DNA of 64,000 bases from Halonatronum saccharophilum DSM 13868 (GTDB taxonomy: Bacteria; Bacillota; Halanaerobiia; Halobacteroidales; Halobacteroidaceae). The stretch spans positions 8,843-72,842 of the forward strand of contig NZ_KI912097.1 in assembly GCF_000517025.1 (NCBI RefSeq), given 5' to 3'. The notes below the pieces were generated by a model that worked only from the letters and a program-made list of their open reading frames with translations, was not told where the DNA came from and did no database searches. Within the stretch, counting starts at the first letter, position 1, and each line of letters begins with the position of its first letter. A program made the position numbers and the translations under genes. Shown here one piece after another: positions 1 to 64,000 of this stretch.

Positions 1-677
1 ATATAGCTGAAGAAGGAGCTACAGATGAGGAGATTAGAGGGCTTAGAGCTCAAGTTTCTCAGGCCCAAGCTGGGTTAGAAAGTGCAGAGTTGATGCTTGA
101 TAGGTCAGAGGTTAAAGCTCCAATTAGCGGGGTTGTAGTTGGTGTAGAAGTAGAGGTTGGAGAGATAGGTGGTATGGGTCCAGCTCTTTTTATTGCAGAT
201 ATTGATAATATAAAAGTTATGACTTATGTAAGTGAAAGAAATATAAATAAATTAAGTGCTGGCGATGAAGTTGAGATCTTCTTTAGAGCTTTAGAGAAGA
301 GTTTTGAAGGAAATATTAGAAGTATTAGTCCAGTTGCAGATAGGCAACGAGGGAACTTCCCAGTAGAGATCACTATTGATAACGAGGATAATTTGATTAA
401 AGCAGGGATGTTTGGAGAAGTAGAATTTATTACAGGTAAGTATGAAGATGTAGTTGTAGTACCACAAAGTGGAGTTTTAAGAAATGGAAAAGATAGGTAT
501 GTATACTCTTATAATGATGGTGATGCTATAAGAAAAGAAGTTAAGACAGGATTTTCAACAGGTGATTATATAGTGATTGAAGAGGGGTTAGAAGTTGGTG
601 ATCTTTTGATAGTTAGAGGTCAAGAAAATATTGATGAAGGTGATAAGGTAGAGATAGTAAGTCGGGGTGGTAATTAA
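1..677 (+). CDS. RND efflux membrane-fusion (adaptor) protein, C-terminal part
   Basis: The start lies beyond the window: the frame is open from base 3 (first codon ATA), so the TTG at 90 is internal. The visible part has the end of a coiled coil, then the returning half of the lipoyl-like barrel (VKAPISGVV), a beta-barrel domain and a C-terminal domain ending in GDKVEIVSRGGN. This is the HlyD/AcrA-type adaptor layout. The stop overlaps the start of the RND pump by one base (TAATG), so the two are translationally coupled. The adaptor should join the inner-membrane pump to an outer-membrane channel. The substrate is not identifiable. Confidence 0.9.
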   Translation, partial: IAEEGATDEEIRGLRAQVSQAQAGLESAELMLDRSEVKAPISGVVVGVEVEVGEIGGMGPALFIADIDNIKVMTYVSERNINKLSAGDEVEIFFRALEKSFEGNIRSISPVADRQRGNFPVEITIDNEDNLIKAGMFGEVEFITGKYEDVVVVPQSGVLRNGKDRYVYSYNDGDAIRKEVKTGFSTGDYIVIEEGLEVGDLLIVRGQENIDEGDKVEIVSRGGN

Positions 678-3600
678 TGAAGATGTCTGACTTTTCAGTT
701 GATAGACCAGTAACCATTTTGATGATGGTCTTATTGGTAGTAGTGGTAGGTATTGTGTCATTAAATCGCTTACCTTTAGATTTATTTCCAGATTTGGATC
801 TTCCTTATGTAGCCGTTATAACCAACTATGAAGGTGTTGGCCCGGAAGAGATTGAAAATTCGATAACTAGACCAATAGAAGAGCGAGTAGGTACTGTTGA
901 TGGGGTTAAGGACATATACTCTATGACCAGCCCAGGAACTTCTTTGGTTTTAATAGAGCTTGATTGGAGTGTGGATGTAGATTTTGCTACCTTGGATATG
1001 AGAGAGAGTATATCTTTAATTGAAGATTTTCTCCCTGATGAATCAAATAAGCCAATGGTTGTAAAGTTTGATCCAAGTCAGATGCCTATTATGGAGATAG
1101 CAATTTCAGGAGATATGGGCTTAGATAGATTGAAGTCAATAGGTGAAGATAATTTCAAACCATCTTTAGAGAGAATTGCTGGGGTTGCTTCTGTAGATGT
1201 AGTAGGTGGTTTGGAAAGAGAAATTCAGATAAATGTAAATCAACAAAGAATGAATGCTTATGGTCTTGATTTAGATACAATTGCTGGAGCTATTAGCCAG
1301 GCCAATTTAAATCTTTCTGGTGGTTCAATTAATGAAGGTGACAAGGAGTTTTTATTAAAGACTGTTGGAGAATTCCAAAGTGTAGACCAGATTAGAGATC
1401 TAGAGATTATTGGGCCAAGAGGAAATAAGGTGGCCTTAGAAGATGTAGCTTCTATTGAGGATAGCTTTAAAGATGTAAATCAATATACCTTTCTAAATGG
1501 GAAGGAGAGTATTGGTCTATCGATTCAAAAGCAAAGTGGAGCCAATACTGTACAGGTAGCTAATGAAGTAGAGAGAGAGTTAAATAGATTAGAGGAGAAC
1601 TTTGGTCAAGACCTTAACTTAGAGGTAGTTATGAATCAAGCCGAGTTTATCCAGGATTCTATTGATAATGTAACTAGGAATGGAATTATCGGTGCTCTAT
1701 TGGCCATGTTGATATTATTCTTATTCTTAAAGAACTTTAGAAGTACAATAGTTATAGGTACAGCTATTCCAGTTTCAGTTATGGCAGCCTTTGTTCTAAT
1801 GTACTTTGCAGATTTAAGTTTAAACTTGATGACCTTAGGTGGAATTGCCTTGGGTATAGGAATGCTTGTGGATAATGCTATAGTTGTGTTAGAGAATATT
1901 TACCGGCATCGCCAAGAGGGGATGGGTAGAATTGAAGCAGCTAAGAAAGGGACTAGTGAAGTAGGTACGGCCATCTTTGCTTCTACCTTAACTACAGCTG
2001 CAGTATTCTTGCCAATTGCTTATGTTGATGGTTTTGCTTCTAGGATCTTTGGAGCCTTAGCTTTAACAGTTACCTTTGCTTTAGTTGCTTCTTTATTGGT
2101 AGCTTTGACTTTGATACCTATGTTATCTTCAAAGCTATTAGTGGTAAAGAATAAAGTTGCAGATATAAAGGATGAATTGGACTTTGGCCCAATTACTAAG
2201 GGGTACCAGAGAGTTCTAAAGTCATCTTTGAGGTTTAGATATTTAATAGCAGCATCTTTGGTTTTAGGGTTGATTTTATTTGGGGTAGGATTAAGTTTAG
2301 AAATAATTCCTTTAAATGCTGAGTTTATTCCTGCAACTGATCAAGGTGCTTTGAGGGTGAATATAGAGATGCCTCAGGGTACAAATCTAGAAGAGACTCT
2401 TAAAGCAACCCAAGAAGTAGAGGGATATTTGGATAATATAGTCGAAATCAACTCCTATGATAGTAGAATTGGAGGGGGAGGATTCTTAGGGTCTAGTTCT
2501 GAATCTAACACCTCTAGAATAGCAGTTAACCTAGTCCATTTAAGTCAAAGAGATAGAAGTACTGTAGATATTGCAGAAGAGATTAGAGAAGAGGTAAGAA
2601 ATATAGCTGGACCCCAAATTAGAGTAAATCCACAGACAGATATGTTTGGTGGTGGCGGAGGTATGGATGGAGCACCAATTATGCTACACATCCAAGGCCC
2701 AGATTTAGAAGTTCTAGCAGACCTTTCAGACCAGATAGCTAATCGAGTAAGGGAAGTTGAAGGAACAAGAAATGTAGATACAGGTATAGGTGAGGGTCGA
2801 CCAGAGGTTCAAGTAAATATTAGAAGAGGTATTGCTAGACAGTTAGGATTTAGTGAAGCCCAGATTGCTAATGCTGTAAATAACTCAGTTAGTGGTAGGG
2901 TTATCGGTAATTACAAAGAAGGTGGAGAAGAGTTTGATATTAGATTAAGGTTAGATGAGGATGATGTTAGAACGATTAATAGGTTAAATGACCTTAAGAT
3001 TACTTCGCCTGAAGGGATTACTGTTCCTTTAGCCCAGGTTGCAGATGTTGAGGTTGTAGAAGGGCCAACAGGAATTGATAGAATGAGCCAACAAAGGTTG
3101 GTAAGTGTTTCTACTGATCTTTATGGAAGGAGCCTAAGTGAGGTAGAAAGTGATATTAGAAAAATCCTTAGCGATTTAAATCTTCCTGATGGTTATACAA
3201 TAGAATATGGTGGAGAGGTTCAAGAGATGCAAGATTCCTTTAGTGATCTATTCTTTGCTTTAATCATGGCCATAGTATTGGTTTATATGATTATGGCTGC
3301 TCAGTTTGAATCATTAATCCACCCATTTACCATTATGTTTACAGTACCATTAGCCTTAGTTGGAGCATTATTAGGCTTGGCTATAACTGGTGCTCCTTTG
3401 AGTGTACCTGCTATAATTGGGGTAATTATGTTAGCTGGTATTGTAGTTAATAATGCCATTGTAATGGTCGATTATATAAATATTCGTCGGAAGAAGGAAG
3501 AACGTCAAGAGGCCATCTTAAATGCAGGGCCAATCCGTTTAAGACCGATTATGATGACTACGTTAACAACTGTATTAGGTTTGCTTCCTTTATCTCTAGG

Positions 3601-3790
3601 AATTGGAGATGGAGCTGAGGCTCAACAACCAATGGCAGTAGTAGTTATTGGAGGTCTATTATTCTCGACAATCTTGACTTTGATTGTTATTCCAGTTATC
3701 TATTCAATACTTGATGATATTACAAGCTGGATTAAAGGTAAAGTTAAGAGGGTGCTTTATAAGAGTGAAGATGGTTTATCAGTTAAATAG
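677..3790 (+). CDS. RND family efflux transporter (AcrB/SwrC-like)
   Basis: This 1037-residue protein has the full RND length: one N-terminal membrane helix (about 11-31), a large porter domain, a helix cluster (about 335-490), a second porter domain and a C-terminal helix cluster (about 865-1020). The family signature in helix 4 is GMLVDNAIVVLENI. The first of the two AcrB proton-relay aspartates is present and the second is Asn. At the AcrB Lys940 position the sequence reads VVNNAIVMVDY, so the lysine is also Asn. Both changes resemble SwrC-type pumps of Firmicutes. It probably exports drugs, surfactants or lipids by proton or sodium antiport, but the substrate is unknown. Confidence 0.93.
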   Translation: MKMSDFSVDRPVTILMMVLLVVVVGIVSLNRLPLDLFPDLDLPYVAVITNYEGVGPEEIENSITRPIEERVGTVDGVKDIYSMTSPGTSLVLIELDWSVDVDFATLDMRESISLIEDFLPDESNKPMVVKFDPSQMPIMEIAISGDMGLDRLKSIGEDNFKPSLERIAGVASVDVVGGLEREIQINVNQQRMNAYGLDLDTIAGAISQANLNLSGGSINEGDKEFLLKTVGEFQSVDQIRDLEIIGPRGNKVALEDVASIEDSFKDVNQYTFLNGKESIGLSIQKQSGANTVQVANEVERELNRLEENFGQDLNLEVVMNQAEFIQDSIDNVTRNGIIGALLAMLILFLFLKNFRSTIVIGTAIPVSVMAAFVLMYFADLSLNLMTLGGIALGIGMLVDNAIVVLENIYRHRQEGMGRIEAAKKGTSEVGTAIFASTLTTAAVFLPIAYVDGFASRIFGALALTVTFALVASLLVALTLIPMLSSKLLVVKNKVADIKDELDFGPITKGYQRVLKSSLRFRYLIAASLVLGLILFGVGLSLEIIPLNAEFIPATDQGALRVNIEMPQGTNLEETLKATQEVEGYLDNIVEINSYDSRIGGGGFLGSSSESNTSRIAVNLVHLSQRDRSTVDIAEEIREEVRNIAGPQIRVNPQTDMFGGGGGMDGAPIMLHIQGPDLEVLADLSDQIANRVREVEGTRNVDTGIGEGRPEVQVNIRRGIARQLGFSEAQIANAVNNSVSGRVIGNYKEGGEEFDIRLRLDEDDVRTINRLNDLKITSPEGITVPLAQVADVEVVEGPTGIDRMSQQRLVSVSTDLYGRSLSEVESDIRKILSDLNLPDGYTIEYGGEVQEMQDSFSDLFFALIMAIVLVYMIMAAQFESLIHPFTIMFTVPLALVGALLGLAITGAPLSVPAIIGVIMLAGIVVNNAIVMVDYINIRRKKEERQEAILNAGPIRLRPIMMTTLTTVLGLLPLSLGIGDGAEAQQPMAVVVIGGLLFSTILTLIVIPVIYSILDDITSWIKGKVKRVLYKSEDGLSVK

Positions 3791-3795
3791 GGTTA

Positions 3796-3832
3796 AATAA
3801 GGGGAGGGCGTTGGCCCTTCTCTTATTCTTTG
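3796..3832 (+). terminator. Rho-independent terminator of the RND operon
   Basis: An 11-bp GC-rich stem (3799-3809 with 3814-3824) has a GTTG loop, flanking A/T pairs and a T-rich tail, six bases after the pump stop codon. The loop and 3' arm contain TTGGCCC, one copy of the over-represented word described in the findings. Confidence 0.85.
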
Positions 3833-4004
3833 ATAATTAAATAACTAACTTGACTCTTTACCCACTTCTGGTAAAATATAAAAGAGTTTGAGAACGGTAT
3901 TTTGTAAGAGAGATCTATTAATTTCTAAAAACTTTGATTATAGATCTAAATTTGTGGTAATAATAAGTACATAGGCTTTCATTTCTAATTTATTTAAATA
4001 AAGT

Positions 4005-4033
4005 CTTACAATTTTGTTGAGATGTGTTATAAT
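4005..4033 (+). promoter_or_regulatory. Sigma-A type promoter of tkt
   Basis: -35 CTTACA (4005-4010), 17-base spacer, perfect -10 TATAAT (4028-4033), about 50 bases before the chosen tkt start. Confidence 0.7.
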
Positions 4034-4085
4034 AAAGGGGAATTATTATCCAAAAGGTGTTAAAAAACATAAAGGAGGATATAAA

Positions 4086-6056
4086 ATGTTAAAAGATGTT
4101 GCTAATGTAGTTAGAGGTTTATCAGCTGATGGTGTACAGGAAGCTAATTCTGGTCATCCTGGTTTACCTTTAGGTTGTGCAGAGATAGGTGCTACTTTAT
4201 ATGGTGAGGTAATGAATTATGATCCTAAGGAGCCAAATTGGCCAAATAGAGATCGTTTTATCTTATCAGCTGGACATGGTTCCATGTTGGTTTATTCTTT
4301 ATTACATTTATCAGGTTATGATTTAAGTTTAGAGGAGTTAAAGAACTTTAGACAATTAGATTCTAAGACTCCAGGTCATCCTGAATTTGGACATACTGTA
4401 GGGGTAGAGACTACTACTGGTCCATTGGGCCAAGGGTTTGCCAATGCAGTTGGTATGGCCGTTGCTGAGAGAATGATGGCTGAGAAGTATAATACTAAAG
4501 AACATGAGGTTGTTGATCACTATACATATACATTAACTGGTGATGGAGGTATGATGGAAGGTATCGTTGGTGAAGCTGCCTCTTTAGCTGGACATTTAGG
4601 TTTAGGAAGATTAATTGCTATCTATGATGATAATGAAATCTCTATTGAAGGAAGTACAGATATTACCTTTACAGAGGATGTACCTGCTAGGTTTAAAGCC
4701 TACGGATGGCATGTAGTAGATGGTGTAGATGGACATAATATAGATAGTATTAAAGCTGCCATTGAAGAAGGAAAGAAGGTTAGTGATAAACCTACTTTAA
4801 TCGTTGCTGAAACTAAGATTGGATTTGGTTCTCCTAACATGGAAGGATCAGCTAAAGCTCATGGTGCTCCTTTAGGAGAAGAAGAGCTTAAGAAGATGAA
4901 GGAGAATATAGGTCTTCCTGCCGAAGAGAGGTTCTATGTATCTGATGAGGTTAAGGAGTTCTTTGCTCAAAAGCAAAAAGATCTTCAAGAGAAGAGAAAA
5001 GCTTGGGAAGATAAGTTTAATCAATGGGCCAAAGCCAACCCAGAATTGAAAAAAGAATGGGATAGTGCACATAACCTTGAATTACCTGATAACTTTAGAG
5101 AGGTAATTGAAGGGTTAGATATAGAAACTCCAGTTGCATCTAGAAACTCTTCTGGAGCATCATTACAAAAAATTGCTGATATAGTTCCTTATTTAGTAGG
5201 TGGATCTGCTGATTTGGCTCCTTCTAATAAGACTTATCTTGATAAGTATGGAGAGATTCAAAAAGATGAATATGGAGGGAGAAATTTCCGCTTTGGAGTT
5301 AGAGAGCATGCTATGGGAGCAATGGTTAATGGGATATCCATTTATGGTGGATTGAGAGTCTTTGCATCTACCTTTTTGGTATTCTCAGATTATATGAGAT
5401 CTGCTATTAGAATGTCTGCTCTAATGAATCAACCAGTAGTTTATGTTTTAACTCATGACTCAGTTTATGTAGGTGAAGACGGGCCAACTCACCAACCGAT
5501 TGAACATACTGAATCTTTAAGATTAATCCCTAACTTAAGCGTTATCAGACCTGCTGATGAAGAGGAGACAAAAGCTGCTTGGATTCAAGCTATGGAGAGA
5601 ACTGATGGACCAACAGCTCTTATCCTGACTAGACAAGGACTACCACATATCGAAAAAGAAGATAAAGAAGGAATCTACAAAGGTGGTTATGTAGTAAGTG
5701 GAGAGGCAGATTCAGATGTTGTCTTGATTGCTAGTGGTAGCGAAACTTCTTTAGCTGTTGAAGTTGCTAAAGGTCTAGAAAGTGAAGGAAAGAGTGCTAG
5801 GGTAGTCTCAGTTCCTGATAGAAGAAAGTTTGTAAGCCAAGGTTTAGAGTATGTAAATGAAGTTTTAGGTTCAAAGGATGCTCTAAGGGTAGCTATGGAG
5901 ATTGGTGTTGGTCAAGGGTGGTACCAATTCTTAAGAGAAGGCGATTCTTTAGTAAGTATCGATACCTTCGGTGCTAGCGGGCCAGGGCAAGATGTTGCTA
6001 AGCGCTTTGGATTTGAAGCAGAAGCTATAATTAAGGACATATTAGAGAAATTTTAA
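4086..6056 (+). CDS. tkt: Transketolase
   Basis: A 656-residue single-chain, TPP-dependent transketolase of the non-oxidative pentose phosphate pathway. It moves two-carbon units between sugar phosphates. Family signatures are SGHPGLPLG near the N-terminus, TTTGPLGQG, the TPP/Mg motif GDGGMMEG, and GGSADLAPSNKT with FRFGVREHAMGA in the pyrimidine domain. I start at ATG 4086 because AAAGGAGGAT lies just upstream; the open frame extends 24 codons further, but that extension would cover the promoter and the SD. It is a single-gene unit with its own promoter and terminator. Confidence 0.96.
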   Translation: MLKDVANVVRGLSADGVQEANSGHPGLPLGCAEIGATLYGEVMNYDPKEPNWPNRDRFILSAGHGSMLVYSLLHLSGYDLSLEELKNFRQLDSKTPGHPEFGHTVGVETTTGPLGQGFANAVGMAVAERMMAEKYNTKEHEVVDHYTYTLTGDGGMMEGIVGEAASLAGHLGLGRLIAIYDDNEISIEGSTDITFTEDVPARFKAYGWHVVDGVDGHNIDSIKAAIEEGKKVSDKPTLIVAETKIGFGSPNMEGSAKAHGAPLGEEELKKMKENIGLPAEERFYVSDEVKEFFAQKQKDLQEKRKAWEDKFNQWAKANPELKKEWDSAHNLELPDNFREVIEGLDIETPVASRNSSGASLQKIADIVPYLVGGSADLAPSNKTYLDKYGEIQKDEYGGRNFRFGVREHAMGAMVNGISIYGGLRVFASTFLVFSDYMRSAIRMSALMNQPVVYVLTHDSVYVGEDGPTHQPIEHTESLRLIPNLSVIRPADEEETKAAWIQAMERTDGPTALILTRQGLPHIEKEDKEGIYKGGYVVSGEADSDVVLIASGSETSLAVEVAKGLESEGKSARVVSVPDRRKFVSQGLEYVNEVLGSKDALRVAMEIGVGQGWYQFLREGDSLVSIDTFGASGPGQDVAKRFGFEAEAIIKDILEKF

Positions 6057-6061
6057 TAGAG

Positions 6062-6105
6062 TACTAAAAAGAGAAGTTCACAATTGTGAACTTCTCCTTT
6101 TTAGT
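6062..6105. terminator. Bidirectional terminator between convergent genes
   Basis: An 11-bp stem GAGAAGTTCAC / GTGAACTTCTC around AATT, flanked by A-runs on the left and T-runs on the right, so it can serve tkt on the plus strand and the DUF4349 gene on the minus strand. Confidence 0.88.
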
Positions 6106-6112
6106 ATATAAT

Positions 6113-6979
6113 TTATTTTCTTCGCTTTTTTAGTATCTTATAAATTATAGTACCTATTACAACAGTTAATAGTAACCAAGGTATTATAAAGCCGATGAAG
6201 ATTATTATCAAATGAATACTTCTAATAAATCCGTCTACTGAATATTTAAAACTATTAAGTAATCCACTACCTAGCCCGTCATTGATAATTGGCTGAGGTG
6301 GGCTGATATTTAAATTGATTTTAGACATATCTACTCTATTGTCATAAAATCTAATCTGACCTTCTAACTGTTCAATGCTTCTTCTTATCCGGTTGAGCTC
6401 ATTTTCTACTTTTAAGATATCCTCTACCTTTTCTGCTTCATCTAAGAGTTCAAGGTATCTCTCTTCTTGGTGTTTAAAGTTTCTTAATCGAGCTTGAATA
6501 TCTACATATTCTCTAGTAATATCCTCTCCACTTATCTCTTTGCTCTTAACTTTGCCTAAATCTCTTAACTCTGCTAAAGTAGTATCAAAGTTATCCTGGG
6601 GTATTCTAAGGGTATAATGATAATGCTTTCTTTGATTATGATCCTCCCACTCTCTTGAGCTAGAGATATGACCATTATAGTTATCTAGTAGAGCACTTAA
6701 TTCTTCAGAGGCATTATCCAGGTCTTTAACCTCTAGTTGGATGTTGGCCCGTTTAATTAATTTTTTTTCTTCTCTATTTAGGCTGTCATTAGAAATTTTT
6801 CCAGTTGATATCCTACTAGAAGATTCAGGCGAAGCTAGCATTGCCATCTGAGGTGCAGGCTGATCTGTAGCTATAGTACTACTAGAGGGTTTAGTTAACC
6901 CTGAAATCGAATTACAAGCTGAAGTAAGTGTCATTACCAAGAAAAGAGATAATAATAACTTTAATTTAGTTGTTTTCAT
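6113..6979 (-). CDS. DUF4349 domain lipoprotein
   Basis: A 288-residue predicted lipoprotein starting at the ATG complementary to 6977-6979, preceded by AAAAAGGAGC. The frame extends 25 codons upstream but that stretch contains the promoter. It has a lipoprotein signal (MKTTKLKLLLSLFLVMTLTSAC). The DUF4349 region follows with LIKRANIQLEVKDLDNA, a long coiled coil (about 140-200) and a C-terminal membrane helix with a basic tail. The protein would thus be anchored by lipid and by a C-terminal helix. DUF4349 proteins have no firmly assigned biochemical role, though some resemble anti-sigma or envelope-sensing proteins. Confidence 0.85.
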   Translation of the reverse strand: MKTTKLKLLLSLFLVMTLTSACNSISGLTKPSSSTIATDQPAPQMAMLASPESSSRISTGKISNDSLNREEKKLIKRANIQLEVKDLDNASEELSALLDNYNGHISSSREWEDHNQRKHYHYTLRIPQDNFDTTLAELRDLGKVKSKEISGEDITREYVDIQARLRNFKHQEERYLELLDEAEKVEDILKVENELNRIRRSIEQLEGQIRFYDNRVDMSKINLNISPPQPIINDGLGSGLLNSFKYSVDGFIRSIHLIIIFIGFIIPWLLLTVVIGTIIYKILKKRRK

Positions 6980-7025
6980 AAGATTGCTCCTTTTTATGTT
7001 ATTGAGGGGAAGCCCTCTAATCTTT

Positions 7026-7054
7026 ATAATACTATTTTTTTTGGTTAAAGACAA
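7026..7054 (-). promoter_or_regulatory. Promoter of the DUF4349 lipoprotein gene
   Basis: Read on the minus strand: -35 TTGTCT (7049-7054), 17-base spacer, -10 TATTAT (7026-7031), roughly 50 bases before the start codon. Confidence 0.7.
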
Positions 7055-7127
7055 GTTATTAGTAGATTAGATTGATGTAAATTTTACTAATTTAAGCTGA
7101 TTATAAGAAGATTAGTTATTAGACAAT

Positions 7128-8258
7128 TTACTTATTAAAGTAATTGTCAATTTTTTTGAGAAGTTTAATTATCTGTAGATTTTGGGGACAGATATCTTCA
7201 CAGGATCCACACTCTACACAAGCTGATGCTCTTTCATCAGGCTTTATATTATTATACTCCTTTGTATTCTCTTCTTCTTTATCATAAATTTTGCCTTCGT
7301 TATAAAGATTAAAGATATTAGGGATATTTACGCCAACAGGACAAGGGATACAGTACTCACACCTTGTACATCCAATGGGGGCTAACTCCCTATATCTTTT
7401 AGAAATCTCCTCTACTAATTCGATTTCTTCTGAACTTAAATTATTTACTCCTGAGTTTGAAGCGCTTTCAACATTCTCCTTTACTTGCTGTAGATTACTC
7501 ATCCCACTTAATAAGAATCCAACATCTCCTTGATTCCATAGCCATTGTAAAGCTAAATCAACATAGCTTCTTTCTGTATTGCTCTTTTGATAGATATTAT
7601 CTATAGAAGGTGGTGGAGTGTTAGCAAGTTTTCCACCTTTAAGAGGCTCCATAATTATTACTCCAATATCCCTTTGAGCTGCGTAGTCAAGTCCTTTCTT
7701 ACCAGCTTGAAAATCTATATCTAAGTAATTGTATTGGATCTGACAGAAGTCCCACCCAGCATAATCGTTTATAATCTCTTCAAATAATTTATAGTCATCA
7801 TGGAAGGAGAAGCCTATATATTTGATTTTGCCTTCTTTTTTTACTTTTTTAATCCACTCAAAGACTCCAAGCTTCTTATAATTATCCCAATATTTACGGT
7901 TTAGAGCATGTAATAGATAGAAGTCTATAGAATCTAACCCTAATTTTTTTAATTGCTTGTCTAAGTATTTCTCCATATCATCTTTATTATTAATTAGCCA
8001 GGAAGGTAATTTAGTAGCCACCTTTACTTTTTTCCGGTAACCATCTTTTAAAGCTTTGGCTACCAAAGGTTCACTTTCTCCATTATGATAAGGCCAAGCC
8101 GTATCTACATAATTGACTCCATTATCGATAGAGTAGCGGATCATTTCAATTGCTTCTTCTTCTTTTATATTACCATCTTTGTCAGTTGGAAATCTCATGG
8201 CACCAAAGCCTAAGGCTGAAGGTTTCCAATCTAACTTGCCAAACTTTCTGTACTTCAT
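7128..8258 (-). CDS. Aldo/keto reductase with C-terminal 4Fe-4S ferredoxin domain
   Basis: A 376-residue fusion. Residues 1-270 form an aldo/keto reductase barrel with the usual catalytic set (VDTAWPYHNGE for Asp/Tyr, the lysine in VATKLP, and H in DFYLLHALN). The C-terminus has CTRCEYCIPCPVGVNIP and, further on, CVECGSCEDICPQN, which would bind two 4Fe-4S clusters. Such fusions are common in anaerobes and probably couple ferredoxin or flavin electrons to carbonyl reduction; the substrate is unknown. The start is supported by GGAGGTTATATATA-ATG on the minus strand. It is a single-gene unit. Confidence 0.92.
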   Translation of the reverse strand: MKYRKFGKLDWKPSALGFGAMRFPTDKDGNIKEEEAIEMIRYSIDNGVNYVDTAWPYHNGESEPLVAKALKDGYRKKVKVATKLPSWLINNKDDMEKYLDKQLKKLGLDSIDFYLLHALNRKYWDNYKKLGVFEWIKKVKKEGKIKYIGFSFHDDYKLFEEIINDYAGWDFCQIQYNYLDIDFQAGKKGLDYAAQRDIGVIIMEPLKGGKLANTPPPSIDNIYQKSNTERSYVDLALQWLWNQGDVGFLLSGMSNLQQVKENVESASNSGVNNLSSEEIELVEEISKRYRELAPIGCTRCEYCIPCPVGVNIPNIFNLYNEGKIYDKEEENTKEYNNIKPDERASACVECGSCEDICPQNLQIIKLLKKIDNYFNK

Positions 8259-8296
8259 TATATATAACCTCCTTAGTTTTATTATCCTTGTTTATT

Positions 8297-8326
8297 ATTA
8301 TAACATTTATTAGCAGATAAGAGCAA
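8297..8326 (-). promoter_or_regulatory. Promoter of the aldo/keto reductase gene
   Basis: Read on the minus strand: -35 TTGCTC (8321-8326), 18-base spacer, perfect -10 TATAAT (8297-8302), about 38 bases before the start codon. Confidence 0.7.
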
Positions 8327-8515
8327 TCAAGATATAGATTCTATTTAACTATGTCAGTATCAGTATTTTTCAATTCAGCCTTTTAAGAAGATTAGGATAA
8401 AAGGTATGTTCACATAGTTCTCAGGGCGCTGCAAAAAAAGAGGAGTTTAAAATTATTTATTTAATAGTATATAGTATATTAAGATAGAGGGAATAATTTT
8501 AACAGGGGAGAGTAA

Positions 8516-9775
8516 ATGATGGCATTTAAATTACATAAGTGTAATAGTAATAAAGAGAATTTAGACTATTTAAAGGGGTTAGTATATTTCAATCAGGTAA
8601 GGGCCAAAGAAAAAAGGTTAGTCTTTGTCTGGGGTGTAGGAGGGGCTGGAAAAACTAATCTAGCTTTAAATCTTCTTTGTAATTATAATGATTATAGATT
8701 AAAAGAGGATAATAATCCATTGTCGGCTATTTATTTATCTAGAAATGAAGCTCTAATAGGATTTTTAGAGGAGAAATTAAAGAAAAAAGAGTATCTTAGG
8801 ACCTTAAGGGACTTTAAGTTTGAGTATAGGGGTAATCCTAAGGTTCCCTTTGAAAATTTAATTATTATAGATGAAGGCGAGCGACTTTGGGATGCGAAGA
8901 AGTTAAAGGCGCGCCATTCAGATGGAGAGATTCTTTTAAGAATTGGAGAGAAGGTTTATAAGGATAAAGAAAATATAACAATTATTTGTTTTATGGGTGA
9001 TGCAGGTATTAATAGTGGTGAGGAAGAAGGGGTAGGTTTGTGGACCAAGGCTTTAAAGAGAGGGTATCTTAAGGGGTGGAATCTTTATTTACCACCAAGG
9101 TATAAAGAAGAGTTTAAAGATTTAGAGCCGATAGTAGATGATATAATAGTGGATGAGAGGTTGGCCCTTAATAAATCCCTAAGAGCTAATGGTGTCGATA
9201 CAAGCCCTTGGATAGAAAGTTTTTTAGGTGGAGATTTTGTTAAAGCTAAGGCGGCTTTGGCTAGAATGAATAATCAAGGTTATCCATTAAAGGTGACACG
9301 TAGTTTTATTAAAGCTAAGAGCTTTGTTGAAAGAAAAGTTAAAGAAGATGAGAATCTAACTTGTGGTCTTTTGATTTCATCTAAAGTCTGGGATAAAGAG
9401 ATCAAAGAGTATATAAATGATCGTAGATACTATGGAAGTTTTATCGAGCCTAAAGAGGTTGGGTTATGGTTTGAAGAAGAGGCTAAGAGCTTTAAAAAAG
9501 GCTGTTCTGAATTCTCTTGTCGTGGTTTAGAGATAGATTACCCAATAGTCTGTTTTGGTGGAGATTACTACTATAATGGTGAAAGTTGGGAAATAGAAGA
9601 GAGTATAAGTAGGTATCACAGAAGTAAGTATAAGAAATTTCCTAAAATTATGGAGAACATATATCGGGTCTTGTTATCTAGAGCTAGTAGAGAAATGCTT
9701 CTTTATATACCCAAGATTTCTAGGTTAGATAGGACTTACAAAGCTCTGCTTTCAATTGGAGTTGAAGAGATATAA
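8516..9775 (+). CDS. DUF2075 (Schlafen group 3-like) DNA/RNA helicase-type ATPase
   Basis: A 419-residue P-loop protein. Walker A is GVGGAGKT (40-47), Walker B LIIIDEGERLWD (about 115-126), and late motifs are CRGLEIDYPIVCFGG and ENIYRVLLSRA followed by LLYIP. This motif order matches DUF2075, a superfamily-1 helicase-like family. Members are often fused to a GIY-YIG or other nuclease and linked to defence or RNA processing. Here the helicase core stands alone. The expected Q after G in the QGLE motif is C-R-G-L-E. It is flanked by its own terminator, so it appears monocistronic. The function is not known. Confidence 0.82.
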   Translation: MMAFKLHKCNSNKENLDYLKGLVYFNQVRAKEKRLVFVWGVGGAGKTNLALNLLCNYNDYRLKEDNNPLSAIYLSRNEALIGFLEEKLKKKEYLRTLRDFKFEYRGNPKVPFENLIIIDEGERLWDAKKLKARHSDGEILLRIGEKVYKDKENITIICFMGDAGINSGEEEGVGLWTKALKRGYLKGWNLYLPPRYKEEFKDLEPIVDDIIVDERLALNKSLRANGVDTSPWIESFLGGDFVKAKAALARMNNQGYPLKVTRSFIKAKSFVERKVKEDENLTCGLLISSKVWDKEIKEYINDRRYYGSFIEPKEVGLWFEEEAKSFKKGCSEFSCRGLEIDYPIVCFGGDYYYNGESWEIEESISRYHRSKYKKFPKIMENIYRVLLSRASREMLLYIPKISRLDRTYKALLSIGVEEI

Positions 9776-9788
9776 TCAGATTGAATAG

Positions 9789-9841
9789 AAGAGGACTAAC
9801 GAAGAGGTATAAGTGCTTTTACCGTTGGTCTTCTTTATTTT
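9789..9841 (+). terminator. Terminator of the DUF2075 gene
   Basis: A 13-bp stem (9789-9801 with 9823-9835, with G-T wobbles) followed by TATTTTTG. Confidence 0.8.
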
Positions 9842-9886
9842 TGTTTGATATTTTAAATAAGGGATAGTCTATTTTTTAAAAGAGAT

Positions 9887-9915
9887 TTGATTCTAGAAAA
9901 GAATTAGTTTATAAT
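9887..9915 (+). promoter_or_regulatory. Promoter of the MacA-like export operon
   Basis: -35 TTGATT (9887-9892), 17-base spacer, perfect -10 TATAAT (9910-9915), about 95 bases before the adaptor start codon. Confidence 0.65.
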
Positions 9916-10009
9916 ACTAATAAGGATTATTGTTATTAATTACTTTTATATGCTAAAATTTCATCTTTAAATTATCTTGAAAGTTAAATTATAGTAAGGA
10001 GGGTTAGAG

Positions 10010-11281
10010 ATGAGTAAAAAGAGAATTTTATTTCTAGTAATAATAATAGCTTTAGTAATTATATTTAGTAATTATATTTGGAGAGGTGAAAGTGGAGAGG
10101 GATACTTTGAAGTTAAGAGCAAAGAAGTAAATAACTCCTTAAGAGCGACTGGCATTGTTAAACCAGCTAAAACTATAAATATAAACTCAACCTTAGCAGA
10201 GAAGGTTAAGCAAGTAAAAGTAGAAGCGGGACAAGAAGTAAAAAAAGGAGACCCATTACTTTATTATAGATCTTCTATAGCAGAAGAAGAGCTTAACAAA
10301 GCTGCTGCTACATTAAGGGAGTTAGAAGGAGATTTATTGCTTGCAGAGATTAGAGTCAAAGAAGCTAAATTAGGAGTAGAGTTGGTCAAAAGAAGGCAAG
10401 AAATCTCTAAAAGAGTAGAGGATGCTTCGCTAAAAGAGGAGATTAATAGAGTAGATATCGAGATAAATAAAGCAAAAGATGACCTAAAGAGGGTAAAGAA
10501 GCTTTATGAAGATGGCGTTATTGAAGAGATTAGGTTGAAAGAAGAGGAACATAGGCTTAAACTCTTAGAGTCTAATAAGAGATTACTATCTACTCAGCTT
10601 GAAGAATTATATAGACGTAGAGATGATAGACTTAAAGAAGGTGAGATTAATTTAGAAATAGCTCAAAAAGATCATAGTAGGGTCAAAGAAAGCTATAGGA
10701 ATTTAAGTAATAGAATTGATATCTACAAGTCAGACTATCAAAGGGCCAAAGCGAACCTTAAAGAACATAAAGTTTATTCTCCTATTAACGGAATGGTACT
10801 TAATAAAGAGGTTGAAAGTGGAGAATATATAAAACCAGGTGTTCAAATGCTAAAGATCGGCTCTAAGGAGTTACTTATTCGTATTCGTCCAGATGAGAAA
10901 GAGTTGGGTCTTTTGGAGGTAGGTCAGGAAGGTGTTGCCACTCCAAGGGCTTATCCAGATCAGAGGTTTAAAGTTAAAGTTGTTCGTATTTCACCAGAAG
11001 TTGATCCTAATCGTGGCACAATAGATATCTATCTAAAACCCTTAGAAGGGGAAGAAAATTTAATTGTTAATATGTCTGTCTTCCTTGAACTAACTAATGA
11101 AAGTTCTAAAGAAGAGATAATTATTCCAGAAGAGTATATAGTCCAAGATGGCCAACCCTATATTTACCTTTACCAAGAGGGAGAAAAAGTAAAGAAAGAG
11201 GTTGAAATAGGGTTTATAAATAACGGGATGGCTAGAGTTATTAGCGGTTTAAAGGATAGGGATAAAGTTATTTTACCTTGA
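10010..11281 (+). CDS. MacA/HlyD-family adaptor subunit of an ABC exporter
   Basis: 423 residues with an N-terminal membrane anchor (residues 4-22). The first half of a lipoyl-like barrel follows (KVEAGQEVKKGDPLL), then a long coiled-coil hairpin (about 90-245) and the second barrel half (VYSPINGMVLNKEVESGEYI). A beta-barrel and a membrane-proximal domain end the protein. It starts at ATG 10010 with AAGGAGGGTTAGAG. It heads a three-gene operon with a FtsX-type permease and a LolD/MacB-type ATPase, so it should be the periplasmic adaptor of a MacAB-like tripartite system. Confidence 0.9.
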   Translation: MSKKRILFLVIIIALVIIFSNYIWRGESGEGYFEVKSKEVNNSLRATGIVKPAKTININSTLAEKVKQVKVEAGQEVKKGDPLLYYRSSIAEEELNKAAATLRELEGDLLLAEIRVKEAKLGVELVKRRQEISKRVEDASLKEEINRVDIEINKAKDDLKRVKKLYEDGVIEEIRLKEEEHRLKLLESNKRLLSTQLEELYRRRDDRLKEGEINLEIAQKDHSRVKESYRNLSNRIDIYKSDYQRAKANLKEHKVYSPINGMVLNKEVESGEYIKPGVQMLKIGSKELLIRIRPDEKELGLLEVGQEGVATPRAYPDQRFKVKVVRISPEVDPNRGTIDIYLKPLEGEENLIVNMSVFLELTNESSKEEIIIPEEYIVQDGQPYIYLYQEGEKVKKEVEIGFINNGMARVISGLKDRDKVILP

Positions 11282-11321
11282 TATAGTAGTATAAATTTAA
11301 AAAGATGGTGGGGTGAGGTAA

Positions 11322-12539
11322 GTGTGGTTTGAGTTTAAGGTTGCAGTTCGTTTCTTGAAGTCTGGTAAGACCCAGACTTTATTAATTTTATTGGGAATTA
11401 CAATTGGTGTTATGGTACAGGTTTTTTTGGGATCTTTAATCCAAGGGTTGCAAAAGAGCCTTGTGAACCAAACAGTAGGAAATGCCCCTCATATTACAAT
11501 TATACCTCAAGAGAAGGGGCCAGAAAATCTTATTTCGCCTCGGGGTGAAGAAGGTTTTAGAATAATCACTTTTGATAGTAATAGAGGTGGGATAGGTCGT
11601 TGGCGTAGTTTAGAAGAATACTTAAAGAAAGTAGATGGTATTAAAGCTGTATCTCCTACTATAGATGGATCTGCTTTTGCTTTAAGAGGGCAGAAGTCCC
11701 TTTCTGTAATTATCAGAGGGGTTGATATTAATGCTGCAGACCAAATTTATGATATAAGTGATAGAATAGAAGCAGGAGACCCAACTTTAGGTGGAAATAA
11801 TATATTGATCGGTAATGAATTGGCTAAGGAACTGAATTTAAGTGTTGGGGATAATCTAAATATAAATACGTCAATGGGAATAGATGATAATTTTATAATT
11901 GCTGGTATCTTTGATTTGAGATCTAAAGATTTAAATAAAAGTTGGATTATAATATCTCGTGATCGGGCCCAGACCCTTTTTGATCTTCCAGATCAGGTTT
12001 CTAATATTGAATTACAGATTAAAGATGTCTTTACAGCCAATGATATAGCCAATATAATAATGAGTGAAAATACTAATATTAATGCAGAAAGTTGGCAAAA
12101 AAATAATCAGCAACTTTTAACAGCGTTACGGAGTCAAGGAAGTTCTAGTTTGATTATTCAAATTTTTGTGATTATAGCTGTGACTTTAGGTATAGCTAGT
12201 GTATTAGCAGTATCAGTATTACAAAAATCAAGGCAGATTGGGATATTAAAAGCTATGGGGATAACATCATCTCGTGTTGGATTGATCTTTTTGATTCAGG
12301 GAGGAATTTTAGGAACTATAGGGTCAATTATTGGAACTGCTGGTGGTATTGGCCTTAGTCAGCTCTTTGTGAATTTAGTTAGAGATGAAATGGGTAATCC
12401 TCTTTTTCCTATTGACATAGACATTGCTTTTATTTTGATATCTATCTCTATTGCAATACTGGCAGGAATGATAGCAGCCTTAATACCTGCTAGAAATTCT
12501 GCAAAATTGAATCCCGTTGAGGTGATAAATAATGGCTAG
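11322..12539 (+). CDS. ABC transporter permease, FtsX/MacB/LolC type
   Basis: 405 residues with the topology of this family: one N-terminal helix (about 18-40), a large extracytoplasmic MacB-PCD domain (about 45-245), then three helices (about 270-300, 325-350, 365-390). The end PARNSAKLNPVEVINNG is characteristic. The start is GTG 11322 behind GGGTGAGGTAA. It overlaps the ATPase gene by eight bases. It should be the membrane subunit of a mechanotransmission exporter of lipoproteins, peptides or drugs. Confidence 0.92.
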   Translation: MWFEFKVAVRFLKSGKTQTLLILLGITIGVMVQVFLGSLIQGLQKSLVNQTVGNAPHITIIPQEKGPENLISPRGEEGFRIITFDSNRGGIGRWRSLEEYLKKVDGIKAVSPTIDGSAFALRGQKSLSVIIRGVDINAADQIYDISDRIEAGDPTLGGNNILIGNELAKELNLSVGDNLNINTSMGIDDNFIIAGIFDLRSKDLNKSWIIISRDRAQTLFDLPDQVSNIELQIKDVFTANDIANIIMSENTNINAESWQKNNQQLLTALRSQGSSSLIIQIFVIIAVTLGIASVLAVSVLQKSRQIGILKAMGITSSRVGLIFLIQGGILGTIGSIIGTAGGIGLSQLFVNLVRDEMGNPLFPIDIDIAFILISISIAILAGMIAALIPARNSAKLNPVEVINNG

Positions 12540-13221
12540 GATAATAGTTGATACTAATAAATTGGTTAAGGTCTATGGAAAAGATATTAAAAATGAGGTA
12601 TTACATGGGATATCTTTAAAGATTGAAGAAGGGGAGTTTGTCTCGATTATTGGCCCTTCGGGGTCTGGTAAAAGTACGCTTTTGAATATTTTAGCGGCAT
12701 TGGATAGACCTACATCTGGTAGAGTAAATGTTAATGGTCAAGAAATAGACAAGATGGATGATAAGCAGTTGGCCTTATTTCGTAACAGTAATATGGGTTT
12801 TGTATTTCAGTTTCATCACCTTTTACCTGAATTTACTGCTTTAGAGAATGTGATGATTCCTAATTGGATTGCCAAAGGGTCTCCAAGTGATGAAGTAAAG
12901 CAGCGAGCTATTAAATTATTAGATTTAGTAGGGTTAAAGGAATATGAAGACAATTTAGCCACACAGCTGTCTGGAGGTCAGAAACAGAGGGTGGCTATTG
13001 CTAGATCATTGATGAATAATCCGCCTATCTTATTTGCAGATGAGCCAACAGGAAACCTTGATACAGAGAGTACAGATAAAGTATATAAGTTATTGCGTAA
13101 CATAAATAAAGAATTAGGAACTACTTTTATTATCGTTACCCATGATAAAGATATTGCTAATAGAACTGATAGGGTTATTGAAATAGTTGATGGAAATATA
13201 AAGAGGGATTTTTTTATCTAA
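12532..13221 (+). CDS. ABC transporter ATPase, LolD/MacB type
   Basis: 229 residues with Walker A GPSGSGKST, Q-loop FQFHHLLPEF, signature LSGGQKQRVAIARSL, Walker B ILFADEPTGNLD and a switch histidine in IVTHDKD. FHHLLPEFTALENVMIP is typical of LolD-like ATPases. It is the last gene of the adaptor-permease-ATPase operon and energises it. MacB proper fuses permease and ATPase, whereas here they are separate, as in the LolCDE layout. Confidence 0.94.
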   Translation: MARIIVDTNKLVKVYGKDIKNEVLHGISLKIEEGEFVSIIGPSGSGKSTLLNILAALDRPTSGRVNVNGQEIDKMDDKQLALFRNSNMGFVFQFHHLLPEFTALENVMIPNWIAKGSPSDEVKQRAIKLLDLVGLKEYEDNLATQLSGGQKQRVAIARSLMNNPPILFADEPTGNLDTESTDKVYKLLRNINKELGTTFIIVTHDKDIANRTDRVIEIVDGNIKRDFFI

Positions 13222-13300
13222 ACAAGGGATATATTGTAGAATGGAGAAGTTAATATTTAAGTACTTGATTTTTAATCTATGAAAGCTCCTATGTGGTAGG

Positions 13301-13328
13301 TTATTGTAAATGAAGGCTAGCTTATAAT
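13301..13328 (+). promoter_or_regulatory. Promoter of the Cache-GGDEF-EAL gene
   Basis: -35 TTATTG (13301-13306), 16-base spacer, perfect -10 TATAAT (13323-13328). The inferred transcript begins near 13335, just before an AGAGGGTG ribosome site. This bears on the start-codon question discussed under the gene. Confidence 0.6.
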
Positions 13329-13394
13329 TATGTAGAAAGAGGGTGAGCTGATATATTAAATATTAAAAAGTTTAGTATTAAACAAAGGATACTT

Positions 13395-15455
13395 TTGGGA
13401 ATAGGAATGAGCTTTATAGTGTCAATGTTATTGATTTTAGTAATGGTTATATATCAGTTTGAGAATTTAAGAGCAGATAGTCATCAGGTATTATCTGAGG
13501 AATTACTAAATCAAAAAAAAGATAAGTATAAGTTATTAGTTCAAACTCGTGCAGAACTTCTTGCTCAGCTTTACCAGCAAAATGGTGGTGATATCTTTAA
13601 AGAAGATATAGAATCTATATTTGCTAGATTTAATGAAGAATCAAATTTGGAAGATAATTATTTCTTTATTTATGATTTAGATGGCAAGACAGTATCTTTA
13701 CCACCAACTCCACATTTAGAAGGAACTAACAGGTGGGATTTAGAAGTTGAAGGAAGGAATTTGCTTCAAGAGATGTCAAAATTAGCTCATAACGGTGGTG
13801 GAGAAATAGAGTACCCCTATACAAATCCAGTTACTGGAGAAATAGAGATGAAGTTTGGGTACATAGAACCTATTAGAGATACAGATTACTTTATTGGATC
13901 TGGAGGATATGAATCTAGCTTTTATACTATTTTAGATAAGATTAAATTAAAGATAGTAGAGATTAGACGAGGTATAATCTATTCTATCCTAGTATTATTT
14001 TTTATAATTAGTACTATTATGATGATAATAATAATTGATATTTCAAATTATATAAAGAAGAATATAAATGTTATTATCGAAGGCTTTAAAGAGGTAGGAA
14101 GAGGGAATATAGAATTTAAGTTAAAGAATAAATCTAATGATGAGTTTCAGCAGTTATTTTCAGGTTTTAATAATATGTTAAAACAGATAAATTATTTAAC
14201 CTATAATGATTCTTTGACTGGTCTGCCTAATATAAAATTTTTACACAATAGATTTAAAGCAGATTATGAGAGTTGTAAATGTTTTAAATATATCTTTACT
14301 TTAGGTTTAAATAATTTTGATATTATAAATAGCAATTACGGATATAAGGTTGGAAATGAGTTATTAAAGAAAGTATCAGATAGATTAATAGATATTCTAG
14401 ATGAAGATATATTGATAGCACGTAATGATATTGAATTCATATTCTACTATAAGACAGAGTTAAAAGAAGAGGATATCCTAATCTTTGGCAATAAAGTACT
14501 TGAAAAATTGAGAGTTCCTTATGATATTGACAATAATCACATATACTTAGAACCTCAGCTGGGGATTTCTTATACAAAGAGAAGTGATATTTCTTTTGAT
14601 GAATTAATAAACAAGTCAAAAGTGGCTTTACATTTTGTTTATGCAGATAAAAATGATCTATTAATCCACAAGGCTTATATGGAGGGGAAGCTATCAGATA
14701 GGGTTGATTTAGAGTCTAAAATGAGGCAGGCTATGAAAAGGGAAGAGTTTCTGTTATATTACCAGCCTATTATTAATATAAAGACCAATAAAGTAGTTGG
14801 TTTAGAAGCTCTGATTAGATGGGAATCACCTGGGTATGGATTAATTTCTCCAGGTAAGTTTATTCCTGTAGCTGAAAGCACAGGTCTTATTATCTCCTTA
14901 GGAAGTTGGGTTTTAGAGAAATCTTGTGAAAAATTAAAAAGCCTTGAAGAAAAGGGTTATAGTGATATGTTTATATCAGTTAATATTTCGCCAAAGGAAT
15001 TTCAACACCCAGACTTTTTAGAGAAGGTAGAGCTAATAACAGAAGAGACAGGGATAGATCCAAATAATTTAAAGCTAGAGATGACAGAAAGAACTACAAT
15101 TGAAGATGTTGAATATACTATAGAGATGCTTAATAAATTAAGGAGTTTAGGTTTGAAGATTGCTATAGATGATTTTGGTACAGGCTATTCTTCTTTGGCT
15201 TATTTGAATAAGTTCTCTATTGACACACTAAAGATTGATAAAAGTTTTATTCAAAGTAAAGATAATCAAGAAATTGTAAAGGTAATCATTATGATGAGTA
15301 ATAATTTGAATTTAGAGGTAATAGCAGAGGGTGTAGAGACTGAAGAACAATTAGAGTTTTTATTAGAGAATCAATGTTCGATGTCTCAAGGATATCTTTT
15401 TGCTAAGCCAATGGGAGAAGAAGAGGTTGTTGAATTTTTAGAAGACCATAATTGA
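13395..15455 (+). CDS. Membrane Cache-GGDEF(degenerate)-EAL c-di-GMP phosphodiesterase
   Basis: 686 residues from the TTG at 13395. Domains: N-terminal helix (about 1-20), extracytoplasmic Cache domain (about 30-185, with YIEPIRDTDYFIGSGGYES), second helix (about 198-218), HAMP-like linker, GGDEF-like domain (about 270-400), EAL domain (about 435-680). The GGDEF motif is degenerate (RNDIEF). The EAL domain has its catalytic set: GLEALIRW, VNIS, EMTER, DDFGTGYSSL, KIDKSF, AEGVET and QGY. It should hydrolyse c-di-GMP under control of an external ligand. The frame is open back to 13347 and reads LNIKKFSIKQRILLGIG, a typical basic pre-helix leader, so translation may begin near 13353 from a non-canonical codon. 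Confidence 0.88.
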   Translation: MGIGMSFIVSMLLILVMVIYQFENLRADSHQVLSEELLNQKKDKYKLLVQTRAELLAQLYQQNGGDIFKEDIESIFARFNEESNLEDNYFFIYDLDGKTVSLPPTPHLEGTNRWDLEVEGRNLLQEMSKLAHNGGGEIEYPYTNPVTGEIEMKFGYIEPIRDTDYFIGSGGYESSFYTILDKIKLKIVEIRRGIIYSILVLFFIISTIMMIIIIDISNYIKKNINVIIEGFKEVGRGNIEFKLKNKSNDEFQQLFSGFNNMLKQINYLTYNDSLTGLPNIKFLHNRFKADYESCKCFKYIFTLGLNNFDIINSNYGYKVGNELLKKVSDRLIDILDEDILIARNDIEFIFYYKTELKEEDILIFGNKVLEKLRVPYDIDNNHIYLEPQLGISYTKRSDISFDELINKSKVALHFVYADKNDLLIHKAYMEGKLSDRVDLESKMRQAMKREEFLLYYQPIINIKTNKVVGLEALIRWESPGYGLISPGKFIPVAESTGLIISLGSWVLEKSCEKLKSLEEKGYSDMFISVNISPKEFQHPDFLEKVELITEETGIDPNNLKLEMTERTTIEDVEYTIEMLNKLRSLGLKIAIDDFGTGYSSLAYLNKFSIDTLKIDKSFIQSKDNQEIVKVIIMMSNNLNLEVIAEGVETEEQLEFLLENQCSMSQGYLFAKPMGEEEVVEFLEDHN

Positions 15456-15464
15456 TAAATAAGA

Positions 15465-15518
15465 ATCAGGAATCAATTCTTCATATAATGGAGATTGGTT
15501 TCTGATCTTTTATTTTTA
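15465..15518 (+). terminator. Terminator after the EAL gene
   Basis: A 13-bp stem (15465-15477 with 15494-15506, with G-T wobbles) followed by CTTTTATTTTT. Confidence 0.75.
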
Positions 15519-15551
15519 AGCGGAGTTGGGTATTAATAATAAGAATAAGAT

Positions 15552-15594
15552 TTGACTTCTATATCATTATATCGTAATATATAGATATAATGAT
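15552..15594 (+). promoter_or_regulatory. Promoter with overlapping perfect inverted-repeat operator of the ArsR-type gene
   Basis: -35 TTGACT (15552-15557), 17-base spacer, -10 TAATAT (15575-15580). A perfect 11-bp inverted repeat ATCATTATATC (15563-15573) / GATATAATGAT (15584-15594) brackets the -10. A bound dimer would block polymerase, as expected for autorepression by an ArsR-family protein. The half-site length and AT-rich symmetry fit known ArsR operators. Confidence 0.8.
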
Positions 15595-15612
15595 TAATTT
15601 GGAGGGTTTAAG

Positions 15613-15900
15613 ATGGAGGGTGCTCAGAAAAATTTAGAAAAATTAAAGGAGAAGTCTCAGGTTTTAAAGGCGTTGGCCCATCCTATTAGACTATGTATTG
15701 TCAAAGGATTGATTGAGGATGAGGGCTCTAATGTTTCTAAGATGCAAAGTTGTTTAGAGATTCCTCAATCTACGTTATCACAACACCTAGCGAAGCTTAG
15801 GAATTTGGGTATAGTAAGTGGGGAGAGAAATGGGCTAGAGATAAATTATTACGTCATCAGCGAAGAAGCGAAGAGAGTTGTAGAAGCACTATATCGCTAA
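15613..15900 (+). CDS. ArsR/SmtB-family transcriptional repressor
   Basis: A 95-residue winged-helix protein with the ArsR core ALAHPIRLCIVKGL and recognition-helix region PQSTLSQHLAKLRNLGIV, then a wing region (GERNGLEINYYV). It starts at ATG 15613 behind TTGGAGGG. It has two cysteines, Cys28 and Cys47, and no obvious metal-site CVC motif. It precedes a persulfide or CoA-disulfide reductase and two rhodanese domains. By analogy with the SqrR/BigR type it may sense sulfane sulfur or thiol oxidation, although the cysteine positions are not a proven match. Confidence 0.88.
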   Translation: MEGAQKNLEKLKEKSQVLKALAHPIRLCIVKGLIEDEGSNVSKMQSCLEIPQSTLSQHLAKLRNLGIVSGERNGLEINYYVISEEAKRVVEALYR

Positions 15901-15933
15901 TGGTATCTGTATTAATAAAGATTCAAAGTGGTT

Positions 15934-15974
15934 AAAAATAAAAGATTAAAATCTTTTGAACTTTTTATTTTTTA
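15934..15974 (+). terminator. Weak A/T-rich hairpin after the ArsR-type gene
   Basis: AAAAGATT / AATCTTTT (15940-15957) is embedded in flanking A- and T-runs that can extend the pairing. It may be an attenuator, since the reductase gene follows in the same direction without a clear promoter. Confidence 0.35.
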
Positions 15975-16031
15975 AAAACTATGGGTTATTATCAATTCTT
16001 TAATTATAAAAATAAGAAAGGGTGATATAAA

Positions 16032-17693
16032 ATGAGTAAAAAAGTATTAATCGTCGGCGGGGTGGCTGGTGGAGCTAGTACTGCTGCCAGGTTGAGAAGG
16101 ATGGATGAAAAAGCGGAGATTATAGTCTTTGAGAAGGGGGAGTATATTTCCTTTGCAAATTGTGGTCTCCCTTATCATATAGGTGAGGTTATCCAAAAGA
16201 GAAGTAAGCTATTACTGCAGACTCCTCAGAAGATGAAGTCTAGGTTTAATATAGATGTCAGGGTAAAGAATGAGGTTTTAGCTATAGATAGAGAAGAAAA
16301 GAAGGTTAAAGTAAAGGATTTAAGAAGTGGTGAAGAGTACTTTGAAGATTATGATTACTTAGTTCTTTCTCCTGGAGCCAAGCCTATTAAACCACCTATT
16401 GAGGGTATAGATGGGAAGAATATCTTTACTCTAAGGGATATTCCAGATACTGATAGGATCAAAGGCTTTGTAGACCAGAATAAGCCAAAGGAAGCGGTAG
16501 TTATCGGTGGAGGATATATAGGTGTGGAGATGGTGGAGAACCTACACGAGAGAGGGGTAGAAGTATCTTTAGTTGAGTTGGCCCCGCAGGTTCTTGGTCC
16601 TATAGATTATGAGATGGCATCTCACCTCCATAACCATATGAGGGATAAGGGGGTAAAGCTCTATCTATCTGACGGTGTTCAAGCTTTTGGAGATGAAGGT
16701 AATAAGAAGGTAGTTAAGTTGAATAGTGGAAAAGAGATAGTAGTTGATCTTGTAGTCACTTCTATTGGGGTTACGCCGAATAATTACTTGGCCAAAGAGG
16801 CAGGCTTGGAGCTGGGTGTAAGAGGAGCAATCAGGGTCGATAAGTATCTAAGAACATCAGATTCTTCCATCTATGCTATTGGTGATGCTATAGAGGTAGA
16901 GGACTTTGTGACAAAGGATAATTCCCATATACCTTTAGCAGGTCCGGCCAATAAGCAAGGAAGGATAGTTGCAGATAATATAGTTGAAGGGAATAAGAGC
17001 AAGTTCGAGGGAAGTCAAGGTACAGCAATTGCTAAGGTCTTTGATCTGACAGTTGCAGGAACGGGTAATAATGAAAAGCAGCTTAAGGATAAAGGAATAG
17101 ATTATATAGCCTCTTATACAAGGGCCAATAACCATGCCGGTTATTATCCAGGTGCAGTCTCTATGATGATAAAATTAATCTTTGGCCCAGAAGACGGAAG
17201 GTTACTTGGTGCACAGATTGTTGGAGAGGATGGTGTGGATAAGAGGATAGATGTTCTAGCTACAGCAATAAGATTTGAGAGAAGTGTCTTTGATCTACAG
17301 GAGTTAGAGTTGGCCTATGCACCACCCTTTGGTTCAGCCAAGGACCCTGTCAATATGGCAGGTTTTACAGCAGGTAATATACTAAAAGAGAGAATGGATA
17401 TCATCCATTGGAATCAGGTTGAAGACCTTGGAGATGAAAGTATAATCCTAGATGTTAGAGATCCAAATGAGTTAGAATTTGGGGGGATAGATGGTGCTAT
17501 AAATATTCCACTAAATGATCTAAGAAGTAATTTAGATAGATTAGATTCTGATAAAGAAATAGTCATTTACTGTGCAGTTGGACTACGTGGTTATATTGGA
17601 GCAAGAATCTTAATGGAAAGAGGATTTGATAAGGTCAAGAATCTAGCGGGAGGGTTTGATTTATATCAAGAAGTTAGCAAAGATAAGGGGTAA
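16032..17693 (+). CDS. CoA-disulfide/persulfide reductase with C-terminal rhodanese domain
   Basis: A 553-residue flavoprotein. An N-terminal FAD fold (VLIVGGVAGGASTAARLRR) is followed by the single active-site cysteine in SFANCGLPYHIG (Cys44), an NAD(P)H fold (AVVIGGGYIGVEM), the FAD-binding AIGDA and a dimerisation domain. A rhodanese domain (about 465-545) has its catalytic cysteine in YCAVGLRGY (about Cys514). This matches the CoADR-rhodanese fusion, which reduces CoA persulfide, polysulfide or CoA disulfide with NAD(P)H. Its neighbours support a role in sulfane-sulfur handling. Confidence 0.93.
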   Translation: MSKKVLIVGGVAGGASTAARLRRMDEKAEIIVFEKGEYISFANCGLPYHIGEVIQKRSKLLLQTPQKMKSRFNIDVRVKNEVLAIDREEKKVKVKDLRSGEEYFEDYDYLVLSPGAKPIKPPIEGIDGKNIFTLRDIPDTDRIKGFVDQNKPKEAVVIGGGYIGVEMVENLHERGVEVSLVELAPQVLGPIDYEMASHLHNHMRDKGVKLYLSDGVQAFGDEGNKKVVKLNSGKEIVVDLVVTSIGVTPNNYLAKEAGLELGVRGAIRVDKYLRTSDSSIYAIGDAIEVEDFVTKDNSHIPLAGPANKQGRIVADNIVEGNKSKFEGSQGTAIAKVFDLTVAGTGNNEKQLKDKGIDYIASYTRANNHAGYYPGAVSMMIKLIFGPEDGRLLGAQIVGEDGVDKRIDVLATAIRFERSVFDLQELELAYAPPFGSAKDPVNMAGFTAGNILKERMDIIHWNQVEDLGDESIILDVRDPNELEFGGIDGAINIPLNDLRSNLDRLDSDKEIVIYCAVGLRGYIGARILMERGFDKVKNLAGGFDLYQEVSKDKG

Positions 17694-17767
17694 GGGATGG
17701 AGTCTAATGTTTTGTTAACAATATATCTATTATCTACTATCTGCTTTTAAGAGAGGTGGTGAAATTA

Positions 17768-18094
17768 ATGTTAGATTTTTTATTCGGTAAGAGTAATGTA
17801 GAAAATATCTCGGCTAGAGAGGTAGAGTCAAGGTTAAAGAAGGAAGATGTACTCCTGCTTGATGTAAGAACAAGAAGAGAGTATAAGGAGGGTCATATAC
17901 CCAATTCTTTAAATATCCCCCTAGCAGAGCTTAAGGGTAATTTGAATAGGATTGATAAGGATAAAGATATAATCGCTATCTGTGCTTCAGGTGCTAGAAG
18001 CAAGAGAGCAACTCAGGAGTTGATGAGTGCTGGTTATGATAAGGTCAAGAATATGTCTGGTGGGATGATATCCTGGCAGGGAAAAGTAGAGTAA
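17768..18094 (+). CDS. Single-domain rhodanese
   Basis: 108 residues from ATG 17768, chosen because AGAGGTGG lies eight bases before it; GTG 17756 overlaps that site. The rhodanese fold has LLLDVRTRREYKEGHIP and the active-site loop CASGARS with Cys72. It lies 74 bases after the CoADR-rhodanese fusion and probably shares its transcript. It likely transfers sulfane sulfur within the same sulfur-handling group. Confidence 0.9.
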   Translation: MLDFLFGKSNVENISAREVESRLKKEDVLLLDVRTRREYKEGHIPNSLNIPLAELKGNLNRIDKDKDIIAICASGARSKRATQELMSAGYDKVKNMSGGMISWQGKVE

Positions 18095-18111
18095 ATTGAT
18101 TTATAAAAGGG

Positions 18112-18140
18112 TTGAATTAAAATAAAATCTATGCTATAAT
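18112..18140 (+). promoter_or_regulatory. Promoter of the lysine-riboswitch transcript
   Basis: -35 TTGAAT (18112-18117), 17-base spacer, perfect -10 TATAAT (18135-18140). The transcript would start near 18147, shortly before the aptamer. Confidence 0.8.
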
Positions 18141-18169
18141 GCTCAAGTGTCGAAAAAAGTCTAAATTTA

Positions 18170-18397
18170 ATAATAGAGTAGGGGTGCGATTGTTATCAGT
18201 ATCTTTAGTGAAGGCGATAAGGGCCTAATGAGCTAAAGGGAAAGGAGTAATCGCCGAAATGATAATCTTCTTTATCACTATTATCGTTGGCCCTATGCCT
18301 AATAGGTATAGGGTTGTCACTAAGTTTAGTGGAGTACTATCTTGCTTATTATGGTTACTTATATAAGTACCCTCAGCAAATAGTGCTGAGGTTTTTT
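18170..18397 (+). promoter_or_regulatory. Lysine riboswitch (L box) with terminator
   Basis: The leader carries the conserved aptamer blocks in order: AGTAGGGGTGCGA, GTGAAGGCGATAAG, AAGGGAAAGG, TCGCCGAAA, and GGGTTGTCACTAAG with TGGAGTACTATC at the 3' end. These are the invariant core segments of the lysine riboswitch. A strong terminator (18371-18397) follows, 40 bases before the transporter start codon. Lysine binding should favour termination, so the transporter is expressed when lysine is scarce. The aptamer's 5' limit is approximate. Confidence 0.93.
18371..18397 (+). terminator. Riboswitch-controlled terminator
   Basis: CCTCAGCA / TGCTGAGG stem (18371-18378 with 18384-18391), 5-base loop, six T's. 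Confidence 0.92.
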
Positions 18398-18437
18398 CTA
18401 TTATTATGACAATTAAAATAATTTAGGAGGAGAAAGA

Positions 18438-19982
18438 ATGGATAACTATGGTTTGATATCAGTAATACCACCGTTTTTGGCAATAATCTTGGCTTGGAAG
18501 AGTAAGGAGGTCTTAATCTCTTTATTTACAGGGGTCTTTGTAGGGGCGGTAATCTTGGCTGATTATAATCCTATAATAGCCCTTATGAGAACTTTAGATA
18601 CTTATATGGTAGAAGCTTTAGCAGACTCATGGAATGCAGCTATATTACTATTTCTAATTGCTTTGGCAGGAATGGTTGGTATAATTACAAAGTCTGGGGC
18701 CACAAATGCAGTTGCTGATTTTGTTGCTCAAAAAGCAAAAACAGCACGTAAAGCACAGTTGGCTACTTGGTTTATGGGGATTCTAATATTCTTTGATGAC
18801 TATGCTAACAGTTTAATTGTAGGTACAACAATGAGATCGATTACAGATAAGATGAAGATATCTCGTGAGAAGCTATCTTATATAGTAGACTCTACGGCTG
18901 CACCAGTAGCAAGTATGGCTTTGATTTCTACTTGGGTTGGTTATGAGATGGGGTTAATTCAAGATTCCTTTAGTTCTTTAGGTATTGAGTGGAATATTTA
19001 TTCTACCTTTATTAGAACTATTCCATATCGTTTTTATGGTTGGTTGGCCTTATTTATGGTCTTTATAGTTGGATGGACCGGTAAGGACTTTGGTCCGATG
19101 TACGAAGCTGAAAGAAGGGCAAGAAAGACTGGGAAGGTTCTAAGAGATGGTGCTACACCTATGTCTTCTAAAGAGCTTACAGATATGGAGGTTAATAATA
19201 AAGGGAATATTAATTGGTATCACGCTTTTATACCAATGGTATCAGTAATTGTAATTGCTATGCTTGGTTTATGGTATAACGGTGGAGGATTAGAAGGTGC
19301 AACATTAAGAGAAGCCTTTAGTGATGCTGATTCTAGCATCGTTTTATTATGGGCTGCTTTTGGTGGAAGTATAGTTGCAGCTGTGATCTCTATCTTTAAG
19401 GGTAAATTATCAACTTCTGAGGTTATTGAGAGTTGGATGAGCGGGGCCAAATCACTTATGGTAGCTTGTGGAATCTTGGTTCTGGCTTGGTCATTGGGTA
19501 GTGTTACGGGTGAATTGGGAACAGCAAATTATATTGTTCAGATAAGCGAAGGGATTATCCCTCCTTTTATGGTTCCGACAATGATGTTCTTAATTCCTGC
19601 TATAATTGCCTTTGCTACAGGGACTTCCTGGGGGGCCAACGCAATTATGATGCCTTTGGCTATACCTCTGGCTTATCAATTAGGGGCACCAATGATACCA
19701 ACTATAGGTGCTGTTTTGACAGGTTGTGTATTAGGAGATCATTGTAGTCCTATATCAGATACTACAATAATGTCCTCTACCTCATCAGCAGCTGATCATA
19801 TCGATCATGTAAGAACCCAGCTTCCTTATGCAGTTGTTGTAGGTATAGTATCGATAATCTTTGGGTTTGTTCCAGCCGGTTTTGGTCTGCCATATTGGAT
19901 GGCATTCCCGTTGTTGTTATTAGGGTTTACAACACTTTATTTAATTTTAAATTATTATGGTAAAAGAGTAGATGCAGAGTAA
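18438..19982 (+). CDS. NhaC-family antiporter, probable lysine transporter (LysW type)
   Basis: 514 residues with about 11-12 membrane helices and the NhaC-family core, including FFDDYANSLIVG, ATGTSWGANAIMMPLAIPLA and GCVLGDHCSPISDTTIMSS. NhaC homologues behind lysine riboswitches were predicted by comparative genomics to transport lysine (called LysW). The leader here supports that role over simple Na+/H+ antiport. It starts at ATG 18438 with AGGAGGAG and forms a single-gene unit. Confidence 0.9.
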   Translation: MDNYGLISVIPPFLAIILAWKSKEVLISLFTGVFVGAVILADYNPIIALMRTLDTYMVEALADSWNAAILLFLIALAGMVGIITKSGATNAVADFVAQKAKTARKAQLATWFMGILIFFDDYANSLIVGTTMRSITDKMKISREKLSYIVDSTAAPVASMALISTWVGYEMGLIQDSFSSLGIEWNIYSTFIRTIPYRFYGWLALFMVFIVGWTGKDFGPMYEAERRARKTGKVLRDGATPMSSKELTDMEVNNKGNINWYHAFIPMVSVIVIAMLGLWYNGGGLEGATLREAFSDADSSIVLLWAAFGGSIVAAVISIFKGKLSTSEVIESWMSGAKSLMVACGILVLAWSLGSVTGELGTANYIVQISEGIIPPFMVPTMMFLIPAIIAFATGTSWGANAIMMPLAIPLAYQLGAPMIPTIGAVLTGCVLGDHCSPISDTTIMSSTSSAADHIDHVRTQLPYAVVVGIVSIIFGFVPAGFGLPYWMAFPLLLLGFTTLYLILNYYGKRVDAE

Positions 19983-19988
19983 TTATTG

Positions 19989-20018
19989 AAAAAGAGACCA
20001 AATTGGTCTCTTTTTTTA
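19989..20018 (+). terminator. Terminator after the lysine transporter
   Basis: AAAAAGAGACC / GGTCTCTTTTT stem around AAATT, ending in a run of T's. Confidence 0.88.
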
Positions 20019-20023
20019 TTTAA

Positions 20024-20066
20024 TGTGATTTAAATCATAGTAGAGATGGTAAAAAAGGACTATACT
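20024..20066 (+). promoter_or_regulatory. Crp/Fnr-type activator site and class II promoter
   Basis: The perfect palindrome TGATTTAAATCA (20026-20037) lies in the context TGTGATTTAAATCATA. Its centre is 41.5 bases before a start site inferred from -10 TATACT (20061-20066), and there is no -35 box. This is the geometry of a class II Crp/Fnr-activated promoter. A second short inverted repeat, TATACTAT / ATAGTATA (20061-20068, 20073-20080), covers the -10 and start region. Confidence 0.72.
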
Positions 20067-20104
20067 ATGTATATAGTATAAGAAAATTAAGGAGTGTGGT
20101 ATAT

Positions 20105-20302
20105 ATGTCAATAAAAAAAGAAGATACTATTTCTAAGGTTCTAAAAAAATATCCAGAGACAGCAAAGGTCTTTCAAAGCTTTGGGATGCACTGCTTAGGT
20201 TGCCCAACTGCAACAAATGAATCTATAGATCAAGCTGCAGGTGTACATGGAATAGATTTAGACCAGCTAATGGAAGCTTTAAATAAAGTAGCCCAAGAAT
20301 AA
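20105..20302 (+). CDS. DUF1858 small redox protein (CxxC)
   Basis: 65 residues starting at ATG 20105, about 11 bases after AAGGAG; the GTG at 20096 is too close to that site. It has the DUF1858 / hybrid-cluster-protein-associated signature: TISKVLKKYPETAKVFQSFG followed by HCLGCPTATNESIDQAA with a CxxC pair. Such proteins occur beside Hcp and di-iron proteins in anaerobes and are thought to act in nitrosative or redox stress. It is followed 21 bases later by a hemerythrin-domain gene, probably cotranscribed. Confidence 0.9.
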   Translation: MSIKKEDTISKVLKKYPETAKVFQSFGMHCLGCPTATNESIDQAAGVHGIDLDQLMEALNKVAQE

Positions 20303-20323
20303 TTGAAAAGGCAGGTGAAAGCT

Positions 20324-20878
20324 ATGAAGACAGTTGATTTATTGGTAGAAGAACATAAGAACATAAAAAGAATGTTGAAGGTAGGACGACAGATAGCAAT
20401 AGATATTATGAATGGGGCCAACATTGATTATGATGATTTTGCTTTAATAATCGATTTTATTAGAAATTATGCTGATGACCACCACCATAACAAAGAGGAA
20501 GAGGTCTTTTTTAAGAAGATGAAAGAGGAGTTAGGAGAGCCAATGGTTAGCGGACCAATCCTAGCCATGTTCTCTGAACATGATCTTGGTAGACTATTTG
20601 TAAGGAATTTAGAAGAAGCTCTAGAAGAGGTCAAGGCAGGTAATAATGATGCCAAGGTTGATGTAATAGCCAACCTAATTGCCTATACCGATCTTTTAAA
20701 TCGCCATATCGATAAGGAGGATAATACTATCTATCCTTATGGAGAGAATAACTTATCCAAAGAATCTCTAGCAGAGGCAGAGGAGAAGATGCAGAGGCTA
20801 GAGCAAGATGCCGAAAGCAAAGGTGTACAGAAGAAGTATATTGATATCTTAGTTAGTTTAGAGAAGAAATATTTATAA
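20324..20878 (+). CDS. Hemerythrin HHE-domain protein (YtfE/ScdA-like)
   Basis: 184 residues from ATG 20324 (SD GGCAGGTGAAA). It has the four-helix hemerythrin ligand pattern: His11 in EEHKNI, His53-55 with Glu58/59 in DDHHHNKEEEVFF, His86 in SEHD, and His128 with Glu132 in NRHIDKEDNTIYP. It should bind a non-haem di-iron centre. With DUF1858 upstream it recreates the pairing found in ScdA-type iron-sulfur repair or NO-handling proteins, split over two genes. The upstream Crp/Fnr-like promoter suggests shared control with hcp. Confidence 0.91.
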   Translation: MKTVDLLVEEHKNIKRMLKVGRQIAIDIMNGANIDYDDFALIIDFIRNYADDHHHNKEEEVFFKKMKEELGEPMVSGPILAMFSEHDLGRLFVRNLEEALEEVKAGNNDAKVDVIANLIAYTDLLNRHIDKEDNTIYPYGENNLSKESLAEAEEKMQRLEQDAESKGVQKKYIDILVSLEKKYL

Positions 20879-20880
20879 TT

Positions 20881-21022
20881 AGCTATCAGTCGTCAGCGAA
20901 TGGTTTTTATTACGGAGAGTTTTTGTTCTTTAAAACTTGTAGGATCAACTTTCATCTAAAGATCTTAATGTTCTTAGCATTTGATTTTAGCTGATGGCTG
21001 AAGGCTGAAAGCTGACAGCTAT
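20881..21022. repeat. Intergenic repeat element with SAGCTGAYAGCTGA-type termini
   Basis: The left end AGCTATCAGTCGTCAGC (20881-20897) and the right end, made of iterated GCTGA words up to GACAGCT (about 20990-21020), form imperfect inverted repeats. The inside has GAGTTTTTGTTCTTTAAAAC (near 20917), which resembles the unit at 61231. Related termini occur at 39873-39908. No coding frame is apparent. Confidence 0.55.
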
Positions 21023-21036
21023 TAAAAGGGAGTGAT

Positions 21037-21672
21037 ATGATGAGTCTTCGTTTAGGGCCAATTCACAATTGGTTATATAATCAGATAAAAGTTATCGAAG
21101 GTAGAGAAGAGAAGATAGTAAGAGAATTTACAGATAAGTATGGAGGGGGAGAGGAGATAGTCAAGCCCTTAAGAGAAAAGTATGGCCAGTTGAAAGGGGA
21201 TACTCCCCTAGAAGAATTAATTGGTGATACCCATATCCATCCTTGGTTAGAAGGAGCAATAACTACTGTTCAAAGTAGAGAGAGTGCTTTAGTTAAGGAA
21301 CTGGTAGAGGAATATGAGGATAAAGATTTATTACATAAGGTATATTTTGAAGATGGGCAAAGCCTTGCTCAAAGCTTAAACAAAGAGAGAGCCCTTCAAT
21401 TAGAAGAAGTATTCAAATTTCTTAAAGATACTTTAGTCGAACGTATGCCATGTGATAGATTGTCTGTGGTTGAAAAAGAAGATAATAAAATTATTTGGCG
21501 TCATAATAATAAGTTACACCAAGAATTTTGGGAAGAAGTAGGAGTAGAAATAGATTTGATGCATCATCTTTATACTATTTGGATTGAAGGGTTTATCAAA
21601 GAACTTAATCCTAATATTACTTATGAGCGAGTTTTTGAAGAAGAATATTATATAGATATATTTGAAGAATAA
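21037..21672 (+). CDS. Unknown protein with an internal duplication
   Basis: I do not recognise this 211-residue protein. The N-terminal half is an apparent tandem repeat: GPIHNWLYNQIKVIEGREEK (about 7-26) aligns with HIHPWLEGAITTVQSRESAL (about 66-85), each followed by a charged helix and KYG/EYE. The C-terminal half has MPCDR, a tryptophan-rich stretch (IIWRHNN) and a long helix with EFWEEVGVEIDLMHHLYTIW. It has no signal peptide or membrane helix and is likely cytosolic. ATG 21037 and ATG 21040 are both possible behind AAAAGGGAGTG. It lies between hemerythrin and hcp genes, so a stress link is possible but unproven. Confidence 0.7.
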   Translation: MMSLRLGPIHNWLYNQIKVIEGREEKIVREFTDKYGGGEEIVKPLREKYGQLKGDTPLEELIGDTHIHPWLEGAITTVQSRESALVKELVEEYEDKDLLHKVYFEDGQSLAQSLNKERALQLEEVFKFLKDTLVERMPCDRLSVVEKEDNKIIWRHNNKLHQEFWEEVGVEIDLMHHLYTIWIEGFIKELNPNITYERVFEEEYYIDIFEE

Positions 21673-21755
21673 AAATTTCTAGCTGTAATAAATTAATCGC
21701 TTTTATAAAAGATATAGAATAATTTTTTCACTATGTCTGTAAGGAAGGTTCTCTC

Positions 21756-21797
21756 TAAGAGATGATGGCTCACTTGAGTCATCATCTCTTAATTTCT
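21756..21797 (+). terminator. Strong hairpin after the unknown protein
   Basis: 17-bp arms (21756-21772 with 21775-21791, one G-T wobble) followed by AATTTC. The T-tail is poor. Confidence 0.75.
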
Positions 21798-21904
21798 TTA
21801 CTTTAAAGTTTACTTATTGCATAGTCAATTATGAATATTAAAATATTATTAAAAAAAATAAATAATAGATAATCTATCTCTTTAAATAATTAAAATTTTC
21901 TAAG

Positions 21905-21948
21905 CTGTGATAGATGTCACAGACATAAAATTTTTAAAAGTTTATAAT
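21905..21948 (+). promoter_or_regulatory. Crp/Fnr-type site and class II promoter of hcp
   Basis: A perfect palindrome CTGTGA-N6-TCACAG (21905-21922) is followed by -10 TATAAT (21943-21948) without a -35. The centre is 41.5 bases before the expected transcription start, the same geometry as at 20024 and 54865. It is the classic TGTGA-N6-TCACA pattern of the Crp/Fnr superfamily. Confidence 0.8.
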
Positions 21949-21983
21949 AAAGATACAAAGTAAAAAATAGGAGGGGATAGTTA

Positions 21984-23639
21984 ATGTCAATGTTCTGTTA
22001 TCAATGTCAAGAAGCAGCAGGAGGAAAAGGTTGTACAATAAGAGGTGTCTGTGGAAAGGAAGATAGTACAGCAAATTTACAAGACCTATTAATACACATA
22101 TTAAAGGGAATATCTATTTATAGTGTTGAAGCTAAAGAGTTAGGTCTTAAATTACCTAAAGTAGATCACTTTGTTATGGAATCTTTATTTATGACTATTA
22201 CAAATGCAAATTTCGATAACGATGCTTTTATAGAGAGAGTTAAAGAAGCAATCTCTTTAAGAGATGAAGTAAGGGCCAAAGCTGAGAAAACAGGAGCAAG
22301 CTTTGAGGATCTATATGATGGTGCTAATTGGAGTGGTGAAAGTGAGGAAGAATTCTTTGCTAAAGCAGAGGAAATTGGAGTTTTAGAGACTGAAGATGAA
22401 GATGTTAGATCTTTAAGAGAGTTAATTACTTATGGCGTTAAAGGAATGGCAGCTTATGCTGAACACTCTTATAACTTAGAAAATGGAGATCAAGAGGTCT
22501 ATGACTTTATGCAAAAAGCTTTAGCTGCAACAACAGATGATTCTTTAACTGCTGATGATTTAGTAGCTCTAACTATGGAGACAGGTAAATATGGTGTAAC
22601 TGCTATGGCTACTTTGGATAAGGCAAATACAGAGGCTTATGGTAATCCAGAGATTACTGAGGTTAATATAGGAACTGAAGATAATCCAGCTATTCTAATC
22701 AGTGGACATGATCTAAAGGATATGGAGATGTTATTAGAGCAGACTGAAGGTACAGGTGTAGATGTTTATACTCACTCTGAAATGTTACCAGCTAATTACT
22801 ATCCAGCCTTTAAGAAATATGATCACTTTGTAGGTAATTATGGTAATGCTTGGTGGCAACAAAAAGAGGAGTTTGAATCCTTTAACGGGCCAATCCTCTT
22901 TACAACCAACTGTATAGTACCACCTAAGAAAGATGCTAGCTACAGAGATAGAATTTTCACTACTGGTGCAGCAGGGTTAGATGGTGCTACTCATATTGAA
23001 GCAGACCATAATGGTAAGAAGGACTTTAGCCAAATAATCGAATTGGCTAAGGAGTGTGAAGCTCCAGAAGAGATAGAGAAAGGAACTATTGTTGGAGGAT
23101 TTGCTCATAATCAGGTTCTAGCCTTAGCAGATAAGGTAGTAGATGCAGTTAAATCTGGAGCTATTAAGAGGTTCTTCGTAATGGCAGGTTGTGATGGTAG
23201 AATGAATAGTAGAGATTACTATACTAAATTTGCTCAAGAGTTACCTGATGATACAGTAATCTTAACTGCAGGTTGTGCAAAGTATAGATATAATAAACTT
23301 GATTTAGGTGATATTGGAGGAATTCCAAGAGTCCTAGATTCAGGACAATGTAATGACTCTTATTCTCTAGCAGTAATTGCTATGAAACTACAAGAGGTAT
23401 TTGGACTTGAGGATATTAATGAATTACCTATTTCTTATAATATAGCTTGGTATGAGCAGAAAGCTGTAATTGTTCTACTAGCTCTACTTTATCTAGGAGT
23501 GAAGAATATCCACCTAGGGCCAACATTGCCAGCCTTCTTGTCCCAGAATGTGGCCAAAGTTCTAGTTGAGAACTTTGGAATTGCTGGAATTGGTGAAGTA
23601 GAAGAGGATGTAGAGGCTTTTATGGCAGTGGGCAGTTGA
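21984..23639 (+). CDS. hcp: Hydroxylamine reductase / hybrid-cluster protein, class I
   Basis: 551 residues. The N-terminal cluster motif [19 protein letters not shown] gives Cys5, Cys8, Cys17 and Cys23 (CX2CX8CX5C), the class I pattern that binds a 4Fe-4S cluster. Hybrid-cluster ligands are visible in [43 protein letters not shown] and DSGQCND. Hcp reduces hydroxylamine in vitro and acts as an NO reductase in vivo. It starts at ATG 21984 with AGGAGGGG. No hcr reductase gene is adjacent, so electrons must come from elsewhere. Confidence 0.97.
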
Positions 23640-23672
23640 TAAAGGATAAAGAATAAAGAATAGAGCAAAGAA

Positions 23673-23700
23673 GTTAGGCTTTCTAAGCCTGGCTTTTTTG
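23673..23700 (+). terminator. Terminator of hcp
   Basis: GTTAGGCTT / AAGCCTGGC stem (23673-23681 with 23685-23693) followed by a T-run. Confidence 0.85.
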
Positions 23701-23765
23701 TATGTTAATGTATTGTATGGGGGTAAAGTGATGATTAATAGGAGTATAGTGGCACTTTCAGTTAC

Positions 23766-23882
23766 AGGAATCAGGAACCAGTACTAATGGAACCAGTGAG
23801 TTCAAAACCACAAAGGTCTTGACTTTGACCTATGACCTTACTGATTCCAGATTCCTAGAAATAAAGCTACGCTTTATTTCTA
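23766..23882. repeat. Intergenic inverted-repeat element plus hairpin
   Basis: AGGAATCAGGAACCAGTA (23766-23783) matches the reverse complement of 23839-23856 at 16 of 18 positions, enclosing about 55 bases with no reading frame. It is followed by a perfect 12-bp hairpin TAGAAATAAAGC / GCTTTATTTCTA (23856-23882), which is related to the hairpins at 29779 and 51428. It resembles a miniature non-autonomous repeat. Confidence 0.6.
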
Positions 23883-23985
23883 TATTATGCAGGAATTAAA
23901 GGGAGTGGGGCTGAATAGAAATAATTAGCATAAAATATACTTCTTTTTATAAATTTACTGTATGGAAACTTTTAGGAGGTCAATT

Positions 23986-24360
23986 ATGATTAAAAAAGCT
24001 TTAGCAGTGATTTTATTCGTCCTTGCAATTATGGCTATTTTAGCAGGGTTTTTGGTTAGCTTTATTGCGATAGTAGATGGGTACATAAATATGGGTGTAA
24101 TAACTTTGTCGGGCCAACTACTAGGGATAGCTTTGGTCTCCTTATTAATAGGAATCAAATTGATTAATTCTAAATCATGGAGGAAGCTTATTGGTATTGT
24201 TACTATTATCTTTGGAGTATTATATGGTGTTGCTTTAATTTCTACTTTCTTTATGGAAGATAAAGCATCAGGAATGGATTTAGGTTTTGGAATAATCACT
24301 ATCTCATTGTTGGTCGTTGGCATAATCACTTACAAAAGCTATAAGGGTTTAGGGGGTTAA
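23986..24360 (+). CDS. Small four-helix membrane protein, unknown
   Basis: 124 residues starting at ATG 23986 behind AGGAGGTCAATT; the frame runs eight codons upstream without a ribosome site. It has four strongly hydrophobic segments (about 2-32, 40-60, 66-88, 97-115) and short basic loops. No catalytic motif is recognisable. It lies alone between a repeat element and a pyridoxamine-oxidase-like gene. Confidence 0.72.
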   Translation: MIKKALAVILFVLAIMAILAGFLVSFIAIVDGYINMGVITLSGQLLGIALVSLLIGIKLINSKSWRKLIGIVTIIFGVLYGVALISTFFMEDKASGMDLGFGIITISLLVVGIITYKSYKGLGG

Positions 24361-24405
24361 TTAAAGTGATTTTAAATAAAGAGTAATTTTTTCATAAAAC
24401 CCTTC

Positions 24406-24434
24406 TTATTTAGCCATACTAAAGATAGTATAAT
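24406..24434 (+). promoter_or_regulatory. Probable promoter of the flavin-reductase-like gene
   Basis: Perfect -10 TATAAT (24429-24434) with a poor -35 TTATTT 17 bases upstream, 20 bases before the GTG start. Confidence 0.5.
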
Positions 24435-24453
24435 AAGAAAGGAAGGGATAAGG

Positions 24454-24891
24454 GTGGCCACAACCGTTATAAGTGAGCAGGATTTAAAGATGGATATCAT
24501 AGACTTTTTAAAAGCAAAAGATACAGGGGCTTTAGCTACTTCAGGTAGGGATACGAGGGTAAGCCCAGTTAGATATTTTTTAGGTGAAGGGATGGATATA
24601 TACATCCATAGTGATGGAGGGTCTAAATTCGACAACCTAGAAGTTAATAATCAGGTCTGCTTTTTAGCAAGTACAGAATTCTATGGTGATTACCAGACCA
24701 TTAAAGGGGTTCAAATTTTTGGCAATGCTGAGATTGGAGATCTTAATTCAACTTTATATAAAGAAGGGGAAAAGCATTGCCCCTTTGAGCATGGAGAAGA
24801 GGTTGATAAGATCATAAAGATAACTCCAAAGGAAATAGTTTATAAAGATGGGGTAGATGGAGATGGAGAAAAGCATAGGTGGAGGTACTAA
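24454..24891 (+). CDS. Pyridoxamine 5'-phosphate oxidase-family (FMN-binding split barrel) protein
   Basis: 145 residues starting with GTG 24454 after GAAAGGAAGGGATAAGG. The split-barrel core shows GALATSGRDTRVSPVRYFLG, IHSDGGSKFDNLEVNNQVCF and VQIFGNAEI, as in general-stress or haem/flavin-binding members. True PdxH activity is unlikely because the substrate-binding C-terminus is missing. It may be an FMN or F420-type reductase of unknown substrate. Its stop codon lies inside the terminator hairpin. Confidence 0.85.
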   Translation: MATTVISEQDLKMDIIDFLKAKDTGALATSGRDTRVSPVRYFLGEGMDIYIHSDGGSKFDNLEVNNQVCFLASTEFYGDYQTIKGVQIFGNAEIGDLNSTLYKEGEKHCPFEHGEEVDKIIKITPKEIVYKDGVDGDGEKHRWRY

Positions 24892-24926
24892 GAGGAGTGA
24901 TTGCTTTAAAGCAATCACTCCTCTTA
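24889..24926. terminator. Perfect palindromic hairpin starting at the stop codon
   Basis: 38 bases of perfect dyad symmetry (19-bp arms). The first TAA is the stop codon of the preceding gene. It lacks a long T-tail, so it may act as a 3'-end stabiliser as well as a terminator. Confidence 0.8.
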
Positions 24927-25071
24927 TATAATTATTAAAGATTAGTGTTTTAATTTTTTAGCACTTAAATATTTTACTATTAAATCTTATAAAATAAAAG
25001 GAGAAATAAATTTGAGATAGAAGTCTATTAAGAGTAATAATTATATTAAAAGAAAAAAGGGGGGGGATAAT

Positions 25072-25968
25072 TTGAGAGAGTTGATCTTAATTTATAATCC
25101 AGTAGCTGGCAAAAGGAGATTTTTAAATTATTTAGATAAGTTCATTCAAAGGTTTCAAAGTGAAGGATATAATATAAGTCTTTATAGAACTACAGCAGAT
25201 GGTGATTTATCATCTATTTTTAAGATTATAGCGGCTAAAAGTTATGATGTTTTAGTTGTAGCTGGTGGAGATGGATCCATAAATGAAGTTGTAAATGGAA
25301 TTATGAAGTATAAAATAGATGTTCCTTTAGGAGTAATACCTGCTGGGACAGCAAATGATTTTGCTTCTCATCTAAACATCCCCTTAGATATAGAAGAATC
25401 TTTTAATGTAATTAGTAGATCTAAGCTTGAGAAGGTAGATGTGGGTGAAGTTGATGGAAGGTACTTTATAAATGTCTGTGCAGGTGGTTTGCTTGCTAAT
25501 GTTGCCCACGATATTGATTTAACTTTAAAAAATACCTTAGGGAAACTTGGCTATTATTTAAAGGGAGTAAAGGAGTTGCCTAATTTCAAACCTATTCCAG
25601 CTCGAATAACAACTAGATCTAAGGTTATTGAAGAATATATATATCTTTTCTTAATCTTAAATGGTAGTAGTGCAGGAGGATTTAATCGTTTGGCTCCTAA
25701 GGCTTCAATTAAGGATGGTTATTTTGATTTGATTGGGATAAAGGCACTTCCTCTACATGAATTGCCCAAGTTATTTATTAAAATTGTTCAAGGTGAGCAT
25801 TTAAATGATCACAATGTAATCTATTTAAGAGATAGTTACTTTAAAATTGAGATGACAGGTAAAGAAGAGATTATAGGCTCTTCTGATATAGATGGAGAGG
25901 TTGGTCCGGCATTACCTTTGGAGATAAAGTTACATCAAGGAGTACTTAAAGTTTTTAGTAATCTTTAG
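25072..25968 (+). CDS. Diacylglycerol/lipid kinase family protein (YegS/BmrU/DgkB-like)
   Basis: 298 residues. The lipid-kinase catalytic fold shows LIYNPVAGKR, the nucleotide-binding loop VAGGDGSINEV and the GTANDFA motif. The C-terminal beta-rich domain has GSSAGGFNRLAPKASIKDGYFDL and ends with SSDIDGEVGPALPLEI. It phosphorylates a lipid such as diacylglycerol with ATP. The start is TTG 25072, eight bases after a run of G's in AAAAAGGGGGGG. A candidate promoter TTGAGA-17-TAATAA precedes it (25012-25040). Confidence 0.93.
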   Translation: MRELILIYNPVAGKRRFLNYLDKFIQRFQSEGYNISLYRTTADGDLSSIFKIIAAKSYDVLVVAGGDGSINEVVNGIMKYKIDVPLGVIPAGTANDFASHLNIPLDIEESFNVISRSKLEKVDVGEVDGRYFINVCAGGLLANVAHDIDLTLKNTLGKLGYYLKGVKELPNFKPIPARITTRSKVIEEYIYLFLILNGSSAGGFNRLAPKASIKDGYFDLIGIKALPLHELPKLFIKIVQGEHLNDHNVIYLRDSYFKIEMTGKEEIIGSSDIDGEVGPALPLEIKLHQGVLKVFSNL

Positions 25969-26110
25969 TATATCTTTTGAAGTTATATATTAGTGGTATA
26001 ATAGTGGAATTAAGTTGAAAGCTATTATATATAAATCAGTTAAATCACTAATAAGTACAAAGTTTTTTACTGTGGATTAATTGATAGCTAATAGAAAGCG
26101 GTGATAATTT

Positions 26111-26656
26111 ATGAAAAAATTTTGGAAGGTTAAAGAGACTAACTTAATATATAAACGAGGAATAGTTTCTTTTAAAGAGCAATTATGTGAACATACTAAA
26201 AGGGATATCTCTCATTCCTTCTTTAAATTAGAGTTTTTGAATTGGGTGAATATAGTCCCTGTTACAAAAAATAAAGAAGTTGTAATGGTTAAGCAGTATC
26301 GTTTTGGAATAGATCAAGTTACCTTAGAAGTTCCAGGTGGAACTTTAGATGAAGGAGAAGCTAATCCAATAAAGGCAGCAAGAAGAGAGTTGCTAGAAGA
26401 GACAGGATATAACTCAAACCAATTAATCTCTTTAGGCAAGGCTGATGTTAATCCTGCTATTCAAAATAATAGTTGCTTCTTTTATTTGGCTCCTGAAGCC
26501 AAGTTTGTTAGGGATCAGGATTTGGATTCAACTGAAGACATTGAATTAGAGGTAGTTCCTTTAGATCAAATAGATGATTTAATCGACACTGGGCAAATTA
26601 GTCATTCATTAACTATATTGGCTTTGCTTTATGCTCAAAAATATTTGAAATTATAA
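26111..26656 (+). CDS. Nudix hydrolase, ADP-ribose pyrophosphatase type
   Basis: 181 residues with a complete Nudix box: GGTLDEGEANPIKAARRELL followed by EETGY. An N-terminal beta domain and VVMVKQYRFGIDQVTLEVPGG are typical of ADP-ribose pyrophosphatases (NudF group), which cleave ADP-ribose to AMP and ribose 5-phosphate. It starts at ATG 26111. A TATAAT lies at 25997-26002 with no clear -35. Confidence 0.9.
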   Translation: MKKFWKVKETNLIYKRGIVSFKEQLCEHTKRDISHSFFKLEFLNWVNIVPVTKNKEVVMVKQYRFGIDQVTLEVPGGTLDEGEANPIKAARRELLEETGYNSNQLISLGKADVNPAIQNNSCFFYLAPEAKFVRDQDLDSTEDIELEVVPLDQIDDLIDTGQISHSLTILALLYAQKYLKL

Positions 26657-26728
26657 TAATACATAAAGAGTTTTTAAATTCCCAATCCTATAAGTATAAT
26701 TTAAGATAATAATTTAAGGAGGGAAAGA

Positions 26729-26863
26729 ATGAATTTAAAAGATATTAAATACGCAAAGCTTGATGATCATCAGAAGAGGAAAATAGAGGATATGCAGTTG
26801 GCTTTAAATTTAGACAGGGAAGAAAATGATAAGGTAATTGTTTTAGCAGTAGAAGAGGATTAA
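26729..26863 (+). CDS. Conserved-looking 44-residue protein, unknown
   Basis: A short gene with an excellent ribosome site (AAGGAGGG, seven bases before ATG 26729), a TATAAT at 26695-26700 and its own strong hairpin terminator. The product starts MNLKDIKYAKLDDHQKRK and continues as a charged amphipathic helix, ending VIVLAVEED. It has no signal peptide or membrane segment. I do not recognise a family. Confidence 0.7.
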   Translation: MNLKDIKYAKLDDHQKRKIEDMQLALNLDREENDKVIVLAVEED

Positions 26864-26880
26864 GCTTTAGTTATATCTTA

Positions 26881-26929
26881 TAATTATTATATAAACCTAC
26901 TCTTTTAGAGTAGGTTTATATAATAATTA
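26881..26929. terminator. Long A/T-rich palindromic terminator
   Basis: 22-bp perfect stem (26881-26902 with 26908-26929) around a TTTTA loop, with CCTACTC / GAGTAGG at the top. Both orientations could terminate. Confidence 0.85.
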
Positions 26930-27079
26930 TCTTTAAAACAAAAAATTGCATATAAATAATATCTTCTTTGCAAAAATATCAAATTTTTAGATTTTATAAT
27001 ATAATCAGGCATATATTTTAAATAAATAATTATAATCGAAAAATTATTGGTAAAAATAAAAAAGGATGGAGGAGTGATA

Positions 27080-29134
27080 ATGGAGGATATATTTATGGAT
27101 TCAGAGTTATTTTTTAGGGTGTCTACATTTGTAATAGCAGTATATCTCTTTATTTCAAGTACTATAAAAACTGATGAAAGTCAGAGAAAAAAGCTTTTTG
27201 TAAATGTAGTATTAATTATTCTGGCAGCAATGTCAGTATATTGGCTGAGGTTTAGTGGTATGTGGTTATATGCTTTGGGGATAATATTAAGTGGTAGGTT
27301 ATTAGGTTTTCCCAATGGATTGATAACTGGTATTTTATTAGCCTTTTATACGACTTATTATGGTTTAAACCTTTATCCTTTTGGTATAGAGTCAATAATG
27401 CTTGGATTAATTAGTGATAGTTATCATTTGAATTTTTTATCTAAGGTTAAATATCCTTATAAAGATCTTTTAATGGCTTTCTTGCTTGCTGTATTTGCCT
27501 TGTTAATTATGTCTAGAGGTATGTTTTTAGGAATATTTTTCGATACAATAACCTTTTTAATGATCTTTATAGTTATAAGTACTTTTGAAAACAAGGTATC
27601 TTTGATAAAAGCAAAAGAGAAAGAATTAGATAATATTAATTTGACCTGTAATAGTTTAATTAGCCTCCATGTTATTAACCAGGAGATTAAATCAGATTCT
27701 AATTTAGAGGATACTTATGAAGTTTTAATTAAGATAGGGTGCCAGAAATTAGGGGTTAACGCGGCTGGATTTTTAGGAGAAGTTGAAGATAACTTTGATT
27801 TTTATGATATAAAAGCCTTTGAGGGGTTAGATAGAAAATATCTTAAGAAGATGAAAGTTAATAAAGGGCAACATATATTAGGTCAGATAATAACAAGTAA
27901 AGAGAGTCTTATAATTAATGATATAAAAAATAGTCCTTGTCAAGATATGAATTTATTTACTGAAGATGGTTTTAAATCCTTATTAGCGGTGCCTATATTA
28001 TCTAAAGAAGAGCCTATAGGAATTATCTTTTTCTTATCTAAGAAGGTTGACTTTTTCTCAAATGAGGATATAGTCTTGATCCATACTATATCAGAGCAGG
28101 CTCCTTTATTGATAGAAAAAGCAAAGATATTTGAGAAGATGGAGAGAAACGTAGCTGGATTATCTACACTACAAAGAACAAGTAACACAATTAATTCTAC
28201 TTTAGATTTAAATGAAGTTATTGATATGACTGTAGATGTGATTATGGGTACTATGGGTGTATCAATGGCAGGTTTATTCCTGTTAGAAGGTAAAGATAAA
28301 AAGTTAGTTTTAGCTTCTTCTTCTGGGGTTCCAATGAATGAAGAAAAGAGAAAGATAATATATGGGGCAAAGAGGCTTGCTGGAGATACAATTAACAAGG
28401 GTGAGTTTTTAATAACTGATAATATAGATAAGAATATTAGAGAAAAATTTGACAGTATTAATTTAATGTCTGTAGTATCTATTCCTTTAAAGGTTAGAGG
28501 AAGAATAATAGGAGCTATTACTGCAGCTCAAATCGGTTTTAAGAGAAACTTTAAAGAAGCAGACAGGAAATTTTTAGAAACTTTAGCAAATCAGATTGCT
28601 ATTGCTATTGATAATGCCAGTATGTATAAGCAGATGGAGGAGTTAGCTACTAGAGATGGCTTGACAAAACTATATAATCATAGTTACTTCCAAGAGTCTT
28701 TAAGTCAAGAGATCGATAAAGCTCAAAGGTATGAACGGGATCTGTCATTGATAATTATGGACATCGATAACTTTAAAGACTTTAATGATACTTATGGACA
28801 TCAGGTTGGAGATGAGGTACTAAAGAATTTAGCTAGGTTATTAGAAGATCAAGCTAGAAATTCTGATATAGTTGCTCGTTATGGTGGTGAAGAATTTGTT
28901 ATAATTTTACCTGAGACTAATAAAGAAGGTGCCTTTGTTATGGGCCAACGTATAAATAAGGAAGTTAGAAATATGGTTGTCAGGTATGATGAACTTAATT
29001 TGAAGGTTACAATAAGTATTGGTGCTGCAAGCTTTAGTAGTGAAATGTCACAGAAGGATTTGATTAGTGCAGCTGATAATGCCTTATATAAAGCAAAAGC
29101 AGAAGGTAAAGATAGAACTTGTATATCTTCTTAA
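27080..29134 (+). CDS. Membrane GAF-GAF diguanylate cyclase
   Basis: 684 residues from ATG 27080, chosen for GGAGGAGTG just upstream; the open frame starts 11 codons earlier. About six membrane helices (about 8-175) are followed by a short coiled coil, two GAF domains (about 200-345 and 365-515) and a C-terminal GGDEF domain. The active-site motif is intact (RYGGEEF, about 602-606), and an RxxD inhibitory site (RNSD) sits five residues before it. It should make c-di-GMP from GTP under allosteric feedback, opposing the EAL protein at 13395. The phosphoesterase gene follows after 24 bases. Confidence 0.92.
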   Translation: MEDIFMDSELFFRVSTFVIAVYLFISSTIKTDESQRKKLFVNVVLIILAAMSVYWLRFSGMWLYALGIILSGRLLGFPNGLITGILLAFYTTYYGLNLYPFGIESIMLGLISDSYHLNFLSKVKYPYKDLLMAFLLAVFALLIMSRGMFLGIFFDTITFLMIFIVISTFENKVSLIKAKEKELDNINLTCNSLISLHVINQEIKSDSNLEDTYEVLIKIGCQKLGVNAAGFLGEVEDNFDFYDIKAFEGLDRKYLKKMKVNKGQHILGQIITSKESLIINDIKNSPCQDMNLFTEDGFKSLLAVPILSKEEPIGIIFFLSKKVDFFSNEDIVLIHTISEQAPLLIEKAKIFEKMERNVAGLSTLQRTSNTINSTLDLNEVIDMTVDVIMGTMGVSMAGLFLLEGKDKKLVLASSSGVPMNEEKRKIIYGAKRLAGDTINKGEFLITDNIDKNIREKFDSINLMSVVSIPLKVRGRIIGAITAAQIGFKRNFKEADRKFLETLANQIAIAIDNASMYKQMEELATRDGLTKLYNHSYFQESLSQEIDKAQRYERDLSLIIMDIDNFKDFNDTYGHQVGDEVLKNLARLLEDQARNSDIVARYGGEEFVIILPETNKEGAFVMGQRINKEVRNMVVRYDELNLKVTISIGAASFSSEMSQKDLISAADNALYKAKAEGKDRTCISS

Positions 29135-29158
29135 AACAAATTAATAGGAGGGAATTAT

Positions 29159-29719
29159 ATGAAGATCGGTGTCATTAGTGATATTCATGGGAGTTTAACT
29201 GCATTTGATAAGGCCCTTAGTTTATTAGAGGAGACAGATATTATACTAGTAGCAGGTGATATTCTTTATCACGGTGCACGAAATCCCTTGCCAGAAGGTT
29301 ATGACACAAAGGGATTAGTAGAAAGAATAAATAAATCTAACAAGAATATAATCTTTGTTAAAGGAAATGTAGATGCCTTAGTTGATGATTGGGTTCTTCC
29401 TTATCCTTTGCCTGAGTATGCTTTAATAGAAGAGAATGGATTAAGAATTGTTCTTTATCACGGGCATCATCATAAATTAGAAGAAGATAGAGTGAAATTT
29501 GCTAAACGATTTGGAGCAGATATGTTAGTTTTTGGTCATACGCATCAGCCTATAGTCAAAGACAAAGATGGTATTACTTTATTGAACCCTGGTAGTATTG
29601 CTTTGCCAAAGCAAGAAGCAAAGCTTCCTACTTTGGCTATAATTAAGAGAGGTAGAATAGATATAATCTCTTTAGAGAGTGGAGAGGTATTATTTGATTA
29701 TACAAACACTTCTGACTAG
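29159..29719 (+). CDS. YfcE/MJ0936-family metallophosphoesterase
   Basis: 186 residues with the calcineurin-like metal motifs DIHG (N-terminal), GDILYHG, GNVDA, HGHHH and GHTHQP. This family hydrolyses phosphodiesters with Mn or other divalent metals, but physiological substrates are mostly unknown. It starts at ATG 29159 with AGGAGGG and is probably cotranscribed with the diguanylate cyclase. The usual GNCD of YfcE reads GNVD here. Confidence 0.92.
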   Translation: MKIGVISDIHGSLTAFDKALSLLEETDIILVAGDILYHGARNPLPEGYDTKGLVERINKSNKNIIFVKGNVDALVDDWVLPYPLPEYALIEENGLRIVLYHGHHHKLEEDRVKFAKRFGADMLVFGHTHQPIVKDKDGITLLNPGSIALPKQEAKLPTLAIIKRGRIDIISLESGEVLFDYTNTSD

Positions 29720-29730
29720 TATATTAAGTA

Positions 29731-29760
29731 AAGACCAGCTAAGGGCTTGGTCTTTTTTTA
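29731..29760 (+). terminator. Terminator after the phosphoesterase
   Basis: AAGACCA / TGGTCTT stem (29731-29737 with 29748-29754) followed by a T-run. Confidence 0.85.
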
Positions 29761-29778
29761 TTAATATGTTATATTTAA

Positions 29779-29804
29779 ACTAATAAAGCTAAGTCTTTAT
29801 TAGT
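29779..29804. repeat. Hairpin of the ACTAATAAAG family
   Basis: ACTAATAAAG / CTTTATTAGT, a perfect 10-bp stem with a 6-base loop, ends 18 bases before the response-regulator start. Related hairpins occur at 23856 and 51428. It could sit in the leader and affect translation of the two-component operon. Confidence 0.55.
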
Positions 29805-29822
29805 AAAAAAGGAGAGTAAAAT

Positions 29823-30512
29823 ATGGAAAAAAATAAGGTTCTAGTTATAGACGATGATAAGAATATAGGTTTGATTTTAAAGGATTATTTTGAGTTTGAA
29901 GGATTTGAGGTTATAGTAGCTTATGATGGAGAGTCAGGGTTAAGAATGGTAGAAGAAGCGAATCCAGATATAATAATTTTAGATATTATGTTACCGAAGT
30001 TAAATGGGTGGGAGATATGTCAGAAACTTCGTCCCCAAAATAGCACTCCTATTATTATGTTAAGCGCAAAGAATAAAGATGTTGATAGGATAACAGGGCT
30101 AGAGTTAGGGGCTGATGATTATGTCAATAAACCTTTTAATACTAAGGAGTTAGTAGCTAGGGTAAAGGCTGTTTTAAGACGAGTCAAGGAATCTTCTACT
30201 AGTAAAGAGTTAAAATTCAAGAAGTTTTTAATAAATAAAGTTTATAGGCGGGTTGAGGTTAATGGTGAAAAGGTTGATCTTACTCCAAAAGAGTTTGATC
30301 TTCTATGGACTTTAGCTTCTTCAAGTAAACGAGTCTTTAAAAGAGAAGATTTACTCAATAATGTTTGGGGCTATGATTACTATGGTGATACTAGAACTGT
30401 TGATACCCATATAAAGTCCATAAGGAGTAAGTTATCCAAAGGTGTTGATGATTATATAAAAACGGTGTGGGGGGTAGGATATAAGTTTGAAGCTAAAGAA
30501 AATAAGAAGTGA
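29823..30512 (+). CDS. OmpR/PhoB-family response regulator
   Basis: 229 residues. The receiver domain has the acidic pair (IDDDKN), phosphoacceptor Asp54 in ILDIMLPK and Lys103 in NKPF. A winged-helix C-terminal domain has EFDLLWTLASS and TRTVDTHIKSIRSKL. It forms an operon with the overlapping histidine kinase downstream. Duplicated promoters further downstream may be its targets. Confidence 0.95.
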   Translation: MEKNKVLVIDDDKNIGLILKDYFEFEGFEVIVAYDGESGLRMVEEANPDIIILDIMLPKLNGWEICQKLRPQNSTPIIMLSAKNKDVDRITGLELGADDYVNKPFNTKELVARVKAVLRRVKESSTSKELKFKKFLINKVYRRVEVNGEKVDLTPKEFDLLWTLASSSKRVFKREDLLNNVWGYDYYGDTRTVDTHIKSIRSKLSKGVDDYIKTVWGVGYKFEAKENKK

Positions 30513-32286
30513 CAGTTTATTTACTAGATTACTAATTAGATTTATAGTGATCTCTTTGATAATTGTTGTAGTTTTAGGAACATCTTTAATATACTTTTTT
30601 AAAAGTTTTTATTTTAATAAGAGTGAAGAGGATATAGTTAATAATACAAATATAGTAATTAATGATCTAGGCGATGCTTTTGTTTATGGTGATTTAGAAT
30701 TGGCAATTAAGGGTTTAGAACTAATATCTTTATTAAATGAGGGGCAGACATGGTTAATAGATAAAGATGGTTATCTAATCTTAAGTTATCCATCACCAAT
30801 AGCTCTTAATAGAGATAAGATTAGATTTAAAGATGTAGAAAAGATTCAAGAGGGGAATATTATATCTCAAAGGATTGAATCTCCATATTTTGAAAGGCCT
30901 ATGTTACTAGTAGGTGTACCAATTTATGATTCACAGGGCCAATTAGATAACAAGAGTTTATTGATCTTTACTTCGGTTGCAGGGATTAATTCGACTATAA
31001 ATCAGGTCAGAAGGATGATGATCTACTCCTCAATATTGGCTATATTTTTAGCTATACTTATATCTTATAGGTGGTCTAAGTCATTATCAGCTCCTCTAAA
31101 AGAGATTAGTGATACAGCAATTGAGATAAGTAAGGGCAACTTAGATCATCAGATAGTTATAGAGGATAATACTGAAGTAGGAATGTTGGCTGATAGTATG
31201 AACTATCTATCAGAAAAATTAAAAGTAACTCTAAATGACTTAATAAGAGAAAAAAACAAATTACAATATGTCTTAAGTGGTATGGAAGAAGGAGTCTTAT
31301 TTATAAATAAACGGTCTAGAGTTATTTTATTAAATAACTCTATCAAAAGGTTATTTAATATAGATAAAGAGGAGGTAGTTCACCTTAAGTTAGATCAACT
31401 TTTAAAAGAAGATCAAGTTAAAAATATATTCAAAGAATCTTTAAAAGAGAGAAAAGGCTATAAGAAAGAGGTTACAATAAGAAGGGGGGGAGATGAGTTT
31501 AGAATTTTAATAAATTGCACACCAATATACATAAATAATGGGAAAATGTTAGGGATAGTAGGTTTATTCCAGGATATAAGTCAAAGGTGGCATTTTGAAC
31601 GTTTACAAAGAGATTTTGTTGCTAATGTATCTCATGAATTAAAGACTCCTTTATCTTCAATTAAAGGATCAGCTGAAGTTTTATTAGATAAGGTTGTAGA
31701 TACTCCTAAAAGGCGTGATAATTACTTAAGGATAATTTTAGAAGAAGTCAATAGGCTGACTTATCTTGTAGATCAGATCCTTGATTTATCAGAATTGAAT
31801 CAAAATAATTTTAATTTTGATTTTGAGAAGATTGAAGCTAATAACTTATTAAAAGATATAAAAGATATATTTGAGAAGGTAATAATGGATAGTGATAGGT
31901 TAAAGGTTAATTTAAGCGTTAATGATATTTGTATCTTAGGGAATAAAGAAAAGCTTAAGCAGGTTTTACTTAACTTTTTAGATAATGCAGATAAGTATTC
32001 TAAAGGCAAAGGTCAGATAGAGATAGGTGTAGAATTGCAAGGTAGTAAGGTGAGATTTTGGGTTAAAGATCAAGGTATAGGTATAAGTAAGGAAGAATTA
32101 AAATTAATTTGGGAAAGGTTTTATAAGGTGGATAGAGCTAGAACCCCTAATGCCAATGAGGGTAGTGGTTTAGGATTATCGATAGTCAAAGAGATAATTA
32201 GTGAACATAGAGGAGAGGTCTTTGTAGAAAGTCAATTAGGTGTTGGCTCAACTTTTGGATTCGAATTAGATAGTATTAATGACTAG
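30487..32286 (+). CDS. Membrane sensor histidine kinase (PhoR/WalK-like)
   Basis: 599 residues. Domain order: N-terminal helix (about 12-38), extracytoplasmic sensor (about 40-170), second helix (about 178-200), HAMP (about 200-250), PAS (about 258-375), HisKA with the phosphorylated His in NVSHELKTPL (near 383), and HATPase with N, G1 and G2 boxes (NFLDNADKYS, KDQGIGI, EGSGLGLSIV). It starts at TTG 30487 inside the end of the regulator gene (26-base overlap), with GGGGGTAGGAT upstream. The stimulus is unknown; the downstream lipoprotein and Skp-like genes suggest the envelope. Confidence 0.94.
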   Translation: MKLKKIRSDSLFTRLLIRFIVISLIIVVVLGTSLIYFFKSFYFNKSEEDIVNNTNIVINDLGDAFVYGDLELAIKGLELISLLNEGQTWLIDKDGYLILSYPSPIALNRDKIRFKDVEKIQEGNIISQRIESPYFERPMLLVGVPIYDSQGQLDNKSLLIFTSVAGINSTINQVRRMMIYSSILAIFLAILISYRWSKSLSAPLKEISDTAIEISKGNLDHQIVIEDNTEVGMLADSMNYLSEKLKVTLNDLIREKNKLQYVLSGMEEGVLFINKRSRVILLNNSIKRLFNIDKEEVVHLKLDQLLKEDQVKNIFKESLKERKGYKKEVTIRRGGDEFRILINCTPIYINNGKMLGIVGLFQDISQRWHFERLQRDFVANVSHELKTPLSSIKGSAEVLLDKVVDTPKRRDNYLRIILEEVNRLTYLVDQILDLSELNQNNFNFDFEKIEANNLLKDIKDIFEKVIMDSDRLKVNLSVNDICILGNKEKLKQVLLNFLDNADKYSKGKGQIEIGVELQGSKVRFWVKDQGIGISKEELKLIWERFYKVDRARTPNANEGSGLGLSIVKEIISEHRGEVFVESQLGVGSTFGFELDSIND

Positions 32287-32318
32287 AAAAGTTTATTTAA
32301 CTAAAATTTAAAAAAATC

Positions 32319-32350
32319 ATCACGATTTTATCACATTTATCACCTATAAT
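32319..32350 (+). promoter_or_regulatory. Promoter A with direct ATCAC repeats
   Basis: Three ATCAC words (32319, 32330, 32339) precede a perfect -10 TATAAT (32345-32350) without a normal -35. The 35-base block 32320-32354 matches 32 of 35 positions of the block ending at 32693. This is a likely binding site for the upstream response regulator or another shared activator. Confidence 0.65.
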
Positions 32351-32408
32351 TATAGGTGAAGATAGGATAAAGACTAATTGAACAATCCTAAAAGGAGGTG
32401 AAGGGTTA

Positions 32409-32522
32409 ATGAAAAGAAGAGAGTTTAAAGAGCATAACCATTTACCAGACTATGATAGGATAGAAGAGATAAGGGTGTTTGAGGTTTTAAAAAGAGAAAG
32501 AAAAGAGGTCAATTATAACTAA
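32409..32522 (+). CDS. 37-residue basic peptide, unknown
   Basis: A short gene directly after promoter A with AAAGGAGGTGAAGGGTTA before ATG 32409. The product is highly charged: MKRREFKEHNHLPDYDR at the start and a KRERKEV helix near the end. It has no signal or membrane segment. It is followed by a very long hairpin. I do not recognise a family. Confidence 0.62.
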   Translation: MKRREFKEHNHLPDYDRIEEIRVFEVLKRERKEVNYN

Positions 32523-32537
32523 CTATAGTTTTATATA

Positions 32538-32599
32538 ATCTTCTAAAACAAAAGGGCTCTGGAATCTTGAGATTCCAGAGCCCTTTTGTTTTAGAAGAT
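32538..32599. terminator. 62-base perfect palindrome (30-bp stem) terminator
   Basis: 30-bp perfectly complementary arms (32538-32567 and 32570-32599), with CAAAAGGGCTCTGG at the core of the left arm, and a T-rich right arm. It is far longer than the other terminators here. It separates promoter A's short gene from promoter B. Confidence 0.85.
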
Positions 32600-32655
32600 G
32601 AGATTTAAGCGGATTAAATGAAGTTATTAGACGATTTCATTAAAGTTTCAACCTT

Positions 32656-32689
32656 ATCTCACAGTTTTATCACATTTATCTCCTATAAT
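32656..32689 (+). promoter_or_regulatory. Promoter B, near-copy of promoter A
   Basis: TATCTCAC, TATCAC and TATCTC words precede -10 TATAAT (32684-32689). The second and third words lie 16 and 7 bases before the -10 at the same distances as in promoter A. It drives the small lipoprotein and probably the Skp-like gene. Confidence 0.65.
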
Positions 32690-32722
32690 TATAATTAAGA
32701 AAATGATGAGGAGGTAAGGATA

Positions 32723-32881
32723 ATGATTAAAAAAATATTGACTTTTGCAATGGTTTTGGTGGTAGCTTTTGGATTGATAGGCTGTTCTCTTCCAGAGGGT
32801 GAACAGATGACAGAAGAAGATTTCCAACAACAGCAACAAGAAGAAGAGTTAAACCCATTTGAAGAAGATTCAGAATTTTAA
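32723..32881 (+). CDS. Small 52-residue lipoprotein
   Basis: ATG 32723 follows GAGGAGGTAAGGATA. The product has a lipoprotein signal ending in the lipobox LIGC (Cys21) and a short acidic, Gln-rich mature part (EEDFQQQQQEEELNPFEEDS). The mature peptide is only about 32 residues. It lies between promoter B and the Skp-like gene and is likely cotranscribed with it. It has no recognised family. Confidence 0.78.
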   Translation: MIKKILTFAMVLVVAFGLIGCSLPEGEQMTEEDFQQQQQEEELNPFEEDSEF

Positions 32882-32908
32882 TAACTATTATAATTAGGAG
32901 GCTAAATT

Positions 32909-33355
32909 TTGTATAAAAATAAGAAGTTATTAGTTATAAGTGGTCTTTTAGTATTTGCTCTACTATTTAGTTTTAATAGTTTTACTCAAGCATCAGAGGC
33001 TGATATAGGATATGTTAATTTTGAAGAGGTTTATCAAAATCATCCAGAGGTAGTAGCAACAAATCAGGATTTCCAACAGGAGGTTCAGGTTGTTCAAGCA
33101 GAATTTCAAGATAGATTGGCAGGTTTAGATCAAGAAAATGATATGGAAGAGATTAATCAAGTTGAACAAGAGTTTCAACAGAAGGTTAATGAAATTAGAA
33201 CTGAGATAAGTGGAGGCTTAATGGAGAAAGTAGAGAGTGATTTAGAGAAAATAAGAGAGGATTTAGGTTATGATTTGATTTTAAATAGTGAAATCATACT
33301 CAGTGGAGGAGAAGATATTACTGTTGAGGTAATCAATTACTTTGAAAATTTATAA
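32909..33355 (+). CDS. Skp/OmpH-family periplasmic protein
   Basis: 148 residues starting at TTG 32909 behind TTAGGAGGC. The Sec signal peptide (about 1-29) is cleaved after SFTQASEA. The mature part has the OmpH start IGYVNFEEVYQNHPEV, a long Gln/Glu-rich coiled coil (about 50-110) and a C-terminal beta segment (YDLILNSEIILSGG-DIT). OmpH/Skp proteins chaperone outer-membrane proteins, so this supports a diderm envelope. It is placed under the duplicated promoter downstream of the two-component system. Confidence 0.88.
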   Translation: MYKNKKLLVISGLLVFALLFSFNSFTQASEADIGYVNFEEVYQNHPEVVATNQDFQQEVQVVQAEFQDRLAGLDQENDMEEINQVEQEFQQKVNEIRTEISGGLMEKVESDLEKIREDLGYDLILNSEIILSGGEDITVEVINYFENL

Positions 33356-33460
33356 ATTAAAAAGTGATAAGAAGGGATTTACCTATAAGACTCTATAATA
33401 TTAAGATAAGGGGATAGATTTCTTATAAGTATAAATGTTAAATACTCATTCCATAAGTTT

Positions 33461-33497
33461 AAGAAGAAGACCCATTTATGGGTCTTCTTCTTTTTTG
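33461..33497. terminator. Bidirectional terminator
   Basis: AGAAGAAGACCCA / TGGGTCTTCTTCT stem (33462-33474 with 33479-33491) followed by T's. It sits between the convergent Skp-like and flavodoxin genes. Confidence 0.88.
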
Positions 33498-33956
33498 TTA
33501 TTTTAATAGCTCTTGTGCAAACTTCTTTGCTTCTTCTAGATCTTCCTCATTAGGTCTTCCTTTTTTAATACCACCAATAAATTTTAGAGGTCCATAAGTA
33601 TCAAAGCCTCGACAAGATAATTCTCCAACTACCTTATAACCTTTATCTAGAAGTTTAGTTTTTAATTCTTTATTGAAATTATGTATAATTGGTATTCTTG
33701 CTATACCACTAGTAGAGAAGATAAATGCTTTCTTCCCATTAACCTTTGGCAAGTCGGCTGCTAAGTCAAGTATTCTTTGGTGGTGTTTTCCAAAGTATAT
33801 TCCTGAGCCAAAGCCAATTAAATTATATCTGCCAATTATTTTAGGTGTTGCTTCTCTTGTTGACAAAAGGTCAGCATCTAATGCTTTTGCTAAAGTTGAA
33901 GCAAGCTTTTTAGTATTTCCGTGGTGAATTGATTTATAGACTATTAATCTTTTCAT
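33498..33956 (-). CDS. Flavodoxin-family protein
   Basis: 152 residues on the minus strand (SD GGAGGGAAGATTCT before ATG). The FMN phosphate loop reads YKSIHHGNTKKLA, followed by GFGSGIYFGKHH and FSTSGIARIP, the aromatic and loop positions of flavodoxin-like electron carriers. The C-terminal SCRGFDTYGPLKFIGGIKKGRP is typical of the YwiB/flavodoxin_5-like subgroup in anaerobes. It probably carries electrons to an unknown partner. Confidence 0.87.
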   Translation of the reverse strand: MKRLIVYKSIHHGNTKKLASTLAKALDADLLSTREATPKIIGRYNLIGFGSGIYFGKHHQRILDLAADLPKVNGKKAFIFSTSGIARIPIIHNFNKELKTKLLDKGYKVVGELSCRGFDTYGPLKFIGGIKKGRPNEEDLEEAKKFAQELLK

Positions 33957-33990
33957 AGAATCTTCCCTCCTAAGGACTAACGCTACTTAT

Positions 33991-34019
33991 ATTATAAAAT
34001 ATTCCTTTTCTAATAGCAA
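33991..34019 (-). promoter_or_regulatory. Promoter of the flavodoxin gene
   Basis: Minus strand: -35 TTGCTA (34014-34019), 17-base spacer, perfect -10 TATAAT (33991-33996). Confidence 0.72.
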
Positions 34020-34157
34020 GATTTCTTTAGTTGATTTGGATTATTAAAAGTTAAAATTATAGTAATTAAAGTTCAATTTTTAATAATATTAGCAATCTAT
34101 TTTTAAACAGAATATTTTAGAATAGTAGAGGGTAAAATATTAATAGGAGGGGAATGT

Positions 34158-34337
34158 ATGAAAGAAGAACAAAAAAAGGATGCTATTAAAATGCTAATGA
34201 AGACTGCTAATGATGATTTAGGTATTAATTATGGAGAATTTATAGAATTAGCTCAGCGGTTGTATAAAGAATTAAGACCTCAAGGAGGTATTGAATTTTA
34301 TAAGGAAACAAGTCCTGGCTTATATAAGAAGGTATGA
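34158..34337 (+). CDS. 59-residue helical protein, unknown
   Basis: ATG 34158 follows AATAGGAGGGGAATGT. The product begins MKEEQKKDAIKMLMKTANDD and continues as predicted helices with GINYGEFIELAQRLYKEL, ending in a short basic tail. It is cytosolic and monocistronic, with its own strong terminator. I do not recognise the family. The composition (helical, charged) would fit a small adaptor or a spore-associated protein, but nothing proves this. Confidence 0.7.
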   Translation: MKEEQKKDAIKMLMKTANDDLGINYGEFIELAQRLYKELRPQGGIEFYKETSPGLYKKV

Positions 34338-34377
34338 AATTATATTTTCTTAAAGGTTAACAGGTTAAGAATTAAGC

Positions 34378-34434
34378 AAAAATAAAGTGACTGAAGTCAT
34401 ATTTTTAATACGACTTCAGTCACTTTATTTTTTT
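34378..34434 (+). terminator. Terminator after the 59-residue gene
   Basis: A stem of about 20 bp, AAATAAAGTGACTGAAGTC with its complement at 34412-34430, then a T-run. The remaining gap to 34682 is AT-rich with no clear gene or motif. Confidence 0.88.
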
Positions 34435-34682
34435 GGAAAGATTATATTATAAAGATAAGTAATTCATTAATTACTATATAAGAAAAGAATATTCAGTATA
34501 AGAACTAAATTAATTATAATCGCAACTAATTTATTCTAGTATTGCTTTTATCTAATAAAAATGTAAAGTAGAGAAGGGTATTTCACCTTTATGATGAAGA
34601 ATGTTAAAAGAAGTAGTAGGAATTGTTAACTATTAGTTAATGATGTTTAATAATATTATACAAATACAGAAGGGATGATTAG

Positions 34683-35630
34683 ATGAAAGAGTTCAAAGAA
34701 CAGTGTAATCAAATTATTAATAATATGGAGAATGTAATGGTAGGAAAAAGGGAAGTTATTGAAGACCTCTTAACCTGCTTTTTGGCGGGGGGGCATCTTC
34801 TTTTAGAGGATGTACCAGGGGTAGGAAAGACTATGTTGGCCCGTTCACTAGCTCACAGTAGTGGGGCCAAATTTAAAAGAATTCAGTGTACACCGGATTT
34901 GCTTCCAAAGGATGTTACAGGAGTTACAGTTTATCATCAAGATAAGGGGGAATTTGAATTTTCACCTGGGCCAATCTTTTCTCAGGTCGTAGTGGTAGAT
35001 GAGATTAACAGAGCAACACCAAGGACTCAATCTGGACTTTTAGAATGTATGGCTGAAGGTCAGGTTACTGTAGATGGTGAGAGTAGAAAGTTACCTAGAC
35101 CTTTCTTTGTAATTGCTACTCAAAATCCAGTAGACTTTGATGGTACCTTCCCCCTACCAGAGGCTCAATTAGATCGTTTTATGATGAAGGTTAGTGTTGG
35201 CTATCCTGGAGAAGGTCAAGAAGTCAAGATCTTACACAAAGTAAGAAAAACTCACCCAATTGAGGATTTGGGGTCTGTAGTTACTCCTGAAGACTTAAAG
35301 GAGATGAAAGGTCAAGTTCGTGATGTTCATGTTGAGGAGAAGGTTGCCCAATATATTGTAGATATAGTAGCTAAGACTCGTAATCACTCTGATTTAAAGC
35401 TGGGTGTAAGTCCTAGAGGTAGTATAGATCTTTATCATAGTACTCAAGCTAAGGCTGCTTTGAAAGGAAGGGACTTTGTTATACCAGATGATGTAAAGGA
35501 GTTGGCTCCTTCTATTTTGAGCCATCGGATTATCTTACATTCTGCCAGTAGACTAAGAGGGCAAAAGGCTGAAGGTATCATAAAGGATATTTTGCAGAAG
35601 ATTCCTGTGCCAATAGTACAGGAGGGATAA
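34683..35630 (+). CDS. MoxR-family AAA+ ATPase
   Basis: 315 residues with Walker A EDVPGVGKTMLARSLA, Walker B VVVVDEINRATPRTQSGLLE, sensor 1 FFVIATQNP and an arginine finger in LPEAQLDRFMMK. MoxR ATPases act as chaperones that activate partner complexes with VWA or DUF58 proteins. The next gene is a DUF58 protein one base away, and a DUF4129 membrane protein follows, a common three-gene order. The molecular target is not identified. Confidence 0.95.
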   Translation: MKEFKEQCNQIINNMENVMVGKREVIEDLLTCFLAGGHLLLEDVPGVGKTMLARSLAHSSGAKFKRIQCTPDLLPKDVTGVTVYHQDKGEFEFSPGPIFSQVVVVDEINRATPRTQSGLLECMAEGQVTVDGESRKLPRPFFVIATQNPVDFDGTFPLPEAQLDRFMMKVSVGYPGEGQEVKILHKVRKTHPIEDLGSVVTPEDLKEMKGQVRDVHVEEKVAQYIVDIVAKTRNHSDLKLGVSPRGSIDLYHSTQAKAALKGRDFVIPDDVKELAPSILSHRIILHSASRLRGQKAEGIIKDILQKIPVPIVQEG

Positions 35631-35631
35631 G

Positions 35632-36816
35632 ATGAGAGGATATATTATCTTTGTTGCAGTAGTATCCCTTATTGCTTTAGTATCAGGGTTGCTTCACCTA
35701 TTTTCTCTTGTTTATATAACTTTAGCTTTAATATTATTATTTAAATATATAAACAAGAAGGCCTTTGAAAATTTAGAGGTCAAAAGGGAGTTATCTAAGG
35801 ATAGGATCTTTAGAGGTGAGGAGTCGTTAATTAGAATTCAGATTAAAAACAAGGGGATTTGGCCCATATTTTGGTTGGCTTATAATGTAGATGTCCCTGT
35901 TAAACTAGCTTTACCTTTAAAGACTAGAATTACTTCCTTGCTACCAAAGGGAGAGATAGATTTTGAGTATAAGTTAGATGGGAAGAGGCGTGGTCTTTAT
36001 AAATTAGGTAAATTAAGTTTAGAAATTGGAGATCCTTTAGATTTTAATGTAAATACAACCAAATATGATGATGAGGTTATTTTGATAGTTTATCCTAATA
36101 TATTTGCTTTAGATAGTCTTGGGCTTCCTTCAAGGATAGCCTTTGGTGATACCCTTTGGCCTCAAAGGATATATCAAGATCCAAGTAGCTTTAGAGGGTT
36201 AAGAGAGTATCAGTTAGGGGATCCCTTAAAGGATGTTTATTGGCCCGCTACAGCAAGTAGTGGTAAGATGATGGTTAAGGAGTATGAATCAACAGTAACT
36301 ATCCAGAATATGATATTTCTTAATTTAGATTTACAAGACTATGATATTAGAAAGGTTGATCTTAAAAAAGAGTTTGCTATAGAGGTAGTAGCATCTATAG
36401 CTCATTATTTGACCAGGGTAGATCAGATTATTGGTTTTGGAACTAATGGAAAAGATCTGGTCAATGAGATTAATTTAGTTAGGCCTGCTCAAGGTGATGG
36501 ACAGTTGATGAAGATAATGGAGTTATTAGCTTGCTTAGACTTTAGTGAAGGTGACTCCTTCTTAGATACAATCGATGAAGGATATAAGCATCTTTCTCCA
36601 GGTTCTACCGTTATCCTTATAAGTGAGATAGATACAGAAGAATTGGTCAAAAAAGCTTTAGAGCTCTGTCATAAGGGTTTAAATGTAGTAATAATTTTAG
36701 TAGGAGGAGAGGTTTTACATCCAGAGTATTTAAATAGAGCATATACTGAATCTTTAGTTATATACAAGGTCAACAGAAGAAATGATCTATATAACTTGGC
36801 TAGTGGGGTGATTTGA
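35632..36816 (+). CDS. DUF58 domain membrane protein
   Basis: 394 residues starting at ATG 35632, with a ribosome site inside the end of the MoxR gene (GGAGGGATAAG). Two N-terminal helices (about 2-24, 28-45) are followed by a beta-rich domain. The DUF58 core then appears with FRGLREYQLGDPLKDVYWPA. The C-terminal part has a VWA-like fold that lacks a clear MIDAS motif. It is the typical partner of MoxR. Confidence 0.92.
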   Translation: MRGYIIFVAVVSLIALVSGLLHLFSLVYITLALILLFKYINKKAFENLEVKRELSKDRIFRGEESLIRIQIKNKGIWPIFWLAYNVDVPVKLALPLKTRITSLLPKGEIDFEYKLDGKRRGLYKLGKLSLEIGDPLDFNVNTTKYDDEVILIVYPNIFALDSLGLPSRIAFGDTLWPQRIYQDPSSFRGLREYQLGDPLKDVYWPATASSGKMMVKEYESTVTIQNMIFLNLDLQDYDIRKVDLKKEFAIEVVASIAHYLTRVDQIIGFGTNGKDLVNEINLVRPAQGDGQLMKIMELLACLDFSEGDSFLDTIDEGYKHLSPGSTVILISEIDTEELVKKALELCHKGLNVVIILVGGEVLHPEYLNRAYTESLVIYKVNRRNDLYNLASGVI

Positions 36817-36842
36817 AAAGTATCGAGTTAAAAAAGAGAGCA

Positions 36843-36902
36843 ACTCTGCCCACTAAGGGTTCTGTTTTTGAGCCTGAAGCTATAAAGGCTCGTGGGGAGA
36901 GT
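36843..36902 (+). ncRNA. Possible structured RNA element between DUF58 and DUF4129 genes
   Basis: ACTCTGCCCAC (36843-36853) can pair with GTGGGGAGAGT (36892-36902) in 11 positions with one G-G mismatch. Inside it, GAGCC (36870-36874) pairs with GGCTC (36887-36891), stacked on the outer helix. Downstream, AGGGCAG / CTGCCCT (36947-36970) gives a further hairpin before the next ribosome site. The region is noticeably richer in G and C than its surroundings. It does not match a riboswitch class I can name. Confidence 0.4.
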
Positions 36903-36993
36903 AGTGAGTGTGAGTAGTAAGGAGTAGGGGAATAGTATTTTCCCATAGGGCAGTTCCCTGTGCCTGCCCTTTATATATCAAGCTGGAGGAAAA

Positions 36994-38475
36994 ATGTTTA
37001 TAAAGGAGGGGGATTTTTTGGAAGAGGATAAGAATAATATTAGTAGATCAGATACAGTAGGGGGTGAAAAAGATCAAGGTCTAAGTAAAATTTTGAATAT
37101 AATGAATGTACTTATAATATTTTTAAGTGCATTGACCTATTATTTAATGTTGGAGGCCTATTTTTATGAGTTTAGGCCAATCTCCTTGAGTATTTTTGCT
37201 TTATTTATTGGGGTCTTGGCAATTTTTGAGTCTAAGTGGTCTGATAACCCCAGTGTAAATAGGAAGTCTATAAGGGTAATGATAATTTCTATAATATTTT
37301 TAGGAAATTACCTCTTAAATTGGGGGAATTCTATTGACAGTTACTTAATGTCATTAATTTGGCTTGGGCTGTCTTATAATATAAGCTATAATATAGGTTA
37401 TTGGAGCCGTGATATAAGTTGGAGCCAGGAAATTTCAGAGCAGGACCTTGATTATTATCGGAGATTAACAGTAATTGGATTTAGAAATTTGAGATTTCAA
37501 TTTGTCAAGTTAAGCTCTTTAATAGTGTTAATCTGGATTTTAAGATATGAGATTGATCTATCAATTATTCTGTTAGGAGCTTTAGTCTTCTTATTACAAT
37601 TTGTCTTCTTAGGCATAGCCTTTTATCAAAAGAAAAGAACCTATTGGGTTAGCTATGGATATAAGGTAGACTCTAATTTACTTAAGAGTATTTTAATAGG
37701 GATAGTGGCTATAGTTTTAATAGTTGGAGTTATTGGTTTTATAATCCCAACCCAGTATAATTTACTACCCTTTCAATCTATAAGGGCAGGGATAAGTAGA
37801 TTGGGCCAAGGAGTCGAGCTTGGAAATAGAGATTATGACTTTAGCGTAGAAGAGATAGAAGAACGTGGTAATTTAAATATAAATACAGAGGGTGTAGATG
37901 ATGATGATGGTGAATTAAGCCTTGGCAAATCAATTTTTGTTGGCGCAATAATCTTAGGTACCATTGGTGCTACCATTTTTTCTATTCTAGTAGCTCTTTA
38001 TATCTTTAAACATGGGTTAGACAGCTTTATTCAAGGTATTAAATTTACTTTAAAGAAATGGCCACAGGTGTCATTAGATATAATAAAGAGATTTTTCTTT
38101 AGGTTGAAAGCTCTTCTTTCTGCTGTTAAGAATAAGCAGGAGTCTATTAAAGAAGCTAAGGTTAATAGTAAAGAGAGTAAAGGTTATTCTTTTAAGAAAG
38201 ATAAAAAGTATAAAGAGGATAAGAATAGAAAAGAGGTAGTAAAAACTTTCTATCAGCTTTTGGATTATTTGGCCAAAAAAGGTGTTACTAAGACTAAGGA
38301 AGAGACTATAGGAGAGTTCTTTTCTAAGGTTAAAGCTAAGCTAACCTTGGATAAAGAGGCTTTATCTTTAAGAGATATATTTGAGTTTGCTTTCTATGAT
38401 GATGATGAGATAGATGAGGGAGAGGTAATCAAAGCTCAAGAGATAGTAGATGAACTACTTAATTCTTCTGGTTAG
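36994..38475 (+). CDS. Membrane protein with C-terminal DUF4129-like domain
   Basis: 493 residues, the third gene of the MoxR-DUF58 operon, where a transglutaminase-like TgpA protein is often found. Helices lie at about 35-60, 65-85, 95-112, 115-132, 168-188, 190-212, 230-252 and 308-335. The transglutaminase domain itself is absent. The cytosolic C-terminus (about 410-490) resembles DUF4129 (FYQLLDYLAKKGVTKTKEET). ATG 36994 has a close GGAGG; TTG 37018 has a better spaced AAAGGAGGGGG and could be the real start. Confidence 0.75.
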   Translation: MFIKEGDFLEEDKNNISRSDTVGGEKDQGLSKILNIMNVLIIFLSALTYYLMLEAYFYEFRPISLSIFALFIGVLAIFESKWSDNPSVNRKSIRVMIISIIFLGNYLLNWGNSIDSYLMSLIWLGLSYNISYNIGYWSRDISWSQEISEQDLDYYRRLTVIGFRNLRFQFVKLSSLIVLIWILRYEIDLSIILLGALVFLLQFVFLGIAFYQKKRTYWVSYGYKVDSNLLKSILIGIVAIVLIVGVIGFIIPTQYNLLPFQSIRAGISRLGQGVELGNRDYDFSVEEIEERGNLNINTEGVDDDDGELSLGKSIFVGAIILGTIGATIFSILVALYIFKHGLDSFIQGIKFTLKKWPQVSLDIIKRFFFRLKALLSAVKNKQESIKEAKVNSKESKGYSFKKDKKYKEDKNRKEVVKTFYQLLDYLAKKGVTKTKEETIGEFFSKVKAKLTLDKEALSLRDIFEFAFYDDDEIDEGEVIKAQEIVDELLNSSG

Positions 38476-38519
38476 TAAGGTTAAGGCAGATAATATTTTA
38501 TTAAAGGAGGACTCTTGTT

Positions 38520-38882
38520 ATGCCATGGTGTCCTAAATGTAAGTTAGAGTATAGGGATGGATACGATCAATGTAGCGATTGTGGCGAGTCTTTAGTGGAT
38601 AGCATTGACGGTAAAGGTCAAAAAGAAAATGAAGAGAAAAAGTTTGTTCTTTTAATGGATATCAATCAACGGGAAGGTGAAGTTATAAGATCTCTCTTAG
38701 AAGCTCATGGAATTGAAGTAAGAAGTCAATTTAATGAAGCCGGCGCATATCTTGATATTTATATGGGTGGTAGTGTCTTTGGAATTAAATTATTTGTTAA
38801 AGAGGGCCAACTAAAAGAAGCCAAAGAGATTTTAGGTAGTCAGGTAGAGAAAGAAGAATTTGGGGAATATGAAGAAGAATAA
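38520..38882 (+). CDS. Zinc-ribbon DUF2007 protein
   Basis: 120 residues. The N-terminal zinc ribbon has CPKCKLEY and CSDCGESL (two CxxC pairs). It is followed by DUF2007 (putative signal-transducing protein), recognisable in REGEVIRSLLEAHGIEVRSQ and the C-terminal LKEAKEIL. It starts at ATG 38520 behind AAAGGAGGACTCTTGTT. DUF2007 has no proven function; a regulatory role is assumed for the family. Confidence 0.88.
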   Translation: MPWCPKCKLEYRDGYDQCSDCGESLVDSIDGKGQKENEEKKFVLLMDINQREGEVIRSLLEAHGIEVRSQFNEAGAYLDIYMGGSVFGIKLFVKEGQLKEAKEILGSQVEKEEFGEYEEE

Positions 38883-38885
38883 AAC

Positions 38886-38910
38886 AAAAGGCCCTTAAGG
38901 GCCTTTTTTA
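38886..38910 (+). terminator. Terminator after the DUF2007 gene
   Basis: AAAAGGCCC / GGGCCTTTT stem around TTAA, then T's. Confidence 0.9.
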
Positions 38911-38979
38911 AATTGGACAGCTTGATTTTCCTTTCTTCTTTAAGTATTTTTGATGGTACTCCTCAGCAATTATTACCTC
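38908..38979 (-). pseudogene. C-terminal remnant of peptide methionine sulfoxide reductase (msrA)
   Basis: The minus strand reads VIIAEEYHQKYLKKKGK then SSCPI and a TAA stop. AEEYHQ-YL followed by a near-terminal cysteine is the C-terminal signature of MsrA. No upstream msrA frame is visible on the minus strand, so only about 22 codons survive. The remnant starts inside the terminator of the DUF2007 gene. Confidence 0.55.
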
Positions 38980-39059
38980 CTTTTAAGTATTTTTAAAATT
39001 TATTATATAGCTTTCCTTTTATTAAAGCAACTATGTACAGTAATTAGTAATGAGTGATA

Positions 39060-39138
39060 AGTAATGAGTAATGTCAAAATCTCAATATCTTTTATTAAGA
39101 TCTAGGAATAAAGGGTTTTTAAGGTATTACTCATTACT
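39060..39138. repeat. Inverted-repeat element with GTAATGAGTAAT arms
   Basis: AGTAATGAGTAAT (39060-39072) and its complement ATTACTCATTACT (39126-39138) enclose 53 bases. The left side also carries a partial copy TAGTAATGAGTGATA (39045-39059). No coding frame. It resembles the other word-repeat elements near 20881 and 39873. Confidence 0.6.
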
Positions 39139-39208
39139 ACATACATAAAAAACTAATTAATTGAAAGACTAATATATAAAAAGACAAGTAAATTTGGGGA
39201 GGTAATTT

Positions 39209-39862
39209 ATGATAAAGGGTAGAAGGTATAATAAAGTTCTGATTTTATTAGTAATTCTTATTCTGGCTTTGGCTGCTTGTTCACCTAGAGAAGTTAGGGA
39301 AGAGGATGATTTATTAGAGGAGGAAGAGGTCGAGGAGAGTTTAATTTCCTACTTTCCACTAAAGCAGGGGATGGTATATCGCTTTGCTGGAGAAGGAATA
39401 GAGTTTGCTAGTTTTAAATGGGAGGTTAAATTTGTTGATGATGAGTTGGCCCAAATCCATGAGGATAATGGTGGAACAGTAAACGCCAGGGTTTTTAGAG
39501 TTACTGATGATGAAGTTAGGATATTAAGAGAGGAAGCAGAATTTTATGAAGATACTATTTTATTGGATGATTTAGATAGAGAAGATAAAAGAGAGGAAGT
39601 AATATTAAAAAGGCCAATTGAAGAAGGGAATAGTTGGGAAAGTGGAGGAAGAAGAAGGGAGATAGTAAAGGTAGATAAGGTTATTGATTTACCTGCAGGA
39701 AGGTTTTATGGTGTTATTAAGGTGGAGATAACTCCTTTAGAAGAAGGAAAAGATTATACAAATTATGAGTACTATGCCAAGAATATTGGATTGGTTATGA
39801 GTGGAAGTGAAGGAGAAGAATATAAGGTAAGGTCAAGATTAAGATCCTTTGGTAACATATAG
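39209..39862 (+). CDS. Lipoprotein with acidic linker, unknown function
   Basis: 217 residues behind GGGGAGGTAATTT. The signal peptide ends in the lipobox LAAC (about Cys24). A very acidic linker (EEDDLLEEEEVEES) leads to a beta-rich domain. YFPLKQGMVYRF near its start and DLPAGRFYGVIKVE followed by YEYYAKNIGLVM near its end are typical of a widespread Firmicute outer-leaflet lipoprotein group. No enzymatic motif is visible. An inverted-repeat element precedes the gene and a hairpin follows. Confidence 0.82.
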   Translation: MIKGRRYNKVLILLVILILALAACSPREVREEDDLLEEEEVEESLISYFPLKQGMVYRFAGEGIEFASFKWEVKFVDDELAQIHEDNGGTVNARVFRVTDDEVRILREEAEFYEDTILLDDLDREDKREEVILKRPIEEGNSWESGGRRREIVKVDKVIDLPAGRFYGVIKVEITPLEEGKDYTNYEYYAKNIGLVMSGSEGEEYKVRSRLRSFGNI

Positions 39863-39872
39863 TTATTGGTGG

Positions 39873-39908
39873 TCAGCTATCAGTTTTCTAAAGTATACTG
39901 ATAGCTGA
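39873..39908. repeat. Hairpin with TCAGCTATCAGT arms
   Basis: TCAGCTATCAGT (39873-39884) and ACTGATAGCTGA (39897-39908) form a perfect 12-bp stem with a 12-base loop. The words match the ends of the element at 20881-21022. It lies between the lipoprotein and the CCA-adding enzyme. Confidence 0.65.
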
Positions 39909-39958
39909 AAGTTATGAGGTGTTTTAATGACTTATATAAGGTGGAGAAGGGGGATTGT

Positions 39959-41332
39959 ATGGATTATTTAAATTTTGTAGTAGAGATTATTGAAGAATAT
40001 AATAGTAAAGGATATTTAGTTGGAGGAGTAGTAAGAGATTATCTTCTACAAAGAGATGTTGAGGATATTGATATTGGACTGAAAGCAAAAGTTGGGAAAA
40101 TCGCTAGAAACTTTGCTGATAGGATTAAAGGTTCTTTTATTATATTAGATAAAAAGAGAGAAATATATCGGGTAGTAAAAGCAGAGTTGGTTTATGATTT
40201 TACTCTAATAAAGGGAGATTCTATTAGAGAAGATCTAAGAGCCAGGGACTTTACTATAAATTCTATGGCTTTGGAGCTAAGTGATGTTTTAGATATAGAA
40301 GGTGATTCTTTAAAAAATAAGGTTATAGATCCTTATGGGGGTATAGATGATTTGGAAAAAAGGTTGATTCGAGCTACTCAAGAGAGGGTCTTTGCAGAAG
40401 ATCCATTAAGGTTATTTAGAGCTGTTAGATTTAAGGCAGCATTGAACTTTAACATAGATAAAGGTACAGAAGAGTTGATGAAAAAATTTAATAAGGGGAT
40501 AGATGATATCGCTAAAGAGAGGATTAAAGAGGAGTTGCTTAAGATATTGTCTTGTGATGGAGCAGATCAGCATCTAGCTTACTTAGAAGAGAAGCTTGGC
40601 TTATTATCTCAGTTAGTACCAGGAGTTGAAAGGTTTAAAGAGACGGGCCAATGCCGATACCATCGTGAAGATCTTTGGGAACACTCTATTTATGGTGTTA
40701 AGAAGGTAGAAGAGCTTTTGGAAGAGGAATTTTGGCGAAATAAGGTAGATGATAAGAGGATTTCTTTGCTTAAGTTAGGGGTATTACTTCATGATATAGG
40801 CAAGCTATCGACAGAGAGGGAGATAGATGGCGAGGTTCATTTTTATGGACACGACAAGGCTGGGGCCAACTACCTTGGGCCAATTCTCAAAAGGCTGCGC
40901 TTTAGTAGAGAGGAGATAAGCTATATTAAAGCGCTGGTTAGATACCATATGAGACCTTTGGCCCTTTATTATGCCCATAATTTAACAAATAAAGGTAGGT
41001 ATCGCTTCTTTAATGCAGGTGGTGATTGGGTTTTAGATATCTGTTTAGTAGCTGCTGCAGATGCTATGAGTAGTAGGGAGTTAAATGATAGAAAGGATGA
41101 ATTGCCTGGGGCTATGGAATTTCTTAAGGATTTGATTAGAAGGGATCAGAAAGTAAAAACTAAGACAGAGGATTTACTTTTAAGTGGAAGGGATATAATC
41201 GATATCTTCGGCATAAAGGAAGGGCCAACTATTGGTAAGCTTCTCAATGAGTTAAGAGAGAAGCAGGCTTTAGAAGAGATAAAGGATCGTCAAGAAGCCA
41301 TAGAATATTTAAGGGATTTTTTGGAAGAATAA
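39959..41332 (+). CDS. cca: CCA-adding tRNA nucleotidyltransferase with HD domain
   Basis: 457 residues from ATG 39959 (SD GAGAAGGGGG); the open frame begins 15 codons earlier without a better site. The class II nucleotidyltransferase head has YLVGGVVRDYLL and EDIDIGL, followed by RDFTINSMAL and the neck motif DPLRLFRAVRF. A C-terminal HD domain shows LLHDIGKLSTE and FYGHDKAGA. It adds or repairs the 3' CCA of tRNA; poly(A) polymerase activity cannot be excluded from sequence alone. Confidence 0.9.
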   Translation: MDYLNFVVEIIEEYNSKGYLVGGVVRDYLLQRDVEDIDIGLKAKVGKIARNFADRIKGSFIILDKKREIYRVVKAELVYDFTLIKGDSIREDLRARDFTINSMALELSDVLDIEGDSLKNKVIDPYGGIDDLEKRLIRATQERVFAEDPLRLFRAVRFKAALNFNIDKGTEELMKKFNKGIDDIAKERIKEELLKILSCDGADQHLAYLEEKLGLLSQLVPGVERFKETGQCRYHREDLWEHSIYGVKKVEELLEEEFWRNKVDDKRISLLKLGVLLHDIGKLSTEREIDGEVHFYGHDKAGANYLGPILKRLRFSREEISYIKALVRYHMRPLALYYAHNLTNKGRYRFFNAGGDWVLDICLVAAADAMSSRELNDRKDELPGAMEFLKDLIRRDQKVKTKTEDLLLSGRDIIDIFGIKEGPTIGKLLNELREKQALEEIKDRQEAIEYLRDFLEE

Positions 41333-41378
41333 ATTCTGCTTAATATGGCGATATTATTAATGGAGGTGAGAAACCCCA

Positions 41379-41555
41379 ATGGCAAAGATAATGTCTGATA
41401 GGACCAAGTATGAGTTAGCCGAGGAGTTAGGATTCTCTCATAAGGTTCAAGACGGAGATTGGGGAAATATAACCACCAGAGAAGCTGGGTCTTTAGTTAG
41501 ACGAGCAGTCGAGAAGGCCGAGGAGATGTTAGCCCAGCAGGAGAACGGGAGATAG
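41379..41555 (+). CDS. Alpha/beta-type small acid-soluble spore protein (SASP)
   Basis: 58 residues behind AATGGAGGTGAGAAACCCCA. The sequence has KYELAEELGFSHKVQDGDWG and then NITTREAGSLVRRAVEKAEE, the conserved core of the Clostridia-type SASP variants. These proteins coat and protect DNA in dormant spores. SASP genes are normally transcribed in the forespore by sigma-G; I cannot identify a clear -35/-10 here. The terminator stem begins before the stop codon. Confidence 0.9.
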   Translation: MAKIMSDRTKYELAEELGFSHKVQDGDWGNITTREAGSLVRRAVEKAEEMLAQQENGR

Positions 41556-41573
41556 TCTCCCGTTCTTTTTTTC
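41543..41573 (+). terminator. Terminator enclosing the SASP stop codon
   Basis: GAACGGGAGA / TCTCCCGTTC stem (41543-41552 with 41556-41565). The loop is the TAG stop itself, and seven T's follow. Confidence 0.9.
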
Positions 41574-41614
41574 TTTTAACTGAGAAATATTTTATTTTCT
41601 ATGCCTAAATACTA

Positions 41615-42394
41615 TTATAACCACCTACTTATCTCTATGACTTCTCTTATAATTATAAAAAAGATTATAGATATTTGAAGAAGGAGAAGTTGTTTATCTA
41701 TTTTAGCACTTTTAATCTTCTTCTTAGTCTTTAGATTTGAAACTGGGGTGAAGTTTAGAGTTAAATAGGTTGCAAAGGATACTATAAATAAGAAGACTCC
41801 ACTTAAAACCTCTAGTGAAGAGAAAAACTGTGAACTAAAGTGATTTGGTTGGATATCACCATAACCTAAAATTGAGATGGTATTTATACTGAAATAGACA
41901 CCTTCAAAGACATTATCAAGGCGTGGTGAAATTAAAGGTTCCTTAGATGAAAATATATTTTGTGCATATCTAGTACTCAATCCATAATATATTATGCCAT
42001 AATTCAATATTATCTCTAGATAACTCTTTAAAGTAATTATACATCTATCTGAATATTTTAAATCTTCTTCTAGTGGTTTGTTCTTTAGCTTGTCCATACT
42101 ATCTAAGAGAAAAGATATAAATATCTCTATTACCCTAGAGATAGAAAAATAAATAATTATCAAAAAAATAATTCTCGATAAGAGGGGTAAATTTTCAGAC
42201 CAATAAGGCCAAAAGAGTAGAAGGGAGAATAAGAGACAGGATAACCCTAGGTAAGTATTTACTAAACTTTTGATTCGTTGGCCCTTTATTTTTTTATAAG
42301 TATTTTTTTCTTCCCCTTTTACTAAGTATGTTATTAAGTGGGTTGGTGAGATGATAGGGAGCAAGTAGATTAGAAATAGATTAGTAATCTTCAT
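41615..42394 (-). CDS. Potassium channel-like membrane protein
   Basis: 259 residues on the minus strand with N-terminal helices (about 5-22, 45-65, 70-92, 122-140), then a pore region and a final helix pair. The selectivity segment reads SINTISILGYGDIQP, so the GYGD filter of K+ channels is present while the preceding TV is IL. A short cytoplasmic tail follows. It most likely forms a two-helix-pore K+ channel with extra N-terminal helices. It is alone on its strand. Confidence 0.82.
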   Translation of the reverse strand: MKITNLFLIYLLPIISPTHLITYLVKGEEKNTYKKIKGQRIKSLVNTYLGLSCLLFSLLLFWPYWSENLPLLSRIIFLIIIYFSISRVIEIFISFLLDSMDKLKNKPLEEDLKYSDRCIITLKSYLEIILNYGIIYYGLSTRYAQNIFSSKEPLISPRLDNVFEGVYFSINTISILGYGDIQPNHFSSQFFSSLEVLSGVFLFIVSFATYLTLNFTPVSNLKTKKKIKSAKIDKQLLLLQISIIFFIIIREVIEISRWL

Positions 42395-42780
42395 AAAAAT
42401 ATCACCATCTTATTTTTCTTTGTATTAGTTTGAGGTGTTAATGGTTTTTTAATACATTTAAAAAGATAAAGAAAAATCAGAAATCTATTAAACGATTGTT
42501 AAAAATCAAAATATTGTTTTATATCTTCACATTTATAATTAATATATAAAAAAGACTACAAAGTAAAAATAACTCAGGAAATAATTCAAAAAACTAAATA
42601 TTAATAATAAAAAATATGTTAAAAAAGAAGGGGAAAGAAATAATTTATAGAAATGATAAAAATTATGGCTTTAAATTTATTTACAAGTTGTTGTAATTAG
42701 AGCTAATATTATTTATTGCTTTATCTTGAAGGATAACTATTTAATAGCTTGATTAAAAGAATTGATTTATAAGGAGGAAA
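42395..42780. other. 386-base AT-rich intergenic region
   Basis: The region separates the divergent channel and LiaF-like genes. It is extremely A/T-rich and has no frame of note. One block (about 42519-42550, TATCTTCACATTTATAATTA) vaguely resembles promoters A and B near 32330. I see nothing else. Confidence 0.6.
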
Positions 42781-43446
42781 ATGATGAATACTAAAAGGTT
42801 TTTGGGGATAATTATTATTTTACTAGGGGTTTTACTTTTATTTAATGGGGCTGGAATAACTGACATAGGTATAGGAGATTTGATATCAAATTATTGGCCA
42901 CTATTATTGGTGGGAGGTGGGTTGTTCAATCTAATTAGTAATCCTGTAGGGAAACTAGGTGGGTTGATAGTCTTTTTAATAGGGTTATCATTGCAATTAA
43001 GGGTTTTAGGATATTTTAATATTTTTGATTTTGAGTTTTTCTGGCCAATTGTATTAATTTTAGTTGGGTTTTGGCTAATATTTAAAAGAGGAGATAATAT
43101 TAATCATCTGTCTGAGGATTCTTTTAATATAATTGCTATATTCTCTGGTTTTGAGACTAAGAGTGTATCTAAGAAATTTAAAGGTGGGAGTATTATTGCT
43201 ATCTTTGGTGGGGCAGAAGTAGATTTGAGAAAAGCAGATATAGCAGAAGATCAAGTGGCTAGAATTGATGTCTTAGCAATGTTTGGTGGAGTAGATATAT
43301 ATGTTCCAGAAGGGTGGAATGTAGTTGTAAGTGGATTACCTATATTTGGAGGTTGGGAGAATAGCACTAAAAAAGGTGATCCTAACGGGCCAACATTAAA
43401 GGTTAGCGGTTTAGCTATCTTTGGTGGCTTCGATATAAGTGATTAA
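42781..43446 (+). CDS. LiaF-like / DUF5668 membrane protein
   Basis: 221 residues behind AAGGAGGAAA. Four hydrophobic segments (about 6-24, 35-52, 57-75, 85-102) form the DUF5668/LiaI-LiaF-TM region. The C-terminal LiaF-like beta domain contains repeated short GG motifs: IIAIFSGFETK, IIAIFGGAEVDLRKA, VLAMFGGVDIYVP, LPIFGGWEN and LAIFGGFDIS. LiaF proteins modulate cell-envelope stress signalling; no cognate LiaRS operon is adjacent. Confidence 0.9.
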   Translation: MMNTKRFLGIIIILLGVLLLFNGAGITDIGIGDLISNYWPLLLVGGGLFNLISNPVGKLGGLIVFLIGLSLQLRVLGYFNIFDFEFFWPIVLILVGFWLIFKRGDNINHLSEDSFNIIAIFSGFETKSVSKKFKGGSIIAIFGGAEVDLRKADIAEDQVARIDVLAMFGGVDIYVPEGWNVVVSGLPIFGGWENSTKKGDPNGPTLKVSGLAIFGGFDISD

Positions 43447-43450
43447 TTTA

Positions 43451-43497
43451 AAGAAGATATAAGCAGAGAATCACCGTTGCTTATATCTTCTTTTTTA
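43451..43497 (+). terminator. Terminator after the LiaF-like gene
   Basis: AAGAAGATATAAGCA / TGCTTATATCTTCTT stem (43451-43465 with 43478-43492) followed by T's. Confidence 0.88.
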
Positions 43498-43598
43498 TTT
43501 AACAAAAGTATATTTTTTAAAAGGTTGAATCTAAATAGCCATAAATTTTTATCTCTCAAGAAGATTTTGAACTTTTAGCTAATAGCTATAATTAAAGC

Positions 43599-45008
43599 TC
43601 AATCTTCCAGTAAATCCTTCCCCGAGATACCCGGTTTAGTCATCTCATAAGGGTCTAATATTCGAGATAGTTTCTTTTCGTCTAAGATACCTTCTTCTAA
43701 AGCAACTTCCTTAACTGATTTATTCTCTTTTAAAGCCTTTTTAGCAATTTGACTTGCTTTAGAATATCCAATATGGGGATTAATAGCTGTAATAATTCCA
43801 ATACTTTGGTCAACAGATCTTTCACAGACTTCACGGTTGACGGTAATTCCCTTAATACATTTTTCGGCAAACAAATTACAAATATTAGTTAGCATACTCG
43901 TTGATTGCAATAGATTAAATACTACAACAGGTAACATAACATTTAACTCTAACTGTCCTGCTTCTACAGCCATACTAATAGTTAGATCATTACCCAAGAC
44001 CTGATAAGCCACCTGATTAACCGCTTCTGGCATTACAGGGTTTACCTTTCCTGGAATAATAGAAGAGCCAGGTTGGATTGCTGGCAGATTAACCTCATTT
44101 AACCCAGCCCTTGGCCCAGAGCTTAATAAACGAAGGTCATTGGATATCTTAGATAATCCAGTTGCTAAAGTCTTTAAGCTACCAGAGATTTCAACAAAAG
44201 TATCTGCATTTTGAGTAGCATCAATTAAATTTACAGCTGATTTCAAATTCAAATCTGTAATTCTTCTTATCTCTCTAACTACTAACCTTATATATTCTGG
44301 GTCGGCATTCAAACCAGTTCCTATAACTGTTCCTCCTAAATTAATTCCTTTCTCTTCTTCTAAGGTTTGCCTTATTCTCTCTATATCTCGATCTATTAAC
44401 TCTTTATAGGCACCAAACTGTTGTCCTAATCTAATAGGAACGGCATCCTGTAGCTGGGTTCTACCCATCTTAATAACATCATCAAACTCTTCTTCCTTCT
44501 CTTTAAATCTATCCCTTAACAGTATAAGTGATTGGGTTAAATTCTCTATATCTTTTATAACTGCTATTTTAATAGCTGTTGGTATTACATCATTGGTTGA
44601 TTGAGCCATATTAACATCATTATTTGGATGGACCTTGGTATAATCTCCCTTCTCATATCCTAAAATCTCTAAAGCCCTATTAGCAATGACTTCATTTACA
44701 TTCATATTAGTTGAAGTTCCTGCTCCACCTTGGAGGCAGTCTACAATGATATGATCGTCTAACTTACCATCCATTAATTCAGTTGCTGCTTGTATAATTG
44801 CTGTTCCTTTTTTTCTATCAAGGTATCCTAAGCTCAAATTGGCTTTAGCAGCAGCTATCTTCACCATAGCAATAGCCCTAATTAGCTTAGTATTAACTCT
44901 AATACCTGTTATCTTAAAATTTTTAGCAGCCCTTAAGCTTTGTACTCCATAATAAGCAGCATCAGAGATTTCCATCTTACCGATAAGATCTTCTTCGATT
45001 CTTGGCAT
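43599..45008 (-). CDS. aspA: Aspartate ammonia-lyase
   Basis: 469 residues on the minus strand, ATG preceded by AAAGGAGGTTG. Superfamily signatures are GGAGTSTNMNVNEVIANRA, QSTNDVIPTA, GRTQLQDAVP and the signature loop GSSIIPGKVNPVMPE. It interconverts aspartate and fumarate plus ammonia. It is divergent from nadA-nadB-nadC, which also consume aspartate, so this locus is a branch point of aspartate metabolism. Fumarase homologues share the fold, but GSSIIPGKVNP fits AspA. Confidence 0.93.
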   Translation of the reverse strand: MPRIEEDLIGKMEISDAAYYGVQSLRAAKNFKITGIRVNTKLIRAIAMVKIAAAKANLSLGYLDRKKGTAIIQAATELMDGKLDDHIIVDCLQGGAGTSTNMNVNEVIANRALEILGYEKGDYTKVHPNNDVNMAQSTNDVIPTAIKIAVIKDIENLTQSLILLRDRFKEKEEEFDDVIKMGRTQLQDAVPIRLGQQFGAYKELIDRDIERIRQTLEEEKGINLGGTVIGTGLNADPEYIRLVVREIRRITDLNLKSAVNLIDATQNADTFVEISGSLKTLATGLSKISNDLRLLSSGPRAGLNEVNLPAIQPGSSIIPGKVNPVMPEAVNQVAYQVLGNDLTISMAVEAGQLELNVMLPVVVFNLLQSTSMLTNICNLFAEKCIKGITVNREVCERSVDQSIGIITAINPHIGYSKASQIAKKALKENKSVKEVALEEGILDEKKLSRILDPYEMTKPGISGKDLLED

Positions 45009-45261
45009 TATTACAACCTCCTTTAATTACCTATATATAATATAATTATTGATAATATCATTAAATCCTTTATTAATTGCTAAAATAACAGTAGACATAT
45101 CCCTATAAATTGCAAAATAAATAAAAAGTACTATTTCATCTAAAAAAGAAGGTAAAAATAGTTAGAATAAATTAAAATTTAGCCTCACAAAAGTTATTAG
45201 ACTTAAGGGACAGAAGGTTGGTTCACTTCAAATATAGTCACTTATGACCAAAAAGAAAGGG

Positions 45262-45301
45262 TGTCTTTACACTTGACATTACAAGATTACAATTATAAAA
45301 T
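45262..45301 (+). promoter_or_regulatory. nad operon promoter with overlapping operator-like repeat
   Basis: Perfect -35 TTGACA (45273-45278), 17-base spacer, -10 TAAAAT (45296-45301). TGTC-N9-GACA (45262-45278) overlaps the -35, and GTGT-CTTT-ACAC lies within it. Such dyads could be the site of a nicotinate-responsive repressor (NiaR/YrxA type), which is an inference. The rest of the 343-base gap (45009-45351) shows no gene. Confidence 0.7.
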
Positions 45302-45351
45302 AAGAGTGATATTTTCAAATATTATGAAGATCTTACATAGGAGGATATAAA

Positions 45352-46263
45352 ATGACTAACGAAAGTTTAGCAAATAAGATAAAGAGATTAAAAAAAGAAC
45401 GCAATGCTATTATATTAGCCCATTATTATCAAAATGATGAGGTTCAAGCAGTTGCTGATTATACAGGTGATTCTTTAGGTTTAAGCCGTAAAGCAGCTAA
45501 TGCTAAGGAGGATGTGATAGTATTTTGTGGTGTTGACTTTATGGCTGAAAGTGCAGCAATTCTATCTCCTCAAAAGACAGTTTTATTACCTGAGAGAAAT
45601 GCTGGCTGTCCAATGGCAGATATGGTTGATGTAGAAGGGTTAAGGGAGTTAAAGAAAAAACACCCTAAAGCTAAGGTTGTCTGTTATGTCAATTCGTCAG
45701 CTGCTGTTAAGGCTGAAAGTGATATCTGTTGTACTTCATCAAATGCTGTAGATATTGTAAACAATATTGAGGCAGAGCAGATTATCTTCACTCCAGATCA
45801 GAATTTAGGCGATTATGTAAGCAAGAGAACTGATAAGGAGGTCATTTTATGGGAAGGTTTTTGTATTACTCACCATCGGGTAAGGGCAGCAGATATTGAG
45901 AAGGTAAGTAAAATCCATACTAATACACCTATAGTTGTTCATCCTGAATGTAGACCAGAGGTAGTAGAGAAAGCTGACTTTGTAGGAAGTACGGCTCAGA
46001 TATTAGAATTTGCTCGTAATAGTAAAGATGAGAAGTTGATTATAGGTACTGAGATGGGTATCTTATATAAGTTAAAAGAAGAGAGTCCCCCAAAAACATT
46101 TTATTTATTAAGCCAAGGTTTAATTTGTCAGAATATGAAGATGACCTCTTTAGAGGATGTAGCCTCTGCTTTAGAAGAGATGAAGTATCAGATAAGTGTT
46201 GAAGAAGAGGTTAGAGTTAAAGCCAAGAAGGCTTTAGGTCGGATGTTGGAATTGAATAATTAA
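45352..46263 (+). CDS. nadA: Quinolinate synthase A
   Basis: 303 residues. It condenses iminoaspartate with dihydroxyacetone phosphate to quinolinate. The fold motif AIILAHYYQNDEVQAVADYTGDS and the 4Fe-4S cysteines in CGVDFMAESAAILS, NAGCPMADM, SDICCTSSNA and HPECRPE are present. It starts at ATG 45352 with TAGGAGGATATAAA. It begins the nadA-nadB-nadC operon. Confidence 0.96.
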   Translation: MTNESLANKIKRLKKERNAIILAHYYQNDEVQAVADYTGDSLGLSRKAANAKEDVIVFCGVDFMAESAAILSPQKTVLLPERNAGCPMADMVDVEGLRELKKKHPKAKVVCYVNSSAAVKAESDICCTSSNAVDIVNNIEAEQIIFTPDQNLGDYVSKRTDKEVILWEGFCITHHRVRAADIEKVSKIHTNTPIVVHPECRPEVVEKADFVGSTAQILEFARNSKDEKLIIGTEMGILYKLKEESPPKTFYLLSQGLICQNMKMTSLEDVASALEEMKYQISVEEEVRVKAKKALGRMLELNN

Positions 46264-46276
46264 TGGAGGTAAGGTT

Positions 46277-47896
46277 ATGGTTCCAAGGTATTTGATTAAC
46301 TTTGATTTAAATGAGATAAAGAAGAAGAGCTTTGACTTTATAGTTGTCGGGAGTGGAGCAGCAGGGTTGACTGCTGCTTTAGAATTGGGCCAACAAGGGC
46401 AAGTTGCTCTATTAACTAAGGGAGAAGTTAAAGAATCTAATACCAAGTATGCCCAAGGTGGGGTAGCAGCAACCTTTTCCCCTGAGGATAGGACTAGATT
46501 TCATTATAGAGACACTTTGTTGGCTGGTGATGGCCTCTGTAACCCTAAGGCAGTTAAGACTTTAGTCGAAGAGGGGCCAACAGTTATTAAAAGGTTAATA
46601 GAAGAAGGGGCAAAATTTGATAGAAAAAAAGGTAAAGTTGCTTTAACTAAAGAAGGTGGGCATAGCCATAGGCGAGTTCTTCATGCTGGTGGAGATGCTA
46701 CAGGAAGAGAGTTAAGTGATTTTTTAATTTATAATTCATTATATAATAAAAACATTGAGATCTTTGAGAATACCTTTGCAGTAGATTTAATTAGTGATGA
46801 AAATGGAGTCTATGGGCTATTGGCTTATGATAAATTAAAAGGAGAGTACTTACTTTATCTGGCTAAGGCTGTTGTCTTAGCTACTGGAGGTATTGGTCAG
46901 CTGTATAAAAACACTTCTAACCCCCAATTAGCTACTGGTGATGGAGTAGCTATGGCTTATCGAGCTGGGGCTGAGGTTATGGATATGGAGTTTATTCAGT
47001 TTCACCCTACTACTCTAGCCTTAGAAGGGGCCAACAACTTCTTACTATCAGAAGCTCTTAGAGGTGAAGGAGGAATCTTAAGAAACTCTAAGGGAGAGAT
47101 CTTTATGGATAGGTATCATCCTTTAAAGGAGTTGGCCCCTAGAGATATAGTAGCTAGGGCCATCTACCATCAGATGGAGAAAGAAGGGAGCTCAAATCTT
47201 TATTTGGATCTAAGTCATTTAGATAATGATTTTATTAAGGGGAGGTTTCCTACTATCTATAATAAGTGTTTAAGCTTAGGTTTAGATATTAGCAAAGATC
47301 AAATTCCAATTACACCAGCAGCTCATTATTTTATGGGGGGGATAAAGGTAGACTTATTCGGAAGAAGTTCATTAAAGGGCTTATTTGCTTGCGGAGAGGC
47401 AGCCTCCTTTGGCTTGCATGGGGCCAACCGATTGGCAAGTAACTCCCTTTTAGAGACCTTAGTCTATGGAGAGAGGGTTGCTAAAGGAGCCCTAGATTAT
47501 ACAAAGAAAGCTAAGATTAGGTGGGCTAGGTTGGATTTGAACTTAAGAAAGGATATTGGGGATAATATTTGCTTTAAGGATATCAGAGAAGAGTTACAAG
47601 GATTGACAGAGGAAAAATTAGGTATAATAAGGAGTAAAGAAGGTCTTAAGGAAGCTCTAGATAAGTTGGAGGATCTACTTGCGATACTAGAGAAGGATTT
47701 AAGGAAAGTTGAAGGTTTTGAATTACAGAATTTAATTACATTAGCTTATCTAATTACTAAAGGGGCTTTAATGAGAGAAGAGAGTAGAGGAGCACATTAT
47801 CGTTTGGATTTTAATAAAAGCAAAGAAAGATGGAAAAGGCATATAGTGATGAAGCTAGAGCAGAGATGGGAGGAGTTAAAGGTTGAATTTGAATAA
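46277..47896 (+). CDS. nadB: L-aspartate oxidase
   Basis: 539 residues. It oxidises L-aspartate to iminoaspartate with FAD, the first step of de novo NAD synthesis. The dinucleotide fold is DFIVVGSGAAGLTAALELG, followed by NTKYAQGGVAA, the substrate region HSHRRVLHAGGDATGRE, and PAAHYFMGGI and NRLASNSLLE in the flavin domain. It follows nadA by 13 bases with TGGAGGTAAGGTT as ribosome site, and overlaps nadC by 14 bases. Confidence 0.95.
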   Translation: MVPRYLINFDLNEIKKKSFDFIVVGSGAAGLTAALELGQQGQVALLTKGEVKESNTKYAQGGVAATFSPEDRTRFHYRDTLLAGDGLCNPKAVKTLVEEGPTVIKRLIEEGAKFDRKKGKVALTKEGGHSHRRVLHAGGDATGRELSDFLIYNSLYNKNIEIFENTFAVDLISDENGVYGLLAYDKLKGEYLLYLAKAVVLATGGIGQLYKNTSNPQLATGDGVAMAYRAGAEVMDMEFIQFHPTTLALEGANNFLLSEALRGEGGILRNSKGEIFMDRYHPLKELAPRDIVARAIYHQMEKEGSSNLYLDLSHLDNDFIKGRFPTIYNKCLSLGLDISKDQIPITPAAHYFMGGIKVDLFGRSSLKGLFACGEAASFGLHGANRLASNSLLETLVYGERVAKGALDYTKKAKIRWARLDLNLRKDIGDNICFKDIREELQGLTEEKLGIIRSKEGLKEALDKLEDLLAILEKDLRKVEGFELQNLITLAYLITKGALMREESRGAHYRLDFNKSKERWKRHIVMKLEQRWEELKVEFE

Positions 47897-48719
47897 AAGA
47901 AAGATATTAGAGGTAATTGAAGGTGCTTTAAAGGAAGATATAGGTTGGGGAGATATAACTACTCAAACTTTAATAGATCCTGCTCAAAGAGGAGAAGGAT
48001 CTATTTTAGTAAAGGAAGATGGAGTTGTTGGAGGTTTAGATGTTGCTAGATGGGTCTTTGAATCTGTTGATGAAAGTATTGAGTTTATTGCTTTAGTAGA
48101 AGAAGGAGTAAAGGTAGAAGCAGGTACAGTTATTGCAAAGATTAAGGGATCAACGGCTTCAATTTTAACTGGAGAGAGGGTAGCTTTAAACTTTTTACAG
48201 AGAATTTCGGGTATAGCTACCAAAGCTAATAGATACCAGTCTTTGGTTGAAGAATATGGTGTTAAAATTGTTGATACTCGCAAGACCACTCCTGGGTTGA
48301 GAATTTTAGAGAAGTATGGTGTGGCCTTAGGAGGAGCTTATAATCATCGTTTTAGCCTTTGTGATGCAGTAATGATCAAAGATAATCATATTAAAGCCAT
48401 AGGTAGTATTAAAGAAGCAATAAACTTGGCTAGAAAGAGAGTTAGCCATACAACAAAGATAGAGGTTGAGGTAGAATCTTTAGAAGAAGTCAAGGAAGCT
48501 TTAGAGGCTAGGGCAGATATAATTATGTTAGACAATATGTCTCCAAAGAAGATGGAGAAGGCTGTAGGATTAATTGGAGATAGTGCAATAATAGAAGCTT
48601 CTGGAGGAATTGAAAGAAAAGATCTAGTCCAGGTGGCAAAGACAGGGGTAGATATAATCTCCCTTGGAACCCTAACCCATACGATAAATTCCTTGGATAT
48701 AAGTTTGAATCTTCTTTAA
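47883..48719 (+). CDS. nadC: Quinolinate phosphoribosyltransferase
   Basis: 278 residues. It converts quinolinate and PRPP to nicotinate mononucleotide. Signatures are GDITTQTLIDP, GERVALNFLQRISGIAT, DTRKTTPGLRILEKYGVALG, HRFSLCDAVMIKDNHI and EASGGI. It starts at TTG 47883 inside nadB, behind GGGAGGAGTTAAAGG. It completes aspartate to NaMN in three adjacent genes. Confidence 0.95.
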   Translation: MNLNKRKILEVIEGALKEDIGWGDITTQTLIDPAQRGEGSILVKEDGVVGGLDVARWVFESVDESIEFIALVEEGVKVEAGTVIAKIKGSTASILTGERVALNFLQRISGIATKANRYQSLVEEYGVKIVDTRKTTPGLRILEKYGVALGGAYNHRFSLCDAVMIKDNHIKAIGSIKEAINLARKRVSHTTKIEVEVESLEEVKEALEARADIIMLDNMSPKKMEKAVGLIGDSAIIEASGGIERKDLVQVAKTGVDIISLGTLTHTINSLDISLNLL

Positions 48720-49058
48720 ATCGCATCAGAAACTAGTGTTATTTTATCTCAAGATGATGTTTAAAATTCAAAACCCTAAAGGCGTTTTTTACCACGCCCC
48801 GAAAGTGCTTTTCTTGAGGAAGTACTCTTGGGGTGCTAATTAACAGGAATTTGCACTAATACAGATTAAAATAAAATGCTTTAGAAAGTTAGTGTGGATT
48901 ACTGCTTAGATAACTGCATTTTATGATTTTTAAAGATTAATTTTTAAATTTTTTATTTGTGTCCATTCGTCTACATTCGTGGTTTCAACTAGCTCTTGAC
49001 TTTGATTTTAAAAGTTTAAAGGTTATTTTATTATAGAAATTTTGTGGAGGTGTGAAAA
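48720..49058. repeat. 339-base intergenic region with several repeat words and hairpins
   Basis: No gene is visible. It contains an imperfect hairpin (about 48796-48837, GCCCCGAAAGTGCTTTTC with its near-complement), a pair of CACTAAT / TTAGTG words (48854 and 48889), and a stretch TTGTGTCCATTCG followed by CTACATTCGTGGTTTC (48956-48988). The last resembles an intergenic word found in many unrelated bacteria. It is likely a mosaic of small repeats rather than a gene. Confidence 0.55.
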
Positions 49059-50069
49059 ATGGAAGAGAAGAAAGGGTTTTTAGCTAGAAAGAATATAGAG
49101 TTCTCTTTAGATAGATACGGTATTAGGGCTTTAGGAGCTATGGCTCAAGGTTTATTTGCTTCTTTAATTGTTGGTTTAATCTTAGAGGTTTTAGGTAGAG
49201 AGTTAGGTATACCTGCCTTGGTTGAATTTGGTGATGTAGCTAAGGGGATGATGGGGCCGGCTATTGGTGTAGCTATTGCTTATGGACTCCAATCCCCACC
49301 TTTGGTAGTCTTTACTTCAGTAGTTACTGGTATGGCTGGAGCCGACCTAGGTGGTCCTGTAGGGGCTTTCTTAGCGGCTGTAGTAGGTGCTGAGTTTGGT
49401 AAGGCAATCTCAAAGGAGACAAAGCTTGATATAGTCTTAACCCCAGCTACAGTGATAATTACTGGATTATTGACTGCTAGATTTGTTGGCCCGGTTATTG
49501 GAGCTTTTATGACTGGGTTAGGAGAGGTTATTATGCAAGCTACTGAATTACATCCAATCCCTATGGGTATTATAGTTTCAGTTTTAATGGGTATGGCTTT
49601 AACTTTACCAATTAGTAGTGCAGCAATTGGGATAATGTTAGGTTTAAGTGGCTTAGCTGCTGGGGCAGCAACTGTTGGTTGTAGTGCTCAAATGATTGGT
49701 TTTGCAGTTATGTCATATAAGGAGAATGGATTTGGTGGTTTAATAAGTCAAGGCTTAGGAACTTCAATGTTACAGATACCTAATATCGTTAAGAATCCTT
49801 ATATTTGGATACCGCCAACTTTAACCGGAGCTATATTAGGGCCAATTGCCACTACATTAATCCCTATGGAGAATAGTTCTATCGGTTCAGGGATGGGAAC
49901 AGCAGGTTTAGTAGGTCAATTTGGAACTGTTGAAGTTATGGGTACAGGAGCTTTAACTCCAATTTTACTATTACATTTTATTCTTCCTGCCCTTTTGACT
50001 CTTTCTATAGCTAATATTATGCGTAAGGCAAATTTAATTAAGGGTAATGACTTAAAATTAGAATTATAA
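49059..50069 (+). CDS. PTS EIIC-like (PF13303 type) membrane transporter
   Basis: 336 residues with about ten hydrophobic segments and the glycine-rich motifs of the small-PTS-IIC family: GDVAKGMMGPAIGVAIAYGL, GADLGGPVGAFLAAVVGAE and LTLPISSAAIGIMLGLSGLA. No EIIA, EIIB or phosphorylation site is present and no other PTS gene is nearby, so it may transport without phosphorylation. It starts at ATG 49059 behind GTGGAGGTGTGAAAA. The substrate is unknown. Confidence 0.85.
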   Translation: MEEKKGFLARKNIEFSLDRYGIRALGAMAQGLFASLIVGLILEVLGRELGIPALVEFGDVAKGMMGPAIGVAIAYGLQSPPLVVFTSVVTGMAGADLGGPVGAFLAAVVGAEFGKAISKETKLDIVLTPATVIITGLLTARFVGPVIGAFMTGLGEVIMQATELHPIPMGIIVSVLMGMALTLPISSAAIGIMLGLSGLAAGAATVGCSAQMIGFAVMSYKENGFGGLISQGLGTSMLQIPNIVKNPYIWIPPTLTGAILGPIATTLIPMENSSIGSGMGTAGLVGQFGTVEVMGTGALTPILLLHFILPALLTLSIANIMRKANLIKGNDLKLEL

Positions 50070-50162
50070 CCTTAAAAGACTTGAAATAAGATTAATAAGA
50101 GGTTATAATAATAAAGGTAATTGACCAAAACTTTAAAACGCATTGCTTTTAAGAGCAGATTA

Positions 50163-50216
50163 AACTAGCAAAGGTTTGTTAAAACAAACTTTTGCTAGTT
50201 TTTTTATTTTTTTGAG
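50163..50216. terminator. Terminator after the PTS-IIC-like gene
   Basis: 18-bp arms (50163-50180 with 50183-50200, one G-T) followed by T-runs. Confidence 0.85.
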
Positions 50217-50238
50217 GAGAACTAAAAAATACTAGGGG

Positions 50239-51360
50239 TTAACCCCTAGTATTTTTTCCACTTAAATTATCTTTTAATTTTAAGAGTTCATATTCACTTA
50301 AGCCAACTTCTTGTAAAAGATATCTATTAACCTTCTTTGGTAGATCCTCTTTAAAAGAATCACCAACAAGACCTTTAAAGGCATAGGCCAACAACTTTTC
50401 ATCTCTATATTCACCAATACCCAGTCTGTTAGATTCTTGGTAATCTTTTAAGATTTCCTCCCAGCTAGCCCCCATGGTTGCAGCCAAGATAGCACCTAGA
50501 ACTCCTGTTCTGTCAGTTCCAATTCGGCAATGGATTAAAAAAGGTGCCTTATTATTAGTATCTATTATAAAGTTTATTATCCTTCCTAATAATTGGGCAA
50601 ATTCTTTGTTAGAAGTTAGATAATAAAAGACATCATAGTTATAACCTTTATTTGTAAAGATAATATTTCCTAGATGAGATAATTCTTTATAGTACTTAGC
50701 ATGAGTAGGGATATCTTCATCAGTATCAGATAAGTTGATTATTGATTTTATCCCTTTTCTTTTAATTAATTCTCTAACTGCTGTTAGTCTCTCATCTTCT
50801 TTAGGGTGGTCAGGTCGAGATTTTTTGTAAGGATGATAAGACCTATAAAGTACGCCTTCTCCTAAATCACCACCTTTTATCTCGCGAAAATTGGCAAGTT
50901 CTTCTCTTGAAGAGTATTCTATCTTATAATCTTTGATTTTTTCATTAATTTCTTTTATCTTTTTTGCTTTATTTTTATCTTCTAATAATATGAGTTTATA
51001 GCCTCCGCTATGGCTATCATAGAATTTGTTTTCTAAAGATAACTCTTTAGGAGCTCCTAAGTACGTCTCATCATTAATTACAAATCTAAATTCAGGGTAC
51101 CCAGAATTTCCTGGTATATTAATATCTTCAAACTTTTTCTCTAAAGTCCAAAGCTGATCGTTCTCTTTTTTAAGGTCCCATTTAACCTTCCAAGCAGTAA
51201 AACTTCCAATTAACTTTACACTCTTAATCTCCCTATCTCCCAATTTATCCTGATAGATTTGGGGATTAAATAAGAATATCACTTCATCCTCGTTCTTTAG
51301 ATATCCTAGCTTTATAGCTTCTTCATTATAAATTAAATTTTCCATAACTATAGTAATCAT
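50239..51360 (-). CDS. CBM48-like domain fused to tyrosine-protein phosphatase (laforin/SEX4-like architecture)
   Basis: 373 residues. Residues 47-100 look like a CBM48/AMPK-beta-type glycan-binding fold: VKLIGSFTAWK, LWTLEKKFEDI and PEFRFVINDETYLG. Residues 155-365 form a P-loop phosphatase with the active-site loop HCRIGTDRTG (Cys278, Arg284). Laforin (CBM20 plus dual-specificity phosphatase) and plant SEX4 (phosphatase plus CBM48) share this pairing and dephosphorylate glycogen or starch. ATG 51360 is directly against AAGGAG, so the ATG at 51345 (MENLIYNE) may be the true start. It has no neighbours of obvious carbohydrate function. Confidence 0.82.
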   Translation of the reverse strand: MITIVMENLIYNEEAIKLGYLKNEDEVIFLFNPQIYQDKLGDREIKSVKLIGSFTAWKVKWDLKKENDQLWTLEKKFEDINIPGNSGYPEFRFVINDETYLGAPKELSLENKFYDSHSGGYKLILLEDKNKAKKIKEINEKIKDYKIEYSSREELANFREIKGGDLGEGVLYRSYHPYKKSRPDHPKEDERLTAVRELIKRKGIKSIINLSDTDEDIPTHAKYYKELSHLGNIIFTNKGYNYDVFYYLTSNKEFAQLLGRIINFIIDTNNKAPFLIHCRIGTDRTGVLGAILAATMGASWEEILKDYQESNRLGIGEYRDEKLLAYAFKGLVGDSFKEDLPKKVNRYLLQEVGLSEYELLKLKDNLSGKNTRG

Positions 51361-51427
51361 CTCCTTAATTTAAGTGATTATTATAGTTATTAGCTATAAC
51401 AAGATAAAAGTCCTTTTATTTAATTTT

Positions 51428-51452
51428 ACTAATAACGCTATGCTTTATTAGT
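51428..51452. repeat. Hairpin of the ACTAATAAAG family
   Basis: ACTAATAACGC / GCTTTATTAGT (51428-51438 with 51442-51452), 10 of 11 pairs, in the divergent region between the phosphatase and cwlD. Related to 23856 and 29779. Confidence 0.5.
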
Positions 51453-51478
51453 TTAAAAGTGATAATCAAAGATAGCCT

Positions 51479-51508
51479 TGAATAAATTTAATTTAAAGAT
51501 TGATAATC
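51479..51508 (+). promoter_or_regulatory. Possible sigma-G-type promoter of cwlD
   Basis: TGAATA (51479-51484), 17-base spacer, GATAATC (51502-51508). The Bacillus sigma-G consensus is TGAATA and CATACTA at this spacing, and cwlD is a known sporulation gene, so the match is meaningful though the -10 is imperfect. Confidence 0.5.
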
Positions 51509-51524
51509 TTAAGGAAGTGGAAAA

Positions 51525-52265
51525 GTGATTATAAAAATTTCTGAGTGGAAGATATATCTAAGTATACTTTTTATTTATTTAATTTTTTTTCTACCTAAAG
51601 AGTTGAATTTAAGTAATATTATAGTAAAGACACCACCTTTAGGCCAACGAGTAGTCGTTATTGATGCAGGTCATGGAGGTATAGATGGTGGGACCACCTA
51701 TGGTGGGATACTGGAAAAGGATATCAACTTAAAGATAGCTTCAAAGTTAAAAGACTATCTTCTTGAAAAAAGTGATACTAAGGTTATTATGACTAGAGAA
51801 GAGGATATCTCCTTAGACCATCTCAATAATTACTCTAGAAGTAGACATACTCGTGATATTAGAGCAAGGATAGATATTATTAACCAAAAAGAAGTAGATC
51901 TATTTATAAGTATTCATGTAGATAATAGGTTAGGCCAACGATCTATGAGAGGCCCTGTCGTTCTTTACAGCTCTCGTCATAAGGAGAATAAGACAATTGC
52001 AGAGACATTACAAAAGCATCTAAATAATTTAGGTTACCAAGGAGTTGAGGATACAAAGCACAATATAAAGAGACGCAATGATCTTTATATACTCAAATCT
52101 CAAAATACTCCTGGGGTATTAGTAGAAGTAGGTTTTATTACAAATCCTTTAGATTGGGAGCTACTTCAAAAGACCCATTACCAGCAAGCTTTAGTAGAGG
52201 GAATCTATCGGGGAATTGAAGAGTATTTTTCTGGATTTAAGTTCTTTAAGGAGGTGAGTTTTTGA
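51525..52265 (+). CDS. cwlD: N-acetylmuramoyl-L-alanine amidase, CwlD-like
   Basis: 246 residues starting at GTG 51525. An N-terminal membrane anchor (about 8-25) precedes an amidase_3 domain with zinc ligands in DAGHGGIDGG, the glutamate in LEKDIN, SIHVDN and the catalytic EVGFITNP. Short length plus a single anchor resembles CwlD, which helps make muramic lactam in the spore cortex. The next gene overlaps it by four bases and also has spore-like features. Confidence 0.85.
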   Translation: MIIKISEWKIYLSILFIYLIFFLPKELNLSNIIVKTPPLGQRVVVIDAGHGGIDGGTTYGGILEKDINLKIASKLKDYLLEKSDTKVIMTREEDISLDHLNNYSRSRHTRDIRARIDIINQKEVDLFISIHVDNRLGQRSMRGPVVLYSSRHKENKTIAETLQKHLNNLGYQGVEDTKHNIKRRNDLYILKSQNTPGVLVEVGFITNPLDWELLQKTHYQQALVEGIYRGIEEYFSGFKFFKEVSF

Positions 52266-53497
52266 TTTGTTTTTCCAGTACTAAGATAAAGTTAATTATA
52301 GTTGCTGTCTTTCTTTTATTATTAGTAGGATCCTCTTTTGCTACTTTGGTTATAAAGGGCAATGATATTTTATTTTGTGAGGAAGTAGTATCTTCCTTTT
52401 ATGAGGATGATAGTTATATCTCTAAAGGCAGCGTTAGATTGAGAAATTTTTTATTATACTCTCCTTTTAGCACTGGAGTAGATTACATATTTAATACTAA
52501 GGATTATAAGGTTAAAAAGAAGGTAGAAGAAGGGGTAGAGAGGGTATTTGCTACTTCAGTTCCAGAAGGTTTATTAATAAATGATGTTGAAGAAATAATT
52601 CAAAATATCGGTTATAAAGAAGGGGTCGTTTATTTTAATCTTGCACCTAAGGTAGATAAATTTGAGGTTATGGAACATTTTTTTATTGTCAATTCTCTTT
52701 TAAAGCTAACAGCCAGTTTTAATGAGGTAGAGTTGGTTCAGTTTTTAGTTGATGGGGTGGAGAGTAACCTATCACCTTATCTAAATTTAAAAAAACCAAT
52801 TAAGGCAAGAAGGACTAAAGGTGCTAAGGTAGCAATTATTATTGATGACTTTGGTAATCATGCTAAAGGGACAGAGGATATGTTTAAGTTAGACCAACAG
52901 ATTACAGCAGCAGTCATTCCCTTTAAGGAGCGGTCTAGAGAGGAAGCCTTAATAGCTAAGGAGAAGGGTTTTGATGTGATAATTCATCTACCTATGGAGC
53001 CAAATAAAGGGAAGATGAGTTGGCTTGGGAGTAAACCTATATTAACATCCTTATCTGATGATGAGATTAAGAAGAGGATGGAAGCTGCTATTGAGGATCT
53101 TGGAGTAGCTATAGGGTTTAATAATCATACAGGTTCTAAGGCTACAGCAGATAGAAGAGTGATGAGGGCTGTTTTAGAGGTGGCAAAGGAGTATGATTTA
53201 ATTGCTATAGATAGCAAGACCAGTGGAGAGTCTGTAGTAGAAGAGGTATGCAAAGAACTTGGAGTCAGGTATCTAGAAAGGGATATCTTCTTAGATGGTA
53301 GAAGAGATTATGGTGAGGTTAGAGATGCGACACTCTTATTGACAGGTCAGGCCATAAAAAGAGGAAGTGCTATAGGGATTGGCCATGTTGGCCCGCATGG
53401 TGGCGATGTAACAAGTAGGGTCTTAAAGGAGTTACTACCCTCTTTAGAGGAGATTGGAATCGAAGTAGTTGGGGTAAGTAAGCTGGTAGGTTATTGA
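52262..53497 (+). CDS. GerMN domain fused to divergent polysaccharide deacetylase
   Basis: 411 residues, TTG 52262 overlapping cwlD, with GGAGGTGAG at the end of that gene. A signal peptide or anchor (about 8-28) is followed by a GerMN-like domain (about 85-170: VYFNLAPKVDKFEVMEH to VELVQFLVDGVES). Then comes the divergent deacetylase domain (PF04748: VAIIIDDFGNHAKGTEDM, VIIHLPMEP, FNNHTGSKATADRRVM, GIGHVGPHGG). GerM is involved in spore germination and cortex assembly. The fusion and cwlD coupling suggest a cortex or peptidoglycan role. Confidence 0.85.
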   Translation: MICFSSTKIKLIIVAVFLLLLVGSSFATLVIKGNDILFCEEVVSSFYEDDSYISKGSVRLRNFLLYSPFSTGVDYIFNTKDYKVKKKVEEGVERVFATSVPEGLLINDVEEIIQNIGYKEGVVYFNLAPKVDKFEVMEHFFIVNSLLKLTASFNEVELVQFLVDGVESNLSPYLNLKKPIKARRTKGAKVAIIIDDFGNHAKGTEDMFKLDQQITAAVIPFKERSREEALIAKEKGFDVIIHLPMEPNKGKMSWLGSKPILTSLSDDEIKKRMEAAIEDLGVAIGFNNHTGSKATADRRVMRAVLEVAKEYDLIAIDSKTSGESVVEEVCKELGVRYLERDIFLDGRRDYGEVRDATLLLTGQAIKRGSAIGIGHVGPHGGDVTSRVLKELLPSLEEIGIEVVGVSKLVGY

Positions 53498-53502
53498 ATT
53501 TT

Positions 53503-53532
53503 GTAACAAAATCCTTCCTAAAACATAGATTG
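53503..53532 (+). promoter_or_regulatory. Sigma-K-like promoter 1
   Basis: GTAACA (53503-53508), 15 bases, CATAGATTG (53524-53532). Bacillus sigma-K promoters have AC at -35 and CATAnnnTA at -10 with 16-17 bases between AC and CATA. AC to CATA is 16 here. Confidence 0.65.
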
Positions 53533-53561
53533 TATTAGAAGAGCTAAAAGGAGGGATAAAG

Positions 53562-53663
53562 GTGGAAGATTATCAAGGAGCAGGAGCACAGCCTTACTTA
53601 GGAGGAAGCTATGTCTTTGTTATCTTTTTAATTTTGATTCTATTAGTACTAGGCTTATGGTAA
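53562..53663 (+). CDS. 33-residue hydrophobic peptide, YjcZ-like (copy 1)
   Basis: GTG 53562 with AAAGGAGGGATAAAG. MEDYQGAGAQPYLGGSY leads to a single membrane segment FVIFLILILLVLGLW at the extreme C-terminus. Its four relatives downstream share this tail. It recalls the YjcZ-type small sporulation proteins, and the promoter resembles sigma-K sites. The product would be a one-helix membrane peptide made late in the mother cell. Confidence 0.75.
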   Translation: MEDYQGAGAQPYLGGSYVFVIFLILILLVLGLW

Positions 53664-53746
53664 ATTTTCACAATGTATATTGTCATAAACTGGAGGAGCT
53701 CTATTAGGGGCTCTTCTTATCTTTATATTTTTTGAAAGAAAAATTA

Positions 53747-53777
53747 GTAACAGTCTCTATTAATTGTGCATAAATTG
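53747..53777 (+). promoter_or_regulatory. Sigma-K-like promoter 2
   Basis: GTAACA (53747-53752), 16 bases, CATAAATTG (53769-53777). Confidence 0.62.
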
Positions 53778-53807
53778 TATTAAAGAAGAGGAAAGGAGTG
53801 ATTAAAA

Positions 53808-53897
53808 ATGACATGTAAAGGTGGAGTAGGAGTTTATGATCAACTTGCTTTTGTGCTCTTCTTAATCTTAATTTTATTAATATTAGGTATGTTTTAA
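53808..53897 (+). CDS. 29-residue hydrophobic peptide, YjcZ-like (copy 2)
   Basis: ATG 53808 with GAAAGGAGTGATTAAAA. MTCKGGVGVYDQLAFVLFLI is followed by the shared ILLILGMF membrane tail. It has a short, Gly-rich N-terminus with one cysteine. A hairpin follows (53908-53929). Confidence 0.75.
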   Translation: MTCKGGVGVYDQLAFVLFLILILLILGMF

Positions 53898-53907
53898 TCT
53901 ACGTTAA

Positions 53908-53929
53908 GGAGGGGAAAAGTCTCCCCTCT
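53908..53929 (+). terminator. Hairpin after copy 2
   Basis: GGAGGGGA / TCCCCTCT stem with a short loop; the T-tail starts 14 bases later. Confidence 0.6.
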
Positions 53930-53947
53930 CTTAAATAAAATCTTTTT

Positions 53948-53989
53948 TTTATCTTTTTAATTTTGATCCTATTGGTATTAGGAGCTTAG
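53948..53989 (+). pseudogene. Degenerate copy of the hydrophobic peptide tail
   Basis: A frame of FIFLILILLVLGA then TAG, identical in pattern to the conserved tail of the functional copies, follows a T-run directly. It lacks a start codon, a ribosome site and a promoter. It looks like a truncated former member of the array. Confidence 0.65.
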
Positions 53990-54063
53990 TAATCGTTTAG
54001 CAAAGTTAGGGGGAGGATAGTTTTTCTCTGCTTTGCTCTTCTACATATCCGTTTTTCTTCTCT

Positions 54064-54104
54064 AAAAGCCTCTAGGTTATTTAAATTGGACCAGAGGCTT
54101 TTTT
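54064..54104 (+). terminator. Hairpin before promoter 3
   Basis: AAAAGCCTCT / AGAGGCTTTT stem (54064-54073 with 54093-54102) and a few T's. It isolates the next peptide unit. Confidence 0.8.
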
Positions 54105-54112
54105 AAAATATT

Positions 54113-54142
54113 GTAACATAACTGATTTTAAAGCATAATATA
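54113..54142 (+). promoter_or_regulatory. Sigma-K-like promoter 3
   Basis: GTAACA (54113-54118), 15 bases, CATAATATA (54134-54142), an exact CATAnnnTA. Confidence 0.7.
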
Positions 54143-54173
54143 TATCGAAATAAGGAAAGGGGGAAGTTAGAAG

Positions 54174-54269
54174 GTGGAAGAGTTACAAGGTTTAATAAGA
54201 AGATATCGTAGTGAAATAGCTTTTACTCTTTTTTTAATCTTGATATTATTAGTATTAGGAGTATGGTAA
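54174..54269 (+). CDS. 31-residue hydrophobic peptide, YjcZ-like (copy 3)
   Basis: GTG 54174 behind AAGGAAAGGGGGAAG. A basic N-terminus MEELQGLIRRYRSE is followed by the helix IAFTLFLILILLVLGVW. It shares the M-E-(D/E)-L-Q start with copy 4. Its terminator is at 54286. Confidence 0.75.
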   Translation: MEELQGLIRRYRSEIAFTLFLILILLVLGVW

Positions 54270-54285
54270 GAGCAATAAATTGAGA

Positions 54286-54315
54286 AAAGAGGAGGAAAAA
54301 TTCCTCTTCTTTTTT
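54286..54315 (+). terminator. Hairpin after copy 3
   Basis: AAGAGGA / TCCTCTT stem followed by CTTTTTT. Confidence 0.8.
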
Positions 54316-54358
54316 ATAGGATAATGATTCTAATATTTAATTATATTCAATAAAAAAT

Positions 54359-54388
54359 GTAACAGAATTTATTTAATCACATAAACTA
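54359..54388 (+). promoter_or_regulatory. Sigma-K-like promoter 4
   Basis: GTAACA (54359-54364), 15 bases, CATAAACTA (54380-54388), an exact CATAnnnTA. Confidence 0.7.
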
Positions 54389-54415
54389 TAGAGAAGAAGA
54401 AAGGAGGGGTGAATG

Positions 54416-54511
54416 ATGGAAGATCTGCAAGGAGTGCTTAAAAAATATCATGGTCAGATTGCCTTTGTTCTCTTCCTAATTTTAATATTATTAATATTAG
54501 GAGTTTGGTAA
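54416..54511 (+). CDS. 31-residue hydrophobic peptide, YjcZ-like (copy 4)
   Basis: ATG 54416 (ATG 54413 is adjacent; 54416 fits the M-E start of its relatives) behind AAAGGAGGGG. MEDLQGVLKKYHGQIAFVLF is followed by LILILLILGVW. It has a basic N-terminus and a C-terminal helix. Terminator at 54524. Confidence 0.75.
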   Translation: MEDLQGVLKKYHGQIAFVLFLILILLILGVW

Positions 54512-54523
54512 TAATATTAAAAA

Positions 54524-54551
54524 GGAGAGAAGTATTAACTCTTCTCTCCTA
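54524..54551 (+). terminator. Hairpin after copy 4
   Basis: GGAGAGAAG / CTTCTCTCC stem (54524-54532 with 54541-54549). The T-tail is poor. Confidence 0.7.
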
Positions 54552-54572
54552 CATATCTTCTTCTTTATTAAA

Positions 54573-54602
54573 AAAAGCCAAGGCAATTTTGCCTTGGCTT
54601 TT
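54573..54602. terminator. Bidirectional hairpin between peptide array and minus-strand gene
   Basis: AAAAGCCAAGGC / GCCTTGGCTTTT stem (54573-54584 with 54591-54602), with A's on the left and T's on the right. It can serve the minus-strand small gene. Confidence 0.85.
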
Positions 54603-54617
54603 GGACTTGAAAGCAGA

Positions 54618-54776
54618 TTAGTGTTTATACCAATCCATCATCTTTTGACTCAATTTGCCTAACATAAAGGCACCAGCTGCTACAGCTGCGACCTTAGAAT
54701 AGAATCTGCTAGGATCGGTATTTAGAAGCCTTTCATCCATTCTCCTTTTTGTTTCAAAGACGGATCTAGGTCTCAT
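54618..54776 (-). CDS. 52-residue small protein, unknown
   Basis: Minus strand, ATG at 54776 with AAGGGAGGATAAAAA. MRPRSVFETKRRMDERLL is basic, then SKVAAVAAGAFMLGKL is a short hydrophobic patch, then a tail ending DWYKH. It could be a small membrane-associated or spore protein. No family is recognised. Confidence 0.65.
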   Translation of the reverse strand: MRPRSVFETKRRMDERLLNTDPSRFYSKVAAVAAGAFMLGKLSQKMMDWYKH

Positions 54777-54864
54777 TTTTTATCCTCCCTTCCAAGCTAT
54801 TATTATAATTACCGAAAATAGAGCATAATATTCAATGACTAAAGAGAAGAATTTTAATTTTATG

Positions 54865-54905
54865 TGATTTAAATCAAAGACAAGAGGTACTATTAATGGA
54901 ATAAT
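54865..54905 (+). promoter_or_regulatory. Crp/Fnr-type site and class II promoter of the methyltransferase
   Basis: TGATTT / AAATCA (54865-54876), in the context ATGTGATTTAAATCAAA, is nearly identical to the site at 20024. A -10-like AATAAT (54900-54905) sits exactly where a start site 41.5 bases downstream of the palindrome centre requires it. There is no -35. Confidence 0.62.
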
Positions 54906-54960
54906 GAGGTGAGAGTTAGTAAAAATAAATTTGAATTAATTTTATTTAGGAGGGGTTCAA

Positions 54961-55677
54961 ATGAAATTTTATCAAGAGTTTACTAAATATTATGATGATA
55001 TATTCCCTTTTAAAGAGAAAACCTATGACTTTTTAAAAGAAGATCTAAAAGAAAATGCTAGGGTATTAGATATCGCTACTGGGAGCGGAAATTATTCGAT
55101 AGCGTTGGCCCAAGATGGGTATAAGGTATCGGGGATAGATTTAAGCTCTGGAATGATTAATTTAGCCAAAAGTAAATCCGAAGGTTTAGATATTGACTTT
55201 AAATTGGGAGATATGAAGGAGATATCAACTCTCTATAGTGGAGAGAAATTTGATTTTATTTTCTGTATCGGAAATTCTTTAGTGCATTTAGACAGCAGAA
55301 GGGAGATTAAAGAGGTATTAAAGAGTATATATTCTCTTTTGAAGCAGGATGGAAATTTGATAATACAAATAGTTAATTATGATAGAATATTGGATTTAGA
55401 AATAAATAAACTACCTACAATAAGTAATCAAGAAACTGGGGTTAAATTGATTAGAAATTATAAACTAGGAGTGGAAAAGGTAGAATTTGAGACGGAGTTA
55501 AAGAGCAAAGAGGGCAATTTTGAAAATTCTGTAGCTCTGCTTCCTTTAAGATCTAAAGAATTAAAGGAAATCTTAGGTGAAATAGGTTTTGATAATATAA
55601 AGTTATTTGGTGGTTTTGATAGGAGTAGCTATAAACCTTTAGAATCTTTTCCTTTAGTTATAAAAGCTAAAAGATAA
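54961..55677 (+). CDS. SAM-dependent class I methyltransferase
   Basis: 238 residues behind TTAGGAGGGG. Motif I is VLDIATGSGNYSIALA, the acidic loop GIDLSSGMINLAK follows, and motif IV is IFCIGNSLVHLD. The fold is the small-molecule/unknown-substrate group with a small lid domain near the C-terminus. The Crp/Fnr-type promoter shared with hcp and the hemerythrin operon suggests a role in the same stress or anaerobic response; the substrate is not known. Confidence 0.88.
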   Translation: MKFYQEFTKYYDDIFPFKEKTYDFLKEDLKENARVLDIATGSGNYSIALAQDGYKVSGIDLSSGMINLAKSKSEGLDIDFKLGDMKEISTLYSGEKFDFIFCIGNSLVHLDSRREIKEVLKSIYSLLKQDGNLIIQIVNYDRILDLEINKLPTISNQETGVKLIRNYKLGVEKVEFETELKSKEGNFENSVALLPLRSKELKEILGEIGFDNIKLFGGFDRSSYKPLESFPLVIKAKR

Positions 55678-55679
55678 CA

Positions 55680-55729
55680 TTAAATTAAAGAGGAAATTAG
55701 ACATATGTCTAATTTCCTCTTTAATTTAA
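55680..55729. terminator. 50-base perfect palindrome between convergent genes
   Basis: 25-bp perfect arms around CATATG. It begins three bases after the methyltransferase stop and includes the stop of the convergent gene. It likely terminates both. Confidence 0.88.
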
Positions 55730-56983
55730 TGTATGAGGCAAACTACGATAAGCCAAATCTATTCTTAGACTTTCATTTCCCTCGATATTATGTTCTAATT
55801 TAAATTGATTCAAGAGATTCTTCCAGTTATCATCAGACATTGACTGGTATTCCCCTTTAATTCTTTTAAGGCGTAATTCTTTTAATGAAGGATATTTCTT
55901 CTCTAGGTTTTGGCTCATCTGAAAGCTCCTTTCGTTAACTTTAAATTTAAGTTGATTATTAATATCGGTTAAGGTGGAGTACTTGGCTATCGTCCACAAG
56001 GTTTTTATTCTTATTTCTGGATCTATTAGAACTTCATTTTTTAAGATTTGAAGTGGTTTAGAGTAAGAGTCAATCTTCTTATTGAACAGGTGCCAAATGA
56101 AATTATTCAAGGCTAGCTCATCCTTGCTTATATCAATAATATTCAACATATGTATCATTTTACCTTCTTTTTTAGCAAATAAAATCCCAAACTCTTTATT
56201 TAAAAAGCTTAAGGGTATGCTTTTACCTGGAGGGTAATATAGTAATACAGCTATTACTTTCTTTAATTGTAGGTACTTTTTAGGGAAAAATACTTCTAGA
56301 AGGTCAAATATTATTTCTTGATCTTTCTTAGTTAACCATTTTTTAAAACTATCATTTAACATTAAATTTTCACTCAATAAGCTTTTTTTATTACTATAGT
56401 AAAGGATACAATTTAATAATTGTTCAGATGAAATCTCACTTTGGTTGATATCTTTTAAATAATCCAAAAGCATTATTTTTCGTGCTTTTTTATTACTTTC
56501 ATTTAATCTATCCAAGTATGCAAAAGATAGTACTAAGTAAGTAGAGAAGGGAACTTTAATTGTTGCTCTTTTATTTTGTGTAGACAAATTAATCTTTTTA
56601 ACTTTTTTAGTAAAGGGTAGAGATTTTTTTTCTTTGCCTTTGAATTTTTTGCTTAAGATATTTCTTAGATCCCAAGGGAGGTGGCAGAATTCTTTATCTT
56701 CATAAATCAGCCCTGTCTTCCTTAGTTCTTCATATACCTCTTGGTCTAAACTATTTTTATTAATTGATTGGGTCAATGTTAACCTTTTGATTAAATCTTT
56801 TGACTTAGAAGATAGGTTTTCATTGATTATATAATCTAGATAATTAGGGTTTAGTAATTTTTGACTTATCTTTTTACTTATCCATCTTTTTGAGAATTTG
56901 GGATCAAAACAAATATTATGCTTATTGGAGATAAGAGATAGATTCTTTTTATCGCTTCTCTCTAAATATTCTAGCAAGTTCAT
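55721..56983 (-). CDS. Unknown 420-residue cytosolic protein
   Basis: Minus strand, ATG preceded by AAAGGAGGCTTTATT. The sequence is lysine- and leucine-rich and mostly helical. The N-terminus (MNLLEYLERSDKKNLSLIS) and a segment LNPNYLDYIINENLSSKS may form a winged-helix region. The last 100 residues look like a wyl/helicase-associated C-terminal fold at best. I see no catalytic motif, signal peptide or membrane helix. It is followed at lower coordinates by a convergent methyltransferase and lies next to the Mrr-like gene, so a host-defence context is possible but not shown. Confidence 0.7.
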   Translation of the reverse strand: MNLLEYLERSDKKNLSLISNKHNICFDPKFSKRWISKKISQKLLNPNYLDYIINENLSSKSKDLIKRLTLTQSINKNSLDQEVYEELRKTGLIYEDKEFCHLPWDLRNILSKKFKGKEKKSLPFTKKVKKINLSTQNKRATIKVPFSTYLVLSFAYLDRLNESNKKARKIMLLDYLKDINQSEISSEQLLNCILYYSNKKSLLSENLMLNDSFKKWLTKKDQEIIFDLLEVFFPKKYLQLKKVIAVLLYYPPGKSIPLSFLNKEFGILFAKKEGKMIHMLNIIDISKDELALNNFIWHLFNKKIDSYSKPLQILKNEVLIDPEIRIKTLWTIAKYSTLTDINNQLKFKVNERSFQMSQNLEKKYPSLKELRLKRIKGEYQSMSDDNWKNLLNQFKLEHNIEGNESLRIDLAYRSLPHTLN

Positions 56984-57156
56984 AATAAAGCCTCCTTTAT
57001 TAAATCTTAGTTACTATAATATTTATGCATTATTATAGCTCTACATTACTCTTAATATGGAGGCTTTATTATAACAGAGTATAAAGTGTGATTTTATTAC
57101 TGGTAATCAGTCATAAGTTAAAAGATTTGGAAACTGTAGTTCTTGATTTTGTCTGA

Positions 57157-58377
57157 TTAAATTGGATCTATTATCTCTTCAAGAAAGATGGATACTTTGG
57201 AGAGCTCTTTGCTTAAATTTTCTCTATTCCAAAGGGTAACTTTATTTCCTTTGCTTCGGGCCAACTCAATGGCAGCAGGGCTGAAGTGACTATTTGTAAC
57301 TATCATAGCTCCGTTACATTCATAATAAGCTCTTGCACTTAAAACCTCTTGCACTGCTTTATTTCCAACATTACCTTTATACCTCTTAGCTTGAATTACT
57401 ATCTTATCATTTTCTTTTTCTATTATTAAATCTGCGCCTTGGTCTCCACGACACCCAATTAAGGTTGTTTTATAACCTAGTTTTGTAAATAATAATTTAA
57501 GGAATAATTCAAATTCTTCCCCAGAAAGTTGATCAATAGTTGAGAGGGTAATAGGAGTCACCTTCTTTGTTCTTCCTTCTGCCATAGCTCTATAAATAGA
57601 TTGAGCCTCTCTTGTAAGGGATATATATTCAATTTCCTCTTCAATCTTTATTTCAAGCTCCTCTTCATCTAAGGAAATATCCAGATTTTTAGCTAATTCT
57701 TTAAGATAGCTTATATAACTTAAATCATCTTCAAAGGTATTTACATATGCAGTGGCTAAATCTGAAGTTGATCCGCCGTTTTTGAGGTGAAGGTTTTTTT
57801 CAAAAAAGTAATCATAAAAATCTTTCTGTTTTTCAATTTTTAGAATAGACATTATTGAGCTAAGTGCTTTATCTCTACTGATTTTTATATTCATCTTATC
57901 TAAGATATAAATTAAAGCCTTAAGGTCCTTTTCATAATCATCCTCTTCTTTTAGGGGAATACGAAAGGAGGTTGATAACCTTCCTCTAATAAAGGAGAGG
58001 ATAAGTTCTTCTAAGATTAGATTTACTAATACATTTTTTCTAAGAGTAATATCTTCTTCTTTTAAATTTTTTTGTAGAGAAGATAAATTTTTAGAGATAC
58101 CCTCTATCTCATCTAAGTTTTCAGGACTACTATTAAAAAAATAATCGATAAATTTTTTAATATGGGGTCGGGCCAAGTCTATATGCCTCTCTTCTTCTTT
58201 AGCCTTTTGCTTTCTAGCTACAAATATAGCTCCTATTCCAGTTACTAAAAGGGTATGATAGGGGTAGAGAACCAGCGAAAAACCTATTGTAATCGCAAGA
58301 ATAGAAGCTAAGGTGAGAAGTAGATACTTGCGAACTGGACTTAAATCAAAGCTAAAGTTTGAAAAATAATCAATCAT
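57157..58377 (-). CDS. Membrane-anchored Mrr-type restriction endonuclease-like protein
   Basis: 406 residues on the minus strand. Two hydrophobic segments (about 16-36, 40-55) are followed by a long helical middle part. The C-terminal nuclease fold (about 275-395) has QLSGEEFELFLKLLFTKLGY, the catalytic Asp in GDQGADLII (about 316) and QAKRY (about 329-333), the D-X-(E/Q)-X-K core of the Mrr_cat family. The membrane anchor is like that of a subset of these proteins. Mrr nucleases cut modified DNA; this one is not linked to a methylase here. Confidence 0.85.
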   Translation of the reverse strand: MIDYFSNFSFDLSPVRKYLLLTLASILAITIGFSLVLYPYHTLLVTGIGAIFVARKQKAKEEERHIDLARPHIKKFIDYFFNSSPENLDEIEGISKNLSSLQKNLKEEDITLRKNVLVNLILEELILSFIRGRLSTSFRIPLKEEDDYEKDLKALIYILDKMNIKISRDKALSSIMSILKIEKQKDFYDYFFEKNLHLKNGGSTSDLATAYVNTFEDDLSYISYLKELAKNLDISLDEEELEIKIEEEIEYISLTREAQSIYRAMAEGRTKKVTPITLSTIDQLSGEEFELFLKLLFTKLGYKTTLIGCRGDQGADLIIEKENDKIVIQAKRYKGNVGNKAVQEVLSARAYYECNGAMIVTNSHFSPAAIELARSKGNKVTLWNRENLSKELSKVSIFLEEIIDPI

Positions 58378-58639
58378 TCAAATCAACTCCTGTTTTTAAT
58401 AGTTGTTAGCCGATAGTTATACCACTAAATTATTATCTCCAAGTGATTAATTTCTATACATTTTATAAATGAGGGTTATAAGTATTATATTGCTATATCA
58501 TAAAAGACCTGCAGGGAAAGTTTCTAATCAAACTTGATAAATAAAGCATCTATGGTATAATTATTTTAATTGCAAAAATAGAATAATTTACTTTCAGTTT
58601 GGGATTTAATATATTTAAATAGAGCTTAGGGAGGTTTAT

Positions 58640-59587
58640 ATGGAATATAAATATGAAGATAAACTAAGGGAGAAGACTGGTGGATTTATAAAAGAGTTGA
58701 AGAAAGAAGGTCTTAAAGGTGAGATTGATCAGATAAGAGATTATATGTTAAAGCTTGCTATTAGAGATGAAAAGAAATCTTATGGAAGGTTAACAATCTA
58801 TTACAGCCCTACCAAGGATGCTTATACTTTAAAAGAAAATGAACTAACAGGTGAAAAAATCTATAATCAATTAAGATCTATTTGGACTGGGGCCCCTATC
58901 AATAATCTATATAAAGCCTATGTAGATGGTTCTTATATTAATGGTGGAATAGGTTATGGTATTGTGATCTTAAAAGGAGAAGAAGTGGTAGAAGAGCTAT
59001 TTGGTCCAGTCACCAGTCCTTTAGCCCAAAGTTCACGTCAAGTTGGTGGAGAGTTGGTAGCTGTAGAAGAGGCTTTAAAGTGGTGTAAGAAGAAAGGGAT
59101 AAAAGAGTTAGAGGTATATTATGATCTAAAGAATATAAAAAAGTGGGCAACTGGAGAATATAAAGCAAATATTCCTTTGACTAAGAATTTTAAGTCCTTT
59201 ATCGATAAATCTAGAATTAAGATTACTTGGCATAAGGTTAAAGCCCATTCAGGGGTTAAATGGAATGAGCGAGCCGATGAACTAGCAAAGAAAGGCGCAG
59301 GAGAGGTTAAGGGAGGAAAGGGTAATAAGCTAGTTAAAGACCTTGAGCAGAAGGCAGAGGAGTTTACAGATTATATACAAAGGAGAGGTTTCTCAGCAAC
59401 TTTTAAGGGTATATATAATAGTAACTGTGCAAAATTAGCTATATCAACAGGAGTTGATGATATAGGACATATGAATATTTATAATACTAAAAAGTTGAGT
59501 CTAATTCCTAAGTATCATGAACTAGTAGATAAGTCTTATCAAGATGAGTTAGAGAGTCTTTGGAAGTCTTTTGTAATAGATTGCTAA
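58640..59587 (+). CDS. RNase H type 1 domain protein with N- and C-terminal extensions
   Basis: 315 residues behind TTAGGGAGG. The RNase H core (about 90-220) has Asp96 in YVDGSY, Glu138 in GGELVAVEEAL, Asp162 in YYDLKNIKKW and Asp213 in NERADELAKKG, so the catalytic residues are complete. HKVKAHSGVKWNERADELAK is typical of active enzymes. The N-terminal 90 residues and C-terminal 95 residues are not the usual caulimovirus-type domain. It may process RNA-DNA hybrids. Confidence 0.9.
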   Translation: MEYKYEDKLREKTGGFIKELKKEGLKGEIDQIRDYMLKLAIRDEKKSYGRLTIYYSPTKDAYTLKENELTGEKIYNQLRSIWTGAPINNLYKAYVDGSYINGGIGYGIVILKGEEVVEELFGPVTSPLAQSSRQVGGELVAVEEALKWCKKKGIKELEVYYDLKNIKKWATGEYKANIPLTKNFKSFIDKSRIKITWHKVKAHSGVKWNERADELAKKGAGEVKGGKGNKLVKDLEQKAEEFTDYIQRRGFSATFKGIYNSNCAKLAISTGVDDIGHMNIYNTKKLSLIPKYHELVDKSYQDELESLWKSFVIDC

Positions 59588-59713
59588 TTTGTTTTCAAAA
59601 AAACCTAGCTTTTCAAAAGAAAAATTTAATAATTTAAGTATTTATGATAAAATATTACTAAAGGAATTTGTGTTAATTATCTTTACTGGTTATTAGTACA
59701 AAGGAGGGTGCTT

Positions 59714-59782
59714 ATGGGCGATGAAGTTATGTCTCAAGAAGAGATTGATGCATTGCTTGAAGAAATGAAGAATCAAGATTGA
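59714..59782 (+). CDS. 22-residue micropeptide carrying the FliM N-terminal motif
   Basis: ATG 59714 with AAAGGAGGGTGCTT. The product is MGDEVMSQEEIDALLEEMKN followed by QD. SQEEIDALL is the CheY-phosphate-binding motif at the N-terminus of FliM and FliY, and little else is encoded. A hairpin terminator follows. It may be a small CheY-binding peptide or an evolutionary remnant of a flagellar gene. Confidence 0.68.
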   Translation: MGDEVMSQEEIDALLEEMKNQD

Positions 59783-59836
59783 GTTTGGGCAAAGATAATA
59801 TTTACAGCAAACAACTTAAACTTATTCTTAACTTTT

Positions 59837-59878
59837 AGAAACTGTACTTAGATATATTTAAGTACAGTTTCTTTCTTG
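59837..59878 (+). terminator. Terminator after the micropeptide
   Basis: AGAAACTGTACTTA with its complement at 59859-59872, then CTTTCTT. Confidence 0.75.
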
Positions 59879-59944
59879 AAAGTTATAATGGTTATTATAG
59901 TTGTTAAAGTAATAATAAACCAAAATAGTATGGAGGAGTATAGT

Positions 59945-61198
59945 ATGAAGCTTAAATATGGAGAAGAGAAGTTAGAATTGAATATGGATAGGTTAGGTGA
60001 GATAAATGTTCTATTACCAAAGGAGAAGGAAGGGGTAAAAGACCCTTTAAAAGAGGTAGAAGAATCATTAGTAAAGCCTATAGCTTCGCCGGCATTAGAA
60101 GATATAATTGAGAAGAAAGATCCTAAGAAGGTTGTGATTGTAGTTAATGACATAAGTCGCTTAACTCCTTATGAGTATATGTTGCCACCTTTATTAGAGG
60201 TTTTAGGAAAAAAAGGGGTTAATAAAGAATCAATAACCTTTATAATAGCGACTGGAATTCATGAACCTCATACTAGAGAAGATAATGTTAGAGTATTTGG
60301 TGAGGATTTAGTTAATAATTATCGAATAGTTTCTCATAATGCTGATCAAGACTTAGTTGATTTAGGAAGATTAAGTTCAGGAAATAAACTTTTAGTTAAT
60401 AGAGAAGCAGTTGAAGCCGATCTTTTAATAACAACTGGAGTAATAACCCCACATTATTTTGCAGGATTTTCTGGAGGTCGCAAATCTATACTCCCTGGGG
60501 TAGCAGGTAGGGAGTCTATACAATTTAATCACTCTAAGATGGTCAATTTGATAGGGAACCTACCAAAGATTGAAGATAATCCAGTTAATTTAGAGATGCT
60601 GGAAGCAGCTAAGAAGGCTAAAGTTGATTTTATCTTAAATGTAGTAATAAATAGTAAGAAGGAGATAGTAGAGGTGGTATCAGGTGACTTAGAGAAGGCT
60701 TGGTATAAAGGAGTTAAGACCTCTGCTCAGATGTATCATGTTCCTTTAGAAGAGAAGGCCGATGTGGCTATTGTTAGTGCCGGAGGATTTCCTAAGGATT
60801 TAAATATCTATCAAGCTCAAAAGGCTTTGGACAATGCTGATGCGGGTGTTAAAAAGGGTGGTACAATTATGTTGTTGGCCCAATGTAAAAGTGGCTTAGG
60901 TGAAGATATCTTTGAGGATTGGCTTAAAGAGTCTAGTAAGCCTGAGGATAATGTTACTAGGATTAAGAAAGGTTTTGTTATTGGAGGTCATAAAGCTTTT
61001 GCCATTAGTAAAGTAGTAATGGATAAGGAGTTTATTCTTCTTTCAGACTTTAATAAAGAGGCAACAGAGATGTTATTTGCCAGAAAGGTAGATGATCTTG
61101 ATGAAGGGTTAGATTATCTAGAGCAGAAGCACGGTAAGGGGTATAAAGCTATTATTATGCCTCAAGGTGGTCTAACTGTACCGATAGTGGAAAACTAA
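59945..61198 (+). CDS. larA: Nickel-dependent lactate racemase-family protein
   Basis: 417 residues from ATG 59945, behind ATGGAGGAGTATAGT; the frame runs 23 codons upstream without support. Conserved LarA residues are visible: His106 and His109 in GIHEPHT, His170 in ITPHYFAGFSGG, Lys180 and His196 in FNHSKM. These correspond to the ligands of the nickel-pincer nucleotide in LarA. No larB, larC or larE cofactor genes are near, so the real substrate could be another 2-hydroxyacid. Confidence 0.92.
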   Translation: MKLKYGEEKLELNMDRLGEINVLLPKEKEGVKDPLKEVEESLVKPIASPALEDIIEKKDPKKVVIVVNDISRLTPYEYMLPPLLEVLGKKGVNKESITFIIATGIHEPHTREDNVRVFGEDLVNNYRIVSHNADQDLVDLGRLSSGNKLLVNREAVEADLLITTGVITPHYFAGFSGGRKSILPGVAGRESIQFNHSKMVNLIGNLPKIEDNPVNLEMLEAAKKAKVDFILNVVINSKKEIVEVVSGDLEKAWYKGVKTSAQMYHVPLEEKADVAIVSAGGFPKDLNIYQAQKALDNADAGVKKGGTIMLLAQCKSGLGEDIFEDWLKESSKPEDNVTRIKKGFVIGGHKAFAISKVVMDKEFILLSDFNKEATEMLFARKVDDLDEGLDYLEQKHGKGYKAIIMPQGGLTVPIVEN

Positions 61199-61205
61199 GT
61201 AGAGG

Positions 61206-61360
61206 CACCTTTAAAATTGAGATTGCACGAAGAGTTTTTTGTACTTTAAAAACTCGTAGAGACACCTTTAAAATTGAGATTGTATGAAATGTTTTTGCTT
61301 TTTAAAACATTGAAGACACCTTTAAAATTGAGATTGTATGAAATGTTTTTTTATGTTTTT
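61206..61360. repeat. Three tandem repeats of about 55 bases
   Basis: CACCTTTAAAATTGAGATTG starts at 61206, 61263 and 61317 (periods 57 and 54). Each is followed by a variable hairpin such as GAGTTTTT / AAAAACTC or ATGTTTT / AAAACAT. Copies 2 and 3 share a longer region. No CRISPR signature. Confidence 0.85.
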
Positions 61361-61403
61361 TATCGAAACTTTGATTTTTGAACCTGAAGATAAATTATAA
61401 GTG

Positions 61404-61447
61404 AAAAGGTAGATTATCTAATTAATTAGATAATCTACCTTTTATTT
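61404..61447. terminator. Perfect 40-base palindrome between larA and hsp20
   Basis: 20-bp arms (61404-61423 with 61424-61443) with A-runs on the left and T-runs on the right. It suits convergent transcription. Confidence 0.87.
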
Positions 61448-61463
61448 TTGAAAAATTTAATTT

Positions 61464-61904
61464 TTATTGAATTGTTACTGAGCGTCTGTTCTCAGTTTTA
61501 ACTTCCTCTTTTGGAAGATGTACTATTAAAAGGCCATTATTATATTGAGCTGATATTTGATCCCTTCTTACATTTTCTAATTTAAAACTGCGTTGATAAC
61601 GACCGGTTTTTCTTTCTTTATGAATGTAAGCTTCATTCTTTTCTTCAATACCATTAATATTATTTATCATAATATTAAGGTAGTCTCCATCGATGTCTAA
61701 ATTGATATTCTCTTTACTAAGTCCTGCTAATTCTGCTTCGAGAATATAAGCATCTTTTTTCTCTTTGATATCAGCTTTAAAACTCATATTTGTCAAGTCC
61801 ATCAAATTATTTAAGATATTTGATTTAGACCATAGGCTATCCATAAACCTTTCGGACATATTCTCCATTTTTTCACCACTACGGAAGGGGAATAAATCAA
61901 ACAA
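61464..61904 (-). CDS. Hsp20/alpha-crystallin small heat-shock protein
   Basis: 146 residues on the minus strand, TTG start preceded by AAAGGAGGCGATTGAT. The alpha-crystallin domain (about 42-135) has DAYILEAELAGLSKENINLD, KTGRYQRSFKLE and AQYNNGLLIVHLPK; the C-terminal extension is short and ends in RRSVTIQ. It holds unfolded proteins without ATP. No CIRCE element is visible upstream. Confidence 0.93.
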   Translation of the reverse strand: MFDLFPFRSGEKMENMSERFMDSLWSKSNILNNLMDLTNMSFKADIKEKKDAYILEAELAGLSKENINLDIDGDYLNIMINNINGIEEKNEAYIHKERKTGRYQRSFKLENVRRDQISAQYNNGLLIVHLPKEEVKTENRRSVTIQ

Positions 61905-62056
61905 ATCAATCGCCTCCTTTTTTATTTTTTATATTAACTATAATCCCCGTCAAATAGAGATTATATACAAGCAATGAAATGACAGTTAATAGTAATAAAG
62001 TTTTTAAAGAGGGTTAAGCTAGAATATAGAGGTTAAAAATAAAAAGAGGTGATAAA

Positions 62057-63664
62057 GTGAGTAATAAGGTAAGTGAAGTGATAATTGACCAGCTTAGTAA
62101 ATGGGGTATAGATAAGATTTATGGTTATGCAGGAGATACTATATTAAAGTTTTTCTCTGCTTTGCAGGATTCTCCAATTAAACTTTATACTACTAGGCAT
62201 GAAGGGACAGCAGGTATGATGGCGTCGGCTCAATCTAAAATGACTGGGAAGATAGGTGTTTGTGTAGCCCATAGTGGTCCAGGAACGGCTAATATAATCA
62301 ATGGTATTGCTGACGCATATAGTGATCGTACTCCTTTATTATTGATTACAGGGCAAGTAGCAACCTATAATATTGGGACCAATTATAAGCAATTTATAAA
62401 TCAATTAGACTTAACAGATTCTTTAACGGTCTTTTCTTCAGTCTTGATTGATCCAGAAGCAGTGGTAGATATTTTAGTAAAAGCAATTACTATGGCCATA
62501 TCAAAGGGTGGTGTAAGTCATATAGTAATACCTATGAATCTTTGGGATGCTACAACTAATGCTTTAGCTAGAAATTATTTACCACATTTAGAACAAAGAT
62601 TATTAGCAAATCAAGATATATTATCTAAAGCCCAAGGGATAATAGATGAAGCTCAAAAACCAGTAATTTTATATGGTAGAGGTGTTAAGCAAGAAGGTGA
62701 AAATTTATTAAAATTAGCCCAGAAGATAGGAGCGCCATTAATTAACAGCTTGGCTGCAAAGGGAATAATAGATGATTGTCATCCTTTATCATTAGGAGGT
62801 TTAGGTCATGGGGGTAGTAAAGAAGCAGAAGAAGCTTTGAAAGCAAGTGATCTAATAATTATCTTAGGTTCTACTTGGTGGCCTATGGATTCTGTTCCTA
62901 GGAGACCTAAGGTCTTACAGTTTGATATCTGTAAAGAGAATATAGGTATGACTCATCCAGTTGAATTAGGAGTTGTAGGTGACTTAAAGTTAACTTTAGA
63001 GAAGGTGTTAGACAAGGTAAGTAAGAAAAATAATAAAGAGTGGGAAAATAAAGTTAAATCTTTAAAAGAGGGGTGGAAGAAGAAAAGATTAGAAGTAACT
63101 ATTCAAAATGAAAAAACTCCTATAGATCCTAGAGGGATAATAAAAGTATTAAGCGAGAATTTAGGTGAAAGTGAGATTATCACTTTAGATTCTGGTGATA
63201 GCGTTATTTGGTTTGCTAAATACTTCACTAAGAAGTTTAAAGAAGTGGTCATTTCAGGTACTTGGAGGACGATGGGGTTTGCTTTGCCAGCAGCACTAAC
63301 AGCAAAGATTAATAATCCTCAAAGCCCTGTTACTTGTATAATTGGTGATGGGGGAATTGAGATGGTGTTAGCAGATATATTGACTGGACTTAGATATAAT
63401 CTGCCTATTAGGGTATTAGTAATAAATAATGGTTGGTTAGCAATGGAGAAGAATAAGATGCATTCAGCCAATTTAAAGTTAGAAGAGGTGGGTTTAAATA
63501 ATCCTGATTTTGCTATGTTGGCACGTAGTTGTGGAGCAGAGGGGATTAGAGTAAATACTATAAATGAATTGAAGGATTCCTTAGAGAAAACAGAAAATCT
63601 AGATAAGATAACTGTTATAGATATTATTACTCAATCTCCGATACCAGCAGGTACTAAATTATAA
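62057..63664 (+). CDS. TPP-dependent enzyme, pyruvate oxidase/acetolactate-synthase family
   Basis: 535 residues starting at GTG 62057 behind AAAAAGAGGTGATAAA. TPP fold signatures: Glu in TTRHEGTAG, AHSGPGTANIINGIADAY, FAD/nucleotide-binding central domain GRGVKQEG, and the metal motif IGDGGIEMVLADILTGLRYN with NNGWLAMEK. Pyruvate oxidase (PoxB/SpxB) is the most likely subgroup; acetolactate synthase or oxalyl-CoA-type enzymes are less likely. An oxygen-dependent oxidase would be odd in an anaerobe, so the reaction is uncertain. Confidence 0.85.
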   Translation: MSNKVSEVIIDQLSKWGIDKIYGYAGDTILKFFSALQDSPIKLYTTRHEGTAGMMASAQSKMTGKIGVCVAHSGPGTANIINGIADAYSDRTPLLLITGQVATYNIGTNYKQFINQLDLTDSLTVFSSVLIDPEAVVDILVKAITMAISKGGVSHIVIPMNLWDATTNALARNYLPHLEQRLLANQDILSKAQGIIDEAQKPVILYGRGVKQEGENLLKLAQKIGAPLINSLAAKGIIDDCHPLSLGGLGHGGSKEAEEALKASDLIIILGSTWWPMDSVPRRPKVLQFDICKENIGMTHPVELGVVGDLKLTLEKVLDKVSKKNNKEWENKVKSLKEGWKKKRLEVTIQNEKTPIDPRGIIKVLSENLGESEIITLDSGDSVIWFAKYFTKKFKEVVISGTWRTMGFALPAALTAKINNPQSPVTCIIGDGGIEMVLADILTGLRYNLPIRVLVINNGWLAMEKNKMHSANLKLEEVGLNNPDFAMLARSCGAEGIRVNTINELKDSLEKTENLDKITVIDIITQSPIPAGTKL

Positions 63665-63865
63665 TATTAGAGATTAAGCATAAATTTTTTTGAAAAATAA
63701 CTTTAATTATTATATAGTTAAGACTATGAAGGTAAAAAGATATATTCTAAGAACTTTTTTAAATTAATGATAAACAAATATATCAAAAATAAATATAAGT
63801 AATTTTTTAGCAGCTTATCTGTAAATTCACCTTTTTAATACTCTAAATAAGTAGGTGAGAGATAT

Positions 63866-64000
63866 ATGATAGATATTACTAAAGAGATAAAGAGCAAGAT
63901 TGAAAGGCTTAGAGATGAAATGCTTGAAGCAAGGCTAAAATATAGTGATAGTAGTCACCCAGAGGTTTTTAAACTTAGTCTAGAATTAGATAATCTTATC
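63866..64000 (+). CDS. Spo0E-like sporulation regulator (3'-truncated)
   Basis: ATG 63866 after GTAGGTGAGAGATAT; the frame is open to the window end. MIDITKEIKSKIERLRDE begins a helix, and the Spo0E signature is HPEVFKLSLELDNLI, corresponding to the family's S-x-E-L-D motif. Spo0E phosphatases dephosphorylate Spo0A-P. The visible 45 residues are most of the protein. The preceding gap (63665-63865) holds no gene. Confidence 0.83.
   Translation, partial: MIDITKEIKSKIERLRDEMLEARLKYSDSSHPEVFKLSLELDNLI

Follow-up and report, generated by a model that had tools for sequence, protein, structure and literature searches.

Organization of the array and its neighbourhood

The window, that is, the whole stretch of 64,000 bases analysed here, holds four intact tiny ORFs (29–33 codons) and one decayed copy at 53503-54511 on the plus strand, all sharing the tail FLILILL[VI]LG. 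Gene 1 (53562..53663, +) has a GTG start and encodes 33 amino acids, MEDYQGAGAQPYLGGSYVFVIFLILILLVLGLW; it follows a sigma-K-like promoter of the form GTAACA-N15-CATA (53503..53533, +) and is itself followed by a terminator-like hairpin detected in the hairpin scan (53692..53717, +). Gene 2 (53808..53897, +), with an ATG start and a 29-residue product, MTCKGGVGVYDQLAFVLFLILILLILGMF, lies behind a GTAACA-N16-CATA promoter (53747..53778, +). Its hairpin, GAGGGG-N8-CCCCTC followed by a T-rich stretch (53909..53928, +), was read by eye and is absent from the scan output. The decayed fifth copy (53939..53989, +) retains NLFFIFLILILLVLGA* and is without a start codon, Shine-Dalgarno (SD) site or promoter; the tail FFIFLILILLVLGA* alone is left, matching the family profile at E=0.043. 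Gene 3 (54174..54269, +; GTG start, 31 amino acids, MEELQGLIRRYRSEIAFTLFLILILLVLGVW) and gene 4 (54413..54511, +; ATG start, 32 amino acids, MMEDLQGVLKKYHGQIAFVLFLILILLILGVW) are preceded by sigma-K-like promoters found by the pattern scan of the window at 54113..54143 and 54359..54389 (both +), respectively. A terminator-like hairpin from the scan follows gene 3 (54287..54308, +), and the hairpin downstream of gene 4 (54523..54550) was scored as a minus-strand terminator, with a second perfect inverted repeat beyond it (54573-54602).

The original prediction, made from the letters of this DNA, described four functional genes and a broken copy, each gene with GTAACA, 15 or 16 bases, CATA and a hairpin of its own. 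The ORFs lie where it placed them, and the remnant consists of the tail only. The distances from AC to CATA, given there as 16-17, were measured as 16, 17, 16 and 16. The hairpin scan returned 4 terminator-like hairpins in the array versus 0.6 in shuffles; with the gene-2 hairpin read by eye, every intact gene is followed by such a hairpin.

Immediately upstream, the array adjoins a gene for a divergent polysaccharide deacetylase (52262..53497, +; Pfam match to PF04748), next to one for a CwlD-like N-acetylmuramoyl-L-alanine amidase (51525..52265, +; TIGR02883, 177.9 bits, below the curated cut-off of 221.55). Downstream, a convergent 52-aa ORF (54618-54776, minus strand) gave no Pfam or NCBIfam match. 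Elsewhere in the window, a SASP-like reading frame (41370-41555, +; ETPMAKIMSDRTKYELAEELG...GDWGNITTREAGSLV) was identified by eye, which fits the mention of a SASP gene in the original prediction.

Synteny and repeat number, both singled out in that prediction for comparison, could be followed in three relatives: homologues of the PF04748 deacetylase gene immediately precede family genes in G003 (6 copies), G004 (1) and G006 (2). Since the heads of the peptides are alike within a given genome, this pattern suggests that the arrays at the deacetylase site grow and shrink by lineage-specific duplication.

Coding evidence and extent of the family

Over the ten tail codons, pN/pS was 0.043 among the four window copies and 0.13 across 99 tails from relatives, so that the reading frames, whose lack of conservation the original prediction had named as evidence against itself, are conserved in related genomes. 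At tail positions 1, 2, 4, 5, 6 and 7 the amino acid never varies among the 99 tails, with Leu at positions 2, 4, 6 and 7 in every one of them, encoded by both TTR and CTN codons and using all leucine codons. Because conservation at the DNA level cannot give a low tail pN/pS together with invariant Leu in varied codons, we conclude that the ORFs are real genes under selection at the protein level. That such very short frames, two of which begin with GTG, arose by chance in AT-rich DNA or are repeats without a product would be conceivable; this reading is already contradicted by the codon evidence and also faces conservation in more than 70 genera and SD sites and promoters placed in register, and it can practically be discounted.

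A first profile, built from the four window copies and searched against 41 genomes (the window's own included), produced matches at E<=1 in 33 genomes. The search for the tail motif in relatives, as proposed in the original prediction, gave strong matches in tiny ORFs in 15 of the 41 genomes (own genome counted), with up to 15 matches per genome; carriers usually have several family genes. About 110 member ORFs were extracted, and a wider profile of 67 sequences was searched against 398 genomes sampled from the phylum, 110 of which contained matches. The carriers include Orenia metallireducens, Natroniella sulfidigena, Desulforamulus aquiferis, Desulfotruncus alcoholivorax, Desulfofundulus thermobenzoicus, Moorella thermoacetica, Thermovorax subterraneus and Fervidicola ferrireducens, as well as MAGs of Pelotomaculum, Hydrogenispora and Fermentithermobacillaceae. 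In a few members the C-terminus is extended (by up to ~65 residues in some), giving total lengths of 73-109 residues; a long N-terminal region is present in one member.

Single E-values of short hydrophobic profiles are unreliable, and the case for the family therefore stands on small-ORF context, codon evidence, promoters and distribution taken together. Family searches were run by DNA pattern as well as by profile. The DNA-pattern search yielded 399 pattern stretches, of which tblastn confirmed 0, probably owing to low-complexity masking; a tblastn search of plasmids likewise returned 0 matches, which is uninformative given the same probable masking. Exact-motif matches in Pelagibacter, Flavobacteria and similar organisms were rejected as family members by profile. 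Additionally, two members were observed on IMG/VR contigs classed as viral (L392, L382), probably in the host flank of a prophage.

The peptides had no sequence match in Pfam, NCBIfam, PADLOC or PDB, all weak Pfam matches being below the curated cut-offs, and no PHROGs match below E 0.05. Among the weak matches, the betacoronavirus NS7B Pfam model, hit by some members at E 0.0016 and below its cut-off, was rejected as a similarity of helix composition. Open-licence PMC text, to which the literature search was limited, contained no publication naming the motif or the family. The peptides are a large, unnamed and undescribed family of many anaerobic spore formers. The original prediction took such an array to be possibly undescribed; no family in the databases searched covers the peptides, and the family extends far beyond this array and the Halobacteroidaceae. 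Separately promoted genes in tandem are only one arrangement, and the family also includes lone genes, clusters that lack separate promoters, and longer fusions. Bacillus is already known to have YjcZ genes in several copies, so that tiny multi-copy sporulation peptides are in themselves no novelty.

Promoters and the link to sporulation

A search of all 64,000 bases for GTAACA-N14-17-CATA found exactly 4 plus-strand sites (53503, 53747, 54113 and 54359) and 0 on the minus strand. CATA lies 33-40 bases upstream of each intact gene, and the window promoters read CATAnnnT with TA or TG. Among family members, the strict pattern AC-N16/17-CATA-N2/3-TA, a short consensus, was present upstream of 41 of 108, compared with 1.4 in dinucleotide shuffles and 1 of 114 large ORFs; outside the class it preceded 20 of 94 members versus 1.1 in mononucleotide shuffles. 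With only AC and TA...T held fixed, CA was found before TA in 58 of 96 sites versus a diffuse background. As CA precedes TA without being required, the promoter is of the CATA type of mother-cell sigma factors. The third base of the -35 element is never G (0/56). A sigma-A reading, considered for CATATAAT, which contains TATAAT, was rejected on two grounds: the selection for C and A ahead of TA, and the lack of any G at position 3 of the -35 element. The AC of the -35 element and its spacing fit the sigma-K consensus. Upstream of roughly half of the other members no such site can be recognised, and many of these are second genes in a cluster.

The window's own genome encodes SigK (G000:C6:587439-588110; 322.8 bits, curated cut-off 298.65). 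In this genome, TAACA-N15/16-CATANNNT occurs 36 times versus 19 for the reversed control, and the pattern spaced one base longer shows no excess (31 versus 33). Elsewhere in the genome, a YlmC/YmxH sporulation gene lies behind the same promoter. Sites combined with a well-placed SD and an ORF include those of the family genes, the YlmC/YmxH protein, a LysM-like protein (a likeness seen by eye, the first 90 residues having no profile match) and two Cys-containing proteins of ~93 residues. The last two (L292 and L294, G000:C6:93682-94800) are paralogues with the pattern SGxNCCExTGCxGEI...CVRxYIRIDCICAI and sigma-K-like promoters; they matched no Pfam or NCBIfam family and are candidate coat proteins. 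Furthermore, a small one-helix protein, MEETYAQRNPGLKPGLKPGLKPGLGIGLAGILPLALVVLLVLSIL (L300, G000:C6:548646), has a sigma-K-like promoter and is unrelated to the FLILILL core.

In one relative, sigK itself is split near codon 70 (L400, G010:C35:22500-26000, positions 367-624, 612-2063 and ~2574-3050). The N-terminal part (TIGR02846 positions 7-71) and the C-terminal part (69-225) lie on one strand ~2 kb apart, and between them is essentially a single opposite-strand gene of 483 aa, large serine recombinase-like by sequence; the interruption looks like a minimal one-gene skin element. In three more relatives the halves break at the same point, around residue 70, and lie on different contigs (G003:C6:209765-209977 and C7:61136-61609; G006:C87:7553-7756 and C44:22010-22489) or the second half was not found (G005:C31:30780-30992). 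These breaks suggest that a skin-like sigK interruption is common in this group of relatives.

To relate the family to sporulation, TIGR02846 at E<=1e-40 was used as the marker in the same 398 genomes; because this marker also scores SigE, the comparison shows sporulation and not SigK alone. The family was present in 109 of 342 SigE/K-positive genomes versus 1 of 56 negative ones (Fisher p = 9e-8, an optimistic value as related genomes are not independent, yet the pattern recurs across many families). Thus, 109 of the 110 carriers have SigE/K, the sole negative carrier, G228, being a fragmented assembly. In the class sample, the corresponding counts were 15 of 23 and 0 of 18. In families f2 and f4, relatives that sporulate have no detectable member, which shows that the peptides are dispensable for sporulation; the sporulating relatives G011 and G014 lack them. 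The co-occurrence with SigE/K and the recurring promoter support the proposal that the array would be a late mother-cell sporulation module, and from these sequence data a role in sporulation under sigma-K control appears highly probable.

Peptide architecture, possible function and significance

The members share a layout of a variable head of ~10-15 residues, a helix with the consensus [AV]F[VI][IL]FLILILLxLG, and a short C-terminal end, usually with an aromatic residue (80 of 94 short tails). AlphaFold2 predicted a single helix over residues 2-31 of the gene 4 peptide (mean pLDDT 86.7). At ~16 residues, the hydrophobic stretch is short for crossing a whole membrane. The heads have a mean charge of -1, and Gly, Tyr, Asp and Asn make up half of their residues; heads and tails alike are rich in Gly and Tyr, which gives them a coat-like composition. 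Within these otherwise variable peptides of ~30 residues, 9 of the 10 core positions are near-invariant.

We consider it probable, by a modest degree, that these are late mother-cell peptides with an invariant helix in a membrane of the developing spore and a variable head towards the coat. Sigma-K RNA polymerase would transcribe each gene in the mother cell as its own short mRNA, and the helix would insert post-translationally into a membrane that faces the mother cell, probably the outer membrane of the forespore, with the aromatic residues at the interface. The strict Leu/Ile pattern covers all helix faces, which suggests that these invariant residues pack with other copies of the peptide or with a fixed partner. 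The head would remain in the coat space, where it would serve for anchoring or as a structural element, and copy number would set dosage and head variety. We infer sigma-K transcription, the membrane target, self-packing and the structural role alike, and the specific membrane/coat role is put forward tentatively, at less than even likelihood. Ten consecutive conserved residues exceed the needs of a membrane anchor, and the membrane/coat model leaves them unexplained.

The closest analogue in design and regulation is YjcZ (PF09680, YjcZ_2), and the peptides might be a divergent branch of the Bacillus YjcZ proteins, with the same ancestry and the same sigma-K-stage role. Both are small and multi-copy, with a Gly/Tyr-rich head and one short C-terminal helix ending in Gly, and yjcZ belongs to the described sigma-K regulon of B. 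subtilis (PMC517825). Desulfotomaculum-type members such as MGYGYGGYYNNSFIIFLILILLILSMPYYGPYSEEK closely resemble Anoxybacillus YjcZ MGYGGNNGFVLIVVLFILLIIVGAAFMGY, and a small profile of three YjcZ sequences gave weak, composition-biased matches to some members (best E 0.0009). However, at its 21-bit cut-off PF09680 matched none of the 4 window proteins or 67 family members, and it had 0 above-cut-off matches in the own genome and 20 relatives (21 genomes), compared with 6 in Anoxybacillus. No member matches any NCBIfam YjcZ model, and an hhalign comparison with the three YjcZ sequences gave an alignment of only 6 columns (29% probability). The helix cores are unlike in both sequence and length (GFVLIVVLFILLIIVG in YjcZ versus FLILILLxLG here), with no above-cut-off profile match in either direction; the heads here are often acidic or Arg-rich, and the family here is found in anaerobic spore formers. 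As the profile is without a match, membership is not established by sequence, and common descent with YjcZ seems rather unlikely, if still a serious candidate. SpoVM, a mother-cell peptide of ~26 residues seated on the outer forespore membrane, is alike in size and setting, but it is a single-copy, sigma-E-dependent peptide with an amphipathic, curvature-sensing helix, whereas the peptides here are hydrophobic, multi-copy and behind sigma-K-type promoters.

Membrane-active peptides that form pores late under sigma-K and release the spore by lysing or permeabilising the mother cell would also be very hydrophobic, tiny and multi-copy under the latest sigma factor, and an oligomeric pore would fit the conservation on every face of the helix. 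The invariant core, however, has no amphipathic or pore-lining polar face, the heads are coat-protein-like, and C-terminal extensions would be odd in a lysin, which makes this function improbable. Type I toxins such as Ibs, Ldr and Fst are tiny hydrophobic peptides, often in tandem arrays, and a toxin-antitoxin or plasmid-stability system repressed by antisense RNA could draw on this likeness and on a few sigma-70-like sites on the minus strand. These sites are not enriched (8 versus 4.7 +/- 2.6), the promoters are of the sigma-K type, the distribution tracks sporulation genes, neither PHROGs (below E 0.05) nor PADLOC matched, and the genes are syntenic with a chromosomal deacetylase gene; a toxin function is accordingly very improbable.

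Beyond the membrane/coat model, it is conceivable, though doubtful, that FLILILLxLG is a dedicated self-assembling helix module used across the anaerobic half of the spore-forming Bacillota, which would build a previously unknown proteinaceous spore layer or membrane lattice. Its heads would be freely exchanged and sometimes replaced by larger domains, and its genes would have been missed because they fall below annotation size and are masked by low-complexity filters.

To our knowledge, the sigma-K targets known outside Bacillus and Clostridioides are few. With these peptides, the late sporulation programme of anaerobic spore formers gains a multi-copy protein family that has no name as yet and whose near-invariant core is constrained with unusual strictness for a membrane helix. 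The case illustrates how very small hydrophobic genes slip through annotation and filtered searches, and the family provides a sequence marker that tracks sporulation capacity.
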